In this document: piece by piece, positions 1-64,000 of the stretch
How the letters are laid out: every line of letters starts with the position of its first letter
How positions within the stretch are numbered: position 1 is the stretch's first letter
Program-made: the position numbers and the translations under genes
DNA from: Flavobacteriales bacterium
Lineage (GTDB): Bacteria; Bacteroidota; Bacteroidia; Flavobacteriales_F; PHOS-HE28
Reading direction: 5' to 3'
DNA: 64,000 nt
Assembly: GCA_023382455.1 (NCBI GenBank)
Contig: JAHDVX010000003.1
Span: forward strand, 1 to 64,000
The notes under the pieces: model-generated
Database searches by the model: none
The model's input: only the letters and a program-made list of their open reading frames with translations
What the model was told of the DNA's origin: nothing

Positions 1-997
1 GGGGCGGCTGCGGTGGTGGTGGTGCCGGTGCTGCCATGGCCCCGACCTCGGCGGCTGGCTGCTCGCTCAACAGCAGGTCGGCAATGTCCATCCCGGCCAG
101 CATGTTCTCCATGGTCGCCCCGGCTTCCAGCAGGTCGCTCACATGGATGGATGCGAACAGGTGCCGCGTCTCCTCAGCCACCGCCCGCCACTTGTAGTAG
201 GCCGTGCTTTCCGCGTCGCTCAGATCAGGGAAGGCCAGCACCTTCCGGCCCGTCAAGGCTTGGAGCTTGGCCAGCTTGAACTCTCCCAGCGACCCGGTGG
301 CCAGCCATAGGTAGTTGGGCACCAAGGCGGCGGCGATCATGGCCGTTTTCTCGCTCTCCACCACGGCCACGGTAGCATCCATCGGCCAGCCCCCCAGCAG
401 GTGTTCCCCGAACAGGCACTGTTCCAGCTTCCGGCCTTGCGGGATGCCGCCTTGCAGGCTATGCACCCACGTGGTGCCGCCATCCTTGCTCCGGTGCCCG
501 GTGTCCGGATCATACAGCATGACCTTGCCGCCCTTCACCTTGCCATGAACGTCCACCTGCCAGTAGACCGCAGCCCCGGCCATGCGTCCATCGGGCCACG
601 TGCCCATCGCGTAGTCACGGGCCACCTTGTTCCAGCGGTCCGATCCGATCAGGTTCCGCCAGTATGCGCTCAGGGTGTTCCGCTCAGGGTGGGCGCGTAG
701 GGCTTTCACCACGTCGCGATCATGCAGGAAGGGGACGGGCGGCGGCGGCTCAGGCTTCGGGGTGTAGGCGGTGCCGTTGTCGGGCTTCAGGCCGTTGTCC
801 CGGAAGTAGTCGCGGGGCGGGTAGTGATAGCCGCAGCGGTCCGCCCGGTTGCACTTCCCCACATGGTCGGGCAGCACCTCCCCGGTGGTGGTGTCCACGT
901 ACTTGGTGAACTCCTTTCGGTGTCCGCAGCCGGGGCAGGTGTGCCGGGTTGACGGTCCCCGGTACGGCTCCAGGGTGAAGCGTTGGGGGGCGCTCAT
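1..997 (-). CDS. DUF6371 domain protein with zinc ribbon and Toprim-like region (partial)
   Basis: The reading frame begins at the ATG complementary to 995-997 and is open to the left edge, giving at least 332 residues, so the C terminus is missing. An N-terminal zinc ribbon is visible (CPGCGH, then CNRADRCGYHYPP about 30 residues later). It is followed by a DUF6371-type region containing VVESEKTAMIAAA and KVLAFPDLSD, which resemble the acidic motifs of Toprim/primase domains. The last visible residues are proline-rich (PAPPPPQPP). Zinc ribbon plus Toprim-like fold suggests a DNA-primase-like role in element replication, which is inference. It is the downstream partner of the DUF3987 gene, separated by a 228-nt repeat-bearing gap. 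Confidence 0.75.
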   Translation of the reverse strand, partial: MSAPQRFTLEPYRGPSTRHTCPGCGHRKEFTKYVDTTTGEVLPDHVGKCNRADRCGYHYPPRDYFRDNGLKPDNGTAYTPKPEPPPPVPFLHDRDVVKALRAHPERNTLSAYWRNLIGSDRWNKVARDYAMGTWPDGRMAGAAVYWQVDVHGKVKGGKVMLYDPDTGHRSKDGGTTWVHSLQGGIPQGRKLEQCLFGEHLLGGWPMDATVAVVESEKTAMIAAALVPNYLWLATGSLGEFKLAKLQALTGRKVLAFPDLSDAESTAYYKWRAVAEETRHLFASIHVSDLLEAGATMENMLAGMDIADLLLSEQPAAEVGAMAAPAPPPPQPP

Positions 998-1021
998 GTT
1001 TTGGAGGGATATTCCCCCGTG

Positions 1022-1158
1022 TCACTTTTGGCACTTTGGCACTTTGCTACGGGGACGCGGGTTGCAGCGCGTTTTCGGGTGGCACAAACTTTGGCACTTT
1101 GGCACTTTGTCCCCATGGGCGGGCAGGGTTTGTGCCACGTTGTGCCAGCAAAGTGCCA
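1022..1158. repeat. Cluster of CTTTGGCAC / GTGCCAAAG-like motifs
   Basis: Between the DUF3987 and DUF6371 genes the motif TTGGCACTTTGGCACTTTG occurs twice (about 1029-1047 and 1091-1109). Inverted or partial copies (TGTGCCACGTTGTGCCAG, AAAGTGCCAG) follow to about 1158. Single copies recur at 3037-3045 before the HTH gene and at 5561-5570 before the integrase gene. The arrangement resembles iterons or regulator-binding sites belonging to the element. Function is not established from sequence alone. Confidence 0.6.
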
Positions 1159-1225
1159 GCCCTTTTTGGGCCTCAAACCCGCGTCAATGCTGGAAAGTGT
1201 CAAAAAGGACAGTTGTGCCATGGGG

Positions 1226-2668
1226 TTAATGCTCGAATTGCTTCCGGTACCGCCCTTGGCCGTCCTTCGCAAGGAGGGGTTGGCGGCCCTTGCTCCACTC
1301 GTTCAGCCGCCGTTTCATGGTCCGTGCGGACAGCCCCATGCCGTCCGCTCTCACGATCGCCTCAGCCGTGGTGAACTCACCGGGCAGGGCATCGTACAGG
1401 CCCAGCTTGTCGCCTGCCAAACGGTCCAATGGGGAGGCTTGGAACATATTGAAGTGCATCTTCCGCGCCGTGCGCTCGAAGTAGTCCAGCAGCTTTTGGG
1501 CACCCTCCACGGCTTCGGTGCGCACCTCTCCACCTGCTTGTTGACCGTCGCAGGCACGGTGCAGCAGTTCCAGCACAAGGGCCAGCCGGTGGTGGTATGT
1601 GTCCAGCTTGCCAAGGAGCGCGGCGGTCAGTTCGTCCCCGGCTTCGATCGCGGCGTTCTTCCGGTCCGTGTGCCTCCGGTCCCATGCGGCGTACATGGCC
1701 GCAGCCTGTTCCGTGTACCGCAGCACTACGGGTTGGGGATCGCCGCCGTTGAGGTCCATTTCCAGCCCCAGCAGGTAGTCCACCACCTGCTTCCACCATT
1801 GGATCCACTCTGCCGGTAGCTCCGTGGTGGTGGCGTATTCCGCGCGTTGCACGTCCGGCCACAACACCAGCAAGCGGTGGAGAAAGCCATCGTCGGCACC
1901 GGCAAGCGCTGCCAGCTTCCCGGTTTGGATCCCGCCTGCCAAGGCAACGAATGGGCGCGGCACCAAATGTTCACCGGCGGTCTTTCGGATCTCAGTGATG
2001 GGTTGGCCGTTGAAGATCGACAGCCACTTGGGGCGGTCCCCTCCGCTGCGGTATGCGTCCATGCTTTGGAGGAAGCCCAGGAACTCATCGTTGTGCCGTC
2101 CAAGCCCGCGCGGTGTTGCCGACAACTTCGCGATCAATGCCTCCATGGTAACATCCCCGACAACGTGCGGCCTCCATACCGGGCGCGGTGCGGGTGGCTC
2201 TTGAGTAGGTGCGTTCTTGTCCCGCTTCTTGCCTTTGCGCTCTTCTTGCGCGGTCTCCCATTCCCTCACCTTGTGATCGTGTTCGGACTTGGTGTGGCGG
2301 TCGTGATCGGTCAGGGGCCGGGTCAGCAGGTCCACCGGGGGGCTTTTGCCCACGGACGGGGCACCAACGGCCAGCAGCCACAGTGCGGCGGATGCCGTGT
2401 AGGGGCCGCAGCATAGGGCGGTGCTATTGCCGATCGCGGTGGAGGCGGTGAACAGCAGCCCGGCGGCGGAATAGTCCACGGGGAACCGGGCTTTTTGCCG
2501 TAGGACTTCCAGCAAGTCGGCAATGGGCTTGGGGAAGGCCTCCACGGGGAACGGCCCGGCCTTGGGCCGATCGTCTTCCGCAGGCTTGGGTTCAAGGTGC
2601 AGGGCTTCGGCCTCAATGTCCGTGATCAGGTCGGCGTTCACGGACACGGGTAGTGCTATCTTTGGCAT
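1226..2668 (-). CDS. DUF3987 domain-containing protein (primase/helicase-like)
   Basis: 480 residues starting MPKIALPVS. The frame is open further upstream to 2938, but that extension would run through the HTH gene at 2712-3017, so the ATG at 2668 is chosen. A P-loop-like GAPSVGKSPPVD lies in the first third, followed by the DUF3987 pattern: a charged lysine-rich insertion, then VVGDVTMEALIAKL, a GRHNDEFLGFLQSMDAY block and FVALAGGIQ. DUF3987 proteins accompany phage and integrative-element replication modules. A replicative helicase or primase-associated ATPase role is inferred from family and context. It lies 43 nt downstream of the HTH gene and upstream of the DUF6371 gene, probably in one operon. 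Confidence 0.8.
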   Translation of the reverse strand: MPKIALPVSVNADLITDIEAEALHLEPKPAEDDRPKAGPFPVEAFPKPIADLLEVLRQKARFPVDYSAAGLLFTASTAIGNSTALCCGPYTASAALWLLAVGAPSVGKSPPVDLLTRPLTDHDRHTKSEHDHKVREWETAQEERKGKKRDKNAPTQEPPAPRPVWRPHVVGDVTMEALIAKLSATPRGLGRHNDEFLGFLQSMDAYRSGGDRPKWLSIFNGQPITEIRKTAGEHLVPRPFVALAGGIQTGKLAALAGADDGFLHRLLVLWPDVQRAEYATTTELPAEWIQWWKQVVDYLLGLEMDLNGGDPQPVVLRYTEQAAAMYAAWDRRHTDRKNAAIEAGDELTAALLGKLDTYHHRLALVLELLHRACDGQQAGGEVRTEAVEGAQKLLDYFERTARKMHFNMFQASPLDRLAGDKLGLYDALPGEFTTAEAIVRADGMGLSARTMKRRLNEWSKGRQPLLAKDGQGRYRKQFEH

Positions 2669-2711
2669 GTCCAAGAATTTTTGAGCGGGTATGCGGTGAT
2701 GCGCTGCCCGC

Positions 2712-3017
2712 TCACTTGTTTCCGGCCATGCGTTCCTCTGCGATCTCGGAGGCCATGGGTCGGCGCCCCCCGTCGATCCAAGCATCCAAAAGATCCAAGT
2801 CAAAGAACAAGCGCCCACCAACCTTACTGTGCGGCACTTCCCGGCGATGCGTTTTCTTGTACATCGTCCGGTTAGCCAATCCGCAGTATTTGGCAGCTTC
2901 CGAAAGTCCGACCCGGCGTTTCCGATCGGGTTTCTCATTCGTGCGGCTTTTCAATGCTCGCACATCCACGGCCAAGGCATCCAGCTTGGCAGTGATCTCT
3001 TCAAAAGGGTTGTTCAT
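2712..3017 (-). CDS. Helix-turn-helix (MerR/excisionase-like) DNA-binding protein
   Basis: 101 residues. After an N-terminal stretch with a probable coiled coil (ITAKLDALAVDVRALKS), a winged-HTH of the excisionase type is visible: LSEAAKYCGLANRTMYKK, then HSKVGGRLFFDLDLLDAWI. Such proteins in Bacteroidota elements act as recombination directionality factors or transcriptional regulators of the element. Which of the two applies here cannot be told from sequence. It starts the leftward replication operon. The 102-nt region upstream carries one GTGCCAAAG motif and a CGTTTGCGGA repeat array that are plausible binding sites. Confidence 0.8.
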   Translation of the reverse strand: MNNPFEEITAKLDALAVDVRALKSRTNEKPDRKRRVGLSEAAKYCGLANRTMYKKTHRREVPHSKVGGRLFFDLDLLDAWIDGGRRPMASEIAEERMAGNK

Positions 3018-3075
3018 CTTGCGCTTGCCGTGGCGTTAGTGCCAAAGCGGGCGCAAGTAGAAAAGTCGATAGTGC

Positions 3076-3112
3076 CGTTTGCGGACGTTTGCGGACGTAC
3101 TGGCCGCAAACG
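3076..3112. promoter_or_regulatory. Operator-like repeat: two direct plus one inverted copy of CGTTTGCGG
   Basis: CGTTTGCGGA occurs in tandem at 3076-3085 and 3086-3095, and its inverse CCGCAAACG follows at 3104-3112. The array lies between the HTH gene and the unknown 359-aa gene, both transcribed leftward, so it sits upstream of the HTH gene. The spacing suits binding of a dimeric regulator or a directionality factor. This is a visual call with no experimental support. Confidence 0.45.
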
Positions 3113-3119
3113 GGTGGAT

Positions 3120-4199
3120 TTAGTCTACTTCAAGATCCTCCTTGTATTCCGTTACAAGGTCGCTGAAACCCTTGTTTGAGCGCACCTTGTCCAAGCGGTC
3201 AAGCCCTGTAAGTTCGATATGATCCTTCAAAGCCTGCACCAGTTCCTTATCGGTTGCATACCCATCCAGTTGGAACAACTCCTGTGCTGCGGTCCACGCC
3301 GCGATCAACTTGCCCTTGCCCTTCGCGTTCGCTGCCATCGCAAACCTGCCCTCGGCATCCACAAGCCCCTTGGCCCTCAACAGGCCCATCCACTTTTCCA
3401 GCGACCCCGGCACCTTGGCGAACTTCTCTGCAATGGATGGGGGCTTGGGCCGGGCCTTCGCGGGCTTGGGCTTGGTGGTTGTGGTGGTTGCAACAACAGC
3501 ACCCACACGCTCCACCAAGCGGACCCTCCATGTGTTGAAGCCTTCGATATGCCTTTGGAACATGGCCGCAATATCTCCGGGTGCGGCGTACTGGCCCCTA
3601 TTCGACAGGTCTTGCCTTGCCCGTTCCAGCCGCGCCTCGTATGCCGTGCGCTCGGCGTTGCCGATGGATAGATGGGCAATGCCGGAAGCCAAACGCCCGA
3701 CCTCCTTCGCGGCTTGTTCGCCTTGGCCATGTGCGACAAACGCGGCCCGGACTTCCTCAGCAAAGCCTTCGGCCCAACGCTCCCACCGTTGCGTCAAAGG
3801 GCCGGACTTCGCGCCGAGGTTCGTCAATGTCAACCCGTAATGCGGTGATCCACCAGCGTGGTACCACTGGCCGGAAAGTTCACGGCGTTGGTTGCCCAAG
3901 GCACTCATGTAGTCATTCAATTCCGGGCGATAGCCTTGCAGCCTGCGATACTGTTTCCGGCGATACTCTTCGACCTCAGCGGCGCTATCAATGAGGAACG
4001 AAAGAAGGCAGTAATGGGCTTCGTGTTTCAGTTGCTCGAAGGCACCCGCAACGGTCCGGCCTTGCCAAATGGTTGAAGCAGGAGGGAGTACTTGGGGTAA
4101 CGGAGGCAATCCCATGTCGCCGCGTATGTCATTCACAAGGCCGCGCATTGCCTCGGCAGCATCCTTCATTTTGCCCTTCCTTGGTTGTTTCGCCATCAT
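3120..4199 (-). CDS. Hypothetical protein of the integrative element (359 aa)
   Basis: No family recognised. The protein starts MMAKQPRKGKMKD, a basic N terminus without a signal peptide or membrane segment. A helical, charged central region follows (residues about 60-230), then a low-complexity linker of TTTTT and KPKPAKARPKPP near 245-260. A C-terminal domain (about 265-359, KWMGLLRAKGLVDAEGRFA) looks like a compact helical or winged-helix fold. The two-domain layout with a Pro/Lys linker would suit a DNA-binding accessory or regulatory protein, which is inference. It lies between the recombinase and the excisionase-like gene on the same strand, a position often occupied by element-specific regulators. 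Confidence 0.7.
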   Translation of the reverse strand: MMAKQPRKGKMKDAAEAMRGLVNDIRGDMGLPPLPQVLPPASTIWQGRTVAGAFEQLKHEAHYCLLSFLIDSAAEVEEYRRKQYRRLQGYRPELNDYMSALGNQRRELSGQWYHAGGSPHYGLTLTNLGAKSGPLTQRWERWAEGFAEEVRAAFVAHGQGEQAAKEVGRLASGIAHLSIGNAERTAYEARLERARQDLSNRGQYAAPGDIAAMFQRHIEGFNTWRVRLVERVGAVVATTTTTKPKPAKARPKPPSIAEKFAKVPGSLEKWMGLLRAKGLVDAEGRFAMAANAKGKGKLIAAWTAAQELFQLDGYATDKELVQALKDHIELTGLDRLDKVRSNKGFSDLVTEYKEDLEVD

Positions 4200-4269
4200 T
4201 CAAAGCCCTTGGTTTGCCGCGTCCAGTTACTCGTTGCTGAAGCTCTTCAGGTAGGCATGGCCCATGCGC

Positions 4270-5532
4270 TTACAGCAGTTGATCCGCAACATCCAGCACG
4301 TTGTTCCCGAACCGCTTCAGGTAGGCGGCGGTGGTGTTCACGCTCTCATGCCCCATGCTCTCCGAAATGATCGCCACGTCCACGCCCCTCCGCTTCAGGG
4401 TGGTGGCGTAGGTGTGCCGGGCCACGTAGAAGGTGAGGGAACCTTTGATGCCAAGTGCCTTGGCCACGGCCTTCAGGTCGCGGTTCACGTGTTGGAGCCG
4501 GTCCTTGATGCGCATCCATACCTCGGCCTCCGTGCCCTCGTTCCCTTTCAGCACCGGGAACAGGTAGCGGCTCTCCCGGTCGTTGAAGTAGTCCATGATC
4601 TCCTGCATGGGGGCACTTACCGGAATGCTGAAGTTGGCCCCCTCTCCCTTGCGCTTGGTCTTGGTGCGGGTGTATTCCAAGCGTCCATTGATGACGGAGC
4701 CGTGGGTGAGGCGGGCGATGTCCGCGAAGTTGATGCCCCGTGCATAATAGCTGAAGAGGAACAGCCGGACGGTGCAGCCCAGCAGGGGGTGTTCATCGAA
4801 TGGAAAGGCTTTGAGGCGTTCAATGTCCCCATCCTCCAAAGCGCGTGGCCGGGTGGTGGCCTTCAGCCGCTTCATGGAGTAGCCTTTGTGCCGGGCCGTT
4901 TCAAAGGGGTATTGCTCCTGTGCCAGCAGGCCGTCCTTGATCGCTTGGTTCACCGCAACGCGGATTATCCGGTAGTAGGTGGCTATGCCTCCGGGGGTGC
5001 AGCCCTCACGACGAAGGAAGGCTTCCACCTCTTCCAGCTTCCGGGGTGTCAGGTCGTGGAAGGGCAGGGGCTTGCCCGCATTGGCCCGGCGTAGTGCGCT
5101 CACCGCGTTGCGGAACATGATCGCATAGCCGGGGCGGTCCTTGCGTAGTTCCTGCTCCGTGGCCTCCATGTAGGCCAGCACGTCCGACGTGGCCTTGGGG
5201 TTGCGGTACATTTTCCCGAAGGCTTCCAGCGACAGGGAATTGTTCACCACCAGCGCGTCAACGATCCCGCACACGCGGGCCTCAATACCGTTGACGATCC
5301 CGTTGATTAAGGTGCCACCGCGCACACGTGCCTTCACGCGGGCTTGGGCCTCATCCCATTGCTCCGGCTTCACGGCCTCTTTGAGGGAGTACCGCTTCAC
5401 CTTGCGGCGGTGGGACAGCTGCAGGCATATCGGTGCCATGCCGTTCTTCATTCGCTGGCTTGTCAGCAGGATGAAGCGGGCGTTGAAGCCATCTTCCTTG
5501 GCCCGCTTGTTCAGGGGTATGTTTTCGCCCAT
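4270..5532 (-). CDS. Tyrosine recombinase / site-specific integrase
   Basis: 420 residues from MGENIPLNKR. An in-frame alternative begins 13 codons upstream at 5571, but a TACGTTTG promoter-like motif ends 7 nt before the chosen ATG. The N-terminal arm-binding domain (about 15-100) and SAM-like core-binding domain (about 115-205) precede the catalytic domain. Catalytic residues visible are Arg265 (YARGINFAD), Arg372 in FYVARHTYAT, His395 (MGHES) and nucleophile Tyr404 (TAAYLKRF). The usual box II His before the second Arg is Tyr369 here, a variant I have seen in Bacteroidota integrases. It probably integrates the element into the tRNA-Thr gene whose 3' fragment lies about 150 bp away. Confidence 0.92.
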   Translation of the reverse strand: MGENIPLNKRAKEDGFNARFILLTSQRMKNGMAPICLQLSHRRKVKRYSLKEAVKPEQWDEAQARVKARVRGGTLINGIVNGIEARVCGIVDALVVNNSLSLEAFGKMYRNPKATSDVLAYMEATEQELRKDRPGYAIMFRNAVSALRRANAGKPLPFHDLTPRKLEEVEAFLRREGCTPGGIATYYRIIRVAVNQAIKDGLLAQEQYPFETARHKGYSMKRLKATTRPRALEDGDIERLKAFPFDEHPLLGCTVRLFLFSYYARGINFADIARLTHGSVINGRLEYTRTKTKRKGEGANFSIPVSAPMQEIMDYFNDRESRYLFPVLKGNEGTEAEVWMRIKDRLQHVNRDLKAVAKALGIKGSLTFYVARHTYATTLKRRGVDVAIISESMGHESVNTTAAYLKRFGNNVLDVADQLL

Positions 5533-5539
5533 CTTGGGG

Positions 5540-5547
5540 CAAACGTA
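5540..5547 (-). promoter_or_regulatory. TACGTTTG -7-like element before the integrase gene
   Basis: Read on the minus strand, TACGTTTG matches the Bacteroidota -7 consensus TAnnTTTG and lies 7 nt before the integrase ATG at 5532. A second near copy (TTTACGTTTTG) lies immediately upstream. If used, the transcript would have a very short leader or none. A clear -33 TTTG partner is not obvious. Confidence 0.45.
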
Positions 5548-5678
5548 AACAAAACGTAAACACTTTGGCAAGATGGAGGAAAAAGGGGGCTAACCGGTTT
5601 CTCCTTGCTGGGCCTATGTTTGCCGCGTCAAGCAAAGGAAAAGGCTACTTTTGGAAACCCCGGAAAAGGCCCAAATAA

Positions 5679-5724
5679 CTCATTCGTAATGAGCAGGTCG
5701 TCAGTTCAAATCTGACAGGAGGCT
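5679..5724 (+). other. 3' fragment of tRNA-Thr(CGU): probable attachment site (att)
   Basis: The segment folds as the 3' part of a tRNA: anticodon loop TTCGTAA with anticodon CGT and stem CTCA/TGAG, variable AGGTC, T arm GTCAG-TTCAAAT-CTGAC, and acceptor strand AGGAGGC plus one base. No 5' acceptor strand or D arm precedes it, and 5678 breaks the first anticodon-stem pair. It is therefore a duplicated 3' end left by integration, with crossover near the anticodon stem. The intact gene is predicted outside the window on the left. Confidence 0.72.
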
Positions 5725-5737
5725 CACCTACAGCCGC

Positions 5738-5765
5738 AAGCCCTCCAGCGCAAGTTGGGGGGCTT
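5738..5765 (+). terminator. Hairpin after the tRNA-Thr fragment
   Basis: AAGCCCTCC (5738-5746) pairs with GGGGGGCTT (5757-5765) with one G-T pair and a 10-nt loop, followed by TGTGTTTG. It lies 13 nt past the tRNA fragment and is plausibly the chromosomal terminator of the original tRNA-Thr gene. The rest of 5533-5883 shows no gene. Confidence 0.5.
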
Positions 5766-5883
5766 TGTGTTTGGGGGCGGGGTAAATAGGGGGGCAAGTT
5801 TTCGGCCGCTTGGGGCGTTCCCGGTGTATCGCTGGAAAGCCTTGCCTGCCTTGCCCCCTGATAACGAACCACCATTCCCCTCT

Positions 5884-6720
5884 TCACCAAGCTGCGCGCA
5901 GCAAGCCCAGCAACTGGTCCTCGGCAATGGGATGGCGCTCGGCTTCCGCGGTGGTTTCCACCCTGGCGGCCTCCGCTTGCCCTTCGGCCTTGGCCATCCT
6001 TTCCGCCCCGGCGGCGGCGGTAGCGCGTACGGATGCGGGCGGCGGTGCGGGATGGTCCTTAGCCTCGGCCAGGGCAAGATCGGTCACCGGCGCGGCCGTG
6101 GTATCTACTCCACCGAGGTCGGCCTGGGCCGGTGAAACCTGCTGGTCAAAGGCTTGATCCATGTCGGTTGCCACCTGCATGGCGGATTCTTCCAGCAAGC
6201 CCGTGGCGGCGGCCGTCTCCTGTGGCGGCTGCACCTCCGCAGCCTTGGATTCCACCTCTGCCGGCCGCAGTTCGGGCGAGGCCGATGGCACCTTCGGCTG
6301 CAGCAGCTCGGCCAGCACCTTGTTCTCCTGCGGCTGCATGGCCTTCCATAAGGTGACGGACGTGATGCTGAGCAGGGCCAAGGCCCCCAGGGCCAGCGCC
6401 GGCCGCCAAAAGTGCACAGGCCGCGCAGGCACCAGAAAGCCCCCCACGCTGTTCAGCCAGATGCGCCATTGCGGTTGCCGGTGGTCACGGAAAGCCGCCA
6501 GCACGCGTTCACGCACGACCGGGCCGGCCTCCAAGGGCTCTGGCTGCCCGCTTTCCGCCTGCATGTGCAGCAGCAGGGCGCGCATGCGTTGGTATTCGGC
6601 GGCATCCTGCAGGTGGTGCAGCACAAAGGCCTTCTCCTCCGCCAACAGCTCCTCGAAGGGTCGCTCCAGCATCAGGTGCTCGATGTCCTCGGGGTCGTAT
6701 CGTTCCGGACGTTCCATCAT
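5884..6720 (-). CDS. Membrane-anchored anti-sigma-factor-like protein
   Basis: 278 residues. The ATG at 6720 overlaps the sigma-factor stop (TGATG), indicating translational coupling. The N-terminal 90 residues are acidic and helical (DPEDIEHLMLERPFEELL, EEKAFVLHHL) and resemble the sigma-binding part of anti-sigma factors, but no zinc-binding HxxxCxxC motif is visible. One transmembrane helix follows (about 128-146, ALALGALALLSITSVTLW). The remaining region is Ala/Glu/Pro-rich, low-complexity and probably periplasmic. The position directly after an ECF sigma gene supports a regulatory role. The family is inferred from context plus topology. Confidence 0.65.
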   Translation of the reverse strand: MMERPERYDPEDIEHLMLERPFEELLAEEKAFVLHHLQDAAEYQRMRALLLHMQAESGQPEPLEAGPVVRERVLAAFRDHRQPQWRIWLNSVGGFLVPARPVHFWRPALALGALALLSITSVTLWKAMQPQENKVLAELLQPKVPSASPELRPAEVESKAAEVQPPQETAAATGLLEESAMQVATDMDQAFDQQVSPAQADLGGVDTTAAPVTDLALAEAKDHPAPPPASVRATAAAGAERMAKAEGQAEAARVETTAEAERHPIAEDQLLGLLRAAW

Positions 6721-7334
6721 CAAGGTCTTCGTCCCGTTGCCGGGGTGGTATGTTCAGGTTGCGGATTGAACTCGGGCAAGGCCGCGGCCAGTTTGCGCAC
6801 GGTGTAGAACAGGCGGCTCTTCACGGTCCCCTCGGAGATGCCGAACACGGCGGCGATCTCCTTGATGGCCATGTCCTCCTGGTAGCGCATCACGAAAGCG
6901 GCCTTCTGGTCGGGGTCCAGCTTGTTCAATTCCTCCTCCAGCCGCGCGGTAAAGTGGTCGCGGTCCACACGGGTACCGCCCTCGGGCTCGGCCACGCCGT
7001 TATGGGCGGCTTTCAGGTGGGGCAGGGCGGCGGTGCGGGTGGCCATTCGCCGGTATTCGTTCTTGCACATGTTGTTGGCCACGCTGTAGAGCCAGGTGCC
7101 GAAAGGCCTGCCGGGCTGGTAGCTCTCAGGCCGCTGTGCCAGCTTGGTGAAGAGCTCCTGCAGGAAGTCCTGAGCCCGTTCGCTGTCCTGCCAGAGCATG
7201 CGCCGGAAGTAGGAGAGGAGCTTGCGCTGCCAGCGGTCGTAGAGCACGGCGAAGGCACGCTCCTGGCCGCGTGCCACCAGCTCCATCAGGCGCTCGTCGC
7301 TGAGGTCCACGGGGTCGGTTCGGAAAAGGCCCAT
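6720..7334 (-). CDS. RNA polymerase ECF sigma factor (sigma-70 family)
   Basis: 204 residues with sigma region 2 (about 25-95: FAVLYDRWQRKLLSYFRR, then QDFLQELFTKL and FGTWLYSVANNMCKNEYRR) and region 4 (about 130-185: EELNKLDPDQKAAFVMRY, IKEIAAVFGISEGTVKSRLF). Length and domain layout are typical for Bacteroidota ECF factors. It starts 8 nt after the stop of the 368-aa secreted protein gene and is coupled to the anti-sigma-like gene downstream. The three therefore look like one leftward operon, with the sigma factor probably held at the membrane by its partner. Confidence 0.93.
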   Translation of the reverse strand: MGLFRTDPVDLSDERLMELVARGQERAFAVLYDRWQRKLLSYFRRMLWQDSERAQDFLQELFTKLAQRPESYQPGRPFGTWLYSVANNMCKNEYRRMATRTAALPHLKAAHNGVAEPEGGTRVDRDHFTARLEEELNKLDPDQKAAFVMRYQEDMAIKEIAAVFGISEGTVKSRLFYTVRKLAAALPEFNPQPEHTTPATGRRP

Positions 7335-7342
7335 GGTGTTGC

Positions 7343-8449
7343 TCAGTGTTGCAGGATGCCCATCTGCCGCAGTTCGGCCGTGGCGCCGGTGGCGGCGGCG
7401 ATGCGGCGCAGGTCGGCCTCCACGCGCGCAGCGCCCCGCTCATCGCCGGCTTGGCGCAGCCGCCCCAGCAGCACGGCGCCGGGCAGCAGGTAGTTGCGGC
7501 TCATCGGCCCGGCATCCGCGGTCTTTCGCATGGCCTTCCAGTTTCGGGCCAGCAGGTCAACATCGTCCGGTGAGGCTGCGCCCACGCGGAAAGCGGCACC
7601 GACGACATGCAGCTGGCCGGGGAAGGCCTCCAGCCAATCGCGGTCCAGGCTGAGGGCGAAGTACACCGGGCGGGCCGTGGCTTGCAGCAGGGCTATTGCA
7701 AAGGCTGGTCCGGCTGAGGGGGGCGGCGTGCCCCGCGCCTCGGCCTCTCGCCATACGCGTGCCCTGTAGACGGGGTCGGCCAGCAGTCGCCGGTCCACCA
7801 CCAGCACGCCGGGCCTGGTGGTTCCCAGCACCTGGTCCATCACCACGGGCTGGGTGTCCATGTCGCCGTTGGTGAACAGCACCGCTTGGGCCGGCAAGGA
7901 ACGCAGCACATCCTGCGCCACGGAAGCCAGGGCGGGGGCCACTTGACCGCGTTGCCGTAATGCGGTACACCATTGGAGCAAGGCCGCGTCATCGCCCGTG
8001 CGCATGGCCCGGGTGACCATCGGGGCGATCAGCTCCGGGCGGCCGGGCGCCATGCGATGGGCGGCCTCCAGTTCGGCAAAGGCACCGGGTGCGGGGAAAT
8101 CCAGGAAGTAGCGGGCCATGTGCCGTTCAAATCCGTCGGGGGCGGAACCCGCGATGCGCCCGGCAATGGCCTCCAGTTCCTGCTTGTCCGCCGGAAGCAG
8201 GTCGCCGTTGTGGGCGCTGCGGCGGGCATCCAGTTCCGTGCGGAACCAGTTCCACAGCAAGGCAGCATTGGCCGGGGCCTCGTTGCTCGCCTCGCGCCAC
8301 TGCCCAGCGCGGGTGGCGTTGGCCCTGGCGTCCCAAGCCCCCTGCATGTTCGTGGCCGGGGCGTGATCGGAGGGCTGGTCGAGTGTCTGGGCGTGCACCC
8401 CCGGTTGCAGGCAGGCCGCCAGGAACAAGGGGAGGATGAAGCGGGGCAT
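7343..8449 (-). CDS. Secreted protein of unknown function upstream of an ECF sigma factor
   Basis: 368 residues with an N-terminal signal sequence (MPRFILPLFLAACLQPGVHAQ). The LAAC within it could alternatively be a lipobox. The body is helical with TPR-like spacing in the first half (AFAELEAAHRMAPGRPELI). A central stretch, AQAVLFTNGDMDTQPVVMDQ, resembles the LFTNGDNDT motif in the C-terminal part of Bacteroidota DUF2723-type proteins. No catalytic motif is recognised. It is first in the operon with the sigma and anti-sigma genes, so it may be an envelope component monitored by them, which is inference. Confidence 0.72.
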   Translation of the reverse strand: MPRFILPLFLAACLQPGVHAQTLDQPSDHAPATNMQGAWDARANATRAGQWREASNEAPANAALLWNWFRTELDARRSAHNGDLLPADKQELEAIAGRIAGSAPDGFERHMARYFLDFPAPGAFAELEAAHRMAPGRPELIAPMVTRAMRTGDDAALLQWCTALRQRGQVAPALASVAQDVLRSLPAQAVLFTNGDMDTQPVVMDQVLGTTRPGVLVVDRRLLADPVYRARVWREAEARGTPPPSAGPAFAIALLQATARPVYFALSLDRDWLEAFPGQLHVVGAAFRVGAASPDDVDLLARNWKAMRKTADAGPMSRNYLLPGAVLLGRLRQAGDERGAARVEADLRRIAAATGATAELRQMGILQH

Positions 8450-8517
8450 GGGCTGTTATTCGGGAGGCCGTACACGCAAGTTGGGCCAAAGTTCGATCCC
8501 GGCGAAATTCCCGGTCC

Positions 8518-8525
8518 TACCTTTG
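8518..8525 (+). promoter_or_regulatory. TACCTTTG -7-like element, 4 nt before the DUF493 gene
   Basis: TACCTTTG matches TAnnTTTG and is separated from the ATG at 8530 by only CGCA. The initiating nucleotide would then fall at or next to the start codon, implying a leaderless or near-leaderless message. Confidence 0.5.
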
Positions 8526-8529
8526 CGCA

Positions 8530-8805
8530 ATGCCGGAGGAGGACGCCCGCGAACGCATGAGGAAGGCCCTGAACGAGGTGCACAATTGGCCGTCCGTGTA
8601 CATGTTCAAGTTCATCTTCGAGCCGGACCAGCACCGCTTGGACCGGTTGCTGGGGCTGTTCCCGCCGGAGGCGGAAGTGCTGCGCAAGTACAGCAAGGGC
8701 GGCAAATACCTGAGCTTGACGGTGCGCGAAGTGATGATGAGCGCGGATGAAGTGATGAACCGCTATGAGCAGGCCGCCGCCGTGGAGGGCGTGATCGTGC
8801 TGTGA
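8530..8805 (+). CDS. DUF493 family protein (YbeD-like)
   Basis: 91 residues. The fold signature of DUF493/UPF0250 is visible: WPSVYMFKFIFEPDQHRLDRL, then VLRKYSKGGKYLSLTVREVMMSADEVM and IVL at the end, giving an ACT-like small alpha/beta domain. The family is thought to be regulatory, but its molecular role is not settled. The ATG at 8530 is supported by the promoter-like motif just before it. It leads a three-gene rightward unit (next gene 6 nt away, third gene overlapping by 4 nt). Confidence 0.85.
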   Translation: MPEEDARERMRKALNEVHNWPSVYMFKFIFEPDQHRLDRLLGLFPPEAEVLRKYSKGGKYLSLTVREVMMSADEVMNRYEQAAAVEGVIVL

Positions 8806-8811
8806 GGATCG

Positions 8812-9189
8812 ATGGTCGAGACCGTACGCACCACCCTGCTCATCACCTTGTCCATCCTGGTGCTGATACTGCTGTACCGGCGTTTCCGACAATACTTGCG
8901 GCTGCACCACTTGCCGGTCCCGCAACATGTGGAGCTGCGTGCGGTGGAGGTGATGTACCACCCGCTGCAACTGCGGGTGCACCTGCACCTGCCCCGGCCG
9001 GAAGAGGTGGCCCCGGCGATGCTGTCCACGGCCCACGCGCACCTGCACGCATGGCCCACCGTGCGCTTGGAGCGCGGTGAGCATGTGCTGGAACTCCCCT
9101 TGGATGAAGGCCTGGACGGCGCGTATTATGTGGAGGTCGGCACGTCCACACAGCGTACGGAGCGGCGGTTCATCATTCGCCAAGCATGA
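8812..9189 (+). CDS. Small membrane-anchored hypothetical protein
   Basis: 125 residues with one N-terminal transmembrane helix (about 7-22, TLLITLSILVLILLY) followed by RRFRQYLR, which predicts an anchored protein. The downstream domain of about 95 residues looks beta-rich (VELRAVEVMYHPLQLRVHLHLP, GAYYVEVGTSTQ) and may be immunoglobulin-like. No family recognised. Its stop overlaps the next start (ATGA), so the two are probably co-translated. Confidence 0.7.
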   Translation: MVETVRTTLLITLSILVLILLYRRFRQYLRLHHLPVPQHVELRAVEVMYHPLQLRVHLHLPRPEEVAPAMLSTAHAHLHAWPTVRLERGEHVLELPLDEGLDGAYYVEVGTSTQRTERRFIIRQA

Positions 9190-9830
9190 AGGGCCTCCGG
9201 TTCATCGCCGCCCTGGTCGCCCTGCTGCCATTGGCCGCAGCCGCCCAACGCCTGCCGGCGGCACAGCCCACCTTGCAAGGCTTCTTCAACCTGCCGCTGG
9301 CCCTGGGCAACCCGGTGTTCGATAACCTGACGGACGTGCTCGGGCAGGGCGACCTGGCCTTCACCTTGCCCGTGTACAAAGGTCTGGGCGTGGGTGTGGG
9401 CGTTGCGGGCACATGGTATGAGCTGAATGAGGACGGCCTGGCCCCTGAACTGACCATCGGGAGCGTGCAGCGCTATGTGCCCTACGGCAAGCTGGAATGG
9501 ACGCGGTACACGGGCCAGCACACCTATCTGGCTGTTGGTGCCCGTGCCGGTGGGGCCTATTGGGATTGGCAATGCGGAACCTGCCGGGAAAGCCTGCGGC
9601 AATCGGGCCTGCACTGGGGCGTGGAGGCGAGGTACTTCCTGCATGCCTCGGACAATTTGGCCTTCGGGCTGCTGCTGGGCTACCAGGCCGATGCCTTGCG
9701 GTTCGGCCCCGACGTGGTGGGCCTGGACGGCTTCCCGGGCCGGACCGATACCGGCGCTCCCTACCGTTTCCTCTCCGTGGGCCTAGGCTTCAGCACCGGT
9801 TTCCGGCCGTCACCCGAAAGCCACTGGTAG
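9186..9830 (+). CDS. Outer-membrane beta-barrel-like hypothetical protein
   Basis: 214 residues with a signal peptide (MKGLRFIAALVALLPLAAAAQ). The mature part alternates aromatic and small residues as in outer-membrane barrels (VGVGVAGTWYELNEDG, YLAVGARAGGAYWDW, LAFGLLLGYQADALRF, FLSVGLGFSTGF). A CGTC pair occurs near residue 135 and could form a disulphide. No specific family recognised. It is the last gene of the unit, followed by a strong hairpin. Confidence 0.72.
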   Translation: MKGLRFIAALVALLPLAAAAQRLPAAQPTLQGFFNLPLALGNPVFDNLTDVLGQGDLAFTLPVYKGLGVGVGVAGTWYELNEDGLAPELTIGSVQRYVPYGKLEWTRYTGQHTYLAVGARAGGAYWDWQCGTCRESLRQSGLHWGVEARYFLHASDNLAFGLLLGYQADALRFGPDVVGLDGFPGRTDTGAPYRFLSVGLGFSTGFRPSPESHW

Positions 9831-9848
9831 CGGGCCGCCCAGGGCCTG

Positions 9849-9889
9849 AAAGGGCAGGGGCCGCCCGCATCCGGACGGCCCCTGCCTTT
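9849..9889. terminator. Bidirectional hairpin terminator between convergent genes
   Basis: AAAGGGCAGGGGCCG pairs with CGGCCCCTGCCTTT around a GC-rich loop, with one bulged G in the left arm. The hairpin ends in a short A tract on one side and a T tract on the other, so it can serve both the rightward barrel gene and the leftward clpC gene, which converge here. Confidence 0.75.
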
Positions 9890-9905
9890 GTCAAGTTCCT
9901 ATGGA

Positions 9906-12509
<2,604 letters not shown>

Positions 12510-12703
12510 GGTGATGCTTGGTGCATTAGGGAACCGGGCGTGTCCACGGTTTGTATGCCATCCGGCCTCCGCAAGTTACGTGCCCGGTCCGGGGCCAAGC
12601 TATTCCAGGCCGGTCCACCTGACCATTTGTCGGCCTTTCCTTTTATTCACACGGCCCTGTGTGCTTGTGGAAAAATGCACCCTTCCCAATGGGGCGATCG
12701 GGG

Positions 12704-12711
12704 TACCTTCG
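12704..12711 (+). promoter_or_regulatory. TACCTTCG promoter-like motif before gyrA
   Basis: TACCTTCG resembles the -7 element TAnnTTTG and lies 52 nt before the gyrA ATG at 12764. A purine-rich stretch (AAAGGAAGAACAG) just before the start could aid ribosome binding. Evidence is one motif match in the clpC-gyrA divergent region. Confidence 0.35.
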
Positions 12712-12763
12712 GGGCCGTTTACGCGGGAGGGGTATCCCGTGCCGAAAGGAAGAACAGAACAAA

Positions 12764-15325
<2,562 letters not shown>

Positions 15326-15358
15326 GCACCGAAAAGCAGGACCCAAGGAATCCTTCCA

Positions 15359-16531
15359 ATGAACAAATGGACCCTCGCGGCGGCACTGGCCGCCCCCTTG
15401 GCCCTCAGCGCCCAGAACAGCCGGGTGGTGAGCGCCTTCAACTACATGTCCGACCGTGATTTCGACAAGGCGGCCGAATACATCGAACCGGCCACCACCA
15501 ACGAAACCACGGCCAACAAGGAGAAGACCTGGCGCTATCGCGGGGCCATCTACTCCCAGATCGCCATGGGCAGCGACCAGGCCCTGAAAGACAAGTACCC
15601 CGATGCCTTGGACAAGGCCGTGGAAAGCTACCTGCGGGCCAACGAGCTGGACCCCAAGGGCAGCTATAAGCAGGAAAATGACCAGGCCCTGAAGAACCTG
15701 CAGATCACCGCCCTGAACAACGGCAACGAAGCCTTCACCGCGAAGGCCTACGACAAGGCGATCCAGCAGTACGGCATGAGCGAGCGCATCGCCAAGGCCT
15801 TCGGCCAGGTGGACAGCAATGCCGTGTTCAACAGCGCCCTGGCCTATGAATCCATGGGGGACACGGCCGGCGCGATCCAGCGTTACGAGGAGTGTATCCG
15901 CATCGGCTACGACAAGGCCGAGGTGTTCCGCTACCTGGCCGGCATGCAGAAGCGCACCGGCAAGCTGGATGCGGCCATCGCCACCACCAAGCAGGGCATC
16001 GCCAAGCATCCGGACAACAAGGAACTGATGCTGGACCAGGTGGCCTTCCTGCTGGAAGCCAACCGTATGGAAGAAGCCGAGGCCAGCGTGAAGACCGCCA
16101 TCACCAAGGACCCCGGCAACCCGGTGCTGTACTCCGTGCTGGGCAGCCTGTACGACGGCAAGGCCAACCCCAAGGAGGGCAAGGTGGCCGAGGCGGACAT
16201 GCTCAAATGGTACGGCCTGGCCGAGGAGGCCTACAAGAAGAGCATCGAGGTGGCGCCGGATTTCTTCGACAGCTACTACAACATCGGGGTACTCTACAAC
16301 AACCGCGCGGCCTACGAGTACGAGAAGTGCAACCAGATCCAGGACGAGAAGAAATACCTGGCCTGCAAGCAGGTGGCGGACAAGATCTACCAAGAGACCG
16401 TTCCGTACTTCGAGAAGGCCCACCAGTTGAAGCCCGAGGACCAGGCCACCATGCAGCAGTTGAAGGTGATCTACGCCAAGACCGGCAACACCGGGAAATA
16501 CAACGCCATCAAGAAAGAATTGGGGGAGTGA
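15359..16531 (+). CDS. Periplasmic tetratricopeptide-repeat protein
   Basis: 390 residues with a signal peptide (MNKWTLAAALAAPLALSAQ). The mature protein is built of TPR-like helix pairs, for example AYDKAIQQYGMSERIAKAF, AIQRYEECIRIGYDKAEVF and AEEAYKKSIEVAPDFFDSY, spanning residues about 25-385. TPR proteins act as scaffolds for protein complexes, and no partner can be named from the sequence. It starts 33 nt after gyrA and ends at a strong hairpin, so it may be partly co-transcribed with gyrA. Confidence 0.85.
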   Translation: MNKWTLAAALAAPLALSAQNSRVVSAFNYMSDRDFDKAAEYIEPATTNETTANKEKTWRYRGAIYSQIAMGSDQALKDKYPDALDKAVESYLRANELDPKGSYKQENDQALKNLQITALNNGNEAFTAKAYDKAIQQYGMSERIAKAFGQVDSNAVFNSALAYESMGDTAGAIQRYEECIRIGYDKAEVFRYLAGMQKRTGKLDAAIATTKQGIAKHPDNKELMLDQVAFLLEANRMEEAEASVKTAITKDPGNPVLYSVLGSLYDGKANPKEGKVAEADMLKWYGLAEEAYKKSIEVAPDFFDSYYNIGVLYNNRAAYEYEKCNQIQDEKKYLACKQVADKIYQETVPYFEKAHQLKPEDQATMQQLKVIYAKTGNTGKYNAIKKELGE

Positions 16532-16554
16532 TCCCGCGCTGACATCCTTGTGGA

Positions 16555-16573
16555 GCCCGGCCATTGGCCGGGT
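16555..16573 (+). terminator. Rho-independent terminator after the TPR gene
   Basis: CCCGGCC (16556-16562) pairs with GGCCGGG (16566-16572) around ATT, with a possible extra G-T pair. It is followed by TTCTTCATTTT, a typical U-rich tail. Confidence 0.8.
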
Positions 16574-16645
16574 TCTTCATTTTCAGGTGGACACCGTAGC
16601 CCCACCTGGTTACATTTACCGCCGCCCGCAAACCACGGCCACCCC

Positions 16646-17638
16646 ATGCCCTTTAATCCCATCGATGCCTGGCTTCACATGAAAGCCCAGCTCCCCCCGC
16701 TGGATATCGAGGGCATCGGCATCAAGTACGTCTACCCGATCTTCCTGGTGCTCATCATCCTCGAGTATCTGCGGGCCAAGCACCTGTTCGACCTCAAGGA
16801 AAGCCTCTCGGGCTTCGTCATCGGCATCGGGGCCACCATCATGCGGGTGATCACCAACGTGTTCGAGATCACCGTGTACCTCTGGCTCTTCCAGGTCTTT
16901 GCCCCCCTGCGTGAGGAGTACCTCGGCTACACCACGCTCGGCTTCGCTTGGTACATCTGGATCCTGTGCGCCATCTGCGACGACCACAACTTCTACTGGC
17001 ACCACCGCTTCGCCCACAACGTGCGCCTGCTCTGGGCCGCGCACCTGCCGCACCACAGCGGGCGCGAGTACAACCTCACCATCAGCATCCGGAACGGCTG
17101 GTTCATCACCCTGGTGAAGCCCATCTACTGGCTGTGGATGCCGATCGTGGGCTTCGAGCCGATCATGATCGCCACGTGCCTGATCGTGAACTCCTTCTAT
17201 CAATTCTTCCTGCACAGCCAACTTGTGCCCAGCCTCGGCTGGTATGAGAAGGTGTTCAACACGCCCTACATCCACGTGGTGCACCACAGCAGCAACACCG
17301 AATACCTGGACCGCAACCACGGAGGCATCCTCACCATCTGGGACCGGCTCTACGGCACCTTCCAGGCACCCATCCCGGGCGTGAAGGCCAAGTTCGGCAT
17401 CAGTCATGATCCGGGCACGTACAACCCCGTGACGCACAACCTCTTCGAGTTCCAGGAGATCTGGAAGGACGTGAAGAAGGCGCCCGGCCTGAAGAACAAG
17501 ATCATGTACATCTTCGGCCCGCCGGGCTGGAGCCACGACGGCAGCAGCATGACCAGCAAGCAATTGCAGGCGGAGCTGGCCCAGGCCAAGGTCGAGGGAA
17601 GAGAGTTGCCCAAGCACACCTTTGTGCGCTCCAATTAA
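16646..17638 (+). CDS. Sterol desaturase / fatty acid hydroxylase family protein
   Basis: 330 residues from MPFNPIDAW. Upstream in-frame codons overlap the preceding terminator, so this ATG is preferred. It is an integral membrane di-iron enzyme of the fatty-acid-hydroxylase superfamily, with hydrophobic segments around 30-47, 60-75 and 85-110. The histidine clusters are HNFYWHH, then HLPHHSG, then HVVHHSSN, fitting the HxxxH/HxxHH pattern that binds the iron pair. The substrate is unknown: such enzymes in Bacteroidota act on lipids, ether lipids or carotenoids. The C-terminal 70 residues are soluble. Confidence 0.87.
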   Translation: MPFNPIDAWLHMKAQLPPLDIEGIGIKYVYPIFLVLIILEYLRAKHLFDLKESLSGFVIGIGATIMRVITNVFEITVYLWLFQVFAPLREEYLGYTTLGFAWYIWILCAICDDHNFYWHHRFAHNVRLLWAAHLPHHSGREYNLTISIRNGWFITLVKPIYWLWMPIVGFEPIMIATCLIVNSFYQFFLHSQLVPSLGWYEKVFNTPYIHVVHHSSNTEYLDRNHGGILTIWDRLYGTFQAPIPGVKAKFGISHDPGTYNPVTHNLFEFQEIWKDVKKAPGLKNKIMYIFGPPGWSHDGSSMTSKQLQAELAQAKVEGRELPKHTFVRSN

Positions 17639-17656
17639 CTGGCACGAACGGGCCTT

Positions 17657-17692
17657 CCCGGAAAAAGCAAAGCCACCTCAGTGCTTTCCGGG
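17657..17692. terminator. Possible shared hairpin between convergent genes
   Basis: CCCGGAAAAAGCA (17657-17669) and TGCTTTCCGGG (17682-17692) pair with a two-base bulge. The structure overlaps the last codons of the helicase gene and follows the desaturase stop, so it could end both transcripts. The stem is interrupted, hence modest confidence. Confidence 0.4.
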
Positions 17693-19168
17693 CCTGCGCC
17701 AAAAGCGACGCTTGCGCTGGCCACCGGTACGGTCCGGCTTACCAGCCGTGGCATCCAAGTCCTTGAGCAGCTCGGCCGTCAGTGCCGCGAAATCCGTTTG
17801 GGTGGCAACTTGATCATTGGCCGCCGTCTGCCGTTGCTCCTGGCGCTCCGGACGTGGACCTTGGCGCTGTCCATTCCGTTGTGCATCCGGTCGGCGACCT
17901 TCCGGGCGCTGCTTTTGTTGCGCCTGCCGGGGTTGGGGAGGACGTTGCTCGCGGCGCGGCTGCTGGTTGCGCTGGGCGGCGTGCTTCCGGCCGGGGTCCA
18001 CCACGGGCGTGCCGCCGGCCATGAGGAAGGGATGATCCTCCACTACGGGCACATCCCGCTTGATCAGCTTCTGGATGTCGCGCAGGTATTCCACCTCCTC
18101 GGGTTCGCAGAGCGAAATGGCCAAGCCGCTGGCCCCGGCGCGGCCCGTACGGCCGATGCGGTGTACGTAGGTCTCTGGTACGTTCGGGATATCGTGGTTC
18201 ACCACGTAGCCCAGGCTGTCGATATCGATGCCGCGCGCGGCGATATCGGTGGCCACCAAGGCGCGGATCTTCTTGTCCTTGAAATTATTGAGGGCGCGCT
18301 GGCGGTAGTTCTGGGCCTTGTTGCCGTGGATGGCATCCGCGGTGATGCCGGCCTTGGCCAAATGGCGGGCGAGCTTGTCGGCGCCGTGTTTCGTACGCGT
18401 GAAGACAAGCACCTGCCGGATGTCCATCTGCTGCATCAGGTGGATGAGCAGGGCGGCTTTCTCGGTCTTGTTGGTGAAGTACACCTGCTGCTGCACGGTC
18501 TCGGCCGTGGAGGAAACCGGGGTGACCTCCACCTTCACGGGATCCGTTAAGAGCGACGATGCAAGGCGCTGAACATCAGGCGGCATAGTGGCACTGAAGA
18601 ACAGTGTTTGGCGCTGCTTGGGCAGGGCGGCGATCACCTTCTTCACGTCATGGATGAAGCCCATGTCCAGCATGCGGTCGGCCTCGTCGAGGACGAAGTA
18701 TTCCAGTTCCTTCAGGCTCACGAAGCCTTGGCTCATCAGGTCCAGCAGGCGGCCGGGGGTGGCCACCAGGATATCGATGCCAGCGCGCAGGGCGTCGGTC
18801 TGCGGCTTTTGGCCCACGCCGCCGAAGATCACCGTGGTGCGCAGCTGCGTGTGGCGGCCATAGGCGCGGAAGCTTTCATCGATCTGGATGGCGAGCTCGC
18901 GGGTGGGCGTGAGGATCAGCGCCTTGATGGGGCGTCGGCCTTTTCCCGGTCCGCCCACGCCGGCATTGACCAGGCGTTGGATCAGCGGAATGGCAAATGC
19001 GGCCGTCTTTCCGGTGCCGGTCTGGGCGCAACCCAGCAAGTCGCGGCCTTCCAGCAGGTAGGGAATGCTTTGGGCTTGGATGGGCGTGGGCGTGGTGTAG
19101 CCTTCGTGGTCAAGGGCTTTGAGAATGGGCTCGATCAGGCCGAGCGACGTAAAAGAAGTCTGGTGCAT
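17678..19168 (-). CDS. rhlE: DEAD-box ATP-dependent RNA helicase, RhlE type
   Basis: 496 residues. The helicase core carries a Q motif ([14 protein letters not shown], then [11 protein letters not shown]), motif I AQTGTGKT (residues 48-55), [12 protein letters not shown] in [16 protein letters not shown] in FFSATMP, and the C-terminal motifs [13 protein letters not shown] and [10 protein letters not shown]. The tail beyond about 390 is basic and Gln/Arg/Pro-rich ([16 protein letters not shown]), as usual for RhlE-like proteins that bind RNA non-specifically. It probably acts in ribosome assembly or RNA turnover, perhaps at low temperature. The 260-nt region upstream contains a TACCTTTG motif that would give a 5' leader of about 155 nt. 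Confidence 0.92.
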
Positions 19169-19323
19169 GGAAATGCTTGGTCAGGGAACGGGATCATTGG
19201 GTCCCGAACACCTGTGTGAACAGGTTGAGTGATTGTGCCCTGGATCGGTCCGGCGGTCAATGAATCCACTGGGGATTGCGCCTGGACGATTCCGAAAGGA
19301 GAAAGCTGGGCGCGTGGGCGGCA

Positions 19324-19331
19324 CAAAGGTA
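19324..19331 (-). promoter_or_regulatory. TACCTTTG promoter-like motif for rhlE
   Basis: On the minus strand TACCTTTG matches the Bacteroidota -7 consensus. It lies about 155 nt before the rhlE ATG, so the leader would be long, as is common for cold-regulated helicase genes. The flanking DNA up to 19429 is relatively AT-rich (TTAACATAATATAAATTATG) and contains no gene. Confidence 0.35.
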
Positions 19332-19429
19332 GTTCGGCCAGAGTGAAATGTTTCTGTGTGAAAACTGATTCAGGGAAGTATTGAGCGCCAAGGGGATAGA
19401 TCAGCAAATTCAAGTTAACATAATATAAA

Positions 19430-20473
19430 TTATGCGCAAACTGGACTGAACTGAAGCGGAGCGGCCAGAACCGCACCGACCCCTGGGCCATCCGGCATCA
19501 CCAACTTGCCGTTCCGCAGGTCCAATCCCCGGTATGGATCATTACGGAGCAACCACGGACCGTCCAGGTCGATCAGGTCGGCTTGGCCAGCCAAGTGCGC
19601 CATGGCCGTGCAGCCCAGCGAGCTTTCGCTCATGCTGCCCAGCATCACCCGCATGCCGAGTTCCTCAGCCCTGTCCGCCAGCTGCTTGGCCCTGTCCAAA
19701 CCGCCGCATTTCATTAGCTTGATGTTCACGCCCCCGAATACACCCTTGGCCCGCTCCAGGTCACCCAGGTCCTGAATGGATTCGTCGCCATAAATACAAC
19801 CTTCATAAGCAGCTTGAGCACCTGTCTGCAACTCCCTGTCGTTCATATCGAATGGTTGCTCCATTGCAAGCAATCTATCAGCTGCTGTCGCAGAGATTTC
19901 CAGAAACTCCCGTACCGAACAGAGTCCTTGGTTTGCATCGATGAATACCGGCCTCGGATCCCGCTCAAGCACTGCCCGCAGCATGGGAATGGATCGCGGC
20001 CCCTCCATTTTCAGCTTCAATGCACCACTTTGAGGCAGCTCCCGAAGCTTCATGGGAACCTCTTCCGGCCTCGAAACTCCCAAGGTGACCAGGCTTATCG
20101 GTTGCTTTATCTGCGTGGCTTTAATCAAATGTGCAACAGGAGATTGAATCATGTGTCCTAAAACATCCATGTAAGCCATTTGGAGGCCAGCCCTACAACC
20201 CGGATGCGCCGCCCAGAAGTGCTGATCATCCAGCAATTTGGCCAGCCCCTCGATGGTTTTCACCCCGGTCACTACTGCTCCATGCAGCAGTTCCAGAACG
20301 TCATGAGGCTTCTCGGTCAGGTATGGTGGCAAGGTCACCTCCCCGTAGCCGACCTTCCCGTTGTACTCCAAGCGCAGGAAAATGCTGTCCGTGCCATCGC
20401 GCATGCCGTGTGAGGTGGTGAACGGATGCTTGAAGAGCAGGCGATACGGGCAAACGCCCAGGTGCAGGGGCAT
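19430..20473 (-). CDS. Enolase-superfamily enzyme, dipeptide (L-Ala-D/L-Glu) epimerase-like
   Basis: 347 residues of the muconate-lactonizing/epimerase subgroup. Visible are the capping domain (1-120), the KxK acid-base motif at Lys153 and Lys155 (ALKLKMEG), metal ligands Asp179 (FIDANQG), Glu205 (AMEQPF) and Asp230 (YGDES), and the second catalytic Lys252 (VNIKLMKCGG). Bacteroidota homologues are annotated as dipeptide epimerases of murein-peptide recycling. The exact substrate cannot be settled from sequence. It is divergent from the ccm operon and transcribed alone. Confidence 0.85.
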   Translation of the reverse strand: MPLHLGVCPYRLLFKHPFTTSHGMRDGTDSIFLRLEYNGKVGYGEVTLPPYLTEKPHDVLELLHGAVVTGVKTIEGLAKLLDDQHFWAAHPGCRAGLQMAYMDVLGHMIQSPVAHLIKATQIKQPISLVTLGVSRPEEVPMKLRELPQSGALKLKMEGPRSIPMLRAVLERDPRPVFIDANQGLCSVREFLEISATAADRLLAMEQPFDMNDRELQTGAQAAYEGCIYGDESIQDLGDLERAKGVFGGVNIKLMKCGGLDRAKQLADRAEELGMRVMLGSMSESSLGCTAMAHLAGQADLIDLDGPWLLRNDPYRGLDLRNGKLVMPDGPGVGAVLAAPLQFSPVCA

Positions 20474-20603
20474 GGTGCGAAAGTGATGGCACTTCCCAAC
20501 GGCTCAATCACCGTTGTGCCGGAAGTATGCACGATCATGGCGTGGACAACCCGGACCCGGTTGTCGGCGTGAGATGCATGCTGACCATCATCCTCCCCTC
20601 GGT

Positions 20604-20611
20604 TACCTTCG
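20604..20611 (+). promoter_or_regulatory. TACCTTCG promoter-like motif before ccmB
   Basis: TACCTTCG ends 9 nt before the ccmB ATG at 20621 and would start the ccm operon with a very short leader. It is one of several similar motifs placed just before start codons in this window. Confidence 0.4.
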
Positions 20612-20620
20612 CGCACCGCC

Positions 20621-21289
20621 ATGCGCACCGCTGAAATTGCCCACCTGCTGAAGCTGGAATGGCAGCTGGACCGCCGCCAGAAGCATGCCTGGGGCAGCAT
20701 GGCGCTGTACGTGGTGAGCACCATTTACGTGTGCTACCTCGGCGTACGGCACCTGTTTGACATACCGGTGTGGAATGCATTGTTCTGGATCATTCTCCTG
20801 TTTGCGGCGTTCAATGCATTGGCGCGCTCCTTCCAGCGGGAGAATGCCGGGCGGCAGCTCTACCTGTACACGCTGGCCTCGCCGCGGAGCGTGGTGCTGG
20901 CCCGCACGCTGTACAACGGCGCCACGATGGCCGTGCTGAGCCTGCTGAGCCTGGCGGCCTATGCGCTTTTCATCGGCAGCACGCCCATGGAAGGTGCGCG
21001 CACCGACATCTTCCTGGTGGTGGTGGTCACCGGCGGCGTGGGTTTCGCGCTGCTGCTCACCTTGGTCTCCGCCTTGGCGGCCCGCGCGGGCAACGGCATC
21101 GGCCTGATGGCCGTGCTGGGCTTCCCGATCGTGCTGCCCATGCTGCTGAGCGTGATGAAGGCGAGCAAGCTGGCCCTGGACGGCATGGGCTGGAACGTCA
21201 CGGGGAAATACGTGCTGTGGCTGGTGCTGATCGACCTGATCACCGCCGCCTTGGCCTGGTTGCTCTTCCCTTACCTTTGGCGCGACTGA
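20621..21289 (+). CDS. ccmB: Haem exporter protein CcmB
   Basis: 222 residues, the membrane subunit of the CcmAB complex that supports release of haem-loaded CcmE in cytochrome c maturation System I. Six hydrophobic segments are visible, with the CcmB landmarks LEWQLDRRQKHAWGSMALY at the N terminus, FNALARSFQRENAGRQLYLY, and FPIVLPMLLSVMKAS in the second half. The partner ATPase CcmA is not next to it. The upstream neighbour is a divergent enolase-family gene. The stop overlaps the ccmC start (ATGA). Confidence 0.92.
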   Translation: MRTAEIAHLLKLEWQLDRRQKHAWGSMALYVVSTIYVCYLGVRHLFDIPVWNALFWIILLFAAFNALARSFQRENAGRQLYLYTLASPRSVVLARTLYNGATMAVLSLLSLAAYALFIGSTPMEGARTDIFLVVVVTGGVGFALLLTLVSALAARAGNGIGLMAVLGFPIVLPMLLSVMKASKLALDGMGWNVTGKYVLWLVLIDLITAALAWLLFPYLWRD

Positions 21290-22308
21290 TGAAGGGCTGG
21301 TGGTGGAAGTTGCTTTCGGTGCTGCTGCTGCTCTATGTGGTGATCGTCGGCCTGCACACCCCGCTCGGCCCGGCCTTGGTGCATGTCTCCATCGCCAAGA
21401 TCCAGCCCGGGGAGGTGAGCTTGACGGCCACGGGCTACAACACGCACTTCAACCAGGAACCACCGCAAGTTTGGCTGGAGAACGACGGGCAACGGGTATG
21501 CGCCACGGCCGTGAAGCCGCTGTCCGACACGGAGCTGTCGCTCACCTTCACCGTGCCGCAGGGTTTCCGCAACAACCTGACCAGCCTGTGGGCTTGGGAT
21601 GCGGTGGACGGAACCATCGTGCTGCGAGAGGCCTTCTTCACCGAGGGATTGGGCAGCGGGATGGCCCAGGAGAGCTGCGCGGTCAGCGATGCCCCCCGCC
21701 CGGGCTTCTCCTTCCCCAACCGCTCCATCCTGAACGAGACCATCCGGAACCTGTTCTTCCACGTGCCCATGTGGTTCACCATGATGACGCTGATGACCAT
21801 CGCCTTCTGGTATAGCCTGAAGGTGCTGCGCAGCGGTGACCTCGAGGCGGACCGCAGCGCGCTCTCGGCGGTGGACGCGAGCCTGCTCTTCGCGGCCCTG
21901 GGCCTGGTGACCGGCAGCATTTGGGCGCGGGCCACCTGGGGCGACTGGTGGACGAGCGACCCCAAGCTGAACGGTGCCGCGGTGACCGTGCTGATCTACG
22001 GGGCCTACCTGATCCTGCGGGGCTCGGTGCCGGACCCGCACAAACGCGCCCGCCTGGCCGCCATCTACAACATCTTCGCCTATGTGCTGATGTTCGTCTT
22101 CCTGATGGTGCTTCCCCGGCTCACCGATTCGCTGCACCCCGGCAACGGCGGCAACCCGGCCTTCAGCCAGTACGACCTGGACAGCAGCCTGCGCGCGGTG
22201 TTCTACCCTGCCGTGCTGGGCTGGATCCTGTTCGGCGTGTGGGCCTATACCCTGCACCAGCGCGCGGCGCGGCTACAATCCCTTTCCGATGAAGCAAATG
22301 ATCGTTAA
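21289..22308 (+). CDS. ccmC: Cytochrome c biogenesis protein CcmC with periplasmic insertion
   Basis: 339 residues from MKGWWWKLLS. The start is fixed by the ATGA overlap with ccmB. It is an inner-membrane haem-handling protein that delivers haem to CcmE. The conserved core has NETIRNLFFHVPMWFTM (His158), the tryptophan-rich motif WGDWWTSDPKLNG (220-228) and a second conserved His in DSLHPGNGG. Unlike standard CcmC of about 220-250 aa, about 115 residues (26-145) are inserted between the first and second membrane helices. That stretch looks beta-rich (VSLTATGYNTHF, TELSLTFTVPQG) and probably lies in the periplasm. Confidence 0.88.
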   Translation: MKGWWWKLLSVLLLLYVVIVGLHTPLGPALVHVSIAKIQPGEVSLTATGYNTHFNQEPPQVWLENDGQRVCATAVKPLSDTELSLTFTVPQGFRNNLTSLWAWDAVDGTIVLREAFFTEGLGSGMAQESCAVSDAPRPGFSFPNRSILNETIRNLFFHVPMWFTMMTLMTIAFWYSLKVLRSGDLEADRSALSAVDASLLFAALGLVTGSIWARATWGDWWTSDPKLNGAAVTVLIYGAYLILRGSVPDPHKRARLAAIYNIFAYVLMFVFLMVLPRLTDSLHPGNGGNPAFSQYDLDSSLRAVFYPAVLGWILFGVWAYTLHQRAARLQSLSDEANDR

Positions 22309-22513
22309 GTCCCTGATCGCGGTCATCGCCCTGCTGGCCTTGCCCATGCGTACCTTCGCGGCTGCCGGTGCACCGGGCTGGTTGGAGGAGACAATGTTCG
22401 CCTCCGGAAAGATCAACACGGTGGTGATGGTGGTGGCTGCCGTGCTCCTCGGCATCACCGTGTGGATGATCCTGCTGGACAGGCGGATCGGGAGGTTGGA
22501 GAAGAGGAAGTGA
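22289..22513 (+). CDS. ccmD: CcmD-like small membrane protein
   Basis: 74 residues beginning inside the ccmC 3' end (20-nt overlap). It has a signal-like N-terminal hydrophobic segment (IVKSLIAVIALLALP), a short periplasmic stretch, and a second membrane helix (about 42-60, NTVVMVVAAVLLGITVWMIL) followed by a basic tail (DRRIGRLEKRK). Size, topology and place between ccmC and ccmE match the CcmD family, which helps release holo-CcmE from CcmABC. Sequence conservation in this family is low, so position carries much of the call. Confidence 0.78.
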   Translation: MKQMIVKSLIAVIALLALPMRTFAAAGAPGWLEETMFASGKINTVVMVVAAVLLGITVWMILLDRRIGRLEKRK

Positions 22514-22570
22514 GCAGTTGGCAGATTGAATCAGCAAGCCGCGAAGGCAAGCAGAAAACGAGCAGGAAGA

Positions 22571-22966
22571 ATGAGACGCAGCCACATCATCGCCTTGGTG
22601 ATCATCGCCGTTGCGATCGCCGCATTGATCGGCTCGCTGAACGACAGCAGCAGTTATGCCGACCTCAACGAGGCCTTTGACCAACCCGGCCGGGAGTTCC
22701 ATGTGGTGGGCACGTTGGACCGTTCGCAGCCCATCGTCTATGAGCCCAGCATCAACCCGAGCCTGACCACCTTTTCCATGGTGGACCTCAATGGCCGCAA
22801 GTGCAAGGTGAACCTGGCCATGGCCAAGCCCAATGACCTGGAACGTTCTGAGCGCCTGGTACTGATCGGCGAGGCCGATGCCAACGGCGAGTTCCATGCC
22901 AAGGACATGCTGCTGAAGTGCCCCAGCAAGTACAACGAGGAGAACCAGGTGACCGCTGGTCTTTGA
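22571..22966 (+). CDS. ccmE: Cytochrome c maturation protein CcmE, cysteine-type
   Basis: 131 residues from MRRSHIIALV. The upstream in-frame codons to 22526 look non-conserved. CcmE is the periplasmic haem chaperone. It has an N-terminal anchor (5-22) and an OB-fold beta barrel (GREFHVVGTLD, TTFSMVDLNGRKCKV, LVLIGEADANGEFHAKDMLLK). The covalent haem site in E. coli-type CcmE is HxxxY. Here the matching position reads CPSKY, Cys117 with Tyr121, as in the described variant System I in which CcmE uses cysteine and CcmH is absent. The C-terminal tail is short (NEENQVTAGL). Confidence 0.9.
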   Translation: MRRSHIIALVIIAVAIAALIGSLNDSSSYADLNEAFDQPGREFHVVGTLDRSQPIVYEPSINPSLTTFSMVDLNGRKCKVNLAMAKPNDLERSERLVLIGEADANGEFHAKDMLLKCPSKYNEENQVTAGL

Positions 22967-23031
22967 TGCCCGGCCCCCTGTATCCGAACCTCCGGCCCTC
23001 CCTTTTTCAGGCCTCTTGATACCCCATTTCC

Positions 23032-25821
23032 GTGGACAATCCCGTCACATACATCGGTGAACATGCCTGGGCCGGACAGCTCGGCCACTTCCTTACCGTG
23101 CTCTCCTTCACCTGCGCGCTCTTCGCGCTGATCGCCTACACGTTGTACACGCGCACAGGTGAGGCCGGTTGGCGCACCATGGGCCGGATCTTCTTCCGCA
23201 CCCAATCCATCGCCATCCTGGGCATCGTGACCACGCTGTTCGTGATGCTGTTCAACCACTGGTTCGAGTACGACTATGTGTGGAAGCACAGCAACACGGA
23301 GATGCCCTTGCGCTACATCGCCAGTTGCTTCTGGGAGGGCCAGGAGGGGTCCTTCCTGCTCTGGTCGTTCTGGACCATGGTACTGGGGAACCTGCTGATC
23401 CGGTCATCCAGGGAATGGGAAGGGCCCGTGCTGGCGGTGTTCGCCCTGGTCCAGGCATTCCTGGCCACCATGCTGCTCGGCGTGTACGTGTTCGGGGCCA
23501 AGGTGGGCAGCAGCCCCTTCCTGCTGATCCGTGAACTGCCCGAGAACATCGGCCTGCCCTGGACGAAGCTGCCGGACTACCTCAGCGTGGTCCCGCAGTT
23601 CAAGGACGGCCGCGGCCTGAACCCGCTGCTGCAGAATTATTGGATGACCATCCACCCCCCTGTCCTCTTCTTGGGCTTTGCCAGCACGTTGGTGCCCTTC
23701 GCCTACGCCATCGGGGGGCTGTGGACGCGCCGGCTGAAGCAGTGGATGGAACCGGCCCTGCCGTGGACCTTCTTCAGCATTGGGGTCCTGGGCACCGGCA
23801 TCCTGCTAGGCGGCGCCTGGGCCTATGAGGCGTTGAGTTTCGGAGGGTTCTGGGCATGGGACCCCGTGGAGAATTCTTCCCTGGTACCCTGGATCACCTT
23901 GGTGGGCGCCGGGCACCTGATGCTGATCAACAAGCGGAAGGACACCTCGCTCTTCACCACCTTCTTCTTCGCGCTCATCACCTTCCTGCTGGTGCTGTAC
24001 AGCACCTTCCTCACGCGCAGCGGCGTGCTGGGCGATACCAGCGTGCACAGCTTCACGGGCGAGGGCATGATGGCGGGCCTGCTCCTGTTCATGCTCACGT
24101 TCGTGGCCATGTCCGTGGCCGCCCTCAACCAGCACCGCACGGACCGCCTGTTCTACCTGGGCCTGTCGCTGGTGATCCTGGTGCTGGGCACCACGCTGCA
24201 AGTGCAGGTGCCGGCCATCCTGCTGTTCGGCGTGGTCAGCACCGTGATGATGGTGACGGCCTACCGCAAGGGCGGGTTCCATCGCGCGGAGGAAGAAGAA
24301 CTGCTCAGCCGCGAGTTCTGGCTCTTCATCGGCTCTCTGGTGCTGATGCTCAGCGCGGCCCAGATCACCTTCAGCACCTCCATGCCCGTGTTCAACCTGT
24401 TGCTGGCCCCCTTCAAGGGCACCTTCGAAAGCCTGCACGAGGCCACCGGCTGGGGTTGGGCGCACGACCTGGCACAGGCCAAGCTGGCCCCGCCCGTGGA
24501 GGCCAAGGCACACTACAACAAGTGGCAGATCCCCTTCGCCTTCATCGTGTCCATACTGGTGGCCATCGGGCAATACCTGCGCTACAAGAAGACCGACCGG
24601 GCGAAGTTCTTCCGGGAGCTTCGGCTCTCCTTCATCGCGGCCGTGGTGCTCACCGCCCTGTGCGTCTGGTGGCTGGATTACCGCCTGGTGGAGATCAACC
24701 TCATCGCCCTGCTCTTCGCCACCTGGTTCGCCGTGCTGGCCAACCTGTTCTACATCCCGGCGATCCTCAAGGGCCGCTTGGCCAACGCCGGCCCCTCCAT
24801 CGCCCATGCGGGTTTCGCACTGCTGCTGCTGGGGGCATTGATCAGCATGAGCCGCGAGCAGAAGATCAGCCGCAACACCTCCGGGCCGGTGCTGAGCTAC
24901 CTCAACGAGGACTTCAATGATGCGCAGGACATGCTGCTCTACCTGGGCGACACCGTGCCCGTGGGCGAGTTCTACGTGCACTTCCGAGGCAAACACCAGG
25001 AAGGTGTGAACCTGCATTACGACATGGACTACTTCAGCGCCGAGCCCAGCCGCTACCGGGCCGGCGACACGGTGCGCGTGCGCAGCATGCTCTTCGTTGC
25101 CAAGGACGACCACGTCGCCGGCGACCAGTTCCTGCCCGACCAGCCCGCACACTGGACACCGCTGGAGACCTTCAATCGCAGGGAACTATGGCGGGCCAAG
25201 GATTGGAGCGCCACCAGCCCCGGCCCCAAGCAGTTTGCCCTGGCCCCCATGGTGCAGCTCAACCCGCGCTTCGGCAACGTGGCCGAGCCGAGCACCAAGC
25301 ATTGGGTGGAACGCGACCTCTACACGCACATCCGCTATGCCAAACTGGACTCGGCTTCCGACGGATACATGCCGGCGCGCCTCTATGAGAAGAACGTCGG
25401 GGACACCATCGTCACGCCCCTGTGCATGATCGTGCTGGACAGCGTGCGCACCGTGCGCGACAGCGTCACCATCGCGCGGCTGGGCCCCGACTTCACCGTG
25501 TACGTGCTGGACATGCGCGTACGCGACCTTTACGATGAGCACCGCTGGTTCACCGCCAGTTCGGTGGCCATCTACCACAACGGCGAGAACGTGGGCAGCA
25601 AGGGCTTCGAGATCCCGGACCTGGACGTGAAATTCGACCTGGCGTCGGTGAAGGGCAACCAGGTGGGCCTGAACGTAAGCGAGCGCGAGTTCGTGATCAT
25701 GCAAGCGATCATGTTCCCGGGCATCAACATCCTGTGGATTGGTTGCATCCTGATGGCGGCGGGCTCCTTCATGGCCGTGCGCCAGCGCTCGCGGACCCGG
25801 CGGAAGCCGAAAGCCGCCTAG
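23032..25821 (+). CDS. ccmF: Cytochrome c haem lyase subunit CcmF
   Basis: 929 residues with a GTG start (MDNPVTYIGE). It is a polytopic inner-membrane protein that joins haem from CcmE to apocytochromes. Family marks: WEGQEGSFLLW (about 101-111), MTIHPPVLFLGF with a conserved His (about 205-216), the WWD-type haem motif GGFWAWDPVENSS (271-283), and YSTFLTRSGVLGDTSVHSF. It is longer than proteobacterial CcmF (about 650 aa), with an extended periplasmic C-terminal region (about 620-905) before a last membrane helix and a basic tail. It closes the ccm operon, and no ccmG or ccmH follows. Confidence 0.92.
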   Translation: MDNPVTYIGEHAWAGQLGHFLTVLSFTCALFALIAYTLYTRTGEAGWRTMGRIFFRTQSIAILGIVTTLFVMLFNHWFEYDYVWKHSNTEMPLRYIASCFWEGQEGSFLLWSFWTMVLGNLLIRSSREWEGPVLAVFALVQAFLATMLLGVYVFGAKVGSSPFLLIRELPENIGLPWTKLPDYLSVVPQFKDGRGLNPLLQNYWMTIHPPVLFLGFASTLVPFAYAIGGLWTRRLKQWMEPALPWTFFSIGVLGTGILLGGAWAYEALSFGGFWAWDPVENSSLVPWITLVGAGHLMLINKRKDTSLFTTFFFALITFLLVLYSTFLTRSGVLGDTSVHSFTGEGMMAGLLLFMLTFVAMSVAALNQHRTDRLFYLGLSLVILVLGTTLQVQVPAILLFGVVSTVMMVTAYRKGGFHRAEEEELLSREFWLFIGSLVLMLSAAQITFSTSMPVFNLLLAPFKGTFESLHEATGWGWAHDLAQAKLAPPVEAKAHYNKWQIPFAFIVSILVAIGQYLRYKKTDRAKFFRELRLSFIAAVVLTALCVWWLDYRLVEINLIALLFATWFAVLANLFYIPAILKGRLANAGPSIAHAGFALLLLGALISMSREQKISRNTSGPVLSYLNEDFNDAQDMLLYLGDTVPVGEFYVHFRGKHQEGVNLHYDMDYFSAEPSRYRAGDTVRVRSMLFVAKDDHVAGDQFLPDQPAHWTPLETFNRRELWRAKDWSATSPGPKQFALAPMVQLNPRFGNVAEPSTKHWVERDLYTHIRYAKLDSASDGYMPARLYEKNVGDTIVTPLCMIVLDSVRTVRDSVTIARLGPDFTVYVLDMRVRDLYDEHRWFTASSVAIYHNGENVGSKGFEIPDLDVKFDLASVKGNQVGLNVSEREFVIMQAIMFPGINILWIGCILMAAGSFMAVRQRSRTRRKPKAA

Positions 25822-25889
25822 GCCCCGCCCTTCCTACGCCCGGTGCACGTTGCATCGCACCCGGCCGATCCGTGCGATCTTCGCGCACC

Positions 25890-26669
25890 ATGCCCTCCGT
25901 TCTGCTGATCGGAAACGGCCGTCTGGCCTCCCATCTGGGCCATGCCTTGTTGCGGGCCGGCCATCCGGTCGCGGGTGTCGCAGGGCGAAACCTGGGGAAC
26001 GCGGCACGCTTGGCCAATGACCTGGGTTGCCCGGCTTTCAGCCTGGACGGGCCACTGCCTGGCACGGACCTGCGGATGCTGGCCGTGAGCGATGACGCCA
26101 TCGGCGAGGTGGCGGCGCGGCTCCCGGACGACGGTACGCCCTTGGTGCACCTGAGCGGCTCCAAGCCGTTGGATCTCCTGGGCCGTCATGGTCGGCGCGG
26201 AGTGCTTTGGCCCATTCACAGCTTCAGCCCGGGCATCCCGGCGGACTTTTCCGCCATCCCCCTGGTGATCGATGCGGATGACGCGGGCACCTTGGCCCTG
26301 CTGGATTCCTTGGCGAAGCGGCTATCGGCCCGGGTGGAGCACCTGCCCTTCCCGCAACGGCAGCAGCTTCATTTGTGCGCCGTGCTGGCCTCCAACTTCC
26401 CTGTTTTCCTGTTGCGCGAATCGGAGCGGTTGCTGCAACAGCACGGCATCGACCCCGGCTTGGTGCACCCCCTGTGGAAGGCCGCCGCGGAAAAGGCCTT
26501 GCAGGGAGCGGACGGCGCGGTGACCGGCCCGGCCCGCCGGGGCGACCGGGGCACCATGGAGGCCCACCTGCGGCTTCTGGCCAATGAACCCGAACTTCGC
26601 CGCGCTTATGAGGCGATCAGCGACCTGATCCTGCACACCTATCATCCTTCCTCCCGTGGCGACCATTGA
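25890..26669 (+). CDS. Rossmann-like / DUF2520 domain protein
   Basis: 259 residues from MPSVLLIGNGRLASHLG, where an NAD(P)-binding glycine motif (GNGRLASHLG) opens a Rossmann domain (1-115). The C-terminal helical DUF2520 domain (about 125-250) includes QQLHLCAVLASNFPVFLL and a TGPARRGDRGTMEAHL block. The fold resembles prephenate-dehydrogenase and ketopantoate-reductase relatives, but the substrate is unknown. The ATG is preceded by GATCTTCG-CGCACC. It is the first gene of a tight operon with a KdsC-like phosphatase, a UbiA enzyme and Maf, and overlaps the next gene by 14 nt. Confidence 0.88.
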   Translation: MPSVLLIGNGRLASHLGHALLRAGHPVAGVAGRNLGNAARLANDLGCPAFSLDGPLPGTDLRMLAVSDDAIGEVAARLPDDGTPLVHLSGSKPLDLLGRHGRRGVLWPIHSFSPGIPADFSAIPLVIDADDAGTLALLDSLAKRLSARVEHLPFPQRQQLHLCAVLASNFPVFLLRESERLLQQHGIDPGLVHPLWKAAAEKALQGADGAVTGPARRGDRGTMEAHLRLLANEPELRRAYEAISDLILHTYHPSSRGDH

Positions 26670-27186
26670 CAAGACCTACAAGGAGCTCCTGGCCGGTATC
26701 CGCACCTTCCTGTTCGATGTGGACGGCGTTTTCACCACCGGCCATGTGCTGCTGCACCCGGACATGGACCCGGTGCGCACCTTCTACACCCGCGATGCCT
26801 ACGCCGTGCAGCATGCGCTGAAGGAGGGCTTGCGCATCATCGTCATTTCCGGCGGAGTGTCCGACGGGGTGGCCCAAAGCCTGGCACGCCTCGGCGTGAT
26901 GGAGTTCCATTGTTCGGTGGCGGACAAGAACACGAAGCTGGACGAGCTGGTGGCCGGTGGCCTGGACCTGCGGACGGCGGCCTATATGGGTGACGACATC
27001 CCGGACCTGCGCGTGATGCAACGCGTGGGACTGCCCTGCTGCCCCGCCGATGCGGCCGAGGAGGTGAAGGCCATCAGCCGGTACGTCTCGCGCTTCCCGG
27101 GTGGCGGCGGATGCGTGCGCGACCTGCTGGAACAAGCCATGAAGGTGCAGGGCAAATGGCTCACCGAGAAAGCCCACCACTGGTAG
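26656..27186 (+). CDS. HAD-superfamily phosphatase, KdsC-like
   Basis: 176 residues with a GTG start inside the DUF2520 gene. HAD motifs are visible: FLFDVDGVFTTG (nucleophile and acid-base Asp), VISGG (motif II Ser), and YMGDDIPDLRVM (motif IV). There is no cap domain, which fits the C0 subclass that includes 3-deoxy-D-manno-octulosonate 8-phosphate phosphatase of lipopolysaccharide synthesis. Length and motif spacing match KdsC, but related phosphatases of other sugar phosphates cannot be excluded. It ends 1 nt before the prenyltransferase start. Confidence 0.85.
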   Translation: MATIDKTYKELLAGIRTFLFDVDGVFTTGHVLLHPDMDPVRTFYTRDAYAVQHALKEGLRIIVISGGVSDGVAQSLARLGVMEFHCSVADKNTKLDELVAGGLDLRTAAYMGDDIPDLRVMQRVGLPCCPADAAEEVKAISRYVSRFPGGGGCVRDLLEQAMKVQGKWLTEKAHHW

Positions 27187-27187
27187 C

Positions 27188-28219
27188 ATGCTGGCCTTCC
27201 TGCGGCTCACCCGCCCGCTCAACCTCTTGATCATCGTGTTCACCATGGTGGCCATGCGCTACGGCGTGGTGCGCGGCTTCCTGGCGGAAAGCACCACCGA
27301 GCTGCAGGCCTTGGCGCCGGACCCGGCCGTGGCCATCTTCGAGGCGGTGCCGGCCAACACATTCGTACAACCGTTCCCGGCGCTGCTGTTTTGGCTGCTG
27401 GTGCTCAGCACGGTGCTGATCGCTGCGGGCGGCAATGTGATCAACGACTATTTCGACACGCGCATCGACCGGGTGAACAAGCCCGGAGCAGTGATCGTGG
27501 GGCGCAGCGTGAAGAGGCGTGTGGCCATGATGGGTCACGTGGTGCTCACCGCCGCCGGCGTGCTGCTGGGGGCTTTGGTGGCGTGGCGCAGCGGGCGGCT
27601 GGTGCTGGTGCTGATCCCCTTGTTCGCAGCCGGGGCCCTGTGGGCCTACAGCACGCGCCTGAAGCGGACCTTCCTGGTGAGCAACGGGCTGGTGGCCTTG
27701 CTGGTGGCCATGGTGCCGCTCTCCGTGGGCCTGTACGAGATTCCGGCGCTGATGGACCGGTACGGCGGGCGGGCGGAAGGCGTGGCGTTCACCGGTGAGC
27801 CGGTGGAGATCGTCTTCGGGTTCCAGGGCCTTTGGGCGTGGATCCTGGGCTTCTCCCTCTTCGCCTTCCTGACCACGCTGGTACGGGAGATCCAGAAGGA
27901 CATGGCGGACATCCGCGGGGACCGTGAGGACGGTTGCCGCACCATCCCCATCGTAATGGGTATTCCGTGGGCCAAGGCCATTTCGCTCCTGTACCTGGGC
28001 ATTGCCATCGTGGCGCTGTTGCTGGTGCGCGCCAGTTTCCTCACCGACCGCTTCTCCTACTGGTACATCGGCGCGGGCCTGGTGATCCCGCTCCTGCTCT
28101 CGGCCGGGTTCACCTACGGCGCATCCTCGCGGCAGGGCTTCATCACGGCGGGCAACATCCTGAAACTGGCCATGGCCATCGCGGTGGCGTTCGCCTTCTT
28201 CATCCGCCAAACCCTATGA
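27188..28219 (+). CDS. UbiA-family prenyltransferase (GGGP geranylgeranyltransferase-like)
   Basis: 343 residues, polytopic (about eight hydrophobic segments). The first Asp-rich motif NDYFDTRIDRVNKP (86-99) and the second REIQKDMADIRGD (near 237-250) bind the Mg-diphosphate of the prenyl donor. Bacteroidota homologues in this neighbourhood are usually annotated as geranylgeranylglycerol-phosphate geranylgeranyltransferase, an enzyme best known from archaeal ether-lipid synthesis. An acceptor other than GGGP is possible. About 30 residues between the first two helices (ESTTELQALAPDPAVAIFEAVP) are extra-membrane. The stop overlaps the maf start (ATGA). Confidence 0.85.
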   Translation: MLAFLRLTRPLNLLIIVFTMVAMRYGVVRGFLAESTTELQALAPDPAVAIFEAVPANTFVQPFPALLFWLLVLSTVLIAAGGNVINDYFDTRIDRVNKPGAVIVGRSVKRRVAMMGHVVLTAAGVLLGALVAWRSGRLVLVLIPLFAAGALWAYSTRLKRTFLVSNGLVALLVAMVPLSVGLYEIPALMDRYGGRAEGVAFTGEPVEIVFGFQGLWAWILGFSLFAFLTTLVREIQKDMADIRGDREDGCRTIPIVMGIPWAKAISLLYLGIAIVALLLVRASFLTDRFSYWYIGAGLVIPLLLSAGFTYGASSRQGFITAGNILKLAMAIAVAFAFFIRQTL

Positions 28220-28818
28220 GCATCCCTCCGCCGATCCATCCCTGGAGGCTTGTCCTGGCATCCGCCTCTCCCCGCCGCAGACACCTGCTGCACGGCCTCG
28301 ACCTGCCGGTGGAGATCACCCGTGTAGACATCGATGAGACCCCGCCGCCGGGCATGCCGCCCGAGGAGGTGGCAGAGCACCTGGCCCGCATGAAGGCCGG
28401 GGCGTGGACCGGCCAGTTGGCGGAAGACCAGGTCCTGGTGACCGCCGACACCACGGTGATCGTGCAAGGCACCTTGCTCAACAAGCCCGAGGATGCTGAG
28501 GATGCGGCCCGGATGCTCGGCATGCTGGCCGGCCGGGAACACCTGGTGGTCACCGGCGTTTGCCTGCGCACCTCGCGTGAGCTGCGGTCCTTCAGCGATA
28601 CCGCCCGGGTCCGGTTCCGGCCACTCGCCCCGGAGGAGACCGCCTACTATGTGGAACGCTACTCACCGCTGGACAAGGCCGGTGCCTACGGCGTCCAGGA
28701 CTGGATCGGCTACACGGCCGTGGAGCACATCGATGGCAGCTTCTACACGGTGATGGGCCTGCCCTTGCACCGGGTGTATGCCGCCTTGAAGGAGCTTGAT
28801 CCCGCGTTGCGCCGATAA
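28216..28818 (+). CDS. maf: Maf-like nucleoside triphosphate pyrophosphatase
   Basis: 200 residues from MSIPPPIHPW. The longer open frame upstream overlaps the prenyltransferase, and the ATGA junction supports this start. The Maf signature is clear: LVLASASPRRRHLL, DETPPPGMPPEEVAEHLAR, VTADTTVIVQGTLLNKP, and DKAGAYGVQDWIGYTAVEHIDGS near the C terminus. Maf proteins hydrolyse non-canonical or canonical NTPs to monophosphates, with dTTP/UTP-type activity in the YhdE branch. The gene ends the four-gene operon and converges with a secreted-protein gene 17 nt away. Confidence 0.92.
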   Translation: MSIPPPIHPWRLVLASASPRRRHLLHGLDLPVEITRVDIDETPPPGMPPEEVAEHLARMKAGAWTGQLAEDQVLVTADTTVIVQGTLLNKPEDAEDAARMLGMLAGREHLVVTGVCLRTSRELRSFSDTARVRFRPLAPEETAYYVERYSPLDKAGAYGVQDWIGYTAVEHIDGSFYTVMGLPLHRVYAALKELDPALRR

Positions 28819-28835
28819 CCGCACGCCGCCCTCCC

Positions 28836-31232
28836 CTATCTCACCAAGGCCACGTGGCCGGTGAATTCGTGGCGCTCACCAAGCGTGTCCGTGATCTTCA
28901 GTTTCCACACGTAGATGCCCGACGGGTGGACGCCGCCGTCCCATCCCCGCTGCAGGTCCTCGGTGGCAAACAGTTGGGCACCCCAGCGGTCGAACACCAG
29001 CATTTGGAATTCCTCGGGCGCCGATACCGAGGTGATGGGCCGGAAGAGGTCGTTGATCCCGTCGGCGTTGGGGGTGAAGGCATTCGGCAGGAAGAGCTGG
29101 AAGGGATCCTCCACGCAGATCACGGTGCTTACGGAATCGCGGCAGCCCAAGGCATTCATGGCCTCCAGCGTCACCGTGTAGCAATCCACCGCCGGGAAGG
29201 AGGACACCGGTGAGGCTTGCATGGAGGTGTCGCCCTGGCCGAAGGTCCAGAAGTATTGCGCGGCGTTGTGGCTGGTGTTGTAGAAGGCGACATCCGGTGC
29301 GTCGATCGTGGTGATGTGCGTGGAGGGAACGAAGCCGGCCACCGGGGAAGCCGTGATATCCGCCAGGTCGGGCACAGAGACGGTTCCCGCACAGCCGCCG
29401 TCATCAAAAACGGTCAGGGTGACGCTGAACAGTCCACCTTCGGCATAGCAGTGCTCCGGTGTTGGGGCCGTGTCGGACGTGCCGTCGCCGAAGTCCCAGA
29501 GGTAGCCGGCGGCATCGGGGGGATCAGGTTGGAAGCTGATGCAATGGGGCGAGCAGCCGCCAGGGTCCGAAAACGTGAAGGATGGAACGAACGCTGCGGC
29601 GACCTGCACCTGCATGCTGTCCGGCGGGGATGTGCAGCCGTTGGCATCCGTGGCCGTCACGGTGTAGAGCGTGGAAGCCTGCGGAGTGACCGCGGGTCCT
29701 TCCGGTGCCCAGGTGTACGTGTATCCCGGCACACCGCCCCCGGCCTGGGCCTGCATGATGAACGTGGTACCCGTGCAAACCACGGTGTCCGGCAGTGCGG
29801 CAACGGTCAGTGCCTCGGGCTCCTCCACGGTGACCGTCTGCTCCACCGTGCATCCGGAACCGTCGGAAACGGTGCAGGAATACGTACCCGCTGCGAGGCC
29901 GGTGATGGTGGCCGTGGTCCCGCCGACCGGCGACCAGGCGTAGGTGATCGGGGCTGTCCCGCCGGCTACTTCCGCCGTGGCGGTGCCGTCCGCGCCACCT
30001 GCACAGGCCACATCGGTGTGGGCCATGGCCACGCTGAGGTTGTCGATGGACGGCTGCAAGGTGGCGGTGGCCGTGGCGGAGCAGCTGTTTGCGGCGGTGA
30101 CGGTGACCGTGTAGTCTCCCGGCCCGGCATTGGCCAGGGTCTGCGTTGTGGCGCCGCCAGGCGACCAGACGTAGTTCACCGGCCCGGTTGCTCCGGTGAC
30201 CTGGGCGGTGAGGCTGCCATTGTCCTGGCCGCAAGAAGGTTGGACCGTGGTGATGGCCACGCCGAGGATGCTGATGTCCTGCGTGGTGGTGGCCGTGGCG
30301 CCGCAGGCATCCGTGGCCGTGAGCGTCACGGTGTACGTGCCAGGCGCAGCATAGGTATGCGAAGGGTTCTCCTCTGCGGAGGTGTTCTGCGGGGAGCCGG
30401 GTTCGCCGAAATTCCAGGAGAAGAGGTGCGGGCAGGGCGTGGATCCGTTGAGGAAGCTGATGGTGGTGCCGTCGCAATCACCCGCGAATGTGGCCACCAC
30501 GGGATCGGACTCGCCGATGTGTATGTCGTCGATGGCGATGCCGTCGAAGTTGTTGCAGGTGCTGCCTGCGCCAAAGAAGAACCGGAAGCGCACGCTGGGT
30601 TCGTTGGCCAGGAAACCCAGGCAATGGCTGGCGGTGACCCACCCCTGGCTGCCGCCGCTGCCCAGGCACGAGCCCTGTGTGGCACCCACCCGCCCGCTCC
30701 AGCCGTGCTTCGGGTTGATCGTATTCGGCAAGTTGGTGATGTTGGCCGAGTTGAACCAGTGCGCCGTGTTGCAGTCCGCCGGCTCATTGTACCCGCCTAC
30801 ATTGGCATACGTAACGCCACCGTCGGTGGAGTACTGGAACGTCATGCCGTCATATTGCCGTTCCACTTCCCAGAAGATCTTGAAGGAGATGCGCGGGGCA
30901 TTGAGCGTGGTGAAATCGAAACAGGGGCTTTCCAGCCAGGATCGCTCGTTGCTGTTGTAGTACGCACCCGTGAGCCCACCCACGCACCAACTCTTGCTTC
31001 CGCCGCCGGCGCTGTTGATCAACGGATGCGCCGGGGTGCCCCAGGTCCAGTCGCTGGCGGTGCCGCCGCTGGCCCACCCGGGTGCCGCCTCGAAGCCTTC
31101 ATCGTACGGGAAGGTGCTGATGGGCGTGCCGCATTGGGCCGAGACCAAGCCCGCCGAGACCAAGCCACCAAGCAAGGCCACATGGGTAAGCAACGAAGCG
31201 GACAACGGGAGCGGCGGGCAGGGCGAAGCCAT
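28836..31232 (-). CDS. Type IX-secreted surface protein with SprB/PKD repeats
   Basis: 798 residues from MASPCPPLPLSASL. The frame is open 107 codons further upstream, but the signal peptide begins here (ASLLTHVALLGGLVSAGLVSAQ) and GATCTTTG lies 14 nt before this ATG. The N-terminal region (35-225) looks like a MAM/jelly-roll-type binding domain (FPYDEGFEAAPGW). PKD-like repeats (WNFGEPGSPQNTSAEENPSHTY) and SprB-type repeats (NYVWSPGGATTQTLANAGPG, TYAWSPVGGTTATITGLAAG) follow. The last 85 residues are the gliding-motility/type B sorting domain (LFLPNAFTPNADGINDLFRP, VFDRWG, GVHPSGIYVWKL). It is probably an adhesin on the cell surface. Confidence 0.9.
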   Translation of the reverse strand: MASPCPPLPLSASLLTHVALLGGLVSAGLVSAQCGTPISTFPYDEGFEAAPGWASGGTASDWTWGTPAHPLINSAGGGSKSWCVGGLTGAYYNSNERSWLESPCFDFTTLNAPRISFKIFWEVERQYDGMTFQYSTDGGVTYANVGGYNEPADCNTAHWFNSANITNLPNTINPKHGWSGRVGATQGSCLGSGGSQGWVTASHCLGFLANEPSVRFRFFFGAGSTCNNFDGIAIDDIHIGESDPVVATFAGDCDGTTISFLNGSTPCPHLFSWNFGEPGSPQNTSAEENPSHTYAAPGTYTVTLTATDACGATATTTQDISILGVAITTVQPSCGQDNGSLTAQVTGATGPVNYVWSPGGATTQTLANAGPGDYTVTVTAANSCSATATATLQPSIDNLSVAMAHTDVACAGGADGTATAEVAGGTAPITYAWSPVGGTTATITGLAAGTYSCTVSDGSGCTVEQTVTVEEPEALTVAALPDTVVCTGTTFIMQAQAGGGVPGYTYTWAPEGPAVTPQASTLYTVTATDANGCTSPPDSMQVQVAAAFVPSFTFSDPGGCSPHCISFQPDPPDAAGYLWDFGDGTSDTAPTPEHCYAEGGLFSVTLTVFDDGGCAGTVSVPDLADITASPVAGFVPSTHITTIDAPDVAFYNTSHNAAQYFWTFGQGDTSMQASPVSSFPAVDCYTVTLEAMNALGCRDSVSTVICVEDPFQLFLPNAFTPNADGINDLFRPITSVSAPEEFQMLVFDRWGAQLFATEDLQRGWDGGVHPSGIYVWKLKITDTLGERHEFTGHVALVR

Positions 31233-31422
31233 CGAGGAATGGGACGCAAAGATCGGAAGGCCCGGCGCATGACGATAGTAGAAAAGCACCTTCATCCGGC
31301 CACGTGTTTCTTGCTTTACTGGCCAGTGGGCTTCGGTCTGGCCATGATCGGCCCTATTATTGCTCTGCCATCGGCGGCCCCAGCCCATCCACGGTCCAGG
31401 GCGGCCATAAAAACAACTACCC

Positions 31423-32031
31423 ATGAACCTGAGAAAGCTGCTTTTGCCCGTAGTGACCGTTGCCGCCACGGGGGTGGCCACCGCGCAGTTCGCCGTAAAT
31501 CCGCAGGTCGGCATCAACTTCACCAACCTCACCAACAATAACTCCGTGTACACGTCCTCTGCGGCCTTGGGCTTTCAGCTGGGCGCGGACTTCCGGCTGG
31601 GCGACCGCCTGTACTTCCAGCCGGGTGCCTATTTCGGCAGGAGTGCCACCTACATCAAGTTCACCCCGCTGGACACCACCTTCATTGAAGACAACCTGAT
31701 CCGGACCACGGCCAAGGTGAAGGCGCTGCTCGGCTACAACCTGGTCCACGGCGACGGCTTCAAGCTGCGCGTGAACGTCGGCCCCACGTATGAGGCGTTG
31801 CTGAGCGTGGACAGCAAGGATGACAAGATCGACTTCAACAAGAAGGATTACAACGGGGGTTCCTTCAATATGGACGCAGGCTTAGGCGTGGACCTGTCGA
31901 TCATCACCTTGGAAACAGGTGTGAGCTATGGGTTGAGCAATGCCTACAAGGATGAAGGCAAGCTGCTCCCGGACAGCAAGTATTTCACCTGGTATGCCAC
32001 CTTGGGCGTGGTGATCGGTGGCAGCGACTAG
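31423..32031 (+). CDS. Outer-membrane beta-barrel protein (PorT-like)
   Basis: 202 residues with a signal peptide (MNLRKLLLPVVTVAATGVATAQ). The mature part is an eight-strand-type barrel with alternating hydrophobic residues (LGFQLGADFRLGDRLYFQPGAYF, VKALLGYNLVHGDGFKLRVNVG, LETGVSYGLSNAY) and ends in YATLGVVIGGSD. It fits the broad outer-membrane beta-barrel family of Bacteroidota, which includes PorT-like proteins, but a specific role cannot be assigned. It lies between two type IX-secreted proteins transcribed in the opposite direction, and its stop faces one of them 5 nt away. Confidence 0.85.
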   Translation: MNLRKLLLPVVTVAATGVATAQFAVNPQVGINFTNLTNNNSVYTSSAALGFQLGADFRLGDRLYFQPGAYFGRSATYIKFTPLDTTFIEDNLIRTTAKVKALLGYNLVHGDGFKLRVNVGPTYEALLSVDSKDDKIDFNKKDYNGGSFNMDAGLGVDLSIITLETGVSYGLSNAYKDEGKLLPDSKYFTWYATLGVVIGGSD

Positions 32032-32036
32032 TCCGG

Positions 32037-33518
32037 TCAGCGGAGCAAGGTGATCGTGCCGCTTTGGCCGATCACCTTGCCTGCTGCAGCTTCCGCCCGC
32101 AACGTGTAGAAATAGGTGCCGTCGGGGACTGCTTCTCCGTCCGGTGTATGCCCGTCCCAGACCTGTTTCGTGCGTTGCATGCGCGCCACCAACTGGCCCC
32201 AGCGGTTGAAGACCAGCACGTCCAGGGAGGCCAAGTCGCCGCCTTCCACGCGGAACACATCGTTGATGCCGTCGCCATTCGGCGTGAAGATGTTCGGCAC
32301 CACCAAGGTGTCCGAACCAGCCACGCAAACCACGCGGGTGAGGCTGTCCGTGCAGCCGCTGCCGTTGCCCACTGCAAGGATCACCGGATAGCAGCCGCTG
32401 CCGGGGAAGGTGAATGCGGCTGAAGGGCCGGTAGCGTAGCCGAGCGCGGGATCGCCGAACTGCCATGCCCAAGAGGACACACCCGATGCCGATGCGGCGA
32501 ATTCCACGGTCGGGTTGCTTACGGAAGCCGTATCCGGCGTCCAGGAGAATGCGGCTTGCGGCCCGGGCTGGATGAACAGGTTCGTTTGGCTGCAGAGCGT
32601 GTCCCCGCAATTGGTCACCGCGCAGAAGAACAGGGCAACATCACCGCTCTCGCCGTTGGCCGGCGCGTAGGTGGTGCCCCATGCATCCGGCGCGCTGAAA
32701 CTGCCCGCCCCACCCTGCCAGTGGACCGAAGTGTACACACCGGAAACCGCGCCCTGCAGGTTGGCCGTGGCGTTGCAGGCAAGGGTGTCATCCGCTGAAA
32801 CGATGTCCGGGACCGTGGCTTCGAAGGGCGCTTGGCAGCCAAAATTGACATAGCTGGCCACCGGGGCGCCGGGCCAAGTGAATTCCACCGTGGCCCCGTC
32901 GTTCTCCGCGCTGCTTCCGCCGAAGGTGCCGTAGATGTTCACCAATTGGTTGGCGTCGTAGGTGGCGGTGTCGCCGCAGCCGCCCACATCAATCCGCAGC
33001 CAGCGCATCAAGGGCGCGTCTGGCGTGGTGGTCACGGCCTGCCCCACCAGGTTGTTGTTCTTGAAATGGCCCTGGCTGTTACCTGCGTTCTGGAAGATGA
33101 CGTAGAGCGTATCGTTCAGGGCCGTAAAGGAATTCGCCTCCACGCACATGGCCGTGGAGGTGATGAAGACCACTCGGCTTCCCGCAGGAATGTTGCCGCC
33201 CGGCGGCTCCAGCAGGTGGCCGCAGCCCTGTATGGAAGCGTTGAGCTGCGCGGTGAGCGAGGCGGTGGTGGCATCCTGCGCGATGCCCAGGAAATTGCTG
33301 CTGTAGAAGGTGAACTGCAGGTCGGCCAAGGCGATGGGCTGCGGGCCGGTGATGAAGCGCACCATCTCGTTCATGCCCTCGGTGCTGCCGGGGCAGGTGA
33401 TGTCGTCCACGCAGGCATCCACCAGGATGCACTCGATCTCCAGGCATTTCGTGGGCACCTGGGCGGACGTGGATGCGGTGAGCATTACCAAGGGCAATAC
33501 CAAGGCTCTTCCTTTCAT
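32037..33518 (-). CDS. Type IX-secreted protein with PKD-like domain and type B sorting signal
   Basis: 493 residues with a signal peptide (MKGRALVLPLVMLTASTSAQ). Residues 20-190 form a cysteine-containing domain of unknown family (CLEIECILVDACVDDITC). This is followed by Ig/PKD-like segments (FSWTPDTASVSNPTVEF, WAWQFGDPALGY). The C-terminal sorting domain reads LVVPNIFTPNGDGINDVFRV, VFNRWGQLVARM and GTYFYTLRAEA. It would be exported through the type IX system and either released or anchored. A TATGTTCG motif about 45 nt upstream may be its promoter. Confidence 0.88.
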   Translation of the reverse strand: MKGRALVLPLVMLTASTSAQVPTKCLEIECILVDACVDDITCPGSTEGMNEMVRFITGPQPIALADLQFTFYSSNFLGIAQDATTASLTAQLNASIQGCGHLLEPPGGNIPAGSRVVFITSTAMCVEANSFTALNDTLYVIFQNAGNSQGHFKNNNLVGQAVTTTPDAPLMRWLRIDVGGCGDTATYDANQLVNIYGTFGGSSAENDGATVEFTWPGAPVASYVNFGCQAPFEATVPDIVSADDTLACNATANLQGAVSGVYTSVHWQGGAGSFSAPDAWGTTYAPANGESGDVALFFCAVTNCGDTLCSQTNLFIQPGPQAAFSWTPDTASVSNPTVEFAASASGVSSWAWQFGDPALGYATGPSAAFTFPGSGCYPVILAVGNGSGCTDSLTRVVCVAGSDTLVVPNIFTPNGDGINDVFRVEGGDLASLDVLVFNRWGQLVARMQRTKQVWDGHTPDGEAVPDGTYFYTLRAEAAAGKVIGQSGTITLLR

Positions 33519-33647
33519 GGGGCTGATAAACGGTGGACCACTCGGTTCAAACGGCGGCGAACATACCGGCGCTCCTCATCACCCGAACGGATCCGGGGCG
33601 GAACTTTTCCACCACAGGAGCGGAAACGGGTGCGGCAAGCCTATTGA

Positions 33648-34445
33648 TCACAGACGTTTCGCACGTTCCCAATACACATCCATCTCGGCCAAGCTCATTT
33701 CCCCGAGCTTCTTGCCGTCCTTGCGGGATTCGGCCTCCAGGTACTGGAACCGTTGAATGAATTTCCTGTTCGTGCGTTCCAAGGCCTCGTCCGGGTCGAT
33801 CTTCAGGAAGCGCGCGTAGTTCACGATGCTGAAGAGCAGGTCGCCAAGCTCATCGGCCTGCTTGTCGCTACCGGCGTCCACTTCGTGCTTCAGTTCCGCC
33901 AGCTCTTCGTTCACCTTTTGCCACACTTGCCCGGCGTGCTCCCAATCGAAGCCCACGCCGCGCGCCTTGTCCTGGATGCGAATGGCCTTCACCAGGCTGG
34001 GCAAGCCGCGGGGAACGCCTTGCAATACGCTGGGCGGTGGTTCTTCCGGCCGATCCTTGGGATTGCCGTTCCGGCGTTCCGCCAGTTTGATCTTCTCCCA
34101 ATTGGCCTTCACGTCCTCCTCCCCTTCCACCTTCACGTCGCCGTAGATGTGCGGGTGCCTGCGGATCAACTTTTCGCAGATGGTGTTCAATACATCGGTG
34201 ATGGTGAAAGCACCTTTCTCTTCGCCGATCTTGGCGTAGAACACCATATGGAGCAGCAGGTCGCCCAATTCGCCCTTCACCTCCTGCAGGTCACCTTTCA
34301 GAATGGCATCACCCAACTCGTAGGTCTCCTCAATGGTCAGCGGCCGCAAGGTTTCCAGCGTCTGTTTCTTGTCCCACGGGCACTTGGCCCGCAGGTCGTC
34401 CATAATGTTCAGCAGGCGCTCAAAGGCTTCGAGGCGGGGATCCAT
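33648..34445 (-). CDS. mazG: Nucleoside triphosphate pyrophosphohydrolase MazG
   Basis: 265 residues. Two MazG-type helical domains are visible. The first carries CPWDKKQTLETLRPLTIEETYELGDAI and EVKGELGDLLLHMVFYA. The second repeats ELAELKHEVDAGSDKQADELGDLLFSIVNYAR. The ExxE-ExxD metal-binding pattern is present in both. It hydrolyses NTPs and dNTPs to monophosphates, removing aberrant nucleotides. TAAACTTG followed by CCCC and then the ATG suggests an almost leaderless message. The 128-nt gap to the upstream secreted-protein gene holds no gene. Confidence 0.93.
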   Translation of the reverse strand: MDPRLEAFERLLNIMDDLRAKCPWDKKQTLETLRPLTIEETYELGDAILKGDLQEVKGELGDLLLHMVFYAKIGEEKGAFTITDVLNTICEKLIRRHPHIYGDVKVEGEEDVKANWEKIKLAERRNGNPKDRPEEPPPSVLQGVPRGLPSLVKAIRIQDKARGVGFDWEHAGQVWQKVNEELAELKHEVDAGSDKQADELGDLLFSIVNYARFLKIDPDEALERTNRKFIQRFQYLEAESRKDGKKLGEMSLAEMDVYWERAKRL

Positions 34446-34489
34446 GGGGCAAGTTTACGGAGCTGGTCCTGGTAGGTGGCGGGGAACTA

Positions 34490-34545
34490 GGCAATAGGCA
34501 GATGCAGTAGGCAGGTGCAGTATGCAGATGGCAGTGGGCAATGGG
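34490..34545. repeat. Degenerate GCAGTAGGCAG-type short repeats
   Basis: Five or more imperfect units such as GGCAATAGGCAGAT, GCAGTAGGCAGGT and GCAGTATGCAGAT run in tandem in the 360-nt gap between mazG and the sugar permease gene. A similar AGCAGTTGGCAGATTGAATCA lies between ccmD and ccmE (22513-22533). The rest of 34446-34805 shows no gene, only a TACTTTC motif at 34781-34787 that may serve the permease. Confidence 0.5.
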
Positions 34546-34805
34546 TGGTTGGCGGATGCGCAGGCAGTTCCCAGTTTTCGGCAAGTGGGCTGTGTCCCAA
34601 TCCCCGCAACTCGAAACCCATCAACCCGCAACATGGTAGGCAGTAAACAGGCGCAACGGGCTGTTTGGTGTTTCAATAGCAGGCAGGCTGGAAGCGCCTT
34701 TCATGCTGCTCCTCTTTCCGGCCCACAACCCCTTTCTTAAAAATGCGCTCCTGGTGAGAAGCTGCATGGCAAGGGAAGGATACTTTCACCGCCCATCGGA
34801 CTGCC

Positions 34806-36059
34806 ATGACCCAACGCTCGCACACCACTTCCGCCGTGATCATCATCGGCGTGCTGTTCTTCCTTTTCGGGTTCGTGACCTGGATCAACGGGCCGCTGAT
34901 CAGCTACCTGAAGATCGTGTGCGAACTGAATGAGGGCGCCGAGCCCTTCTATGTGACCTTTGCTTTCTACATCGCCTACTTCTTCACGGCGCTGCCCATG
35001 GCCTGGGTGCTGGGCCGCACCGGCATGAAGCGCGGCATGATGTACGGCCTGTTCACCATGGCCCTCGGCGCCCTGCTCTTCATCCCCGCGGCGCAGGAGC
35101 GCTCCTACGGCCTCTTCCTCGTCGGCCTCTTCATCATCGGCACCGGGCTTTCCCTGCTGCAGACCGCCAGCAACCCGTACATCACCGTGGTGGGGCCCAT
35201 CGAGAGCGCGGCGGCGCGCATCAGCGTGATGGGCATCTGCAACAAGATGGCCGGGGTGCTGGCCCCCTTCGTGCTCGGCGCGCTGCTGCTGGCCGATGCC
35301 GACACCCTCCAGGCCGACATTGATGCGCTGGAAGGCCCGCTGCTGGCGGCAAGGCTGGATGAGCTGGCCCAGCGGGTGGTGGTGCCCTACGGCATCATGG
35401 CCGGCTTCCTCGTGCTCCTGGGGCTGATGATCAACTTCTCCCCCCTCCCGGACCTGGACCCCGAGGTGGATGCCCCCGGCGTGGCCGCCGATGGGCGCAG
35501 CATCTTCTCCTACCCCAGCCTGGTGCTGGGCGTGATCGCGCTCTTCCTGTACGTGGGCGTGGAGGTGATGGCCGGCGATACCATCGGCATCTACGGCCGA
35601 TCGCTGGGGCTGCCCTTGAGCGTGGCCAAGCACTTCACCAGCTATACGCTCATCGGCATGGTGGCCGGCTATGTTATCGGCATCGTGGCCATCCCGCGCT
35701 TCATCTCCCAGGCCAAGGCGCTGGCGGCCTCGGCGGTGCTGGGCGTGGCGCTCACCATCGCCGCCACCCTGCTGCCGGCCCAGGCCTCCATCCTCTGCAT
35801 CGCCCTGCTCGGCCTGGCGAACGCCCTGGTATGGCCGGCCATTTGGCCGCTGGCGATCGCCGGCCTCGGCCGCCACACCAAGACGGGCAGTGCACTGCTG
35901 GTGATGGCCATCGCCGGCGGCGCCATCCTCCCGCTGGTCTACGGCCAGCTGGCGGCGGAGCCCGGCATCGGGCATCAGCAGGCGTACTGGATCATGGTGC
36001 CCTGCTACCTGTTCATTCTGTGGTACGGGCTGAAGGGGCATCGGAAGCGGGCTTGGTGA
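34806..36059 (+). CDS. Sugar MFS transporter, FucP/GluP family
   Basis: 417 residues with about twelve hydrophobic segments. The FucP-type start is clear: FFLFGFVTWINGPLISYLK, then FYIAYFFTALPMAWVLGRTGMKRGM, and GTGLSLLQTASNPYITVVGP in the fourth helix. A central cytoplasmic loop (LPDLDPEVDAPGVAADGR) separates the two six-helix halves. These permeases bring in fucose, glucose, galactose or related sugars by proton symport, and the substrate cannot be told from sequence. It stands alone with no adjacent catabolic genes and is followed by repeat-rich DNA. Confidence 0.88.
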   Translation: MTQRSHTTSAVIIIGVLFFLFGFVTWINGPLISYLKIVCELNEGAEPFYVTFAFYIAYFFTALPMAWVLGRTGMKRGMMYGLFTMALGALLFIPAAQERSYGLFLVGLFIIGTGLSLLQTASNPYITVVGPIESAAARISVMGICNKMAGVLAPFVLGALLLADADTLQADIDALEGPLLAARLDELAQRVVVPYGIMAGFLVLLGLMINFSPLPDLDPEVDAPGVAADGRSIFSYPSLVLGVIALFLYVGVEVMAGDTIGIYGRSLGLPLSVAKHFTSYTLIGMVAGYVIGIVAIPRFISQAKALAASAVLGVALTIAATLLPAQASILCIALLGLANALVWPAIWPLAIAGLGRHTKTGSALLVMAIAGGAILPLVYGQLAAEPGIGHQQAYWIMVPCYLFILWYGLKGHRKRAW

Positions 36060-36079
36060 TCCGTGTCCCTTCAGCGGCG

Positions 36080-36160
36080 CTCGGCTATTTGCCGAGTGCC
36101 CCTGCTTCGCGGCCTCCGGCCACCATCCCGGCCTCCGGATGTTTCCCGAGTGCCCTACCG
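36080..36160. repeat. REP-like palindromic repeat, copy A
   Basis: GCTCGGCTATTTGCCGAGTG (hairpin CTCGGC/GCCGAG with a TATTT loop) is followed 10 nt later by GCGGCCTCCGGCC. A degenerate second unit (CGGCCTCCGGATGTTTCCCGAGTGCCC) follows at 36129-36155. The same layout occurs as an inverted pair at 45670-45796. It lies in the 612-nt gene-free region after the sugar permease. Confidence 0.6.
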
Positions 36161-36166
36161 GCTCAG

Positions 36167-36199
36167 TTCCTCGCCCGCGTTTGAAACGCGGGCGAGGAA
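36167..36199. repeat. Perfect 15-bp inverted repeat with 3-nt loop
   Basis: TTCCTCGCCCGCGTT (36167-36181) pairs exactly with AACGCGGGCGAGGAA (36185-36199) around TGA. No T tract follows on the plus strand, so it is a weak candidate for a terminator of the upstream permease gene. Its setting among other palindromes suggests a repeat element. Confidence 0.6.
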
Positions 36200-36282
36200 C
36201 CCGATGAAGTGGGATCACGGCCTGGACCGCTTCGTCGCAGAGCCTCACAGTGAGGTGGGATGGGGGTCTTCCCCTCAATTCA

Positions 36283-36349
36283 CGCGAGCGTCCACGCTCG
36301 TGTGATACTTCCAAGTTGGGCTGTTGAGGCACGAGCGTGGACGCTCGCG
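36283..36349. repeat. 20-bp perfect inverted repeat with 27-bp spacer
   Basis: CGCGAGCGTCCACGCTCGTG (36283-36302) is the exact reverse complement of 36330-36349. Each arm is itself palindromic around GAGCGTCCACGCTC. No reading frame lies between the arms. This is a second palindromic family in the same intergenic region. From 36350 to 36671 no gene is seen: the stretch holds an AT-rich patch with a bulged dyad at 36441-36469 (CCGTATATTTTCA with TGAAATACGG) that may be regulatory. Confidence 0.6.
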
Positions 36350-36671
36350 CCAGTCTTGGGGAGGTTGAGCCATGTCCGGGTCTCGTTGACAGGCGAACAA
36401 GGCTACCAGCCCGGCACAAAGCAGGAGTACGGAGTTACGTCCGTATATTTTCATCGGTGTGAAATACGGTTAATTTCATTTATCACACACCATAAAGATG
36501 GCCGGTGCCGTGGAATGCTGATCAGGTCCCTGAACAGCCCTGAACCACGATGGCCCTAGGGTTCCGACCTTCGATCACGAGCAACAAGGCCTTGGATCCC
36601 ACTTCAGCATTCCAAGTCCTTGCTCGATCTACGGAGCTGGTTCAGACCCTAACTGATTATCTTGTCGGCAG

Positions 36672-37076
36672 ATGTGGAAGATGTCCTCCATCCGAAAGCA
36701 CCGATCGGCCCTGTGGCCCTTGGCCCTGTTGCTGTTGCTGGCAACGGCAGCACCGAAGCTTTCGTTGATGACGTGCATCTCCAGTGGCCGCACGGCCCTT
36801 TCCATTGGCGATGGCAAGGATTGCTGCCCGGCCAATGAGCAGCCGGGCTCCCAACTTGACCCGAGCTGCTGTGAGTTCACCAGTGTGCAGGCTGGGATCC
36901 CAACGTTCACTACCACTGCTGTCGCTACCCCTATTCCAGTGCAAGCCGTGTTGGCCCTTTGGGCACCGGTGACCATGGCGCCCCTTTCCGGGCATGCCTT
37001 TTCCGATGGCCCCCAGGAGCGCCCGCCGAAACTGCTGATGGATCGCTTGGCGGTCCTGCAGGTCTTCCGCATATAG
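36672..37076 (+). CDS. HYC_CC_PP-like small cysteine-rich protein
   Basis: 134 residues, or 131 from the second Met. It has an N-terminal hydrophobic export or anchor segment (ALWPLALLLLLATAAPKLSLM). A cysteine pattern follows (MTCISSG, KDCCPANE, DPSCCEF), and near the C terminus RPPKLLMDRLAVLQVF. This resembles the HYC_CC_PP proteins often found beside copper-type efflux genes in Bacteroidota, although the HYC segment is degenerate here (TCISSG). Cys pairs suggest metal binding in the periplasm. It lies upstream of cusA on the same strand with a 250-nt gap. The family call is tentative. Confidence 0.6.
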   Translation: MWKMSSIRKHRSALWPLALLLLLATAAPKLSLMTCISSGRTALSIGDGKDCCPANEQPGSQLDPSCCEFTSVQAGIPTFTTTAVATPIPVQAVLALWAPVTMAPLSGHAFSDGPQERPPKLLMDRLAVLQVFRI

Positions 37077-37241
37077 TATTCCATACCGTGGACCTCCGTG
37101 TCCCTTGCGCTTGATGGCCTGAGCCGTCGCGCCCTGCTGTATCCCTTCCCGTCTCTTCGGTTTGTGCCACGAATGGCTTCCCTAGTGGGGCCCGGCCGCA
37201 AGCCCATTCGCCTTGGAAGGAAGAACCTACAAACCATCCAC

Positions 37242-37261
37242 CTTGATCCGCATGGATCAAG
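37242..37261. promoter_or_regulatory. 8-bp dyad upstream of cusA
   Basis: CTTGATCC (37242-37249) and GGATCAAG (37254-37261) form a perfect inverted repeat with a 4-nt centre, 66 nt before the cusA ATG. It could be a repressor operator or an mRNA hairpin. No regulator gene is adjacent. The rest of 37077-37327 shows nothing recognised. Confidence 0.4.
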
Positions 37262-37327
37262 AACAAGTAATTGGAAGATCAATTCCAGCCATCCTCAAGT
37301 CCGGTACGCCACGAGATCCTTGACCCC

Positions 37328-40300
37328 ATGTTGAACAAGCTCATTCATTATTTCCTCGCGAACAAGCTGGTGACGGTGCTGCTGTTGCTATTGCTTGTCG
37401 GCTGGGGGCTGGTCACCGCGCCGTTCGGCTGGGACCTCGGGCCTTTGCCGAACGATCCGGTCGCAGTGGATGCCATCCCAGACATCGGCGAGAACCAGCA
37501 GATCGTCTTCACGGACTGGCCCGGCCGTTCGCCGCAGGACATCGAGGACCAGGTGACCTATCCGCTCACCACCAGTTTGCTGGGCATCCCGGGCGTGAAG
37601 TCCATCCGCAGTTCGTCGGTCTTCGGTTTCTCCAGCATCTACGTGCTCTTCGATGAGGACGTGGAGTTCTACTGGTCGCGTTCGCGGATCCTGGAAAAGC
37701 TGAATGCGCTTCCGGCCAACCTGCTGCCCGATGGGGTACAACCGGCGCTGGGCCCCGATGCCACGGCACTGGGGCAGGTCTACTGGTATACGCTGGAAGG
37801 CCGCGATCCGCAAGGGAACGTGACCGGCGGCTGGGACCCGAATGAGACCCGCAGTGCCCAGGATTTCCTGGTGAAGTATGCGCTGAACGGCGTGGAGGGC
37901 GTGAGCGAAGTGGCCTCCATCGGTGGCATGGTGCAGGAATACCAAGTGGATGTGGACCCAGAGGCGCTCAAGGCCTTCAACATCCCGCTGAACGAGGTGA
38001 TGCTCGCCGTGCAGAAGAGCAACCGCGACGCGGGTGCGCAGACGATCGAGGTGAACCAAGTGGAATACCTCGTGCGCGGGCTTGGGTACATCCGCTCCAT
38101 CGAGGATCTCGAACAAGCGGTGGTCACCGTGCGCGACAATGTGCCCTTGCGCGTGAAGGATGTGGCGCATGTAACGCTTGGGCCCGCCACGCGGCGCGGC
38201 CTGCTGGACAAGGGCGGGGCCGAAGTGGCGGGTGGCGTGGTGATCGCGCGCTACGGAGCGAATCCGATGGCCACGATCGAGGCGGTGAAGGCGAAGATCG
38301 CCCAGATCGCACCGGGCCTCCCATCCAAGGTATTGGCCGATGGCACCCGGAGCCAGCTCACCATCGTGCCCTTTTACGATCGCACCCAGCTGATCCACGA
38401 AACGCTCGGCACCTTGGAGGAAGCGCTGTCCTTGGAGATCCTCGTCACCATCCTGGTGATCCTGATCATGGTGGTGGAGCTGCGCACTTCGCTCGTGATC
38501 GCATCGCTGTTGCCGATCGCCGTGCTCATGGTCTTCATCGCCATGCGCTACTTCCATGTGGATGCGAACATCGTGGCGCTTTCCGGCATCGCCATCGCCA
38601 TCGGCACCATGATCGACCTGGGCATCATCCTCTCGGAGAACGTGCTGCGGCACATGGACGTGGACAAGGGCCGCAGCAAACTGTTCGATGTGGTCTACAA
38701 GGCTTCCGCGGAAGTGGGCTCGGCCATCCTCACGGCCGTGAGCACCACCGTGGTCAGTTTCATCCCGGTGTTCACCCTGCAAGCTGCGGAAGGGAAACTG
38801 TTCCGGCCGCTCGCCTTCACCAAATCGTTCGCCTTGCTGGCTGCGGCGCTCGTGGCCTTGTTCATCCTCCCCTCCCTGATCCAAATGGTGTTCGGTGTGG
38901 ATGGCCGCAAGCGGTGGACGCGCATCACCCTGCGTGCCCTGATGCTTGTGGGCGGCATTGTCGCGTTGGCCTTTGGGCAGTTTTGGGCCGGGTTCACACT
39001 GCTCGCTTTGTTCGCCGCACATGTGGTGGTGGACCGAACCAAGAGCGACAACGTTTGGATCAAGAACCTTCCCCTGGTGGTGATCATCATCGCTGCGGCC
39101 TGGTTGCTCGCTGAGCTCTGGCGGCCCTTAGGCGTGGAACGATCGCTCTTCGTGAACTTCCTGTTCGTAGGCGCGTGGATCGGTTTGATACTCGGTCTCT
39201 TCCAAGCGATCCAACACTACTACGAACGCATCCTGCGCTGGTGCTTGGATCATAAGGCGGCCTTCCTTTCCATACCTCTCTTCATCGTGCTGTTGGGAGT
39301 GATGATCTGGCTCGGTTTCGGGCGCATCTTCTCCCCCGTCTCATCCTTGGCCAACAAGGCGGGCTGGAACATCCAGCGCACCGGGCCGTGGAGCACCATG
39401 GCACACACCTTCCCCGGTGTGGGCAAGGAGTTCATGCCCTCGCTGGATGAAGGCAGCTTCCTGCTGATGCCCACCAGCATGCCGCATGCAGGTGTGGAAC
39501 AGAACACGCACGTGCTGAAACAGCTGGACATGCGCGTGGCCGCGATCCCGGAGGTGGAGATGGTGGTGGGCAAGCTGGGCCGTGCGGAGACCGCGCTGGA
39601 CCCCGCGCCCATCAGCATGTACGAGAACATCATCAACTACCGGCCGGAGTACGAGGTGGACGAGAAAGGCCATCGACAGGCCTTCAAAGTGGATGATGAC
39701 GATCGCTTCATCCTCACCACGGGCGATACCGTTACACAGCTGGAAGCGCTCACACCCACCTTCGACCGCCGCACATTGATCCCCAGTACCAACGGGCGCT
39801 ACTTCCGCAACTGGCGGGCGCACATCACAAAGACCGATGATATCTGGGACGAAATAGTGCAGGCCACCAAGCTGCCCGGCGTCACCTCCGCGCCCAAGTT
39901 GCAACCGATCGAAACGCGCTTGGTGATGCTGCAGACCGGCATGCGAGCGCCCATGGGCATCAAGGTCTTCGGCCCGGACCTGCCCACCATCGAGGCCTTC
40001 GGTCGCGAGCTGGAAAGCATCTTGAAGGAAGTGCCGGGCGTGAAGGCCGAAGCGGTCTTTGCCGATCGGATCGTGGGCAAACCCTACCTGCATCTGCGCA
40101 TCGACCGCCAGGCCATCGGTCGCTATGGCTTGACCGTGGAGGATCTGCAAGGCACCATTGAAACGGCGATCGGCGGCATGACCAACACCACCACCGTGGA
40201 AGGGCGCGAGCGCTACCCGGTGCGTGTGCGCTATCCGCGCGAGCTGCGCGATTCACCGGAGGCGATCGCACGCATCCTGGTACCTACCCCTACCGGCGTG

Positions 40301-41128
40301 CAGGTGCCGCTGGGCGAACTGGTCCATGTGGAATACGAACGCGGCCCCCAGATGATCAAGAGCGAGGACACCTTCCTGGTGGGCTATGTGCTCTTCGACA
40401 AGAAGGAAGATGAGGCCGAAGTGGACGTGGTGGAAGCCGCACAACGGGTGATCAAGGATCGGATCGACAAAGGGGAACTCACGGTACCCGCCGGGGTGAG
40501 CTATCATTTCTCCGGCAGCTACGAGAACCAGGTACGCGCGGAGAAGCGGCTCTCCATCGTGGTGCCCTTGGTCCTGCTCATCATCTTCCTGATCCTCTAC
40601 TTCCAGTTCCGTTCGGTGACCACCTCGCTCATGGTGTTCTCGGGCATCGCGGTCGCCTTCGCCGGCGGCTTCCTGATGCTCTGGCTGTACGGGCAGCATT
40701 GGTTCCTGAATGTGGACATCGCCAGCGTGAACCTGCGGGAGCTGTTCCAGATGCATACGGTGAACCTGAGCGTGGCCGTGTGGGTAGGCTTCATCGCGCT
40801 CTTCGGCATCGCCACGGACGACGGCGTGCTCATGGCCACCTACCTCGACCAGAACTTTGAGCGCATGCCCACGGAAGACCGGAAGGGCATTCGTGCGGCC
40901 GTGGTTTCCGCCGGGCAAAAGCGTGTGCGCCCAGCGCTGATGACCACCGCCACCACGCTGATCGCCTTGCTGCCCGTGCTCACATCCACCGGTCGCGGCG
41001 CCGATATTCTGGTTCCCATGGCCATCCCCGCGTTCGGCGGAATGGCCGTGGCATTAATCACCATTTTCGTTGTTCCCGTGCTCTACAGCGCACGCATGGA
41101 ACGGCGGATCCAACGCAACAGGCCATGA
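37328..41128 (+). CDS. cusA: Heavy-metal efflux RND transporter, CusA/CzcA family
   Basis: 1266 residues from MLNKLIHYF. The frame is open upstream, but the first membrane helix begins here. It is an inner-membrane proton-driven pump of the HME-RND class. Visible are VDAIPDIGENQQIVFTDWPG, which is typical of HME pumps, porter-domain motifs, two transmembrane blocks (about 360-545 and 1030-1240), GIAIAIGTMIDLGIILSENV with the acidic residues of helix 4, and GIATDDGVLMATYLDQ in the second half. It exceeds the usual length of about 1040 residues, partly through an extra hydrophobic region at 545-690. The metal is probably Cu/Ag, judging by neighbours. Confidence 0.93.
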   Translation: MLNKLIHYFLANKLVTVLLLLLLVGWGLVTAPFGWDLGPLPNDPVAVDAIPDIGENQQIVFTDWPGRSPQDIEDQVTYPLTTSLLGIPGVKSIRSSSVFGFSSIYVLFDEDVEFYWSRSRILEKLNALPANLLPDGVQPALGPDATALGQVYWYTLEGRDPQGNVTGGWDPNETRSAQDFLVKYALNGVEGVSEVASIGGMVQEYQVDVDPEALKAFNIPLNEVMLAVQKSNRDAGAQTIEVNQVEYLVRGLGYIRSIEDLEQAVVTVRDNVPLRVKDVAHVTLGPATRRGLLDKGGAEVAGGVVIARYGANPMATIEAVKAKIAQIAPGLPSKVLADGTRSQLTIVPFYDRTQLIHETLGTLEEALSLEILVTILVILIMVVELRTSLVIASLLPIAVLMVFIAMRYFHVDANIVALSGIAIAIGTMIDLGIILSENVLRHMDVDKGRSKLFDVVYKASAEVGSAILTAVSTTVVSFIPVFTLQAAEGKLFRPLAFTKSFALLAAALVALFILPSLIQMVFGVDGRKRWTRITLRALMLVGGIVALAFGQFWAGFTLLALFAAHVVVDRTKSDNVWIKNLPLVVIIIAAAWLLAELWRPLGVERSLFVNFLFVGAWIGLILGLFQAIQHYYERILRWCLDHKAAFLSIPLFIVLLGVMIWLGFGRIFSPVSSLANKAGWNIQRTGPWSTMAHTFPGVGKEFMPSLDEGSFLLMPTSMPHAGVEQNTHVLKQLDMRVAAIPEVEMVVGKLGRAETALDPAPISMYENIINYRPEYEVDEKGHRQAFKVDDDDRFILTTGDTVTQLEALTPTFDRRTLIPSTNGRYFRNWRAHITKTDDIWDEIVQATKLPGVTSAPKLQPIETRLVMLQTGMRAPMGIKVFGPDLPTIEAFGRELESILKEVPGVKAEAVFADRIVGKPYLHLRIDRQAIGRYGLTVEDLQGTIETAIGGMTNTTTVEGRERYPVRVRYPRELRDSPEAIARILVPTPTGVQVPLGELVHVEYERGPQMIKSEDTFLVGYVLFDKKEDEAEVDVVEAAQRVIKDRIDKGELTVPAGVSYHFSGSYENQVRAEKRLSIVVPLVLLIIFLILYFQFRSVTTSLMVFSGIAVAFAGGFLMLWLYGQHWFLNVDIASVNLRELFQMHTVNLSVAVWVGFIALFGIATDDGVLMATYLDQNFERMPTEDRKGIRAAVVSAGQKRVRPALMTTATTLIALLPVLTSTGRGADILVPMAIPAFGGMAVALITIFVVPVLYSARMERRIQRNRP

Positions 41129-42357
41129 GAACGATCCTCCTGCTTTTCCTCTGCTCCTTCGCGCTGTCGCAAGCACAAGCGCAGGACTTGGATGCGCACC
41201 TGCGCGCTGCTGCGGAGCTGAACCCGGCGGTGCAGGCGCGGTATGCGGAATTCCAAGCGGCGCTCAAGCGTTCCGCCCAGGTCCGGGGCTTGCCCGATCC
41301 CACGCTCACGATGGGCTTCTCCATCACCCCGCCGGAAAAGCGGATGGATGCGGAACGGGCGCGCTTCTCGCTGATGCAGATGTTCCCTTGGTTCGGCACA
41401 CTGGGTGCGCAAGCCGAAGTGACCGACCGCCAGGCCGAAGCACGTTACGAGGCCTACCTCAGCGCGCGGAACGAACTCTTCTACAAGGTGCGTGCGGCCT
41501 ACTACCCGCTGCATGAGCTGGGGCGTGCCATCGCCATTGCACAGGATGATCTGGCCATCCTGCGCAGCTACAAGACCTTCGCTTTGGCCCGTTTCAAAGG
41601 CGGCACCGGGAGCATGGTGGACGTGTTGCGCATCGACCTGCTGATCAACGCCGAAGAGAACGACATTGCGATCCTCGAAGAACGGCGCAAGCCCTTGCAG
41701 GCCACCTTCGCCGCCACCGTGGGCTATGCCGACCCGGTGCTCGTGGACGTGAGCGACAGCTTGCAGCTCGTGGACCTGGCCAACTATACCACCGACAGCC
41801 TGGAGCACAACCCGCGCCTGAGCGAACTGGACCGCCAAGCATCGGTTGAAATGGCACAGGCCGAGGCAGCCCGCAAGATGGGCCTGCCGCGCTTCGGGCT
41901 CGGCGTGGAATACATGGTGATGGATAAGAATTCGCCCATGATGATGCCGGGCATGAGCGGCAGTGAGATCATGCCCATGGTGAGCCTGAGCCTGCCGATC
42001 CATCGCAAGAAATACCGCAGCGCGGTGGAGGAAGCGCAGGGCTTGGAGAAGGCCGTGCAAGCGATGCGGCAACAGACCGCGAACGAACTGGCCAGCGCAT
42101 ACGAAGTGGCCTATTTCGAAGCACACAAGGCCGCGCTCGATGTGGGCCTGATGGACCAGCAGATCGGCATCACCAAGCAAGCGCTGGACCTGCTGCTGGA
42201 CGCGTACAGCAACAGCGGAGATGACCTGGAGGAAGTGCTGCGCATGCAGGAACAAGTGTTGCGCTTCCAGCTCTTGCGGCTCTCCGCCATGCGCGAGCAT
42301 CACACCGCCATTGCCGAACTCGAATACCTCACGGCCAAGCAGATCGTGAGGCCCTAA
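41125..42357 (+). CDS. TolC-family outer-membrane efflux protein (CusC-like)
   Basis: 410 residues with a signal peptide (MRTILLLFLCSFALSQAQAQ). It overlaps cusA by an ATGA junction. The two TolC repeats appear as long helices (DLDAHLRAAAELNPAVQARYAEF at the start, YTTDSLEHNPRLSELDRQASVEMAQAEA in the middle). The motif GVEYMVMDKNSPMMMPGMSG is methionine-rich and could touch soft metal ions. The protein forms the outer channel for the CusA-CusB pump. It ends 44 nt before the metal-binding lipoprotein gene. Confidence 0.87.
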   Translation: MRTILLLFLCSFALSQAQAQDLDAHLRAAAELNPAVQARYAEFQAALKRSAQVRGLPDPTLTMGFSITPPEKRMDAERARFSLMQMFPWFGTLGAQAEVTDRQAEARYEAYLSARNELFYKVRAAYYPLHELGRAIAIAQDDLAILRSYKTFALARFKGGTGSMVDVLRIDLLINAEENDIAILEERRKPLQATFAATVGYADPVLVDVSDSLQLVDLANYTTDSLEHNPRLSELDRQASVEMAQAEAARKMGLPRFGLGVEYMVMDKNSPMMMPGMSGSEIMPMVSLSLPIHRKKYRSAVEEAQGLEKAVQAMRQQTANELASAYEVAYFEAHKAALDVGLMDQQIGITKQALDLLLDAYSNSGDDLEEVLRMQEQVLRFQLLRLSAMREHHTAIAELEYLTAKQIVRP

Positions 42358-42401
42358 CACGTTGAATCAACCAAGTAACAACAACCAAAAACCAAAAGAC
42401 G

Positions 42402-42659
42402 ATGAAGACGACCAACATGTTCAAGACCGGCCTGATGGCCTTCGCGCTGATCGCTTTCAGTGCATGCGGAACTGCAAACGAGGAAGTGACCACGGGAAAG
42501 GACGCTACCCAACAGGAGCATATCCACAGCGATGGTGCAGGGCAGTCGCACGGTGACCAGGTGGCGACCTACCAATGCCCCATGAAGTGCGAAGGCGACA
42601 AGACCTATGCGGAAGCGGGGAAATGCCCCGTATGCAAAATGAACCTGAAGGAGGTGTAG
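42402..42659 (+). CDS. Heavy-metal-binding-domain lipoprotein
   Basis: 85 residues. The lipoprotein signal ends at Cys22 (ALIAFSAC). The spacer is His-rich (QEHIHSDGAGQSHGDQ). The C-terminal heavy-metal-binding domain reads YQCPMKCEGDKTYAEAGKCP and then VCKMNLKEV, with the paired CPMxC and CPVCxM motifs that bind copper or silver in CusB/CopB-type proteins. It probably captures metal in the periplasm and passes it to the pump. It lies between the TolC-type and CusB genes, with an A-rich leader before its ATG. Confidence 0.87.
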   Translation: MKTTNMFKTGLMAFALIAFSACGTANEEVTTGKDATQQEHIHSDGAGQSHGDQVATYQCPMKCEGDKTYAEAGKCPVCKMNLKEV

Positions 42660-42700
42660 GCCGCTTGGCACATTCACTCTCAACTGACCAGATGAGGTCG

Positions 42701-42727
42701 GCCCGGTGCGCAAAGGGCGTACCGGGC
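42701..42727 (+). promoter_or_regulatory. Hairpin between the lipoprotein gene and cusB
   Basis: GCCCGGTGCGC pairs with GCGTACCGGGC (one G-T pair) around a 5-nt loop, 41 nt after the lipoprotein stop. No T tract follows, so it looks more like an mRNA-stability or attenuation hairpin than a full terminator. Confidence 0.4.
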
Positions 42728-42810
42728 TACCATCCGCAACTGCTACCACGCAAGTACACGACCACTGATCAAAGGACTTAGTTCCAACGACCATTCAAAC
42801 TTCCACTACC

Positions 42811-44097
42811 ATGACGACCACGTCTTTCTTCTCCCGTTACCGCACCCCGTTCATTGTCGGCATCGCCCTTATCGCAGGGCTCTTGCTCGGCAGGGTCTTC
42901 TTCGGCGGTGGTGCTTCCGGATCTTCCGCAGCGGTCCATGTGGCCCACGGCGAAACGGGCCAGATCTGGACCTGCTCCATGGATCCGCAGATCCGCATGA
43001 ACGAGCCCGGCTCCTGCCCCATCTGTGGCATGGACCTCATCCCACTTGCAGCCCTGCATGAGGACATGGACCCGATGTCCGTTCACATGACGGAGCATGC
43101 CATGAAGCTCGCCAGCGTGCAGACCATGGTGGTGGGCACGGGCGGTGCTACAGGCAGTTTGCGACTGACCGGAAAGGTGGTGCCGGATGAGCGGCGCGTG
43201 TATGCACAAGCCTCGCACGTGGCCGGGCGGGTGGAGGAATTGCTGGTGAACTTCACCGGCGAGACGGTGCAGAAGGGACAGGTCCTGGCGCGGGTGTTCT
43301 CACCCGAGATGGTGACCGCGCAGGAAGAGTTGCTGGCGGCCCACCGCGTGCGCGAAGCGCAGCCCGCCCTGTACGCCGCAGCGCGCGGAAAGCTGCGCAA
43401 CTGGAAGCTGAGCGATGCACAGGTCGATGCGATCGTTACGGCGGGAGCAGCGAACGGCGTGATCGCGATCCTGGCGGATGTAAGCGGTGTGGTGGTGGAA
43501 AAGAAAACGGACCTGGGCGACTACCTGAAGCGCGGCGACGTGCTCTACGAAGTGGCCGACCTGAGCCAGCTCTGGGTGCAGTTCGACCTCTACGAGAGCG
43601 ACCTGGGCAGCACCCGGAAGGGCGATACGATCCAATTCACCGTGCGCTCCCTGCCCGGCAAGACCTTCAGGGGCCGCATCACCTTCATCGACCCCATGGT
43701 GGACCCCGCCACGCGCGTGGCCCGTGCCCGGGTGGAGCTGAACGATCCGCAAGGGACGTTGAAACCGGGCATGTTCGCCATCGGCACCGTGCAGGCGAAG
43801 CACCTGCATGGCGATACCAAGGCCTTGGTGGTCCCACGCACGGCCGTGCTCTGGACCGGCCCGCGCTCGGTGGTGTACGTCCGTGTGGGCGAAGGGCAGT
43901 TCCGCTTGCGCGAGGTGGTGCTGGGCGCTGCCATGGGCGATGATGTGATGATCGCCTCCGGCCTCAAGGCTGGAGAAGAGATCGTGGTCCACGGCACCTT
44001 CACCGTGGATGCCGCCGCGCAATTGAGCGCCGCGCCCAGCATGATGTCGCCGCAAGGTGGTGCCATGCCTAAGGGGCATGACCATGGGCACATGTGA
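42811..44097 (+). CDS. cusB: Efflux RND periplasmic adaptor, CusB type with metal-binding domain
   Basis: 428 residues. An N-terminal anchor (about 13-30) is followed by a heavy-metal-binding domain (WTCSMDPQIRMNEPGSCPIC, then GMDLIPL). The membrane-fusion core has a barrel-sandwich hybrid (RVYAQASHVAGRVEELLVNF and GVVVEKKTDLGDYLKRGD), an alpha-hairpin (VTAQEELLAAHRVREAQ), a beta barrel and a membrane-proximal domain. The tail is His/Met-rich (MMSPQGGAMPKGHDHGHM). It bridges CusA and the outer channel and may hand metal over. The gap 44098-44339 after it shows no convincing gene. Confidence 0.92.
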   Translation: MTTTSFFSRYRTPFIVGIALIAGLLLGRVFFGGGASGSSAAVHVAHGETGQIWTCSMDPQIRMNEPGSCPICGMDLIPLAALHEDMDPMSVHMTEHAMKLASVQTMVVGTGGATGSLRLTGKVVPDERRVYAQASHVAGRVEELLVNFTGETVQKGQVLARVFSPEMVTAQEELLAAHRVREAQPALYAAARGKLRNWKLSDAQVDAIVTAGAANGVIAILADVSGVVVEKKTDLGDYLKRGDVLYEVADLSQLWVQFDLYESDLGSTRKGDTIQFTVRSLPGKTFRGRITFIDPMVDPATRVARARVELNDPQGTLKPGMFAIGTVQAKHLHGDTKALVVPRTAVLWTGPRSVVYVRVGEGQFRLREVVLGAAMGDDVMIASGLKAGEEIVVHGTFTVDAAAQLSAAPSMMSPQGGAMPKGHDHGHM

Positions 44098-44339
44098 GAG
44101 AAGAGGAATACGACCGTTCGACACAAGACAATGCGCTCAGCTTCCCCTTCATCCTTAGCCATGGGTCTATCCTTCACGACAAGGTCCTCCTTCAGCGGTG
44201 AAGTACCTCAGGTGCTCCATCGCATGGCGATGACCCATTGGCAGGAATCCAATAAGAAGCGAATGCTCTCGCTCTGGACCGAGCAAATGAAGCGCAACAA
44301 AAACTCAATGACAAAATTCACCGCACAACCCCAACGCCC

Positions 44340-45660
44340 ATGAGAAACCTGTTACCCTTCGCCTTTGGCGCTTTGTTCTTTCCCGCCCTCACACAGGCCC
44401 AAGTACCGATCACCATAGAGGTGATCACCGACACATGGGGCTATGAAGCCTATTGGCAGCTGGTTCCGGACGGTTCCGCTTGCGGCAGCAACACCATCGC
44501 CTTCGGCGGCAACAACGCCGTGGGCTGCAACGGCGGCGGCGACCAGAACCAGAGCCCCGGCGGTTACGGAGCCGACCAGACCTTTACCGAAGGGCCCTAC
44601 GACCTTACGGAAGGGGCCACCTACAACTTGATCGTTGTGGACGATTGGGGCGATGGCGGCACCCATTACAATGTGAAGGCGGGCGGTTTCTTGATCGGGC
44701 AATACATGTCCATGGGAGCTGGCAACACCTTCTCCTTCGTGGCCGCCCTTCCTGCGGACCTGGACCTCGCCGTGAGCGAACTTTCCAACCCGAAGTACGC
44801 TTTCGCGGACCAAGCGATCACCGTGGCGGGTACCATCCAGAACCATGGCATGGCGACCATCACGGACATGGACCTCAACTATACGATCGACGGCGGCAGC
44901 CCGCAGGTCAACTCGTTGAGCGGTTTGAACATCGCTTCGGGTGAGGACTACCACTTCGAGCACAACATTCCCTGGACGCCCACGCAAACAGGCACCTACG
45001 ACCTGGACGTATGGGCGAGCAACCTGAACGGTGAAGCCGACCAAGTGCCGGGCAATGACCACAGCATGCTCCAAGAGGTGATCAACGCACCGATCCCCAA
45101 CATCGTGGACCAGTACCTGTTCTCCACCCCCACCTTCACCACCGTGGGTTCCAGCAGCGATCAAGTGAACACCCCACGCGACCTCGACTTCCACCAGGAC
45201 CTGGCCAGGAACGAGCTCTGGGTGATCAACAAGGGCACCGAGAACTCCGGCGGCAGCACGGTCACCTTCTTCGATGCGGGTGCCCCCGGCATGACCCACC
45301 AATACAAGCAGGATGGGAATGCCTGGCATTTCATGAGCCTGCCCACCGGTATCGCCATGACGGACAACGGCAACTTCGCCACCAGCAACGGGGTGTATGA
45401 TGCCAACCACGACGGCGGCTCGCCCTTCACCGGCCCTACACTGTGGAGCTCGGATATGAGCATCTACGCGGAACCATCCGGTGGCAATGGCAGCCACTTG
45501 GACATGCTGCACGAAAGCCCCTATTGCCAAGGAATCGCATCCGAGACCTTGAACCGCTTCTGGGTGGTGGACGGCAACCTCGGTGACATTGTGATGTATG
45601 ACTTCAAGGCCGACCATGGCCCTGGGAATAATGACCACGCGGACGGGGTGGTGCATCGCC
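44340..45660 (+). pseudogene. Secreted protein gene, 3' end lost at a REP-like repeat
   Basis: About 440 plausible residues with a signal peptide (MRNLLPFAFGALFFPALTQAQ). The first domain is Asp/Gly-rich and acidic (TIEVITDTWGYEAYWQL, IVVDDWGDGGTHYNVKAGG), followed by an Ig-like/CARDB-type domain (DLDLAVSELSNPKYAFADQ) and an NHL/beta-propeller-like region (PRDLDFHQDLARNELWVINK). Sequence of normal character stops at about 45660 (NDHADGVVHR). The frame then runs through palindromic repeat DNA to 45917, giving low-complexity residues. The expected type IX sorting domain is missing, so the gene appears truncated, probably by repeat insertion or deletion. Confidence 0.65.
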
Positions 45661-45669
45661 CCAAGCACG

Positions 45670-45796
45670 CGCTCGGGTTTTTCCCGAGTGCGTTTGGTCC
45701 TAGGGCCTCCGGCCCGTTGAGTTTACGCAGGGATGCTTGGCTTATGGGGCGGGCTGGAGGCCCTATCAGGCCCGCTCACTCGGCAAAAAGCCGAGC
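45670..45796. repeat. REP-like inverted pair (REPIN-like), copy B
   Basis: The left unit is GCTCGGGTTTTTCCCGAGTG (45671-45690), then 10 nt, then TAGGGCCTCCGGCCCG. The right unit is its inverse: CGGGCTGGAGGCCCTA, then a spacer, then a CTCGGC-AAAAA-GCCGAG hairpin at 45779-45795. The arms match at nearly every position of both blocks. The region 45797-45977 holds further GAGCGAGTG copies but no gene. Confidence 0.65.
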
Positions 45797-45977
45797 GAGT
45801 GCCCGCGTGGGGAGACACGCGAGCGAGTGCAGGGGGAAGTCTGAGCAAAGGACCCTGTGTTTGACTGAGGAGCAACGAAGGATGACCGAACGAGAAGTGC
45901 TTGCCCAAGGGGTCTAGGCGACAACGGTCATTTACGAGCTGGCTTCCGTTCCGCATCTTTGAGCCGTAGCACGCGCC

Positions 45978-48506
45978 ATGCAGGGAAACCCGTTCGATGT
46001 CCAAGGCCTTTCGGATACGCAGGTGAAGCGTGCGCGGGAGCAGCATGGCCGCAATGTGCTGGAGACGGATGACAAGGGCTTTTTCTGGCCCGCGTTGAAG
46101 GATGCCATCACCGAGCCGATGGTGCTGCTCTTGCTGGCTGCGAGCATGATCTACTTCTTGCTGGGCCAATGGAACGAAGGCTTCTTCATGGGAGGTGCCA
46201 TCCTGCTGTTGACCGCCATTTCGCTCTACCAGGATGCGCGGAGCCGAACGGCCCTGAGCACGTTGAAGCAACTGAGCATGCCGCGCGCCACGGTGGTGCG
46301 CAATGGCCAGGTGGTGAAGATCCCCGTGGAGGATGTGGTAGTGGGCGACCATGCCGTGGCCGAGGAAGGCAGCTTGCTCGCAGCCGACGGCACCATTGTG
46401 CAGAGCAACGATTTCAGCGTGAACGAGTCGATCCTCACCGGCGAGGCCTTTGCCGTGGCCCGCAGCGCGGACGACCCGGAGCAGGCGCGCGTGAGCAAGG
46501 GCACGCAGGTGGTCTCGGGGCTGGCGCTGTACCGGGTGGAGGCCGTGGGCATGGCCAGCCGCCTGGGGCGGATCAGCGGCTCCTTGGCGGCGATCGAGCC
46601 GCCCCCTACCCCGCTGCAGCAGCAGATCGGGCGCTTTGTGCGCAACATGGCCTTCGTGGGCGTGGCCTTCTTCGCCCTGGTATGGGCGGTGGACTTCCTG
46701 CGCAGCGGCAGCCTCATCGGCAGCCTGCTGGCGGGCCTCACCCTGGCCATGTCCATCCTGCCGGAAGAGATCCCCGTGGCCTTCACCACCTTCCTGGCCT
46801 TGGGCGCGTGGCGCCTGGCGCGGCAGGGCATCATCGCCAAGCGGGCCACCACCGTGGAGACCCTGGGCGCCGCCACGGTGATCTGCACGGACAAGACCGG
46901 CACCATCACCGAGAACCGCATGGCCTTGGCGGAACTGCATGTGCAGGCCACCGGCGCCGTGGAAAAGGCCGATGCCGAGCAGCTGTCCCCCGGGGCCAAG
47001 GCCCTGGTGGAAATGGCGATGTGGGCCAGCGAGCCCGTGCCCTTCGACCCGATGGAGAAGGCCCTCCATGCCGCCTACGCCCGCACCGCAGTGCACGATG
47101 CACGGCCGGAGCGGCACATGGCGCATGAATACCCCATCAGCGGAAAGCCGCCGATGATGACCCACGTCTTCGCCGACCAGGCGGGCCATCGCATTATCGC
47201 CTGCAAGGGCGCTCCGGAGCGGATCCTGCGGCAAGCGGTCCTCACGCCTGCGGAAAAGCAGGCCGCCATGGCCCAGGTGGAGGCCTTCGCGCGCAAGGGC
47301 ATGCGCGTGCTGGGCGTGGGCCATGTACAGGAGCCGCCCGCGACCTATCCGGAAAGCCAGGAAGCGTTCCGGATCGAATACCTCGGCCTCGTCGCCTTTG
47401 TGGACCCGCCCAAGCCCAACATCCGCGAGGTATTGACCGGACTGAAGGAAGCGGGCATCCGGGTGAAGATCATCACCGGTGACAATGCCGTGACCACGGC
47501 GGCCATCGCCGATCAAGTCCACTTCCCCGGCGCGCGCCGCACCCTGGATGGCGAGGAGCTGTTGCGCCTGGAGGAACCGGCGTTCAGCGCGGCCGTGCAG
47601 CGCACGGACATCTTCACCCGCATGTTCCCCGAGGCGAAGCTGCGCATCATCAACGCCCTGAAGGCCCAAGGCCACGTGGTAGCGATGACCGGCGATGGCG
47701 TGAACGATGCGCCTGCGCTGAAGGCGGCACACATCGGCGTGGCCATGGGCCAGCGCGGCAGCGAGCTGGCCAAGGAGGCCGCCGCCCTGGTGCTCACCGA
47801 CGATGACCTTGCGGGGATGGTTCTGGGCGTGGCCGCTGGACGCAGGATCTACGACAACCTGAAGAAGGCGGTGCAGTACATCATCGCCATCCACATCCCG
47901 ATCATCCTCACCGTCTCCCTGCCCCTCTTCCTGGGCTGGAAGTTCCCCCACATTTTCACCCCCATGCATGTGATCTTCCTGGAGCTGATCATGGGGCCCA
48001 CGTGCAGCATCGCTTACGAAAGCGAGCCGCTGGAACAGGGCGGCATGCAGCGCCCGCCACGTCCGCTGGACAAGACCTTCCTCTCCTGGGCCGAGCTGCG
48101 GATCAGCCTTTGGCAGGGCCTGGTGATCACCCTCGGCACCTTGGCCAGTTACCAGATCGGCGTACAGCATGGCTTTTCCGAGGAGCTGGTCCGCAGCCTG
48201 GTCTTCGCCACGCTGATCATGGCCAACATCAGCCTCACCTTCGTGGACCGCTCCTTCACGCAATCCTTCCTCACCGCCGCACGGAACAGGAACGTGGTGC
48301 TCCGTACCGTGGTGCTCATCACCCTGCTGGCACTGGCCATCACGCTGTACGTGCCGCCCGTGGCCGCGCTGTTCGACCTGGCCCCGCTCACCTTGGGGCA
48401 ATTGGTGCTGGCCGCTGCGATCGGCTCCGCCTCGGTGGCCTGGTTCGAGGTGTATAAATGGGCGAAGCGGCGGCGGCGCGAAGCGGTATTGGCCACTCCC
48501 GCATGA
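45978..48506 (+). CDS. Cation-translocating P-type ATPase (P2-like)
   Basis: 842 residues with an N-terminal cation-ATPase domain (NPFDVQGLSDTQVKRAREQHG) and about ten membrane helices. The actuator loop is LTGEAFAV (154-161), with Ala where TGES is usual. Helix 4 reads SILPEEIPVAF (PEEIP, 262-266) in place of the PEGLP typical of Ca pumps. The phosphorylation site is Asp305 in CTDKTGTITENRM, and the hinge is VVAMTGDGVNDAPALKAAHI. It is about 50-100 aa shorter than classical Ca-ATPases. No CPC or heavy-metal-binding domain is present, so it is not a CopA-type pump. The ion is unknown. Confidence 0.9.
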   Translation: MQGNPFDVQGLSDTQVKRAREQHGRNVLETDDKGFFWPALKDAITEPMVLLLLAASMIYFLLGQWNEGFFMGGAILLLTAISLYQDARSRTALSTLKQLSMPRATVVRNGQVVKIPVEDVVVGDHAVAEEGSLLAADGTIVQSNDFSVNESILTGEAFAVARSADDPEQARVSKGTQVVSGLALYRVEAVGMASRLGRISGSLAAIEPPPTPLQQQIGRFVRNMAFVGVAFFALVWAVDFLRSGSLIGSLLAGLTLAMSILPEEIPVAFTTFLALGAWRLARQGIIAKRATTVETLGAATVICTDKTGTITENRMALAELHVQATGAVEKADAEQLSPGAKALVEMAMWASEPVPFDPMEKALHAAYARTAVHDARPERHMAHEYPISGKPPMMTHVFADQAGHRIIACKGAPERILRQAVLTPAEKQAAMAQVEAFARKGMRVLGVGHVQEPPATYPESQEAFRIEYLGLVAFVDPPKPNIREVLTGLKEAGIRVKIITGDNAVTTAAIADQVHFPGARRTLDGEELLRLEEPAFSAAVQRTDIFTRMFPEAKLRIINALKAQGHVVAMTGDGVNDAPALKAAHIGVAMGQRGSELAKEAAALVLTDDDLAGMVLGVAAGRRIYDNLKKAVQYIIAIHIPIILTVSLPLFLGWKFPHIFTPMHVIFLELIMGPTCSIAYESEPLEQGGMQRPPRPLDKTFLSWAELRISLWQGLVITLGTLASYQIGVQHGFSEELVRSLVFATLIMANISLTFVDRSFTQSFLTAARNRNVVLRTVVLITLLALAITLYVPPVAALFDLAPLTLGQLVLAAAIGSASVAWFEVYKWAKRRRREAVLATPA

Positions 48507-48569
48507 TCCTGCGGCACTAACAACGCCACTTCCCCGTTACTTTGGCCGATCCACCGCCTTCACCGGTCC

Positions 48570-51080
48570 ATGCGGCGTTCCCTCCTCCTGCTCCTCCTCT
48601 TCGTGCCCTTCCTCCTGGCGGCCCAAACGGCCACGGTATCCGGCACGGTCCGCGATGACGAGAACCGGCCCTTGCCCGACGCCAGCATCGCCGTGGCCGG
48701 CCAAGGGGCCACCTCTTCCGGGGCCAATGGCGGCTATTCCATCACCGTGCCGGCGGAACAGGAGATCGTGCTGCGCTTCGCCTATCCCGGCGCAGAGACG
48801 GTGGAGCGCACCCTGCAGCTCCGGGCCGGCGAGCAGCGGGCGCTGGACGTGGTGATCCGCTCCAGCACCATCGGCACCGTCACCGTTACCGACGACCGCC
48901 TCCGCGATGCCGGGCTGGACAAGCTCAACGCCCGCACCTCCCACTTCCAGCCCTCGCTGGGCGATGTGAACAGCCTGCTGCAAGGCAGCCTCGGGGTGAT
49001 GACGCGCAACGAGCTGAGCAGCGGCTACAACGTGCGCGGCGGCAACTTCGATGAGAACCTCGTGTACGTGAACGGCATCGAGGTGTACCGTCCTTTCCTG
49101 GTGCGCAGCGGCCAGCAGGAGGGCCTCAGCTTCCCCAATCCGGACATGATCGAGCGGATCCACTTCAGCGCCGGGGGCTGGGAAGCACGCCACGGCGACA
49201 AGCTGAGCAGCGTGCTGGACATCACCTACAAGCGCCCGCGCGAGTTCGATGCCATCGCCAGCGCCAGCCTCATGGGCGGCTCCGTCACCGTGGGCAGCGC
49301 CATGGCCCACCAGCGGCTGCGCCAGATCACCGGCTTCCGCTACCGCACCCTCAGCACCCTGCTCAAGGGGCTCGATACCCAAGGCGAGTACGTGCCCACC
49401 TACACCGACCTGCAGAGCTATTGGACCTACGACCTCAGCGACAAGGTGGAGCTCGGCTTCCTCGGCCTCTATTCCCGCAACCGCTATGATGTGGTGCCGC
49501 AGGACCGCGAGACCGAGCTGGGCAACTTCAACCAGGCGCTGCGCTACACCGTCTACTTCGAAGGCCAGGAACGCACCGCCTACGAGACCGTCTCCGGCGC
49601 GCTCAGCCTCACCGCCCGCCCCTCGCGCAGCACGGTGCTGAAGTTCACCGGCAGCCTCTTCAACACCTACGAGACCGAGCGGATGGACATCCTGGGCGAG
49701 TACCGCCTGGGCGAGCTGGACCGCAACCTGGCCAGCGAGCAGTTCGGCGAAGTGGTGCGCGACCTGGGCATCGGCGCCTACCTGGACCATGCCCGCAATA
49801 GCCTGGAGGCCACCGTGCTGAGCGCAACGCACACCGGTTCCTGGTTCCATGGCGAAGGAAAGAGCCTGCAGTGGGGCCTGGAGGCGCGGAGCGAGCAGAT
49901 CAACGACCGCCTGAGCGAATGGTACATGGTGGACAGCGCCGGCTACAGCATCCCCCAGGGCAACAACGGGCTGCTGGAGCTGAACACCAGCGTGAAGACC
50001 CGGATCGACCTGGAGAGCGTGCGCACCTCCGCCTACGTGCAGCACGCCTGGGAATGGAAGACCGGCCGCGACCGCTCCTGGGCGCTGGTGACCGGCGTGC
50101 GCGGGCAGCATTGGAGCTACAACGGCGAAACGGTGATCAGCCCGCGCGTGCGGCTGGCCTACCACCCCGGCTGGCGCAAGGTGGTGGCCCCCGGCGACAC
50201 CGTGCCGCGCGACTACAGCTTCTGGCTCGCTTCCGGCGTGTACTTCCAGCCGCCCTTCTACCGGGAGCTGCGCGACTTCAACGGCCTGCTGAACCCCGAG
50301 GTGAAGGCCCAGCGCAGCCTCCACTTCATCCTGGGCATGGACAGGCAGTTCACCATCTGGGACCGGCCGTTCAAGCTCTCCGCCGAGGCCTACTACAAGG
50401 CCCTGAGCAGCCTGAACACCTACGAGCTGGACAACGTGCGCATCCGCTACTACGCCAACAACAACGCCAGCGGCTACGCCACCGGCATCGACATGAAGCT
50501 CAATGGCGAGTTCATCAAGGGGGTGGAGTCCTGGGCGGCCCTCTCGGTGATGCAGACCATGGAGGATGTGGAGGGCGACTTCTACTACCACTACTACAAC
50601 AAGGACGGCGAGCGCACCGATGGCGCCGAGACCGTGGACCGCACCCCCGTGGACAGCATGCGCGTGGAAGCCGGCCACATCCCCCGCCCCACGGACCAAC
50701 GCGTGAACTTCGCCCTGTTCTTCCAGGACGAAATGCCACGCTGGCCCACGTTCAAGGTGCACCTCAACCTGCTCTTCGGCACCAGCCTGCCCTACGGCCC
50801 ACCCAACGAGACGCGCTTTGCCGATACGCTCCGCACCAGCCTGTACCGCCGGGTGGACATCGGGTTCAGCAAGCAGCTGCTCGGCGCCCCGGGCCAGGAG
50901 AAAACCGGGGTGCTCCGCCACGTGAAGGACCTCTGGGTCTCGCTGGAGGTGTTCAACCTGATCAACCTGAACAACACGGTGGACTACACCTGGGTGCAGG
51001 ATGTGCAGGGCCGCTACTACGGCATCCCGGAGTTCCTTACGCCCCGCCGGATCAACGTGAAGCTGATCGCCCGTTTCTGA
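48570..51080 (+). CDS. TonB-dependent receptor with carboxypeptidase-like domain
   Basis: 836 residues with a signal peptide (MRRSLLLLLLFVPFLLAAQ). A CarboxypepD_reg-like domain (TATVSGTVRDDENRPLPDAS, about 20-100) precedes the plug (DVNSLLQGSLGVMTRNELSSGYNVRGGNFDENLVYVNG) and a 22-strand-type barrel ending in PRRINVKLIARF with the terminal aromatic residue. It is an outer-membrane active-uptake receptor. The ligand is not deducible, and no SusD-like partner follows, which argues against a polysaccharide-utilisation locus. A TTACTTTG motif lies 25 nt upstream of the ATG. Confidence 0.92.
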   Translation: MRRSLLLLLLFVPFLLAAQTATVSGTVRDDENRPLPDASIAVAGQGATSSGANGGYSITVPAEQEIVLRFAYPGAETVERTLQLRAGEQRALDVVIRSSTIGTVTVTDDRLRDAGLDKLNARTSHFQPSLGDVNSLLQGSLGVMTRNELSSGYNVRGGNFDENLVYVNGIEVYRPFLVRSGQQEGLSFPNPDMIERIHFSAGGWEARHGDKLSSVLDITYKRPREFDAIASASLMGGSVTVGSAMAHQRLRQITGFRYRTLSTLLKGLDTQGEYVPTYTDLQSYWTYDLSDKVELGFLGLYSRNRYDVVPQDRETELGNFNQALRYTVYFEGQERTAYETVSGALSLTARPSRSTVLKFTGSLFNTYETERMDILGEYRLGELDRNLASEQFGEVVRDLGIGAYLDHARNSLEATVLSATHTGSWFHGEGKSLQWGLEARSEQINDRLSEWYMVDSAGYSIPQGNNGLLELNTSVKTRIDLESVRTSAYVQHAWEWKTGRDRSWALVTGVRGQHWSYNGETVISPRVRLAYHPGWRKVVAPGDTVPRDYSFWLASGVYFQPPFYRELRDFNGLLNPEVKAQRSLHFILGMDRQFTIWDRPFKLSAEAYYKALSSLNTYELDNVRIRYYANNNASGYATGIDMKLNGEFIKGVESWAALSVMQTMEDVEGDFYYHYYNKDGERTDGAETVDRTPVDSMRVEAGHIPRPTDQRVNFALFFQDEMPRWPTFKVHLNLLFGTSLPYGPPNETRFADTLRTSLYRRVDIGFSKQLLGAPGQEKTGVLRHVKDLWVSLEVFNLINLNNTVDYTWVQDVQGRYYGIPEFLTPRRINVKLIARF

Positions 51081-51129
51081 TCAGGTCCGGGGGCCAGCGA
51101 TGCCACATTGAACATTTATCTTGCGATCC

Positions 51130-51516
51130 ATGAACCGCGCGTCCCTCCTGCTCGCCGCCCTCCTGCTCCTGGCCGCCTGCTCCACCCATCGCCACGTGGC
51201 CAGCAAACACGCCAACGGGAGGCCCGAAGTGGTGCTCTTCTTGAAGGGCAAGGGCGAGGCGGCGGAGAAAGTGATGGAGAAGGTGTACTACCCCAACGGC
51301 CAGCTGGACTACGTGGGCCATTTCCTCCATGGCAAGGAGCATGGCGAGTGGAACTACTTCTACGAGGACGGAACACGCAAGTACACCGAGCACTGGGCCG
51401 ATGGATTGGAGGAAGGCGTGCAGATCGAATACGCCCCCGACGGCCAGGTGTACATGGAGAAGTACTACGAGAAGGGCCGCCTGGTACGGACGGTGGACAA
51501 GGCCAAGGGCCAGTAA
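51130..51516 (+). CDS. YwqK/MORN-repeat lipoprotein
   Basis: 128 residues from MNRASLLLAALLLLAAC, where Cys17 is a lipobox cysteine. A TATCTTG motif lies 6 nt before this ATG, which favours it over the in-frame TTG at 51121. The mature protein has YwqK/MORN-like repeats: VYYPNGQLDYVGHFLHGKEHG, FYEDGTRKYTEHWADGLEEG and EYAPDGQVYMEKYYEKGR. Databases label such proteins as toxin-antitoxin YwqK family, but the repeats alone do not show antitoxin function and no toxin gene is adjacent. An envelope-associated role is more likely. Confidence 0.82.
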   Translation: MNRASLLLAALLLLAACSTHRHVASKHANGRPEVVLFLKGKGEAAEKVMEKVYYPNGQLDYVGHFLHGKEHGEWNYFYEDGTRKYTEHWADGLEEGVQIEYAPDGQVYMEKYYEKGRLVRTVDKAKGQ

Positions 51517-51573
51517 CGGAACCCGCCTCCCCCCATTGATGGTCATTTCCGGCTGAGGCCGGTACTTTGCGGC

Positions 51574-52056
51574 ATGCCTTCCCAACCCCCCACATCGATC
51601 CTGCTGGTCTGCCTGGGCAACATCTGCCGGTCGCCCATGGCTGAAGGCCTGCTCCGCGACAGGGCGAAGCGCCGCGGCATCCAGGTGCGCACGGATTCCG
51701 CCGGCACCGGTGATTCCCACCTGGGCCAGGCGCCGGACCCGCGTGCACAGGCCGAGATGCGCAGGTACAGCATCGATATCAGCGACCTCCGGGCCCGGCA
51801 ATTCGTACGCGCCGATTTTGAACGCTTCGACCTGCTCCTGGCCATGGACCACCACAATCTGAAGGACATGCTCCGGCAAGTGCCCTCGGAAAAATTGGCG
51901 CCCAAGGCGAAGCTGATGATGGACTGGTCGCCGGACCGCCCCGGCACCGACGTGCCCGACCCCTGGTATGGCGGGCCGGAGGGCTTCGGGGACGTGTTCG
52001 CCATGCTGGAAAAGGCCGTGGACGCCCTCCTGGATGACCTTGCCCATGGCCGGTAG
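51574..52056 (+). CDS. Low-molecular-weight protein-tyrosine phosphatase
   Basis: 160 residues. The P-loop LVCLGNICRSPMAEG carries the nucleophile Cys13 and Arg19, and the general acid Asp129 lies in DVPDPWYGG. Length and motifs are standard for the family. TACTTTG lies 4 nt before the ATG. The gene overlaps the following methyltransferase gene by about 23 nt, indicating an operon. Targets may include tyrosine-phosphorylated proteins of exopolysaccharide export, but nothing in the neighbourhood tests this. Confidence 0.93.
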   Translation: MPSQPPTSILLVCLGNICRSPMAEGLLRDRAKRRGIQVRTDSAGTGDSHLGQAPDPRAQAEMRRYSIDISDLRARQFVRADFERFDLLLAMDHHNLKDMLRQVPSEKLAPKAKLMMDWSPDRPGTDVPDPWYGGPEGFGDVFAMLEKAVDALLDDLAHGR

Positions 52057-52759
52057 TGGCAAGCTCTTCCTGCTCCCGGTTTGGCTGGGGGAAAGCGGCG
52101 GCACGGAACTGCTCCCGCCGGCGAACATCGCCCTCGCGGAACGTTTGACCCTCTTCTTCTGCGAGCAGGAACGCACCGCCCGGCGCATGCTGCGGCGCAT
52201 GTCCGCGACCATCGACCTGGGTGCCGTGGAGCTGCATGTGCTGGACAAGGACACCGATGCGGCCACGCTTTCGGCCATGGCGGAACTGTTGGGCACACGC
52301 GATGCGGCCATCCTCAGCGAGGCGGGCATGCCCTGCATCGCCGATCCGGGGGCGCGCCTGGTGGCCGAGGCCCATCGCCGCGGAGTACAGGTGGTGCCGT
52401 TGTCCGGTCCTTCATCCCTGTTGCTGGCCTTGGCCGCCTCCGGCATGAACGGCCAGCGCTTCACATTCCACGGCTACCTGCCGCGCGAGGCCGCTGCGAG
52501 AAAGCAGCAGATCAGGAAGGTGGAGCACCAATCGCAGCAGGAAGCGGCGGCCCAGCTCTTCATTGAGACGCCCTACCGCAACGATGCCCTGCTGGCCGAC
52601 CTGCTCGCTCAATGCAACGGCTCCACCCGCCTCTGCCTGGCCATCGACCTGGACCAGCCCGGCGGAAGCGTGTCCACCCGAACGGTGGCCCAGTGGCGGA
52701 AGGCCGTGCCGGTCCTGGGAAAGAGACCGTGCGTCTTCATCATTCAGGTAGGGGCGTGA
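52034..52759 (+). CDS. SAM-dependent methyltransferase, tetrapyrrole methylase fold (RsmI-like)
   Basis: 241 residues if started at the ATG at 52034; a second ATG at 52046 gives MAGSGKLFLLP. The fold of the RsmI/tetrapyrrole methylase family is visible: GKLFLLPVWLGES at the N terminus, AILSEAGMPCIADPGARLVAEA with the GxPxxxDPG-type SAM-site motif, VVPLSGPSSLLLALAASGMNG, and FIETPYRNDALLADLL. RsmI methylates C1402 of 16S rRNA. This shorter branch, common in Bacteroidota, may have another substrate. It overlaps the phosphatase gene upstream. Confidence 0.85.
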   Translation: MTLPMAGSGKLFLLPVWLGESGGTELLPPANIALAERLTLFFCEQERTARRMLRRMSATIDLGAVELHVLDKDTDAATLSAMAELLGTRDAAILSEAGMPCIADPGARLVAEAHRRGVQVVPLSGPSSLLLALAASGMNGQRFTFHGYLPREAAARKQQIRKVEHQSQQEAAAQLFIETPYRNDALLADLLAQCNGSTRLCLAIDLDQPGGSVSTRTVAQWRKAVPVLGKRPCVFIIQVGA

Positions 52760-52828
52760 GGCCTTCCCCCAGTGGGCATGCCATGCAGCGCCCGGATGGC
52801 GAACTTTGCGGCCAAAGCAGATCAGCCC

Positions 52829-53599
52829 ATGGACGAAGGATACGTACGCACCCAGGTCTCGGACGGCATCGCCACCGTCACTTTCCATCACCCCAAGAGC
52901 AACAGCCTCCCCGGAACGGTGCTCGCCGATCTGGCCACGGCCATCGAACGGGCCGGTGCCGATCCCGGTGTGCGGGTGATCGTGATGCGCAGCGATGGTG
53001 ACAAGGCCTTCTGTGCCGGGGCCAGCTTCGACGAGCTGACGGCCATTGACAGCGCGGAGCGGGGCCTGGCCTTCTTCAGCGGGTTCGCGCACGTGATCAA
53101 TGCCATCCGCCGCGCGCCCTGCTTCGTGCTGGGGCGTGTGCAGGCCAAGGCGGTCGGCGGCGGCGTGGGGCTTGCTGCCGCCGTGGATGTGTGCTATGCA
53201 CATGAAAGTGCCTCGGTGCGGCTGAGCGAGCTGGCGGTGGGCATCGGCCCCTTCGTGGTGGGCCCGGCCGTGGAGCGGAAGGTGGGCCGCAGCGCCTTCG
53301 GTCTGATGAGCACCACCCCGGCCACCTGGCGCACGGCCCATTGGGCCGAACAGCACGGCCTGTACGCGGCCCTCTATAGCTCCGTGGCGGAGCTGGATGC
53401 CGCGGTGGAAGCCCATGCCCGTGAACTGGCCGCCTACAGCCCGGAGGCCATGGCCGAGCTCAAGCGGGTCATGTGGCAGGGTACCGGGGATTGGGACACC
53501 CTCTTGGCGGAACGGGCCGCGGTGAGCGGAAGGCTGGTGCTGTCCACATTCACCCGTAACGCCATCGCGGAGTTCAAGCGCAAGGCGGCCATGCGCTGA
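52829..53599 (+). CDS. Enoyl-CoA hydratase/isomerase family protein
   Basis: 256 residues from MDEGYVRTQVSDG. The crotonase fold is shown by GIATVTFHHPKSNSLPG, the oxyanion-hole segment KAFCAGASFDELTAI, and the second segment KAVGGGVGLAAAVDVCYAHESA. In the active-site helix the sequence is VRLSELAVGIGPFVVGP, where one Glu of the typical pair is retained. A role in fatty-acid or amino-acid degradation is likely, but the substrate is unknown. The C-terminal trimerisation helix is present (AIAEFKRKAAMR). The 218-nt region after it holds no gene. Confidence 0.88.
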   Translation: MDEGYVRTQVSDGIATVTFHHPKSNSLPGTVLADLATAIERAGADPGVRVIVMRSDGDKAFCAGASFDELTAIDSAERGLAFFSGFAHVINAIRRAPCFVLGRVQAKAVGGGVGLAAAVDVCYAHESASVRLSELAVGIGPFVVGPAVERKVGRSAFGLMSTTPATWRTAHWAEQHGLYAALYSSVAELDAAVEAHARELAAYSPEAMAELKRVMWQGTGDWDTLLAERAAVSGRLVLSTFTRNAIAEFKRKAAMR

Positions 53600-53817
53600 C
53601 CTGGAGCCTGTTCGGAAACACGTGGGCGATGGCCCGGGAGTCCATGTTTCGTACAGGCGAAGCGTGGAAGTCATCACGTAGCGGTGTCCACGGGATCATC
53701 GTCCGGCTGGGCACGGGAGGAATAGAGGTCCGGGGCCGCGTTTGAGTTAATCCCAAACAGGTTCTTCGCCGCCCGGCAACTTGCCCGGGTGGCTTTGCGT
53801 ATAACGCGTGCCTGTGC

Positions 53818-55308
53818 ATGGACGCACAGGCCGCATTCGCCGTGAAACTGCCCACCGCCACCGCTTCCCGCAAGGTGATGTACATGCTCTACGGGGCGGC
53901 CTTGGCCATCGGTGTCGCTCTCATCGTGCATTCCCATCGGGAGTACCGCGAAGCCCTTCTGCAGCAGGCCATGGCGCGCTCGGCCGGTGTCACCGGAACG
54001 CTGTCCGCCCAGATGAACGGTGCGCGCATCACCCGGCTGATGGAGAAGTACGACTCGCGCGGCATGCTGATCCGCAGCACGCAGGATGCCTGGTACTACG
54101 TGGAGCACGGCACCTTGCGCAAAAGCGCCCAGGCAGCCGGGCTGGAACTGCCCTTGACCGCCGTGGCCTACGACAGGCTGAAACAGGAACTCCAGGTGGT
54201 GGTCACCTCCGCCGATAAGCCCGCCCTGCGCGACACCTATGCCGGGCCCGGCACCGCGGAGATCCAACGCTTCCTGGGCCATGGCGATGCGCCGCCGCTC
54301 CGGTTCACCACGGGAGATGAGGTCATCACCGTGGATGCCGTGCGCGACCCGGCCGGGAAGATCACCGGGGCCTTGGTGGCAAGAACGCCCATGGCCACCT
54401 TGGAAAGTGCCGCGCGTGCAGGCCTGCTGCGCGATGTGGCCATCGCCGCCCTGATCTATGCCTTGGTCGGCGCCTTGCTTTTCCGGCGGGTGGGCCGCCT
54501 GGTGCGCAAGCAGGAAACGGATCACCGGGACCTGCAGGAGCGCCATGAAGACATCACCCACAGCATCTCCTACGCGGAGAAGATCCAATCTGCGCTGGTC
54601 CCTTCCGCCGACAAGTACGGCGAGCTGTTCGACGACTTCTTCGTGCTCAACCGCCCGCGCGACGTGGTAAGCGGCGACTTCCATTGGTACCACCGCCTGG
54701 ATGAGCACATCGGCCTGGTGGCCGCAGCCGATTGCACCGGCCACGGCGTCCCGGGCGCCATGATGGCGGCGATCGCCTGCTCGTTACTGAATGACCTGGG
54801 CCGTGAGATGGGCGATCGGGACCCGGCCACCCTGCTCGCCGAACTGAACCGCCGGATGGTGCGCAACCTGCATCAGGAAGGCCGACGCACCGGGGCAGGG
54901 GATGGCATGGACATCGCGCTTTGCCGGGTGGACCGCCGCAAGCGCGATATCCTGTTCGCCGGTGCCTTCCGCCCATTGTACTGGATGCACGAGGGCCGGC
55001 TGCAAGTGATCAACGGCGACCGCAAGCCGGTGGGCGGCTCGCAGTACGGCAGCGAGCGCTCCTTTACCCTGCACCGCATCACCTACGCCGAGGGGGACCG
55101 CATCTACCTGTTCAGCGACGGCATTGTCGACCAGTTCGGCGGACCGGAGAAACGCAAGTTCATGGCCACGCGCCTCGGCGAAGTACTGGAAGACATCCAG
55201 CGCATGCCCATGGCCATGCAGGCCGATGCGCTGGAGCGTGCCTTCCTCGACTGGAAGGGTGCGCAGCCCCAGGTGGACGACGTCTGTGTGCTCGGCATCG
55301 CCGTATAA
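53818..55308 (+). CDS. SpoIIE-type PP2C protein phosphatase with membrane sensor region
   Basis: 496 residues. Two membrane helices (about 22-38 and 203-221) enclose a periplasmic sensor region of about 165 residues with no recognised family. A short coiled-coil linker (QETDHRDLQERHEDITHSISYAEKIQSAL) leads to the SpoIIE/PP2C domain (about 265-495) with DVVSGDFHWY, AAADCTGHGVPGAMMA, YLFSDGIVDQFGG and VDDVCVLGIAV carrying the metal-binding acidic residues. Such phosphatases in Bacteroidota act in partner-switching or stress signalling. No anti-sigma or STAS partner is adjacent. Confidence 0.88.
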   Translation: MDAQAAFAVKLPTATASRKVMYMLYGAALAIGVALIVHSHREYREALLQQAMARSAGVTGTLSAQMNGARITRLMEKYDSRGMLIRSTQDAWYYVEHGTLRKSAQAAGLELPLTAVAYDRLKQELQVVVTSADKPALRDTYAGPGTAEIQRFLGHGDAPPLRFTTGDEVITVDAVRDPAGKITGALVARTPMATLESAARAGLLRDVAIAALIYALVGALLFRRVGRLVRKQETDHRDLQERHEDITHSISYAEKIQSALVPSADKYGELFDDFFVLNRPRDVVSGDFHWYHRLDEHIGLVAAADCTGHGVPGAMMAAIACSLLNDLGREMGDRDPATLLAELNRRMVRNLHQEGRRTGAGDGMDIALCRVDRRKRDILFAGAFRPLYWMHEGRLQVINGDRKPVGGSQYGSERSFTLHRITYAEGDRIYLFSDGIVDQFGGPEKRKFMATRLGEVLEDIQRMPMAMQADALERAFLDWKGAQPQVDDVCVLGIAV

Positions 55309-55379
55309 CCGGCTGCAGGTCGTCTTTTCCAGGCATCCGGTTGTTGCCTTGCTGCTCGGCGTGCAAGCCCCTATCCTTC

Positions 55380-55387
55380 TATATTTG
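55380..55387 (+). promoter_or_regulatory. TATATTTG -7-like element before the DUF349 gene
   Basis: TATATTTG is an exact TAnnTTTG match, 38 nt before the ATG at 55426, in the short gap after the phosphatase gene. No clear -33 partner was identified. Confidence 0.4.
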
Positions 55388-55425
55388 GTCGCTCATTCCC
55401 GGCGCATGTCCGGTATCCCGAAAGC

Positions 55426-57276
55426 ATGGCAACGAAAAGCGAGTTGATCGCCCGCATGGAGGAACTGCTCCAGCAACCCGAGGTGGAACAGGCAGCTGAA
55501 GCAGTGGACGCCCTCAAGGAGACCTATGAAGGCCTGGTGGCCGCCGAGAAGGCGGAAGCCGAGGCCCGGGCTGCCGAAGAAGCACACCAGGCCGAGGCCG
55601 CTGTGGAAGAGCCCGCAACGGAGCAGGTGGGCCCGCCGCCTGCCGCCGAACCCAAGGTGCCCCACCAGCCCATCGAATCGGCGCCGCTGGCCGATGAGGA
55701 CGACAAGAAGTTCAAGCAGCTGCTGGATGCCTTCAACACCAAGGTGAACGACATCCGCCGCAAGCGCCAGAAGGAGGAGAACGACAACCTGGAGGCCAAG
55801 CATCGCCTGATGGCCGAGTTGCGCGAGCTGATCGCCAATGAGGAGAACATCGGCAATGCCTTCCACCGGTTCAATGAGATCGGTGAACTGTGGAGGAACA
55901 TCGGCGCCATTCCCCAGCAGAGCTACCGCGAGCTGCAGCACGAATACAGCCAGCTTCGCGAGGAGTTCTTCTACCACATCCGCATCTACAAGGAGCTGCG
56001 CGACCATGACCTGCGCAAGAACACCGCGCTGAAGCAGGCCCTGATAGCGGACATGGAGGCCGTGCAACGGGTGGACAGCGTGCGCGAGGCCGAGCAATTG
56101 GTGAAGGAGTACCAGGACAAATGGCACCAGGTGGGCCCGGTGGTCCGTGAGGAACGTGAGGCTATCAGCGAGGCGTTCTGGAACGCCACGCGCCAGGTAT
56201 ACGACCGGATCAACGAACACTACAAGGCACGCCGCGCGGAGCATGAGGCCAACCTGGCTTCCAAGCAAGCCCTGGTGGAGAAGGCCCTGGAGCTGGTGAA
56301 GCAGGTGGAACAGGCCGAGCCGGCCGGCACCAACGAGTGGAAGGCCCTGACCGACCAGGTGTTGGAATTGCAGAACGCCTGGAAGAGCATCGGCTTCGCC
56401 ACCAAGAAGGACAATGAGCGCGTATGGCGGGAATTCAGGGATGCCTGCAACGCCTTCTTCGAGAAGAAGAACGCGCACTACACCTCGCTCAAGGACCGCT
56501 TCAAGGCCATTCGCGAAAAGAAGGAAGCCCTGATCGCGGCCGCGGAGGAGCTGAAGGGAAGCACCGCCTGGCGCCAAACGGCGGACAAGCTGAAGGCCTT
56601 GCAGCAGCAGTGGAAAGAGGCGGGCCACGCCGGCCAGAGGGATGAGCACAAGCTGTGGACACGCTTCCGTGCCGCATGCGACGCCTTCTTCCAGGCCCGA
56701 AGCGCGTCCTTCGAGCAACAGGATGCCGAGCAGGCCCAGCATGTGCAGGCCAAGGAGGCCCTGATCAAGGAGATCGATGCCTTCACCCTCACCGGCGACC
56801 GCCACGCGGACATGGAGGCCCTGAAGGCCTTCAGTACACGCTGGCTCAATGGAGGCCGCGTATCTCCCAAGCAGTACGACCGCCTGAGCGCGCAGTACAG
56901 GGCGGCGCTGGACAAGCAATACGGCCAGTTGCGCCTGAACGACGGCGAGCGGCGCAAGCTTTCATTCCAAAGTCGCCTGCAGGACCTGGCCTCCGCGCCG
57001 GACGGCAAGGAGCGCATCGAGCGCGAGTGCCGGCTGGTGAAGCGCAAGATCGAGGAGGTGGAGGCGGAGATCAGGCAGAGCGAGGAGAACATGGGCAAGT
57101 TCAGCTTCAAGAGCGCAGCGGGCGAGGCGATGAAGAAGGAGATGGAGAAAAGCATCCACCGCATGCGTCAGGAGATCGAGCGGCTACAGGCCCAGTACAA
57201 ACAACTGCGCACTGAGTTGCGGGCATCTGCCACAGCAGTGGAGACCAGCACCGCCGCCGACGAGCAAGGCAAGTAA
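55426..57276 (+). CDS. DUF349 domain-containing coiled-coil protein
   Basis: 616 residues, highly charged and almost wholly helical. The N-terminal 100 residues are Ala/Glu-rich (AEKAEAEARAAEEAHQAEA). From about 130 onward several DUF349 repeats can be seen, each with a W-x-x-I/V-G core: RFNEIGELWRNIGAIPQQ, EYQDKWHQVGPVVREER, QNAWKSIGFATKKDNERVW and LQQQWKEAGHAGQRDEHKLW. The C terminus is a coiled coil (VKRKIEEVEAEIRQSEEN). No enzymatic motif is present. The function of DUF349 proteins is unsettled, and a cytoplasmic scaffold is plausible. The mscL gene follows 59 nt downstream. Confidence 0.87.
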   Translation: MATKSELIARMEELLQQPEVEQAAEAVDALKETYEGLVAAEKAEAEARAAEEAHQAEAAVEEPATEQVGPPPAAEPKVPHQPIESAPLADEDDKKFKQLLDAFNTKVNDIRRKRQKEENDNLEAKHRLMAELRELIANEENIGNAFHRFNEIGELWRNIGAIPQQSYRELQHEYSQLREEFFYHIRIYKELRDHDLRKNTALKQALIADMEAVQRVDSVREAEQLVKEYQDKWHQVGPVVREEREAISEAFWNATRQVYDRINEHYKARRAEHEANLASKQALVEKALELVKQVEQAEPAGTNEWKALTDQVLELQNAWKSIGFATKKDNERVWREFRDACNAFFEKKNAHYTSLKDRFKAIREKKEALIAAAEELKGSTAWRQTADKLKALQQQWKEAGHAGQRDEHKLWTRFRAACDAFFQARSASFEQQDAEQAQHVQAKEALIKEIDAFTLTGDRHADMEALKAFSTRWLNGGRVSPKQYDRLSAQYRAALDKQYGQLRLNDGERRKLSFQSRLQDLASAPDGKERIERECRLVKRKIEEVEAEIRQSEENMGKFSFKSAAGEAMKKEMEKSIHRMRQEIERLQAQYKQLRTELRASATAVETSTAADEQGK

Positions 57277-57335
57277 TCCCCGTGTGTCCCGGAGGCACAC
57301 CGCTGTTTGTTCAACCCCAACCAAAACCACGTAGC

Positions 57336-57764
57336 ATGAGCATGTTGAAGGAATTCAAGGAGTTTGCAATGAAGGGCAACCTGGTCGACATCGCGGTCGG
57401 CTTTGTGATGGGTGCCGCCTTCACCAAACTGGTCACCGCATTTACCGGTGGTATCGTATCACCACTGATCAGCTTGCTGACCAGTGACGTGAACTTCAAC
57501 AACTTGAAATGGGTGCTGCGCAGTGCTGTTCCCGAAGCCAAGGATGCGGCTGGTGCAGTGCTCACCCCCGCGGTGGAGGAGGTGGCCGTGAAGTATGGTG
57601 AATTCCTGCAGACCACGATCGACTTCATCATTGTGGCCTTTGTGATGTTCCTGGTGGTGAAGGCCGTGAACCGGATGAAGAAGCCGGAAGCACCAGCCGC
57701 GCCCGCCGGACCCACGGAAGACCAGAAGCTGCTGATGGAGATCCGCGACCTGCTGAAGAAGTAG
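57336..57764 (+). CDS. mscL: Large-conductance mechanosensitive channel
   Basis: 142 residues from MSMLKEFKEFAMKGN; the ATG at 57342 is an alternative. MscL opens at high membrane tension to release solutes during hypo-osmotic shock. The N-terminal helix and pore-lining TM1 read NLVDIAVGFVMGAAFTKLVTAFTGGIVSP. A periplasmic loop (TSDVNFNNLKWVLRSAVPEA) precedes TM2 (TIDFIIVAFVMFLVVKAVN), and the cytoplasmic bundle is QKLLMEIRDLLKK. Length and layout are normal. It is followed by a strong terminator. Confidence 0.95.
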   Translation: MSMLKEFKEFAMKGNLVDIAVGFVMGAAFTKLVTAFTGGIVSPLISLLTSDVNFNNLKWVLRSAVPEAKDAAGAVLTPAVEEVAVKYGEFLQTTIDFIIVAFVMFLVVKAVNRMKKPEAPAAPAGPTEDQKLLMEIRDLLKK

Positions 57765-57782
57765 GACTGCCGTACCAATTGC

Positions 57783-57813
57783 GCAAAGCCCCCGGGGACA
57801 TCGGGGGCTTTGC
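57783..57813. terminator. Strong bidirectional terminator between mscL and the ABC transporter gene
   Basis: GCAAAGCCCCCG (57783-57794) pairs perfectly over 12 bp with CGGGGGCTTTGC (57802-57813) around a 7-nt loop. The arms end in AAAG and CTTT, so it can stop convergent transcripts from both sides. Confidence 0.8.
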
Positions 57814-57825
57814 ATTTCCGAGGGA

Positions 57826-58608
57826 TCAAGGCCGGAAACGGTGTGTGCCGGTCAGCGGATCGATGGCCACGCCGCTTCCCTCGAACACGGCCGCCAATTC
57901 ACCGGTGGCCGCAGCTTGGCCCGGCGCTCCTTGCCAGATACCACCATTCGGGCGCATCAGCACCAGGCGGTCGCACAGGTCCATGGCCAACTGCAGGTCG
58001 TGCGTGCTGAAGAGGACCGCCTTGCCCTCATCGTGGGCGATGGTGCGCAGGGTGCGTACGATGGCCGCGCGGTTGGGCAGGTCCAGGAAGGCGGTGGGCT
58101 CATCCAGCAGCAATACGGGCGTGGTCTGTGCAAATGCCCGGGCGATCATCACCTTCTGGCACTCGCCGTCGCTGCACGTGGCCAAGGTCCGTCCGCTCAG
58201 ATGCTGCGCATCTGTTCGTGCGAGGGCCTGTTCCACCGCCTTGCGGTCGGTGGCTGTGATCCGCCCCCAGCGGTCGGTCCACGGCTGCCGGCCCAGCGCC
58301 ACCACGGTATCCACGTCCAGCTCGCCGCCGGGCGGCCGGGCAGTGAGCACCACCGCGATGTGGCGGGCGCGTTCCGTGGCGGACATGGCGTGGACATCGC
58401 GGCCATTCACCTGAACAGCACCCGCCATCGGCATGGCCAATCCGGCCAGGGTGCGCAGCAGGGTGCTCTTGCCCACGCCATTCGGGCCAAGCAAGGCCAC
58501 CAGCTCGCCGGAGGCCAGTTCCATCGCGATGTTCCGCGCCAACACCGTGCGGCCGTGGCCGATGTCCAGGTTGCGCGCTTCCAGGCCCGGTTCCGATGTC
58601 TGTGTCAT
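57826..58608 (-). CDS. ABC transporter ATP-binding protein, FecE/BtuD type
   Basis: 260 residues from MTQTSEPGLEARN. This ATG overlaps the permease stop (ATGA), and an in-frame ATG lies 9 nt upstream. ATPase motifs: Walker A LLGPNGVGKSTLL, signature CSDGECQKVMIARAF (a CSDGE variant of LSGGQ), Walker B VLLLDEPTAFLDLP, and H-loop FSTHDLQLAMD. It energises import of an iron complex, haem or cobalamin through the adjacent FecCD-type permease. No substrate-binding protein or TonB receptor gene is next to it, so the substrate is open. Confidence 0.92.
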   Translation of the reverse strand: MTQTSEPGLEARNLDIGHGRTVLARNIAMELASGELVALLGPNGVGKSTLLRTLAGLAMPMAGAVQVNGRDVHAMSATERARHIAVVLTARPPGGELDVDTVVALGRQPWTDRWGRITATDRKAVEQALARTDAQHLSGRTLATCSDGECQKVMIARAFAQTTPVLLLDEPTAFLDLPNRAAIVRTLRTIAHDEGKAVLFSTHDLQLAMDLCDRLVLMRPNGGIWQGAPGQAAATGELAAVFEGSGVAIDPLTGTHRFRP

Positions 58609-59612
58609 TGTCCCCATTTCCTTCCGCCCAGCAACACCCACAAGACCACCGGCGCGCCCAGCAGGCTGGTCACGGCGTTCAACGGCAACGCACCGCCCGT
58701 CCATGGTGCCCGCACGGCAAGGTCGCAGGCCACGGCCAAGGCCACGCCCAGGAGGATGGTGCCCGGCATGAGCACCCGGTGGTCGGCCGTACGCAGGAAG
58801 GCACGCGCCACATGCGGTACCGCCAGGCCAAGAAAGGCCACCGGTCCGCAGAATGCAGTGATGGAGCCCGCCAACAGGCCCGAGGTCCAGATGGCGATGC
58901 GCCGCACGCGCCCCACATCCGTGCCCAGACTTCGCGCGTGGTCCTCTCCCACCAGCAGGGCGTTCATCGGTTTCACCAAGGCCAGGGCGAGCAGCAAACC
59001 CACGGCGACGGGGATGAGCAACCACGGCAGCCGCTGGGGGGTCGATCCGGCGAAGGAGCCCATGCCCCACAGCACGAAGCCCTTGAGCGCACCGGGCTCA
59101 CTGGCCGCTTGGAGCACGCTCACCAGCGCGGTGCACAGGTAGCTGAGCATCAGGCCGAGGATCAACAAGGTGGCCCCGTTCCCCACCCGCCGATCGGCCA
59201 GCAGCACCAGCATCAGCACGGCCAACGCCCCGAACCACGCGGCCGCCGAGACCAGCAGGTCCTGGGGAAGCGCGGCCGCGGACCAAATGGGCCGTGCCAG
59301 CATCACAAGCGCCACGCCTACCGCCGCACCGCCGGTGAGGCCCAGGACACCGGGGCCGGCCAAGGGATTGTGGAAGACGGTCTGCATCAGCAGGCCTGCC
59401 GCTGCAAGGCCCGCCCCGGCAGCAGCCGCCGTTAGCACCTGCGGCATGCGCACCTCCAGCACGATCACGGCATCGGTACCCGTGCCTTGGCCGAGCAGGG
59501 TGGCCCAAACATCCGCCAACGGCAGGTCCACGCTGCCCAAGGCGAGGCCCAACAAGGCCAGCAGCACGGACGCCACCGCGAAGCCCACCAACCACCAGCC
59601 CTTGCCGCCCAT
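58605..59612 (-). CDS. FecCD-family iron/cobalamin ABC transporter permease
   Basis: 335 residues from MGGKGWWLVGF. The open frame extends to 59918, but TATGTTTG-CCGT-ATG places the start here. It is polytopic (about ten helices) with FecCD marks: EVRMPQVLTAAAAGAGLAAAG, LMQTVFHNPLAGPGVLGLTGG, the GEDHARSLGTDVGRVRR cytoplasmic coupling region, and GPVAFLGLAVPHVARAFLRT. It forms a homodimeric channel for siderophore, haem or vitamin B12. The ATPase gene follows with a 4-nt overlap, so the pair is one operon. Confidence 0.93.
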   Translation of the reverse strand: MGGKGWWLVGFAVASVLLALLGLALGSVDLPLADVWATLLGQGTGTDAVIVLEVRMPQVLTAAAAGAGLAAAGLLMQTVFHNPLAGPGVLGLTGGAAVGVALVMLARPIWSAAALPQDLLVSAAAWFGALAVLMLVLLADRRVGNGATLLILGLMLSYLCTALVSVLQAASEPGALKGFVLWGMGSFAGSTPQRLPWLLIPVAVGLLLALALVKPMNALLVGEDHARSLGTDVGRVRRIAIWTSGLLAGSITAFCGPVAFLGLAVPHVARAFLRTADHRVLMPGTILLGVALAVACDLAVRAPWTGGALPLNAVTSLLGAPVVLWVLLGGRKWGQ

Positions 59613-59616
59613 ACGG

Positions 59617-59624
59617 CAAACATA
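59617..59624 (-). promoter_or_regulatory. TATGTTTG -7-like element, 4 nt before the permease start
   Basis: On the minus strand the order is TATGTTTG, then CCGT, then ATG. This exact TAnnTTTG match directly before the start implies a leaderless or near-leaderless transcript and decides the start codon against the longer open frame. Confidence 0.5.
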
Positions 59625-59771
59625 GCGGGCCATGGCATCAGCGCATGTGCGGGCCGGTGGCGCAATGCGCCCATCGGCAGGCTGAAAAGCCAATAAGTGC
59701 AACAGTCCGGCCCGGTTCCTTGCCCAAGTATGACGGACATGCAATGCCACCAACCGATCTTTGCCACCGAA

Positions 59772-60062
59772 ATGAACGAACACGCATCCGTGATCCAGCG
59801 GTTCCGCTGGGTGGCCATTCTTGAAGGCATCAGCTTCCTGGTCCTCCTGTTCATCGCCATGCCGCTGAAGTACTTCGCCAACTTGCCCTTGGCCGTGAAA
59901 TACACCGGCTGGGCCCACGGCATCCTGTTCATCGGCTACATCATCCTCGCGATACCCTTGTTCACCCGGGTGAAATGGCCGATGGAACGGATCTACGGCG
60001 TGGGCGTGGCCTCGCTGCTGCCCTTCGGCACCTTCGTGCTGGAGCGTCGCTGGCTGCGTTGA
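59772..60062 (+). CDS. DUF3817 domain membrane protein
   Basis: 96 residues from MNEHASVIQRF. GATCTTTG lies 8 nt before this ATG, which favours it over an upstream in-frame start. DUF3817 marks are visible: FRWVAILEGISFLVLLFIAMPLK, KYTGWAHGILFIGYIILA, and a third segment (RIYGVGVASLLPFGTFVLERR). It has about three membrane helices. The function of the family is unknown; these proteins sometimes neighbour or fuse to transporters. It is divergent from the FecCD permease gene. Confidence 0.85.
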   Translation: MNEHASVIQRFRWVAILEGISFLVLLFIAMPLKYFANLPLAVKYTGWAHGILFIGYIILAIPLFTRVKWPMERIYGVGVASLLPFGTFVLERRWLR

Positions 60063-60104
60063 TCGTGCCGACCGCCTAGGTCCTTCGCGCGGGCCACGCC
60101 GCTA

Positions 60105-61883
60105 TCACTTGGCCTTGACCAGGCCTTCCGGGAGGTACTCGAGTACCACGGCGGCCGCATTGCTCCACCCATTTTCAGGACCGAGCTTCTCCATGCGCAT
60201 CTCCAGGTAGATCGGTTGCGCGGCCACTTCGCCGTAATGTTCCGGGAAGCGCTTGCCGAACTGCATCAGGGCCTGGACATAGAACAGGGTCACATCATAG
60301 CCGAGGAAGGCATACTCGCCCGGCTCGTTGTGGAAAGCGGCCCGGTAGGCTGAGATGAAATCGTTCACGCGCGGCGAGGCATAGTCCAGGTTGGCGTTGG
60401 CCGGCACATGGACGTTCAACTTCACCAATGCCGCCACCTCCAGGGTGGTCATGGATGGCCAGGAATCCATGCCGAACACGGTGATCTTGTGCTTGGGCAC
60501 CAGGCCGGAGAACTTCGAGAGCACGGTGGTGATGAATTCCACGTCCTCACTGGGAACGATCAGGATGTTCGGCCGATGGGGATCGAGCTTTCCGATGGCC
60601 GCCGCCACATCGCGTCGTCCGCAGCTCACCACCAGCAAGGAGTCGCGCAAGCGGCCGTTAGTGCCTTGGAGCGCCTGTTGCATCTCGCGGATCATCAGCC
60701 CTTGCAGGTCCCGCTCCGCATAGATCTCGGGCTTGAGCAGCATGATGTTATCGCGGCCATGGTGGAAGGCCAGGTAGCGCGCCATTTGTTTCAGCCGGTC
60801 GGTGCGGCTGCCAACCGCCTTGCTTACGGTGGGGTTGCCCAGGATCACCTTGTTGCTTTGCGGCACGGGGCAGATCACGGGTGCATCGCCGGTGATCCGC
60901 ACCAGGCTCTCAACGGCGGCGCGGTGGAATGGGCCGATGTACAGGTCCATGCCACGCACGGCATCGCTCCTGAACAGGGCGGCCCACTGATCCGGCTTCA
61001 TGCCCGTGTCGAAGACATGCACATCGGCGTTGAGGCCGCGGGCCTCCAGGGTGTCCAGCGCCATGCCCACACCGGCGCGGAATTCCAAGGCGGCATCCGT
61101 TACTGACCGGGGCTGGCCCTCTCCTTCCCCGCTGGCCGAGGTATCGCGCCCGGTGGAGGTGAACGGCAGCAGGAAGGCGATCCGCCGGTGCACGCCGGGG
61201 GGCGGTGCCGGCGTGGTGTCCCGTACAGCAGGGACCGCGGTCGTCAAGGACTGTTCGCCAGGGATGCGCAGGTACGTACCGGCCTTCAGGCCATCGGGGA
61301 GCCCCCCGTTGGCCTCTTTGATCCGGTCCGGGGTAAGGCCGTAATTTTTCCCCAAGGAAAAAAGTGTTTCACCGGGCTGCACCAAGTGGAACCGGGCGCT
61401 GTCCTGGGCGGCGGGCTGCACGGCAGCCGGAGGTGCGGCGGTGCTGGTGGCCACCTGGATCCGCAGTTCCATGCCCGGATGGATGCCGTATTGCAGGTCC
61501 GGGTTCATCCGGCGCAGATCCTCTTGCGTGATGCCATACTTGCGGGCCACCCCGTAGATGGTCTCTTTCCGTGCCACCTTATGCACCAGGGCACCGTCGT
61601 CCAGGCGCGGTGCGGTCTTCAGTTCCTTCTTCGATTGCTCCTTCACAGGCACCAGGATCACCTGGCCGATGCTCAGGCCCTCGGCCGCACCGGGGTTGGC
61701 CTCCAGCAAGGCGTTCAAGGGCACGGCGTAGTGGCGGCTGAGGCCGAAAAGGGTCTCGCCTTGGCGCACGGCGTGCGCGATGTACTTGTCGCCGTTCACC
61801 ACGCGCACATCCTGGGCGTGGGTCGCCAAGGCCATCGCCAAGGCGGCCAACGCGGCCAGGAGGAGCCTTCGGGTCATTCCCAT
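60105..61883 (-). CDS. LysM-repeat protein with periplasmic-receptor-like domain
   Basis: 592 residues; an ATG at 61877 overlapping the guaA stop (ATGA) is an equally good start. A signal peptide ([20 protein letters not shown]) is followed by three LysM modules: [19 protein letters not shown] near 35, [19 protein letters not shown] near 95, and [18 protein letters not shown] near 165. From about 230 to the end is a type I periplasmic-binding-protein-like domain ([57 protein letters not shown]). The protein probably binds peptidoglycan and an unknown ligand in the periplasm. Confidence 0.87.
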
Positions 61884-63409
61884 TCGATGGTGGCCGGGGG
61901 CTTGCTGCTGATGTCGTACACCACGCGGTTCACGCCCCTCACCTTGTTGATGATGTCATTCGAGATCCGTGCCAGGAATTCATACGGCAGGTGGCACCAG
62001 TCGGCGGTCATGCCATCGGTGCTGGACACGGCGCGCAAGGCCACGGCATTCTCGTAGGTCCGTTCATCGCCCATCACGCCCACGCTGCGCACGGGCAAGA
62101 GGATGGCACCGGCCTGCCACACCTGGTCGTACAGGCCCGCATCGCGCAGGCCCTGGATGAAGATGTGGTCCACCTCCTGGAGCACGGCCACCTTCGCAGC
62201 GGTGATCTCGCCCAGGATCCGGATTGCCAGGCCCGGCCCCGGGAACGGGTGCCGGCCGAGGATGGCCGGATCAAGCCCCAGGGTCTTTCCCACCCGTCGA
62301 ACTTCATCCTTGAAGAGCGAGCGCAAAGGCTCCACCACCTTGAGGTTCATGCGTTCGGGCAATCCGCCCACGTTGTGGTGGCTCTTGATGGTGACGCTGG
62401 GGCCGTGCACGCTCACGCTTTCGATCACGTCGGGGTAGATGGTCCCCTGTCCCAGCCATTTCACGCCCTGGATGCGCTTGGCCTCCTCGTCGAACACCTC
62501 AATGAACGTGCGACCGATGGCCTTGCGCTTGGCCTCGGGGTCCTCCAGCCCGGCAAGGGCCGAGTAGAACTTCCCGCGTGCGTCAATGCCCTTGATGTTG
62601 AGGCCCATGTGGCGGTAGCTCTCCAGCACGGCGTTGAACTCGCCTTTCCGCAGCAGGCCGTTGTCCACGAAAATGCAGTGCAGCCGGTCGCCGATGGCCC
62701 GGTGAAGCAGCATGGCGGCCACGGAACTGTCCACGCCGCCGCTGAGCGCAAGGACCACTTGGTCGTTGCCGAGCTGGGCGCGAAGTGAATCCACGGTCTC
62801 TTCCACGAAGGCCTTGGGCGTGTGGTCCGCGGGGCAGCCGCAAATGCCGATCACGAAGTTCCGCAGCAGTTGCAGGCCGTCGGTGCTGTGGAAGACCTCC
62901 GGGTGGAACTGCACGCCGAAGGTTTCCTCGCCCTTGAGGCGGAATGCGGCCACGGGCACGCTATTGGTGCAGGCCAGGATCTCCATGGTGGCTGAGGCGC
63001 CCAGGATGCTGTCGCCGTGGCTCATCCACACCTGGGTGCCTGCGTGGATGCCGGTGAAGAGCGGGCCTTCCACCAGGATCCGGTCCAAGTGGGCACGGCC
63101 GTATTCACGGACATCGCTGCGCACCACCTCCCCTCCTGCCCTTTTGGCGAGCAACTGGGCGCCGTAGCACACGCCGAGCACGGGGATGTGCCCTTGCAGG
63201 CCGCTGAGCTCGGTGTCCGGTGCGCCTTCATCGAACACCGATGCGGGGCTGCCGCTGAGGATCACGCCCTTCACCGACGGGTCGTTGGCGAAGGAGGCGG
63301 CCGAACGGAACGGGTGGATCTCGCAATACACATCGAGCTCGCGCACGCGGCGGGCGAGCAGCTGGGTGTACTGGGACCCGTGGTCGAGAATGAGGATCTT
63401 GGTCTGCAA
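61874..63409 (-). CDS. guaA: GMP synthase (glutamine-hydrolysing)
   Basis: 511 residues with a TTG start ([16 protein letters not shown]). It converts XMP to GMP with glutamine as nitrogen donor. The class I glutamine amidotransferase domain (1-190) has nucleophile Cys81 (GVCYGAQLL) and His169/Glu171 (VQFHPEVFH). The ATP pyrophosphatase domain has the PP-loop [12 protein letters not shown] (221-232). The dimerisation domain follows, ending [21 protein letters not shown] lies 19 nt upstream of the TTG. It overlaps the LysM-protein gene downstream. Confidence 0.96.
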
Positions 63410-63428
63410 GGGGAAAAAGTTTGGCCGC

Positions 63429-63436
63429 CAAAGGTA
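63429..63436 (-). promoter_or_regulatory. TACCTTTG promoter-like motif before guaA
   Basis: The minus strand reads TACCTTTG, an exact TAnnTTTG match, 19 nt before the TTG start codon of guaA, in the 60-nt gap after the RimK-like gene. Confidence 0.4.
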
Positions 63437-63469
63437 TTCCCCGGCGAAGTTCCGGGGCTCGGGCGCGGT

Positions 63470-64000
63470 TCAGTGTTTCACCGAACGCTCCACATAGGCG
63501 ATGATCTCGCCCGCGATGTCCTTCCCCGTGGCCTGCTCGATGCCTTCCAACCCCGGCGAGGCGTTGACCTCCAGCACCAGGGGGCCACGCGCGCTTTGGA
63601 TCATATCCACCCCGGCCACGCGCAGACCCAAGGCCCGCGCTGCGTGGATCGCCATTTCCTCCTCCTCGGCCGAAAGCTCGATCAGCTCCGCCTTGCCGCC
63701 TCGGTGCAAGTTGCTCCGGAACTCCCCTTCCTTGCCCCGGCGGCGCATGGCGCCAACGATGGTGCCGTCCACCACGAAGGCGCGGATATCCTCACCGCGG
63801 GCCTCCTGGATGAACTCCTGCACGATCACGCGGGCACGCAGGCTGTTGAAGGCCTCGATCACCGCGATGGCGGCCTTGCGCGATTCGGCCAGCACCACGC
63901 CCAGGCCCTGGGTGCCCTCCAGCAGCTTGATGATGCACGGTGCGCCGCCCACCTGGTCCACGGCGCTGGCCACGTCCTTGCTGTAGTTGGTGAACACGGT
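63470..64000 (-). CDS. rimK: RimK-like ATP-grasp ligase (partial, N terminus off the window)
   Basis: The visible 176 residues are the C-terminal part of an ATP-grasp ligase; the frame is open to the right edge, so the N terminus lies outside. ATP-grasp features: [16 protein letters not shown] (glycine-rich ATP loop), [13 protein letters not shown], and [14 protein letters not shown] with the Mg-binding Glu/Asn pair. The match is to RimK, which adds glutamate to the C terminus of ribosomal protein S6. Other members of the family that form gamma- or alpha-peptide bonds cannot be excluded from this fragment. Confidence 0.85.

Follow-up and report, generated by a model that had tools for sequence, protein, structure and literature searches.

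The window is a stretch of 64,000 nucleotides at the start of contig C3 (219,657 bp) in a genome of 51 contigs (G000). Its left end holds a block of leftward genes that runs from the contig edge to a partial tRNA gene (Table 1). The integrase is 98% identical to its counterpart in genome G017 and 97% identical to that in G005, and the DUF6371 gene product is 89% identical to that of G017. The HTH_17 protein scores 35.3 bits with PF12728, against a cut-off of 27. The product of the gene at 3120-4199 had no Pfam, PHROG or PADLOC match, and its relatives are 91-99% identical over 244-248 residues. Allowing at most one mismatch, we counted 5 matches to TTTGGCACTTTG in the 64 kb against 0.21 +/- 0.48 expected, and we regard 1027-1220 as a putative replication origin. 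Just outside the integrase and the tRNA piece there is a putative terminator-like hairpin at about 5735-5775, seen by eye. The defence or resistance genes that an earlier note on this DNA had named as frequent cargo of such elements did not turn up: no relaxase, structural or resistance genes were recognized in the element with Pfam, PHROG and PADLOC, and PADLOC found no defence genes, its sole weak match being mad1 (E 0.006) on the HTH protein.

Table 1. Features at the left end of the window, in order of position.
Feature	Position	Strand	Evidence or remark
Element DNA inside the window, ~5.7 of ~6.4 kb (estimate)	1..5678	.	Reaches the contig edge on the left; window base 1 is the first base of C3
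DUF6371 and Zn-ribbon gene (primase-like), truncated at its C-terminus where the contig stops	2..997	-	PF19898 2.5e-44, PF21957 2.7e-27
Iteron-like direct and inverted repeats, TTTGGCACTTTG x4 and inverted copies	1027..1220	.	4 exact copies
DUF3987 helicase/primase-type gene	1226..2938, likely start 2668	-	PF13148 7.6e-48; phrog_2373 DNA helicase 6.9e-24
HTH_17 protein, AlpA/excisionase type	2712..3017	-	PF12728 1.4e-8; phrog_66 excisionase 3.8e-7
Uncharacterized gene beside the integrase	3120..4199	-	Same position as the PICMI iolg/icg gene
Tyrosine integrase	4270..5571, likely start ATG 5532	-	Phage_integrase (PF00589) 3.4e-13, Phage_int_SAM_5, Arm-DNA-bind_5
Arm-type repeat pair CGTAAAC, 11-bp spacing	5544..5561	+	Matching pair at the opposite end on C4
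attR, 47-nt copy of the tRNA-Thr(CGT) 3' part	5679..5725	+	Identical to L002:1501-1547
Chromosomal right flank: gene without a name, ECF-type sigma-70 gene, third gene	5884..8449	-	Adjoins tRNA-Thr in relatives

The evidence supports the tRNA piece as the attR of a tyrosine-recombinase element that targets a tRNA gene, with the intact tRNA and its 3' copy lying on two contigs. The intact 73-nt tRNA-Thr(CGT) is at G000:C4:198309-198381 and its 3' part matches attR exactly; in the genome-wide search the 47-nt copy matched tRNA-Thr with E 7e-22, which excludes a chance match. Identity to L002 is lost at the first base beyond each edge of the copy. The earlier note had read about 46 nt of the tRNA-Thr 3' end at 5679-5724, so the fragment stands and the figure is corrected to 47 nt. 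The leftward tyrosine recombinase proposed beside it is supported by Pfam, and the intact tRNA-Thr with an identical 3' end predicted for that side was found at the end of C4 (198,660 bp), which stops 279 bp past it; the window starts at base 1 of C3. No complete tRNA was found inside the 64-kb window. The comparison with relatives lacking the element, which had been proposed as a check, gave uninterrupted sites in two genomes: in G003 the tRNA-Thr is followed directly by the genes of the window's right flank, and in G028 a GNAT gene, the tRNA-Thr and the right-flank genes lie within one 3-kb locus. CGTAAAC pairs with 11-bp spacing occur at both ends of the window element and of a related element in G012. 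The integrase of the G012 element (C5), which has these same arm-repeat pairs, is 54% identical, and on G012:C14 (L047 1467-1682) an open end of 71 residues that faces tRNA-Thr looks, by eye, like the C-terminus of DUF5681.

C4 closes with coding sequence for the C-terminal 23 residues of a DUF5681 protein. The corresponding left end in G005, which is 90% identical, runs from tRNA-Thr through DUF5681 to the DUF6371 gene, and another contig of that genome carries the 97%-identical integrase and an attR. When C4 and C3 are aligned to G005 and G017, an estimated ~0.43 kb is left unassembled, and we infer from this homology an element of ~6.4 kb, with only ~0.75 kb of it beyond the window. Its gene order is integrase, uncharacterized gene, HTH_17, DUF3987 helicase, iteron-like repeats, DUF6371 primase, DUF5681, tRNA. 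The earlier note had placed the rest of the element, with a relaxase and cargo, to the left of the window; what lies there is the DUF5681 gene, and a relaxase was not found among the element genes. A large cargo-bearing ICE to the left was likewise considered and ruled out by the size of the missing part. The first 55 bases of C39, a contig with a second element of the same genome, are also those of C3. The unassembled stretch is therefore probably a part that the two elements have in common, and the shared 55 bases probably broke both contigs.

Other features of these assemblies were observed along the way. The intact tRNA of G005 (L065 13033-13106) and its attR copy (L055 ~3078-3125) have the same T-arm variant, with one mismatch between them, and this variant is absent from G000 despite the 97%-identical integrases. 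We considered G017:C101 (L061 7064-13753) as a clean template for the whole element and rejected it: its left end is at a tRNA-Val(CAC) without a CGTAAAC pair and its right end is a tRNA-Thr attR, so that either the contig is chimeric or two satellites have recombined.

Related elements occur in Bacteroidia at Asp, Glu, Lys and other tRNAs. DUF5681 of the kind found in the window element is present in 4 of 45 genomes of the genus. Scanning genome contigs for DUF5681 gave eight loci. In seven of them a tRNA lies 109-331 bp from DUF5681, which faces its 3' end (three tRNA-Glu, two tRNA-Asp, one tRNA-Val and one tRNA-Thr); the eighth, L103, is a prophage without a tRNA-facing DUF5681. The replication part varies among loci, being DUF6371 with DUF3987, BT4734-like_N with DUF3987 (L097), BT4734-like_N with D5_N/DUF5906 (C39), or a 430-aa gene without a family match; DUF5906 is present in C39 and L135. 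Two relatives are complete in single contigs. L097 is 7.05 kb long with a 23-bp tRNA-Asp repeat at 96%. L144 is 5.5 kb long with a 58-bp tRNA-Lys repeat at 97%, and its genes are an integrase, an uncharacterized gene, an HTH_17-like gene (below the curated cut-off), a 318-aa gene, a DUF5681 homologue for which Pfam's own DUF5681 model fails to reach E 0.01, and a Terminase_4 small subunit.

G000 has two elements and G017 at least three. The second element of G000, at L007 (C39) 1-6465, has another primase type and a right end with a 22-nt tRNA 3' piece, for which no intact partner was found in its own genome. L097 and C39 are both beside mnmA and their integrases are 98.8% identical. Their replication proteins (L097 6859-9000 and L007 547-2721) share the first 258 residues (83%) and then continue into different helicase types, an alignment pattern that indicates a module exchange inside a gene.

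A class-wide search found DUF5681 in 16 of 395 genomes, at 19 places. We examined the 18 places outside the genus, two of which are phage or prophage (L141, L143). At 6 of the 16 others (L129, L131, L132, L137, L140 and L144) DUF5681 faces a tRNA no more than 2 kb away, where 0.2 to 0.4 such places were expected, with a chance of 1e-8 to 1e-6 as a simple binomial bound. A Pfam-supported tyrosine integrase lies on the far side in 5 of the 16 (L132, L133, L135, L140 and L144), and the order DUF6371, DUF5681 is repeated in L135. DUF5681 genes appeared solitary at the other half of the places (8/16: L130, L134, L136, L138, L139, L142, L145 and L146), a weak negative because the integrase test behind this call was BLAST to one integrase only, which missed L140 and L144. 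The solitary genes of L138, L145 and L146 are near-identical and lie on three contigs of one genome (G359), with no tRNA found at these loci. Att repeats were sought in L129, L131, L132, L137, L140 and L100 and were not found.

DUF5681 is named in a single paper of the literature we searched, and its predicted structure (pLDDT 55.8) was too poor for a fold search. In some phages its neighbors suggest a link to DNA packaging. In IMG/VR, DUF5681 is beside the large terminase gene in all six loci found, three of which are one phage lineage; in MW202710 and L141 it also adjoins TerL, giving six phage lineages in all. It is not beside TerL in FelixO1 or in a Sphingobacterium prophage, and in Barba31A two genes lie between them. 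Altogether 405 phage records match DUF5681, mostly of Felix or Barba kinds, with the context viewed in three. The L144 product matching Terminase_4, the phage terminase small subunit (TerS), does so with E 5e-14; a class-wide search with it matched G281 itself and one more of the 395 genomes, and a PDB search gave nothing useful. Since both genes are in L144, DUF5681 may assist in packaging and not be TerS itself.

Given this layout, in which the integrase and DUF5681 occupy opposite ends and DUF5681 faces the intact tRNA, we believe that the locus is probably a ~6.4-kb integrated minimal mobile element in the 3' part of tRNA-Thr(CGT) that would replicate and be packaged in phage particles, in other words a phage satellite. 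The tyrosine integrase recombines the 47-nt core, for which the core itself, the paired arm-type repeats and the empty sites are observed. The HTH_17 protein would turn on excision, and replication of the circle would start in the iteron region and use the DUF6371 primase and the DUF3987 helicase. The DUF5681 protein would then mark the element DNA for the terminase of a helper phage, and the element would be packaged in phage particles and carried by phage to new cells. IMG/VR scans with the integrase, a second integrase, the 430-aa gene and the DUF3987 gene gave no satellite contig, the three weak matches being short integrase pieces, and no Terminase_3 prophage was found in the element's own genome.

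The packaging of the window element is putative, and the same genes could also belong to an integrative mobilizable element without its own relaxase, moved in trans by a conjugative element via an unseen oriT. The human-gut mobilizable element L095 (MT836643) shares with it the DUF6371, DUF3987, HTH and tyrosine integrase gene types and also encodes a relaxase (PF03432) and NikA, so the replication and integration module is common to such elements. However, the window element has neither of these two genes and carries DUF5681, and relaxase and conjugation genes were not found among the window genes or in L097 and L144, the two complete relatives. A terminase small subunit is encoded in L144, and DUF5681 homologues are neighbors of TerL in six phage lineages. 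We therefore consider mobilization in trans unlikely. It is more doubtful still that the locus has lost its mobility and is what remains of an ICE or prophage. Its small size and lack of structural or conjugation genes would fit this, and real decay is seen in G026, where on contig C19 (L046 ~8275-9742) a tRNA-Thr and a fragment lie 1.3 kb apart with only an N-terminal integrase piece between them, an arrangement that marks it as a decayed element at the same tRNA-Thr site. In the window, by contrast, all five genes are open (the contig edge truncates one), other Bacteroidia show the same layout, and the integrases are 97-98% identical in two other genomes. Empty and occupied junctions also coexist in the G017 assembly, where C125 starts with 127 bases that also end both C78 (intact tRNA) and C101 (integrase end). 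To read the tRNA fragment as a tandem tRNA in decay or as an artefact of the assembly, and not as an att site, is hardly credible and already contradicted: C3 and C4 have no physical join in the assembly, but the 47-nt identity has abrupt edges on both sides, paired arm repeats lie at both ends, G003 and G028 have empty sites, and the same element is at the same tRNA in G005.

If the phage satellite reading is right, it gives DUF5681 a testable function and would account for some small unassigned tRNA islands. Our confidence is evenly balanced on the broader proposal, in which a widespread family of 5-7 kb Bacteroidia phage satellites is integrated at tRNAs, with the integrase at one end, a DUF5681 packaging gene facing the intact tRNA and interchangeable replication modules, and in which DUF5681 is a terminase-directing family. 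The literature matches listed, which are not exhaustive, include no description of a satellite family of this kind in Bacteroidota.

Among the closest known systems, the Bacteroides NBU-type elements are mobilizable elements. P4-like satellites have an integrase in a tRNA, an AlpA-type regulator and a primase-helicase, as does the window element, although no P4-specific gene was named in it by the Pfam and PHROG searches. Gram-negative PICIs, as presented in PMC6092414, are alike in having the integrase at one end, an AlpA-type regulator, a primase or rep gene with an ori and sometimes terS. Compared with them, the window element is shorter and has different integrase and replication genes and no recognized interference genes.

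The window element most probably works like a PICMI, judged by its gene content. The PICMI model genes are an integrase (PF00589), AlpA (PF05930 or PF12728), a primase (DUF3987/DUF5906) and fis. Three of the four, the integrase, AlpA and primase, are found in the window element, but its integration site is tRNA-Thr instead of fis, and for this reason we do not call it a PICMI. By comparison with PMC10803314, both are about 6 kb with an integrase, an uncharacterized gene beside it, an HTH_17/AlpA gene, a replication gene (DUF3987 in the window element, DUF5906 in its relatives) and no capsid genes. PICMI are at fis in Vibrionaceae and have no identifiable packaging gene, whereas the elements described here are at tRNAs in Bacteroidota and carry DUF5681, with TerS in one relative. 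The same source describes complete PICMI only in Vibrio and no second copy per genome, in contrast to the several elements per genome noted above. Complete minimal satellites of this gene set have been reported only from Vibrio (PMC10803314); if our reading is right, the same minimal plan exists in Bacteroidota, at tRNAs and with a terminase-linked gene.
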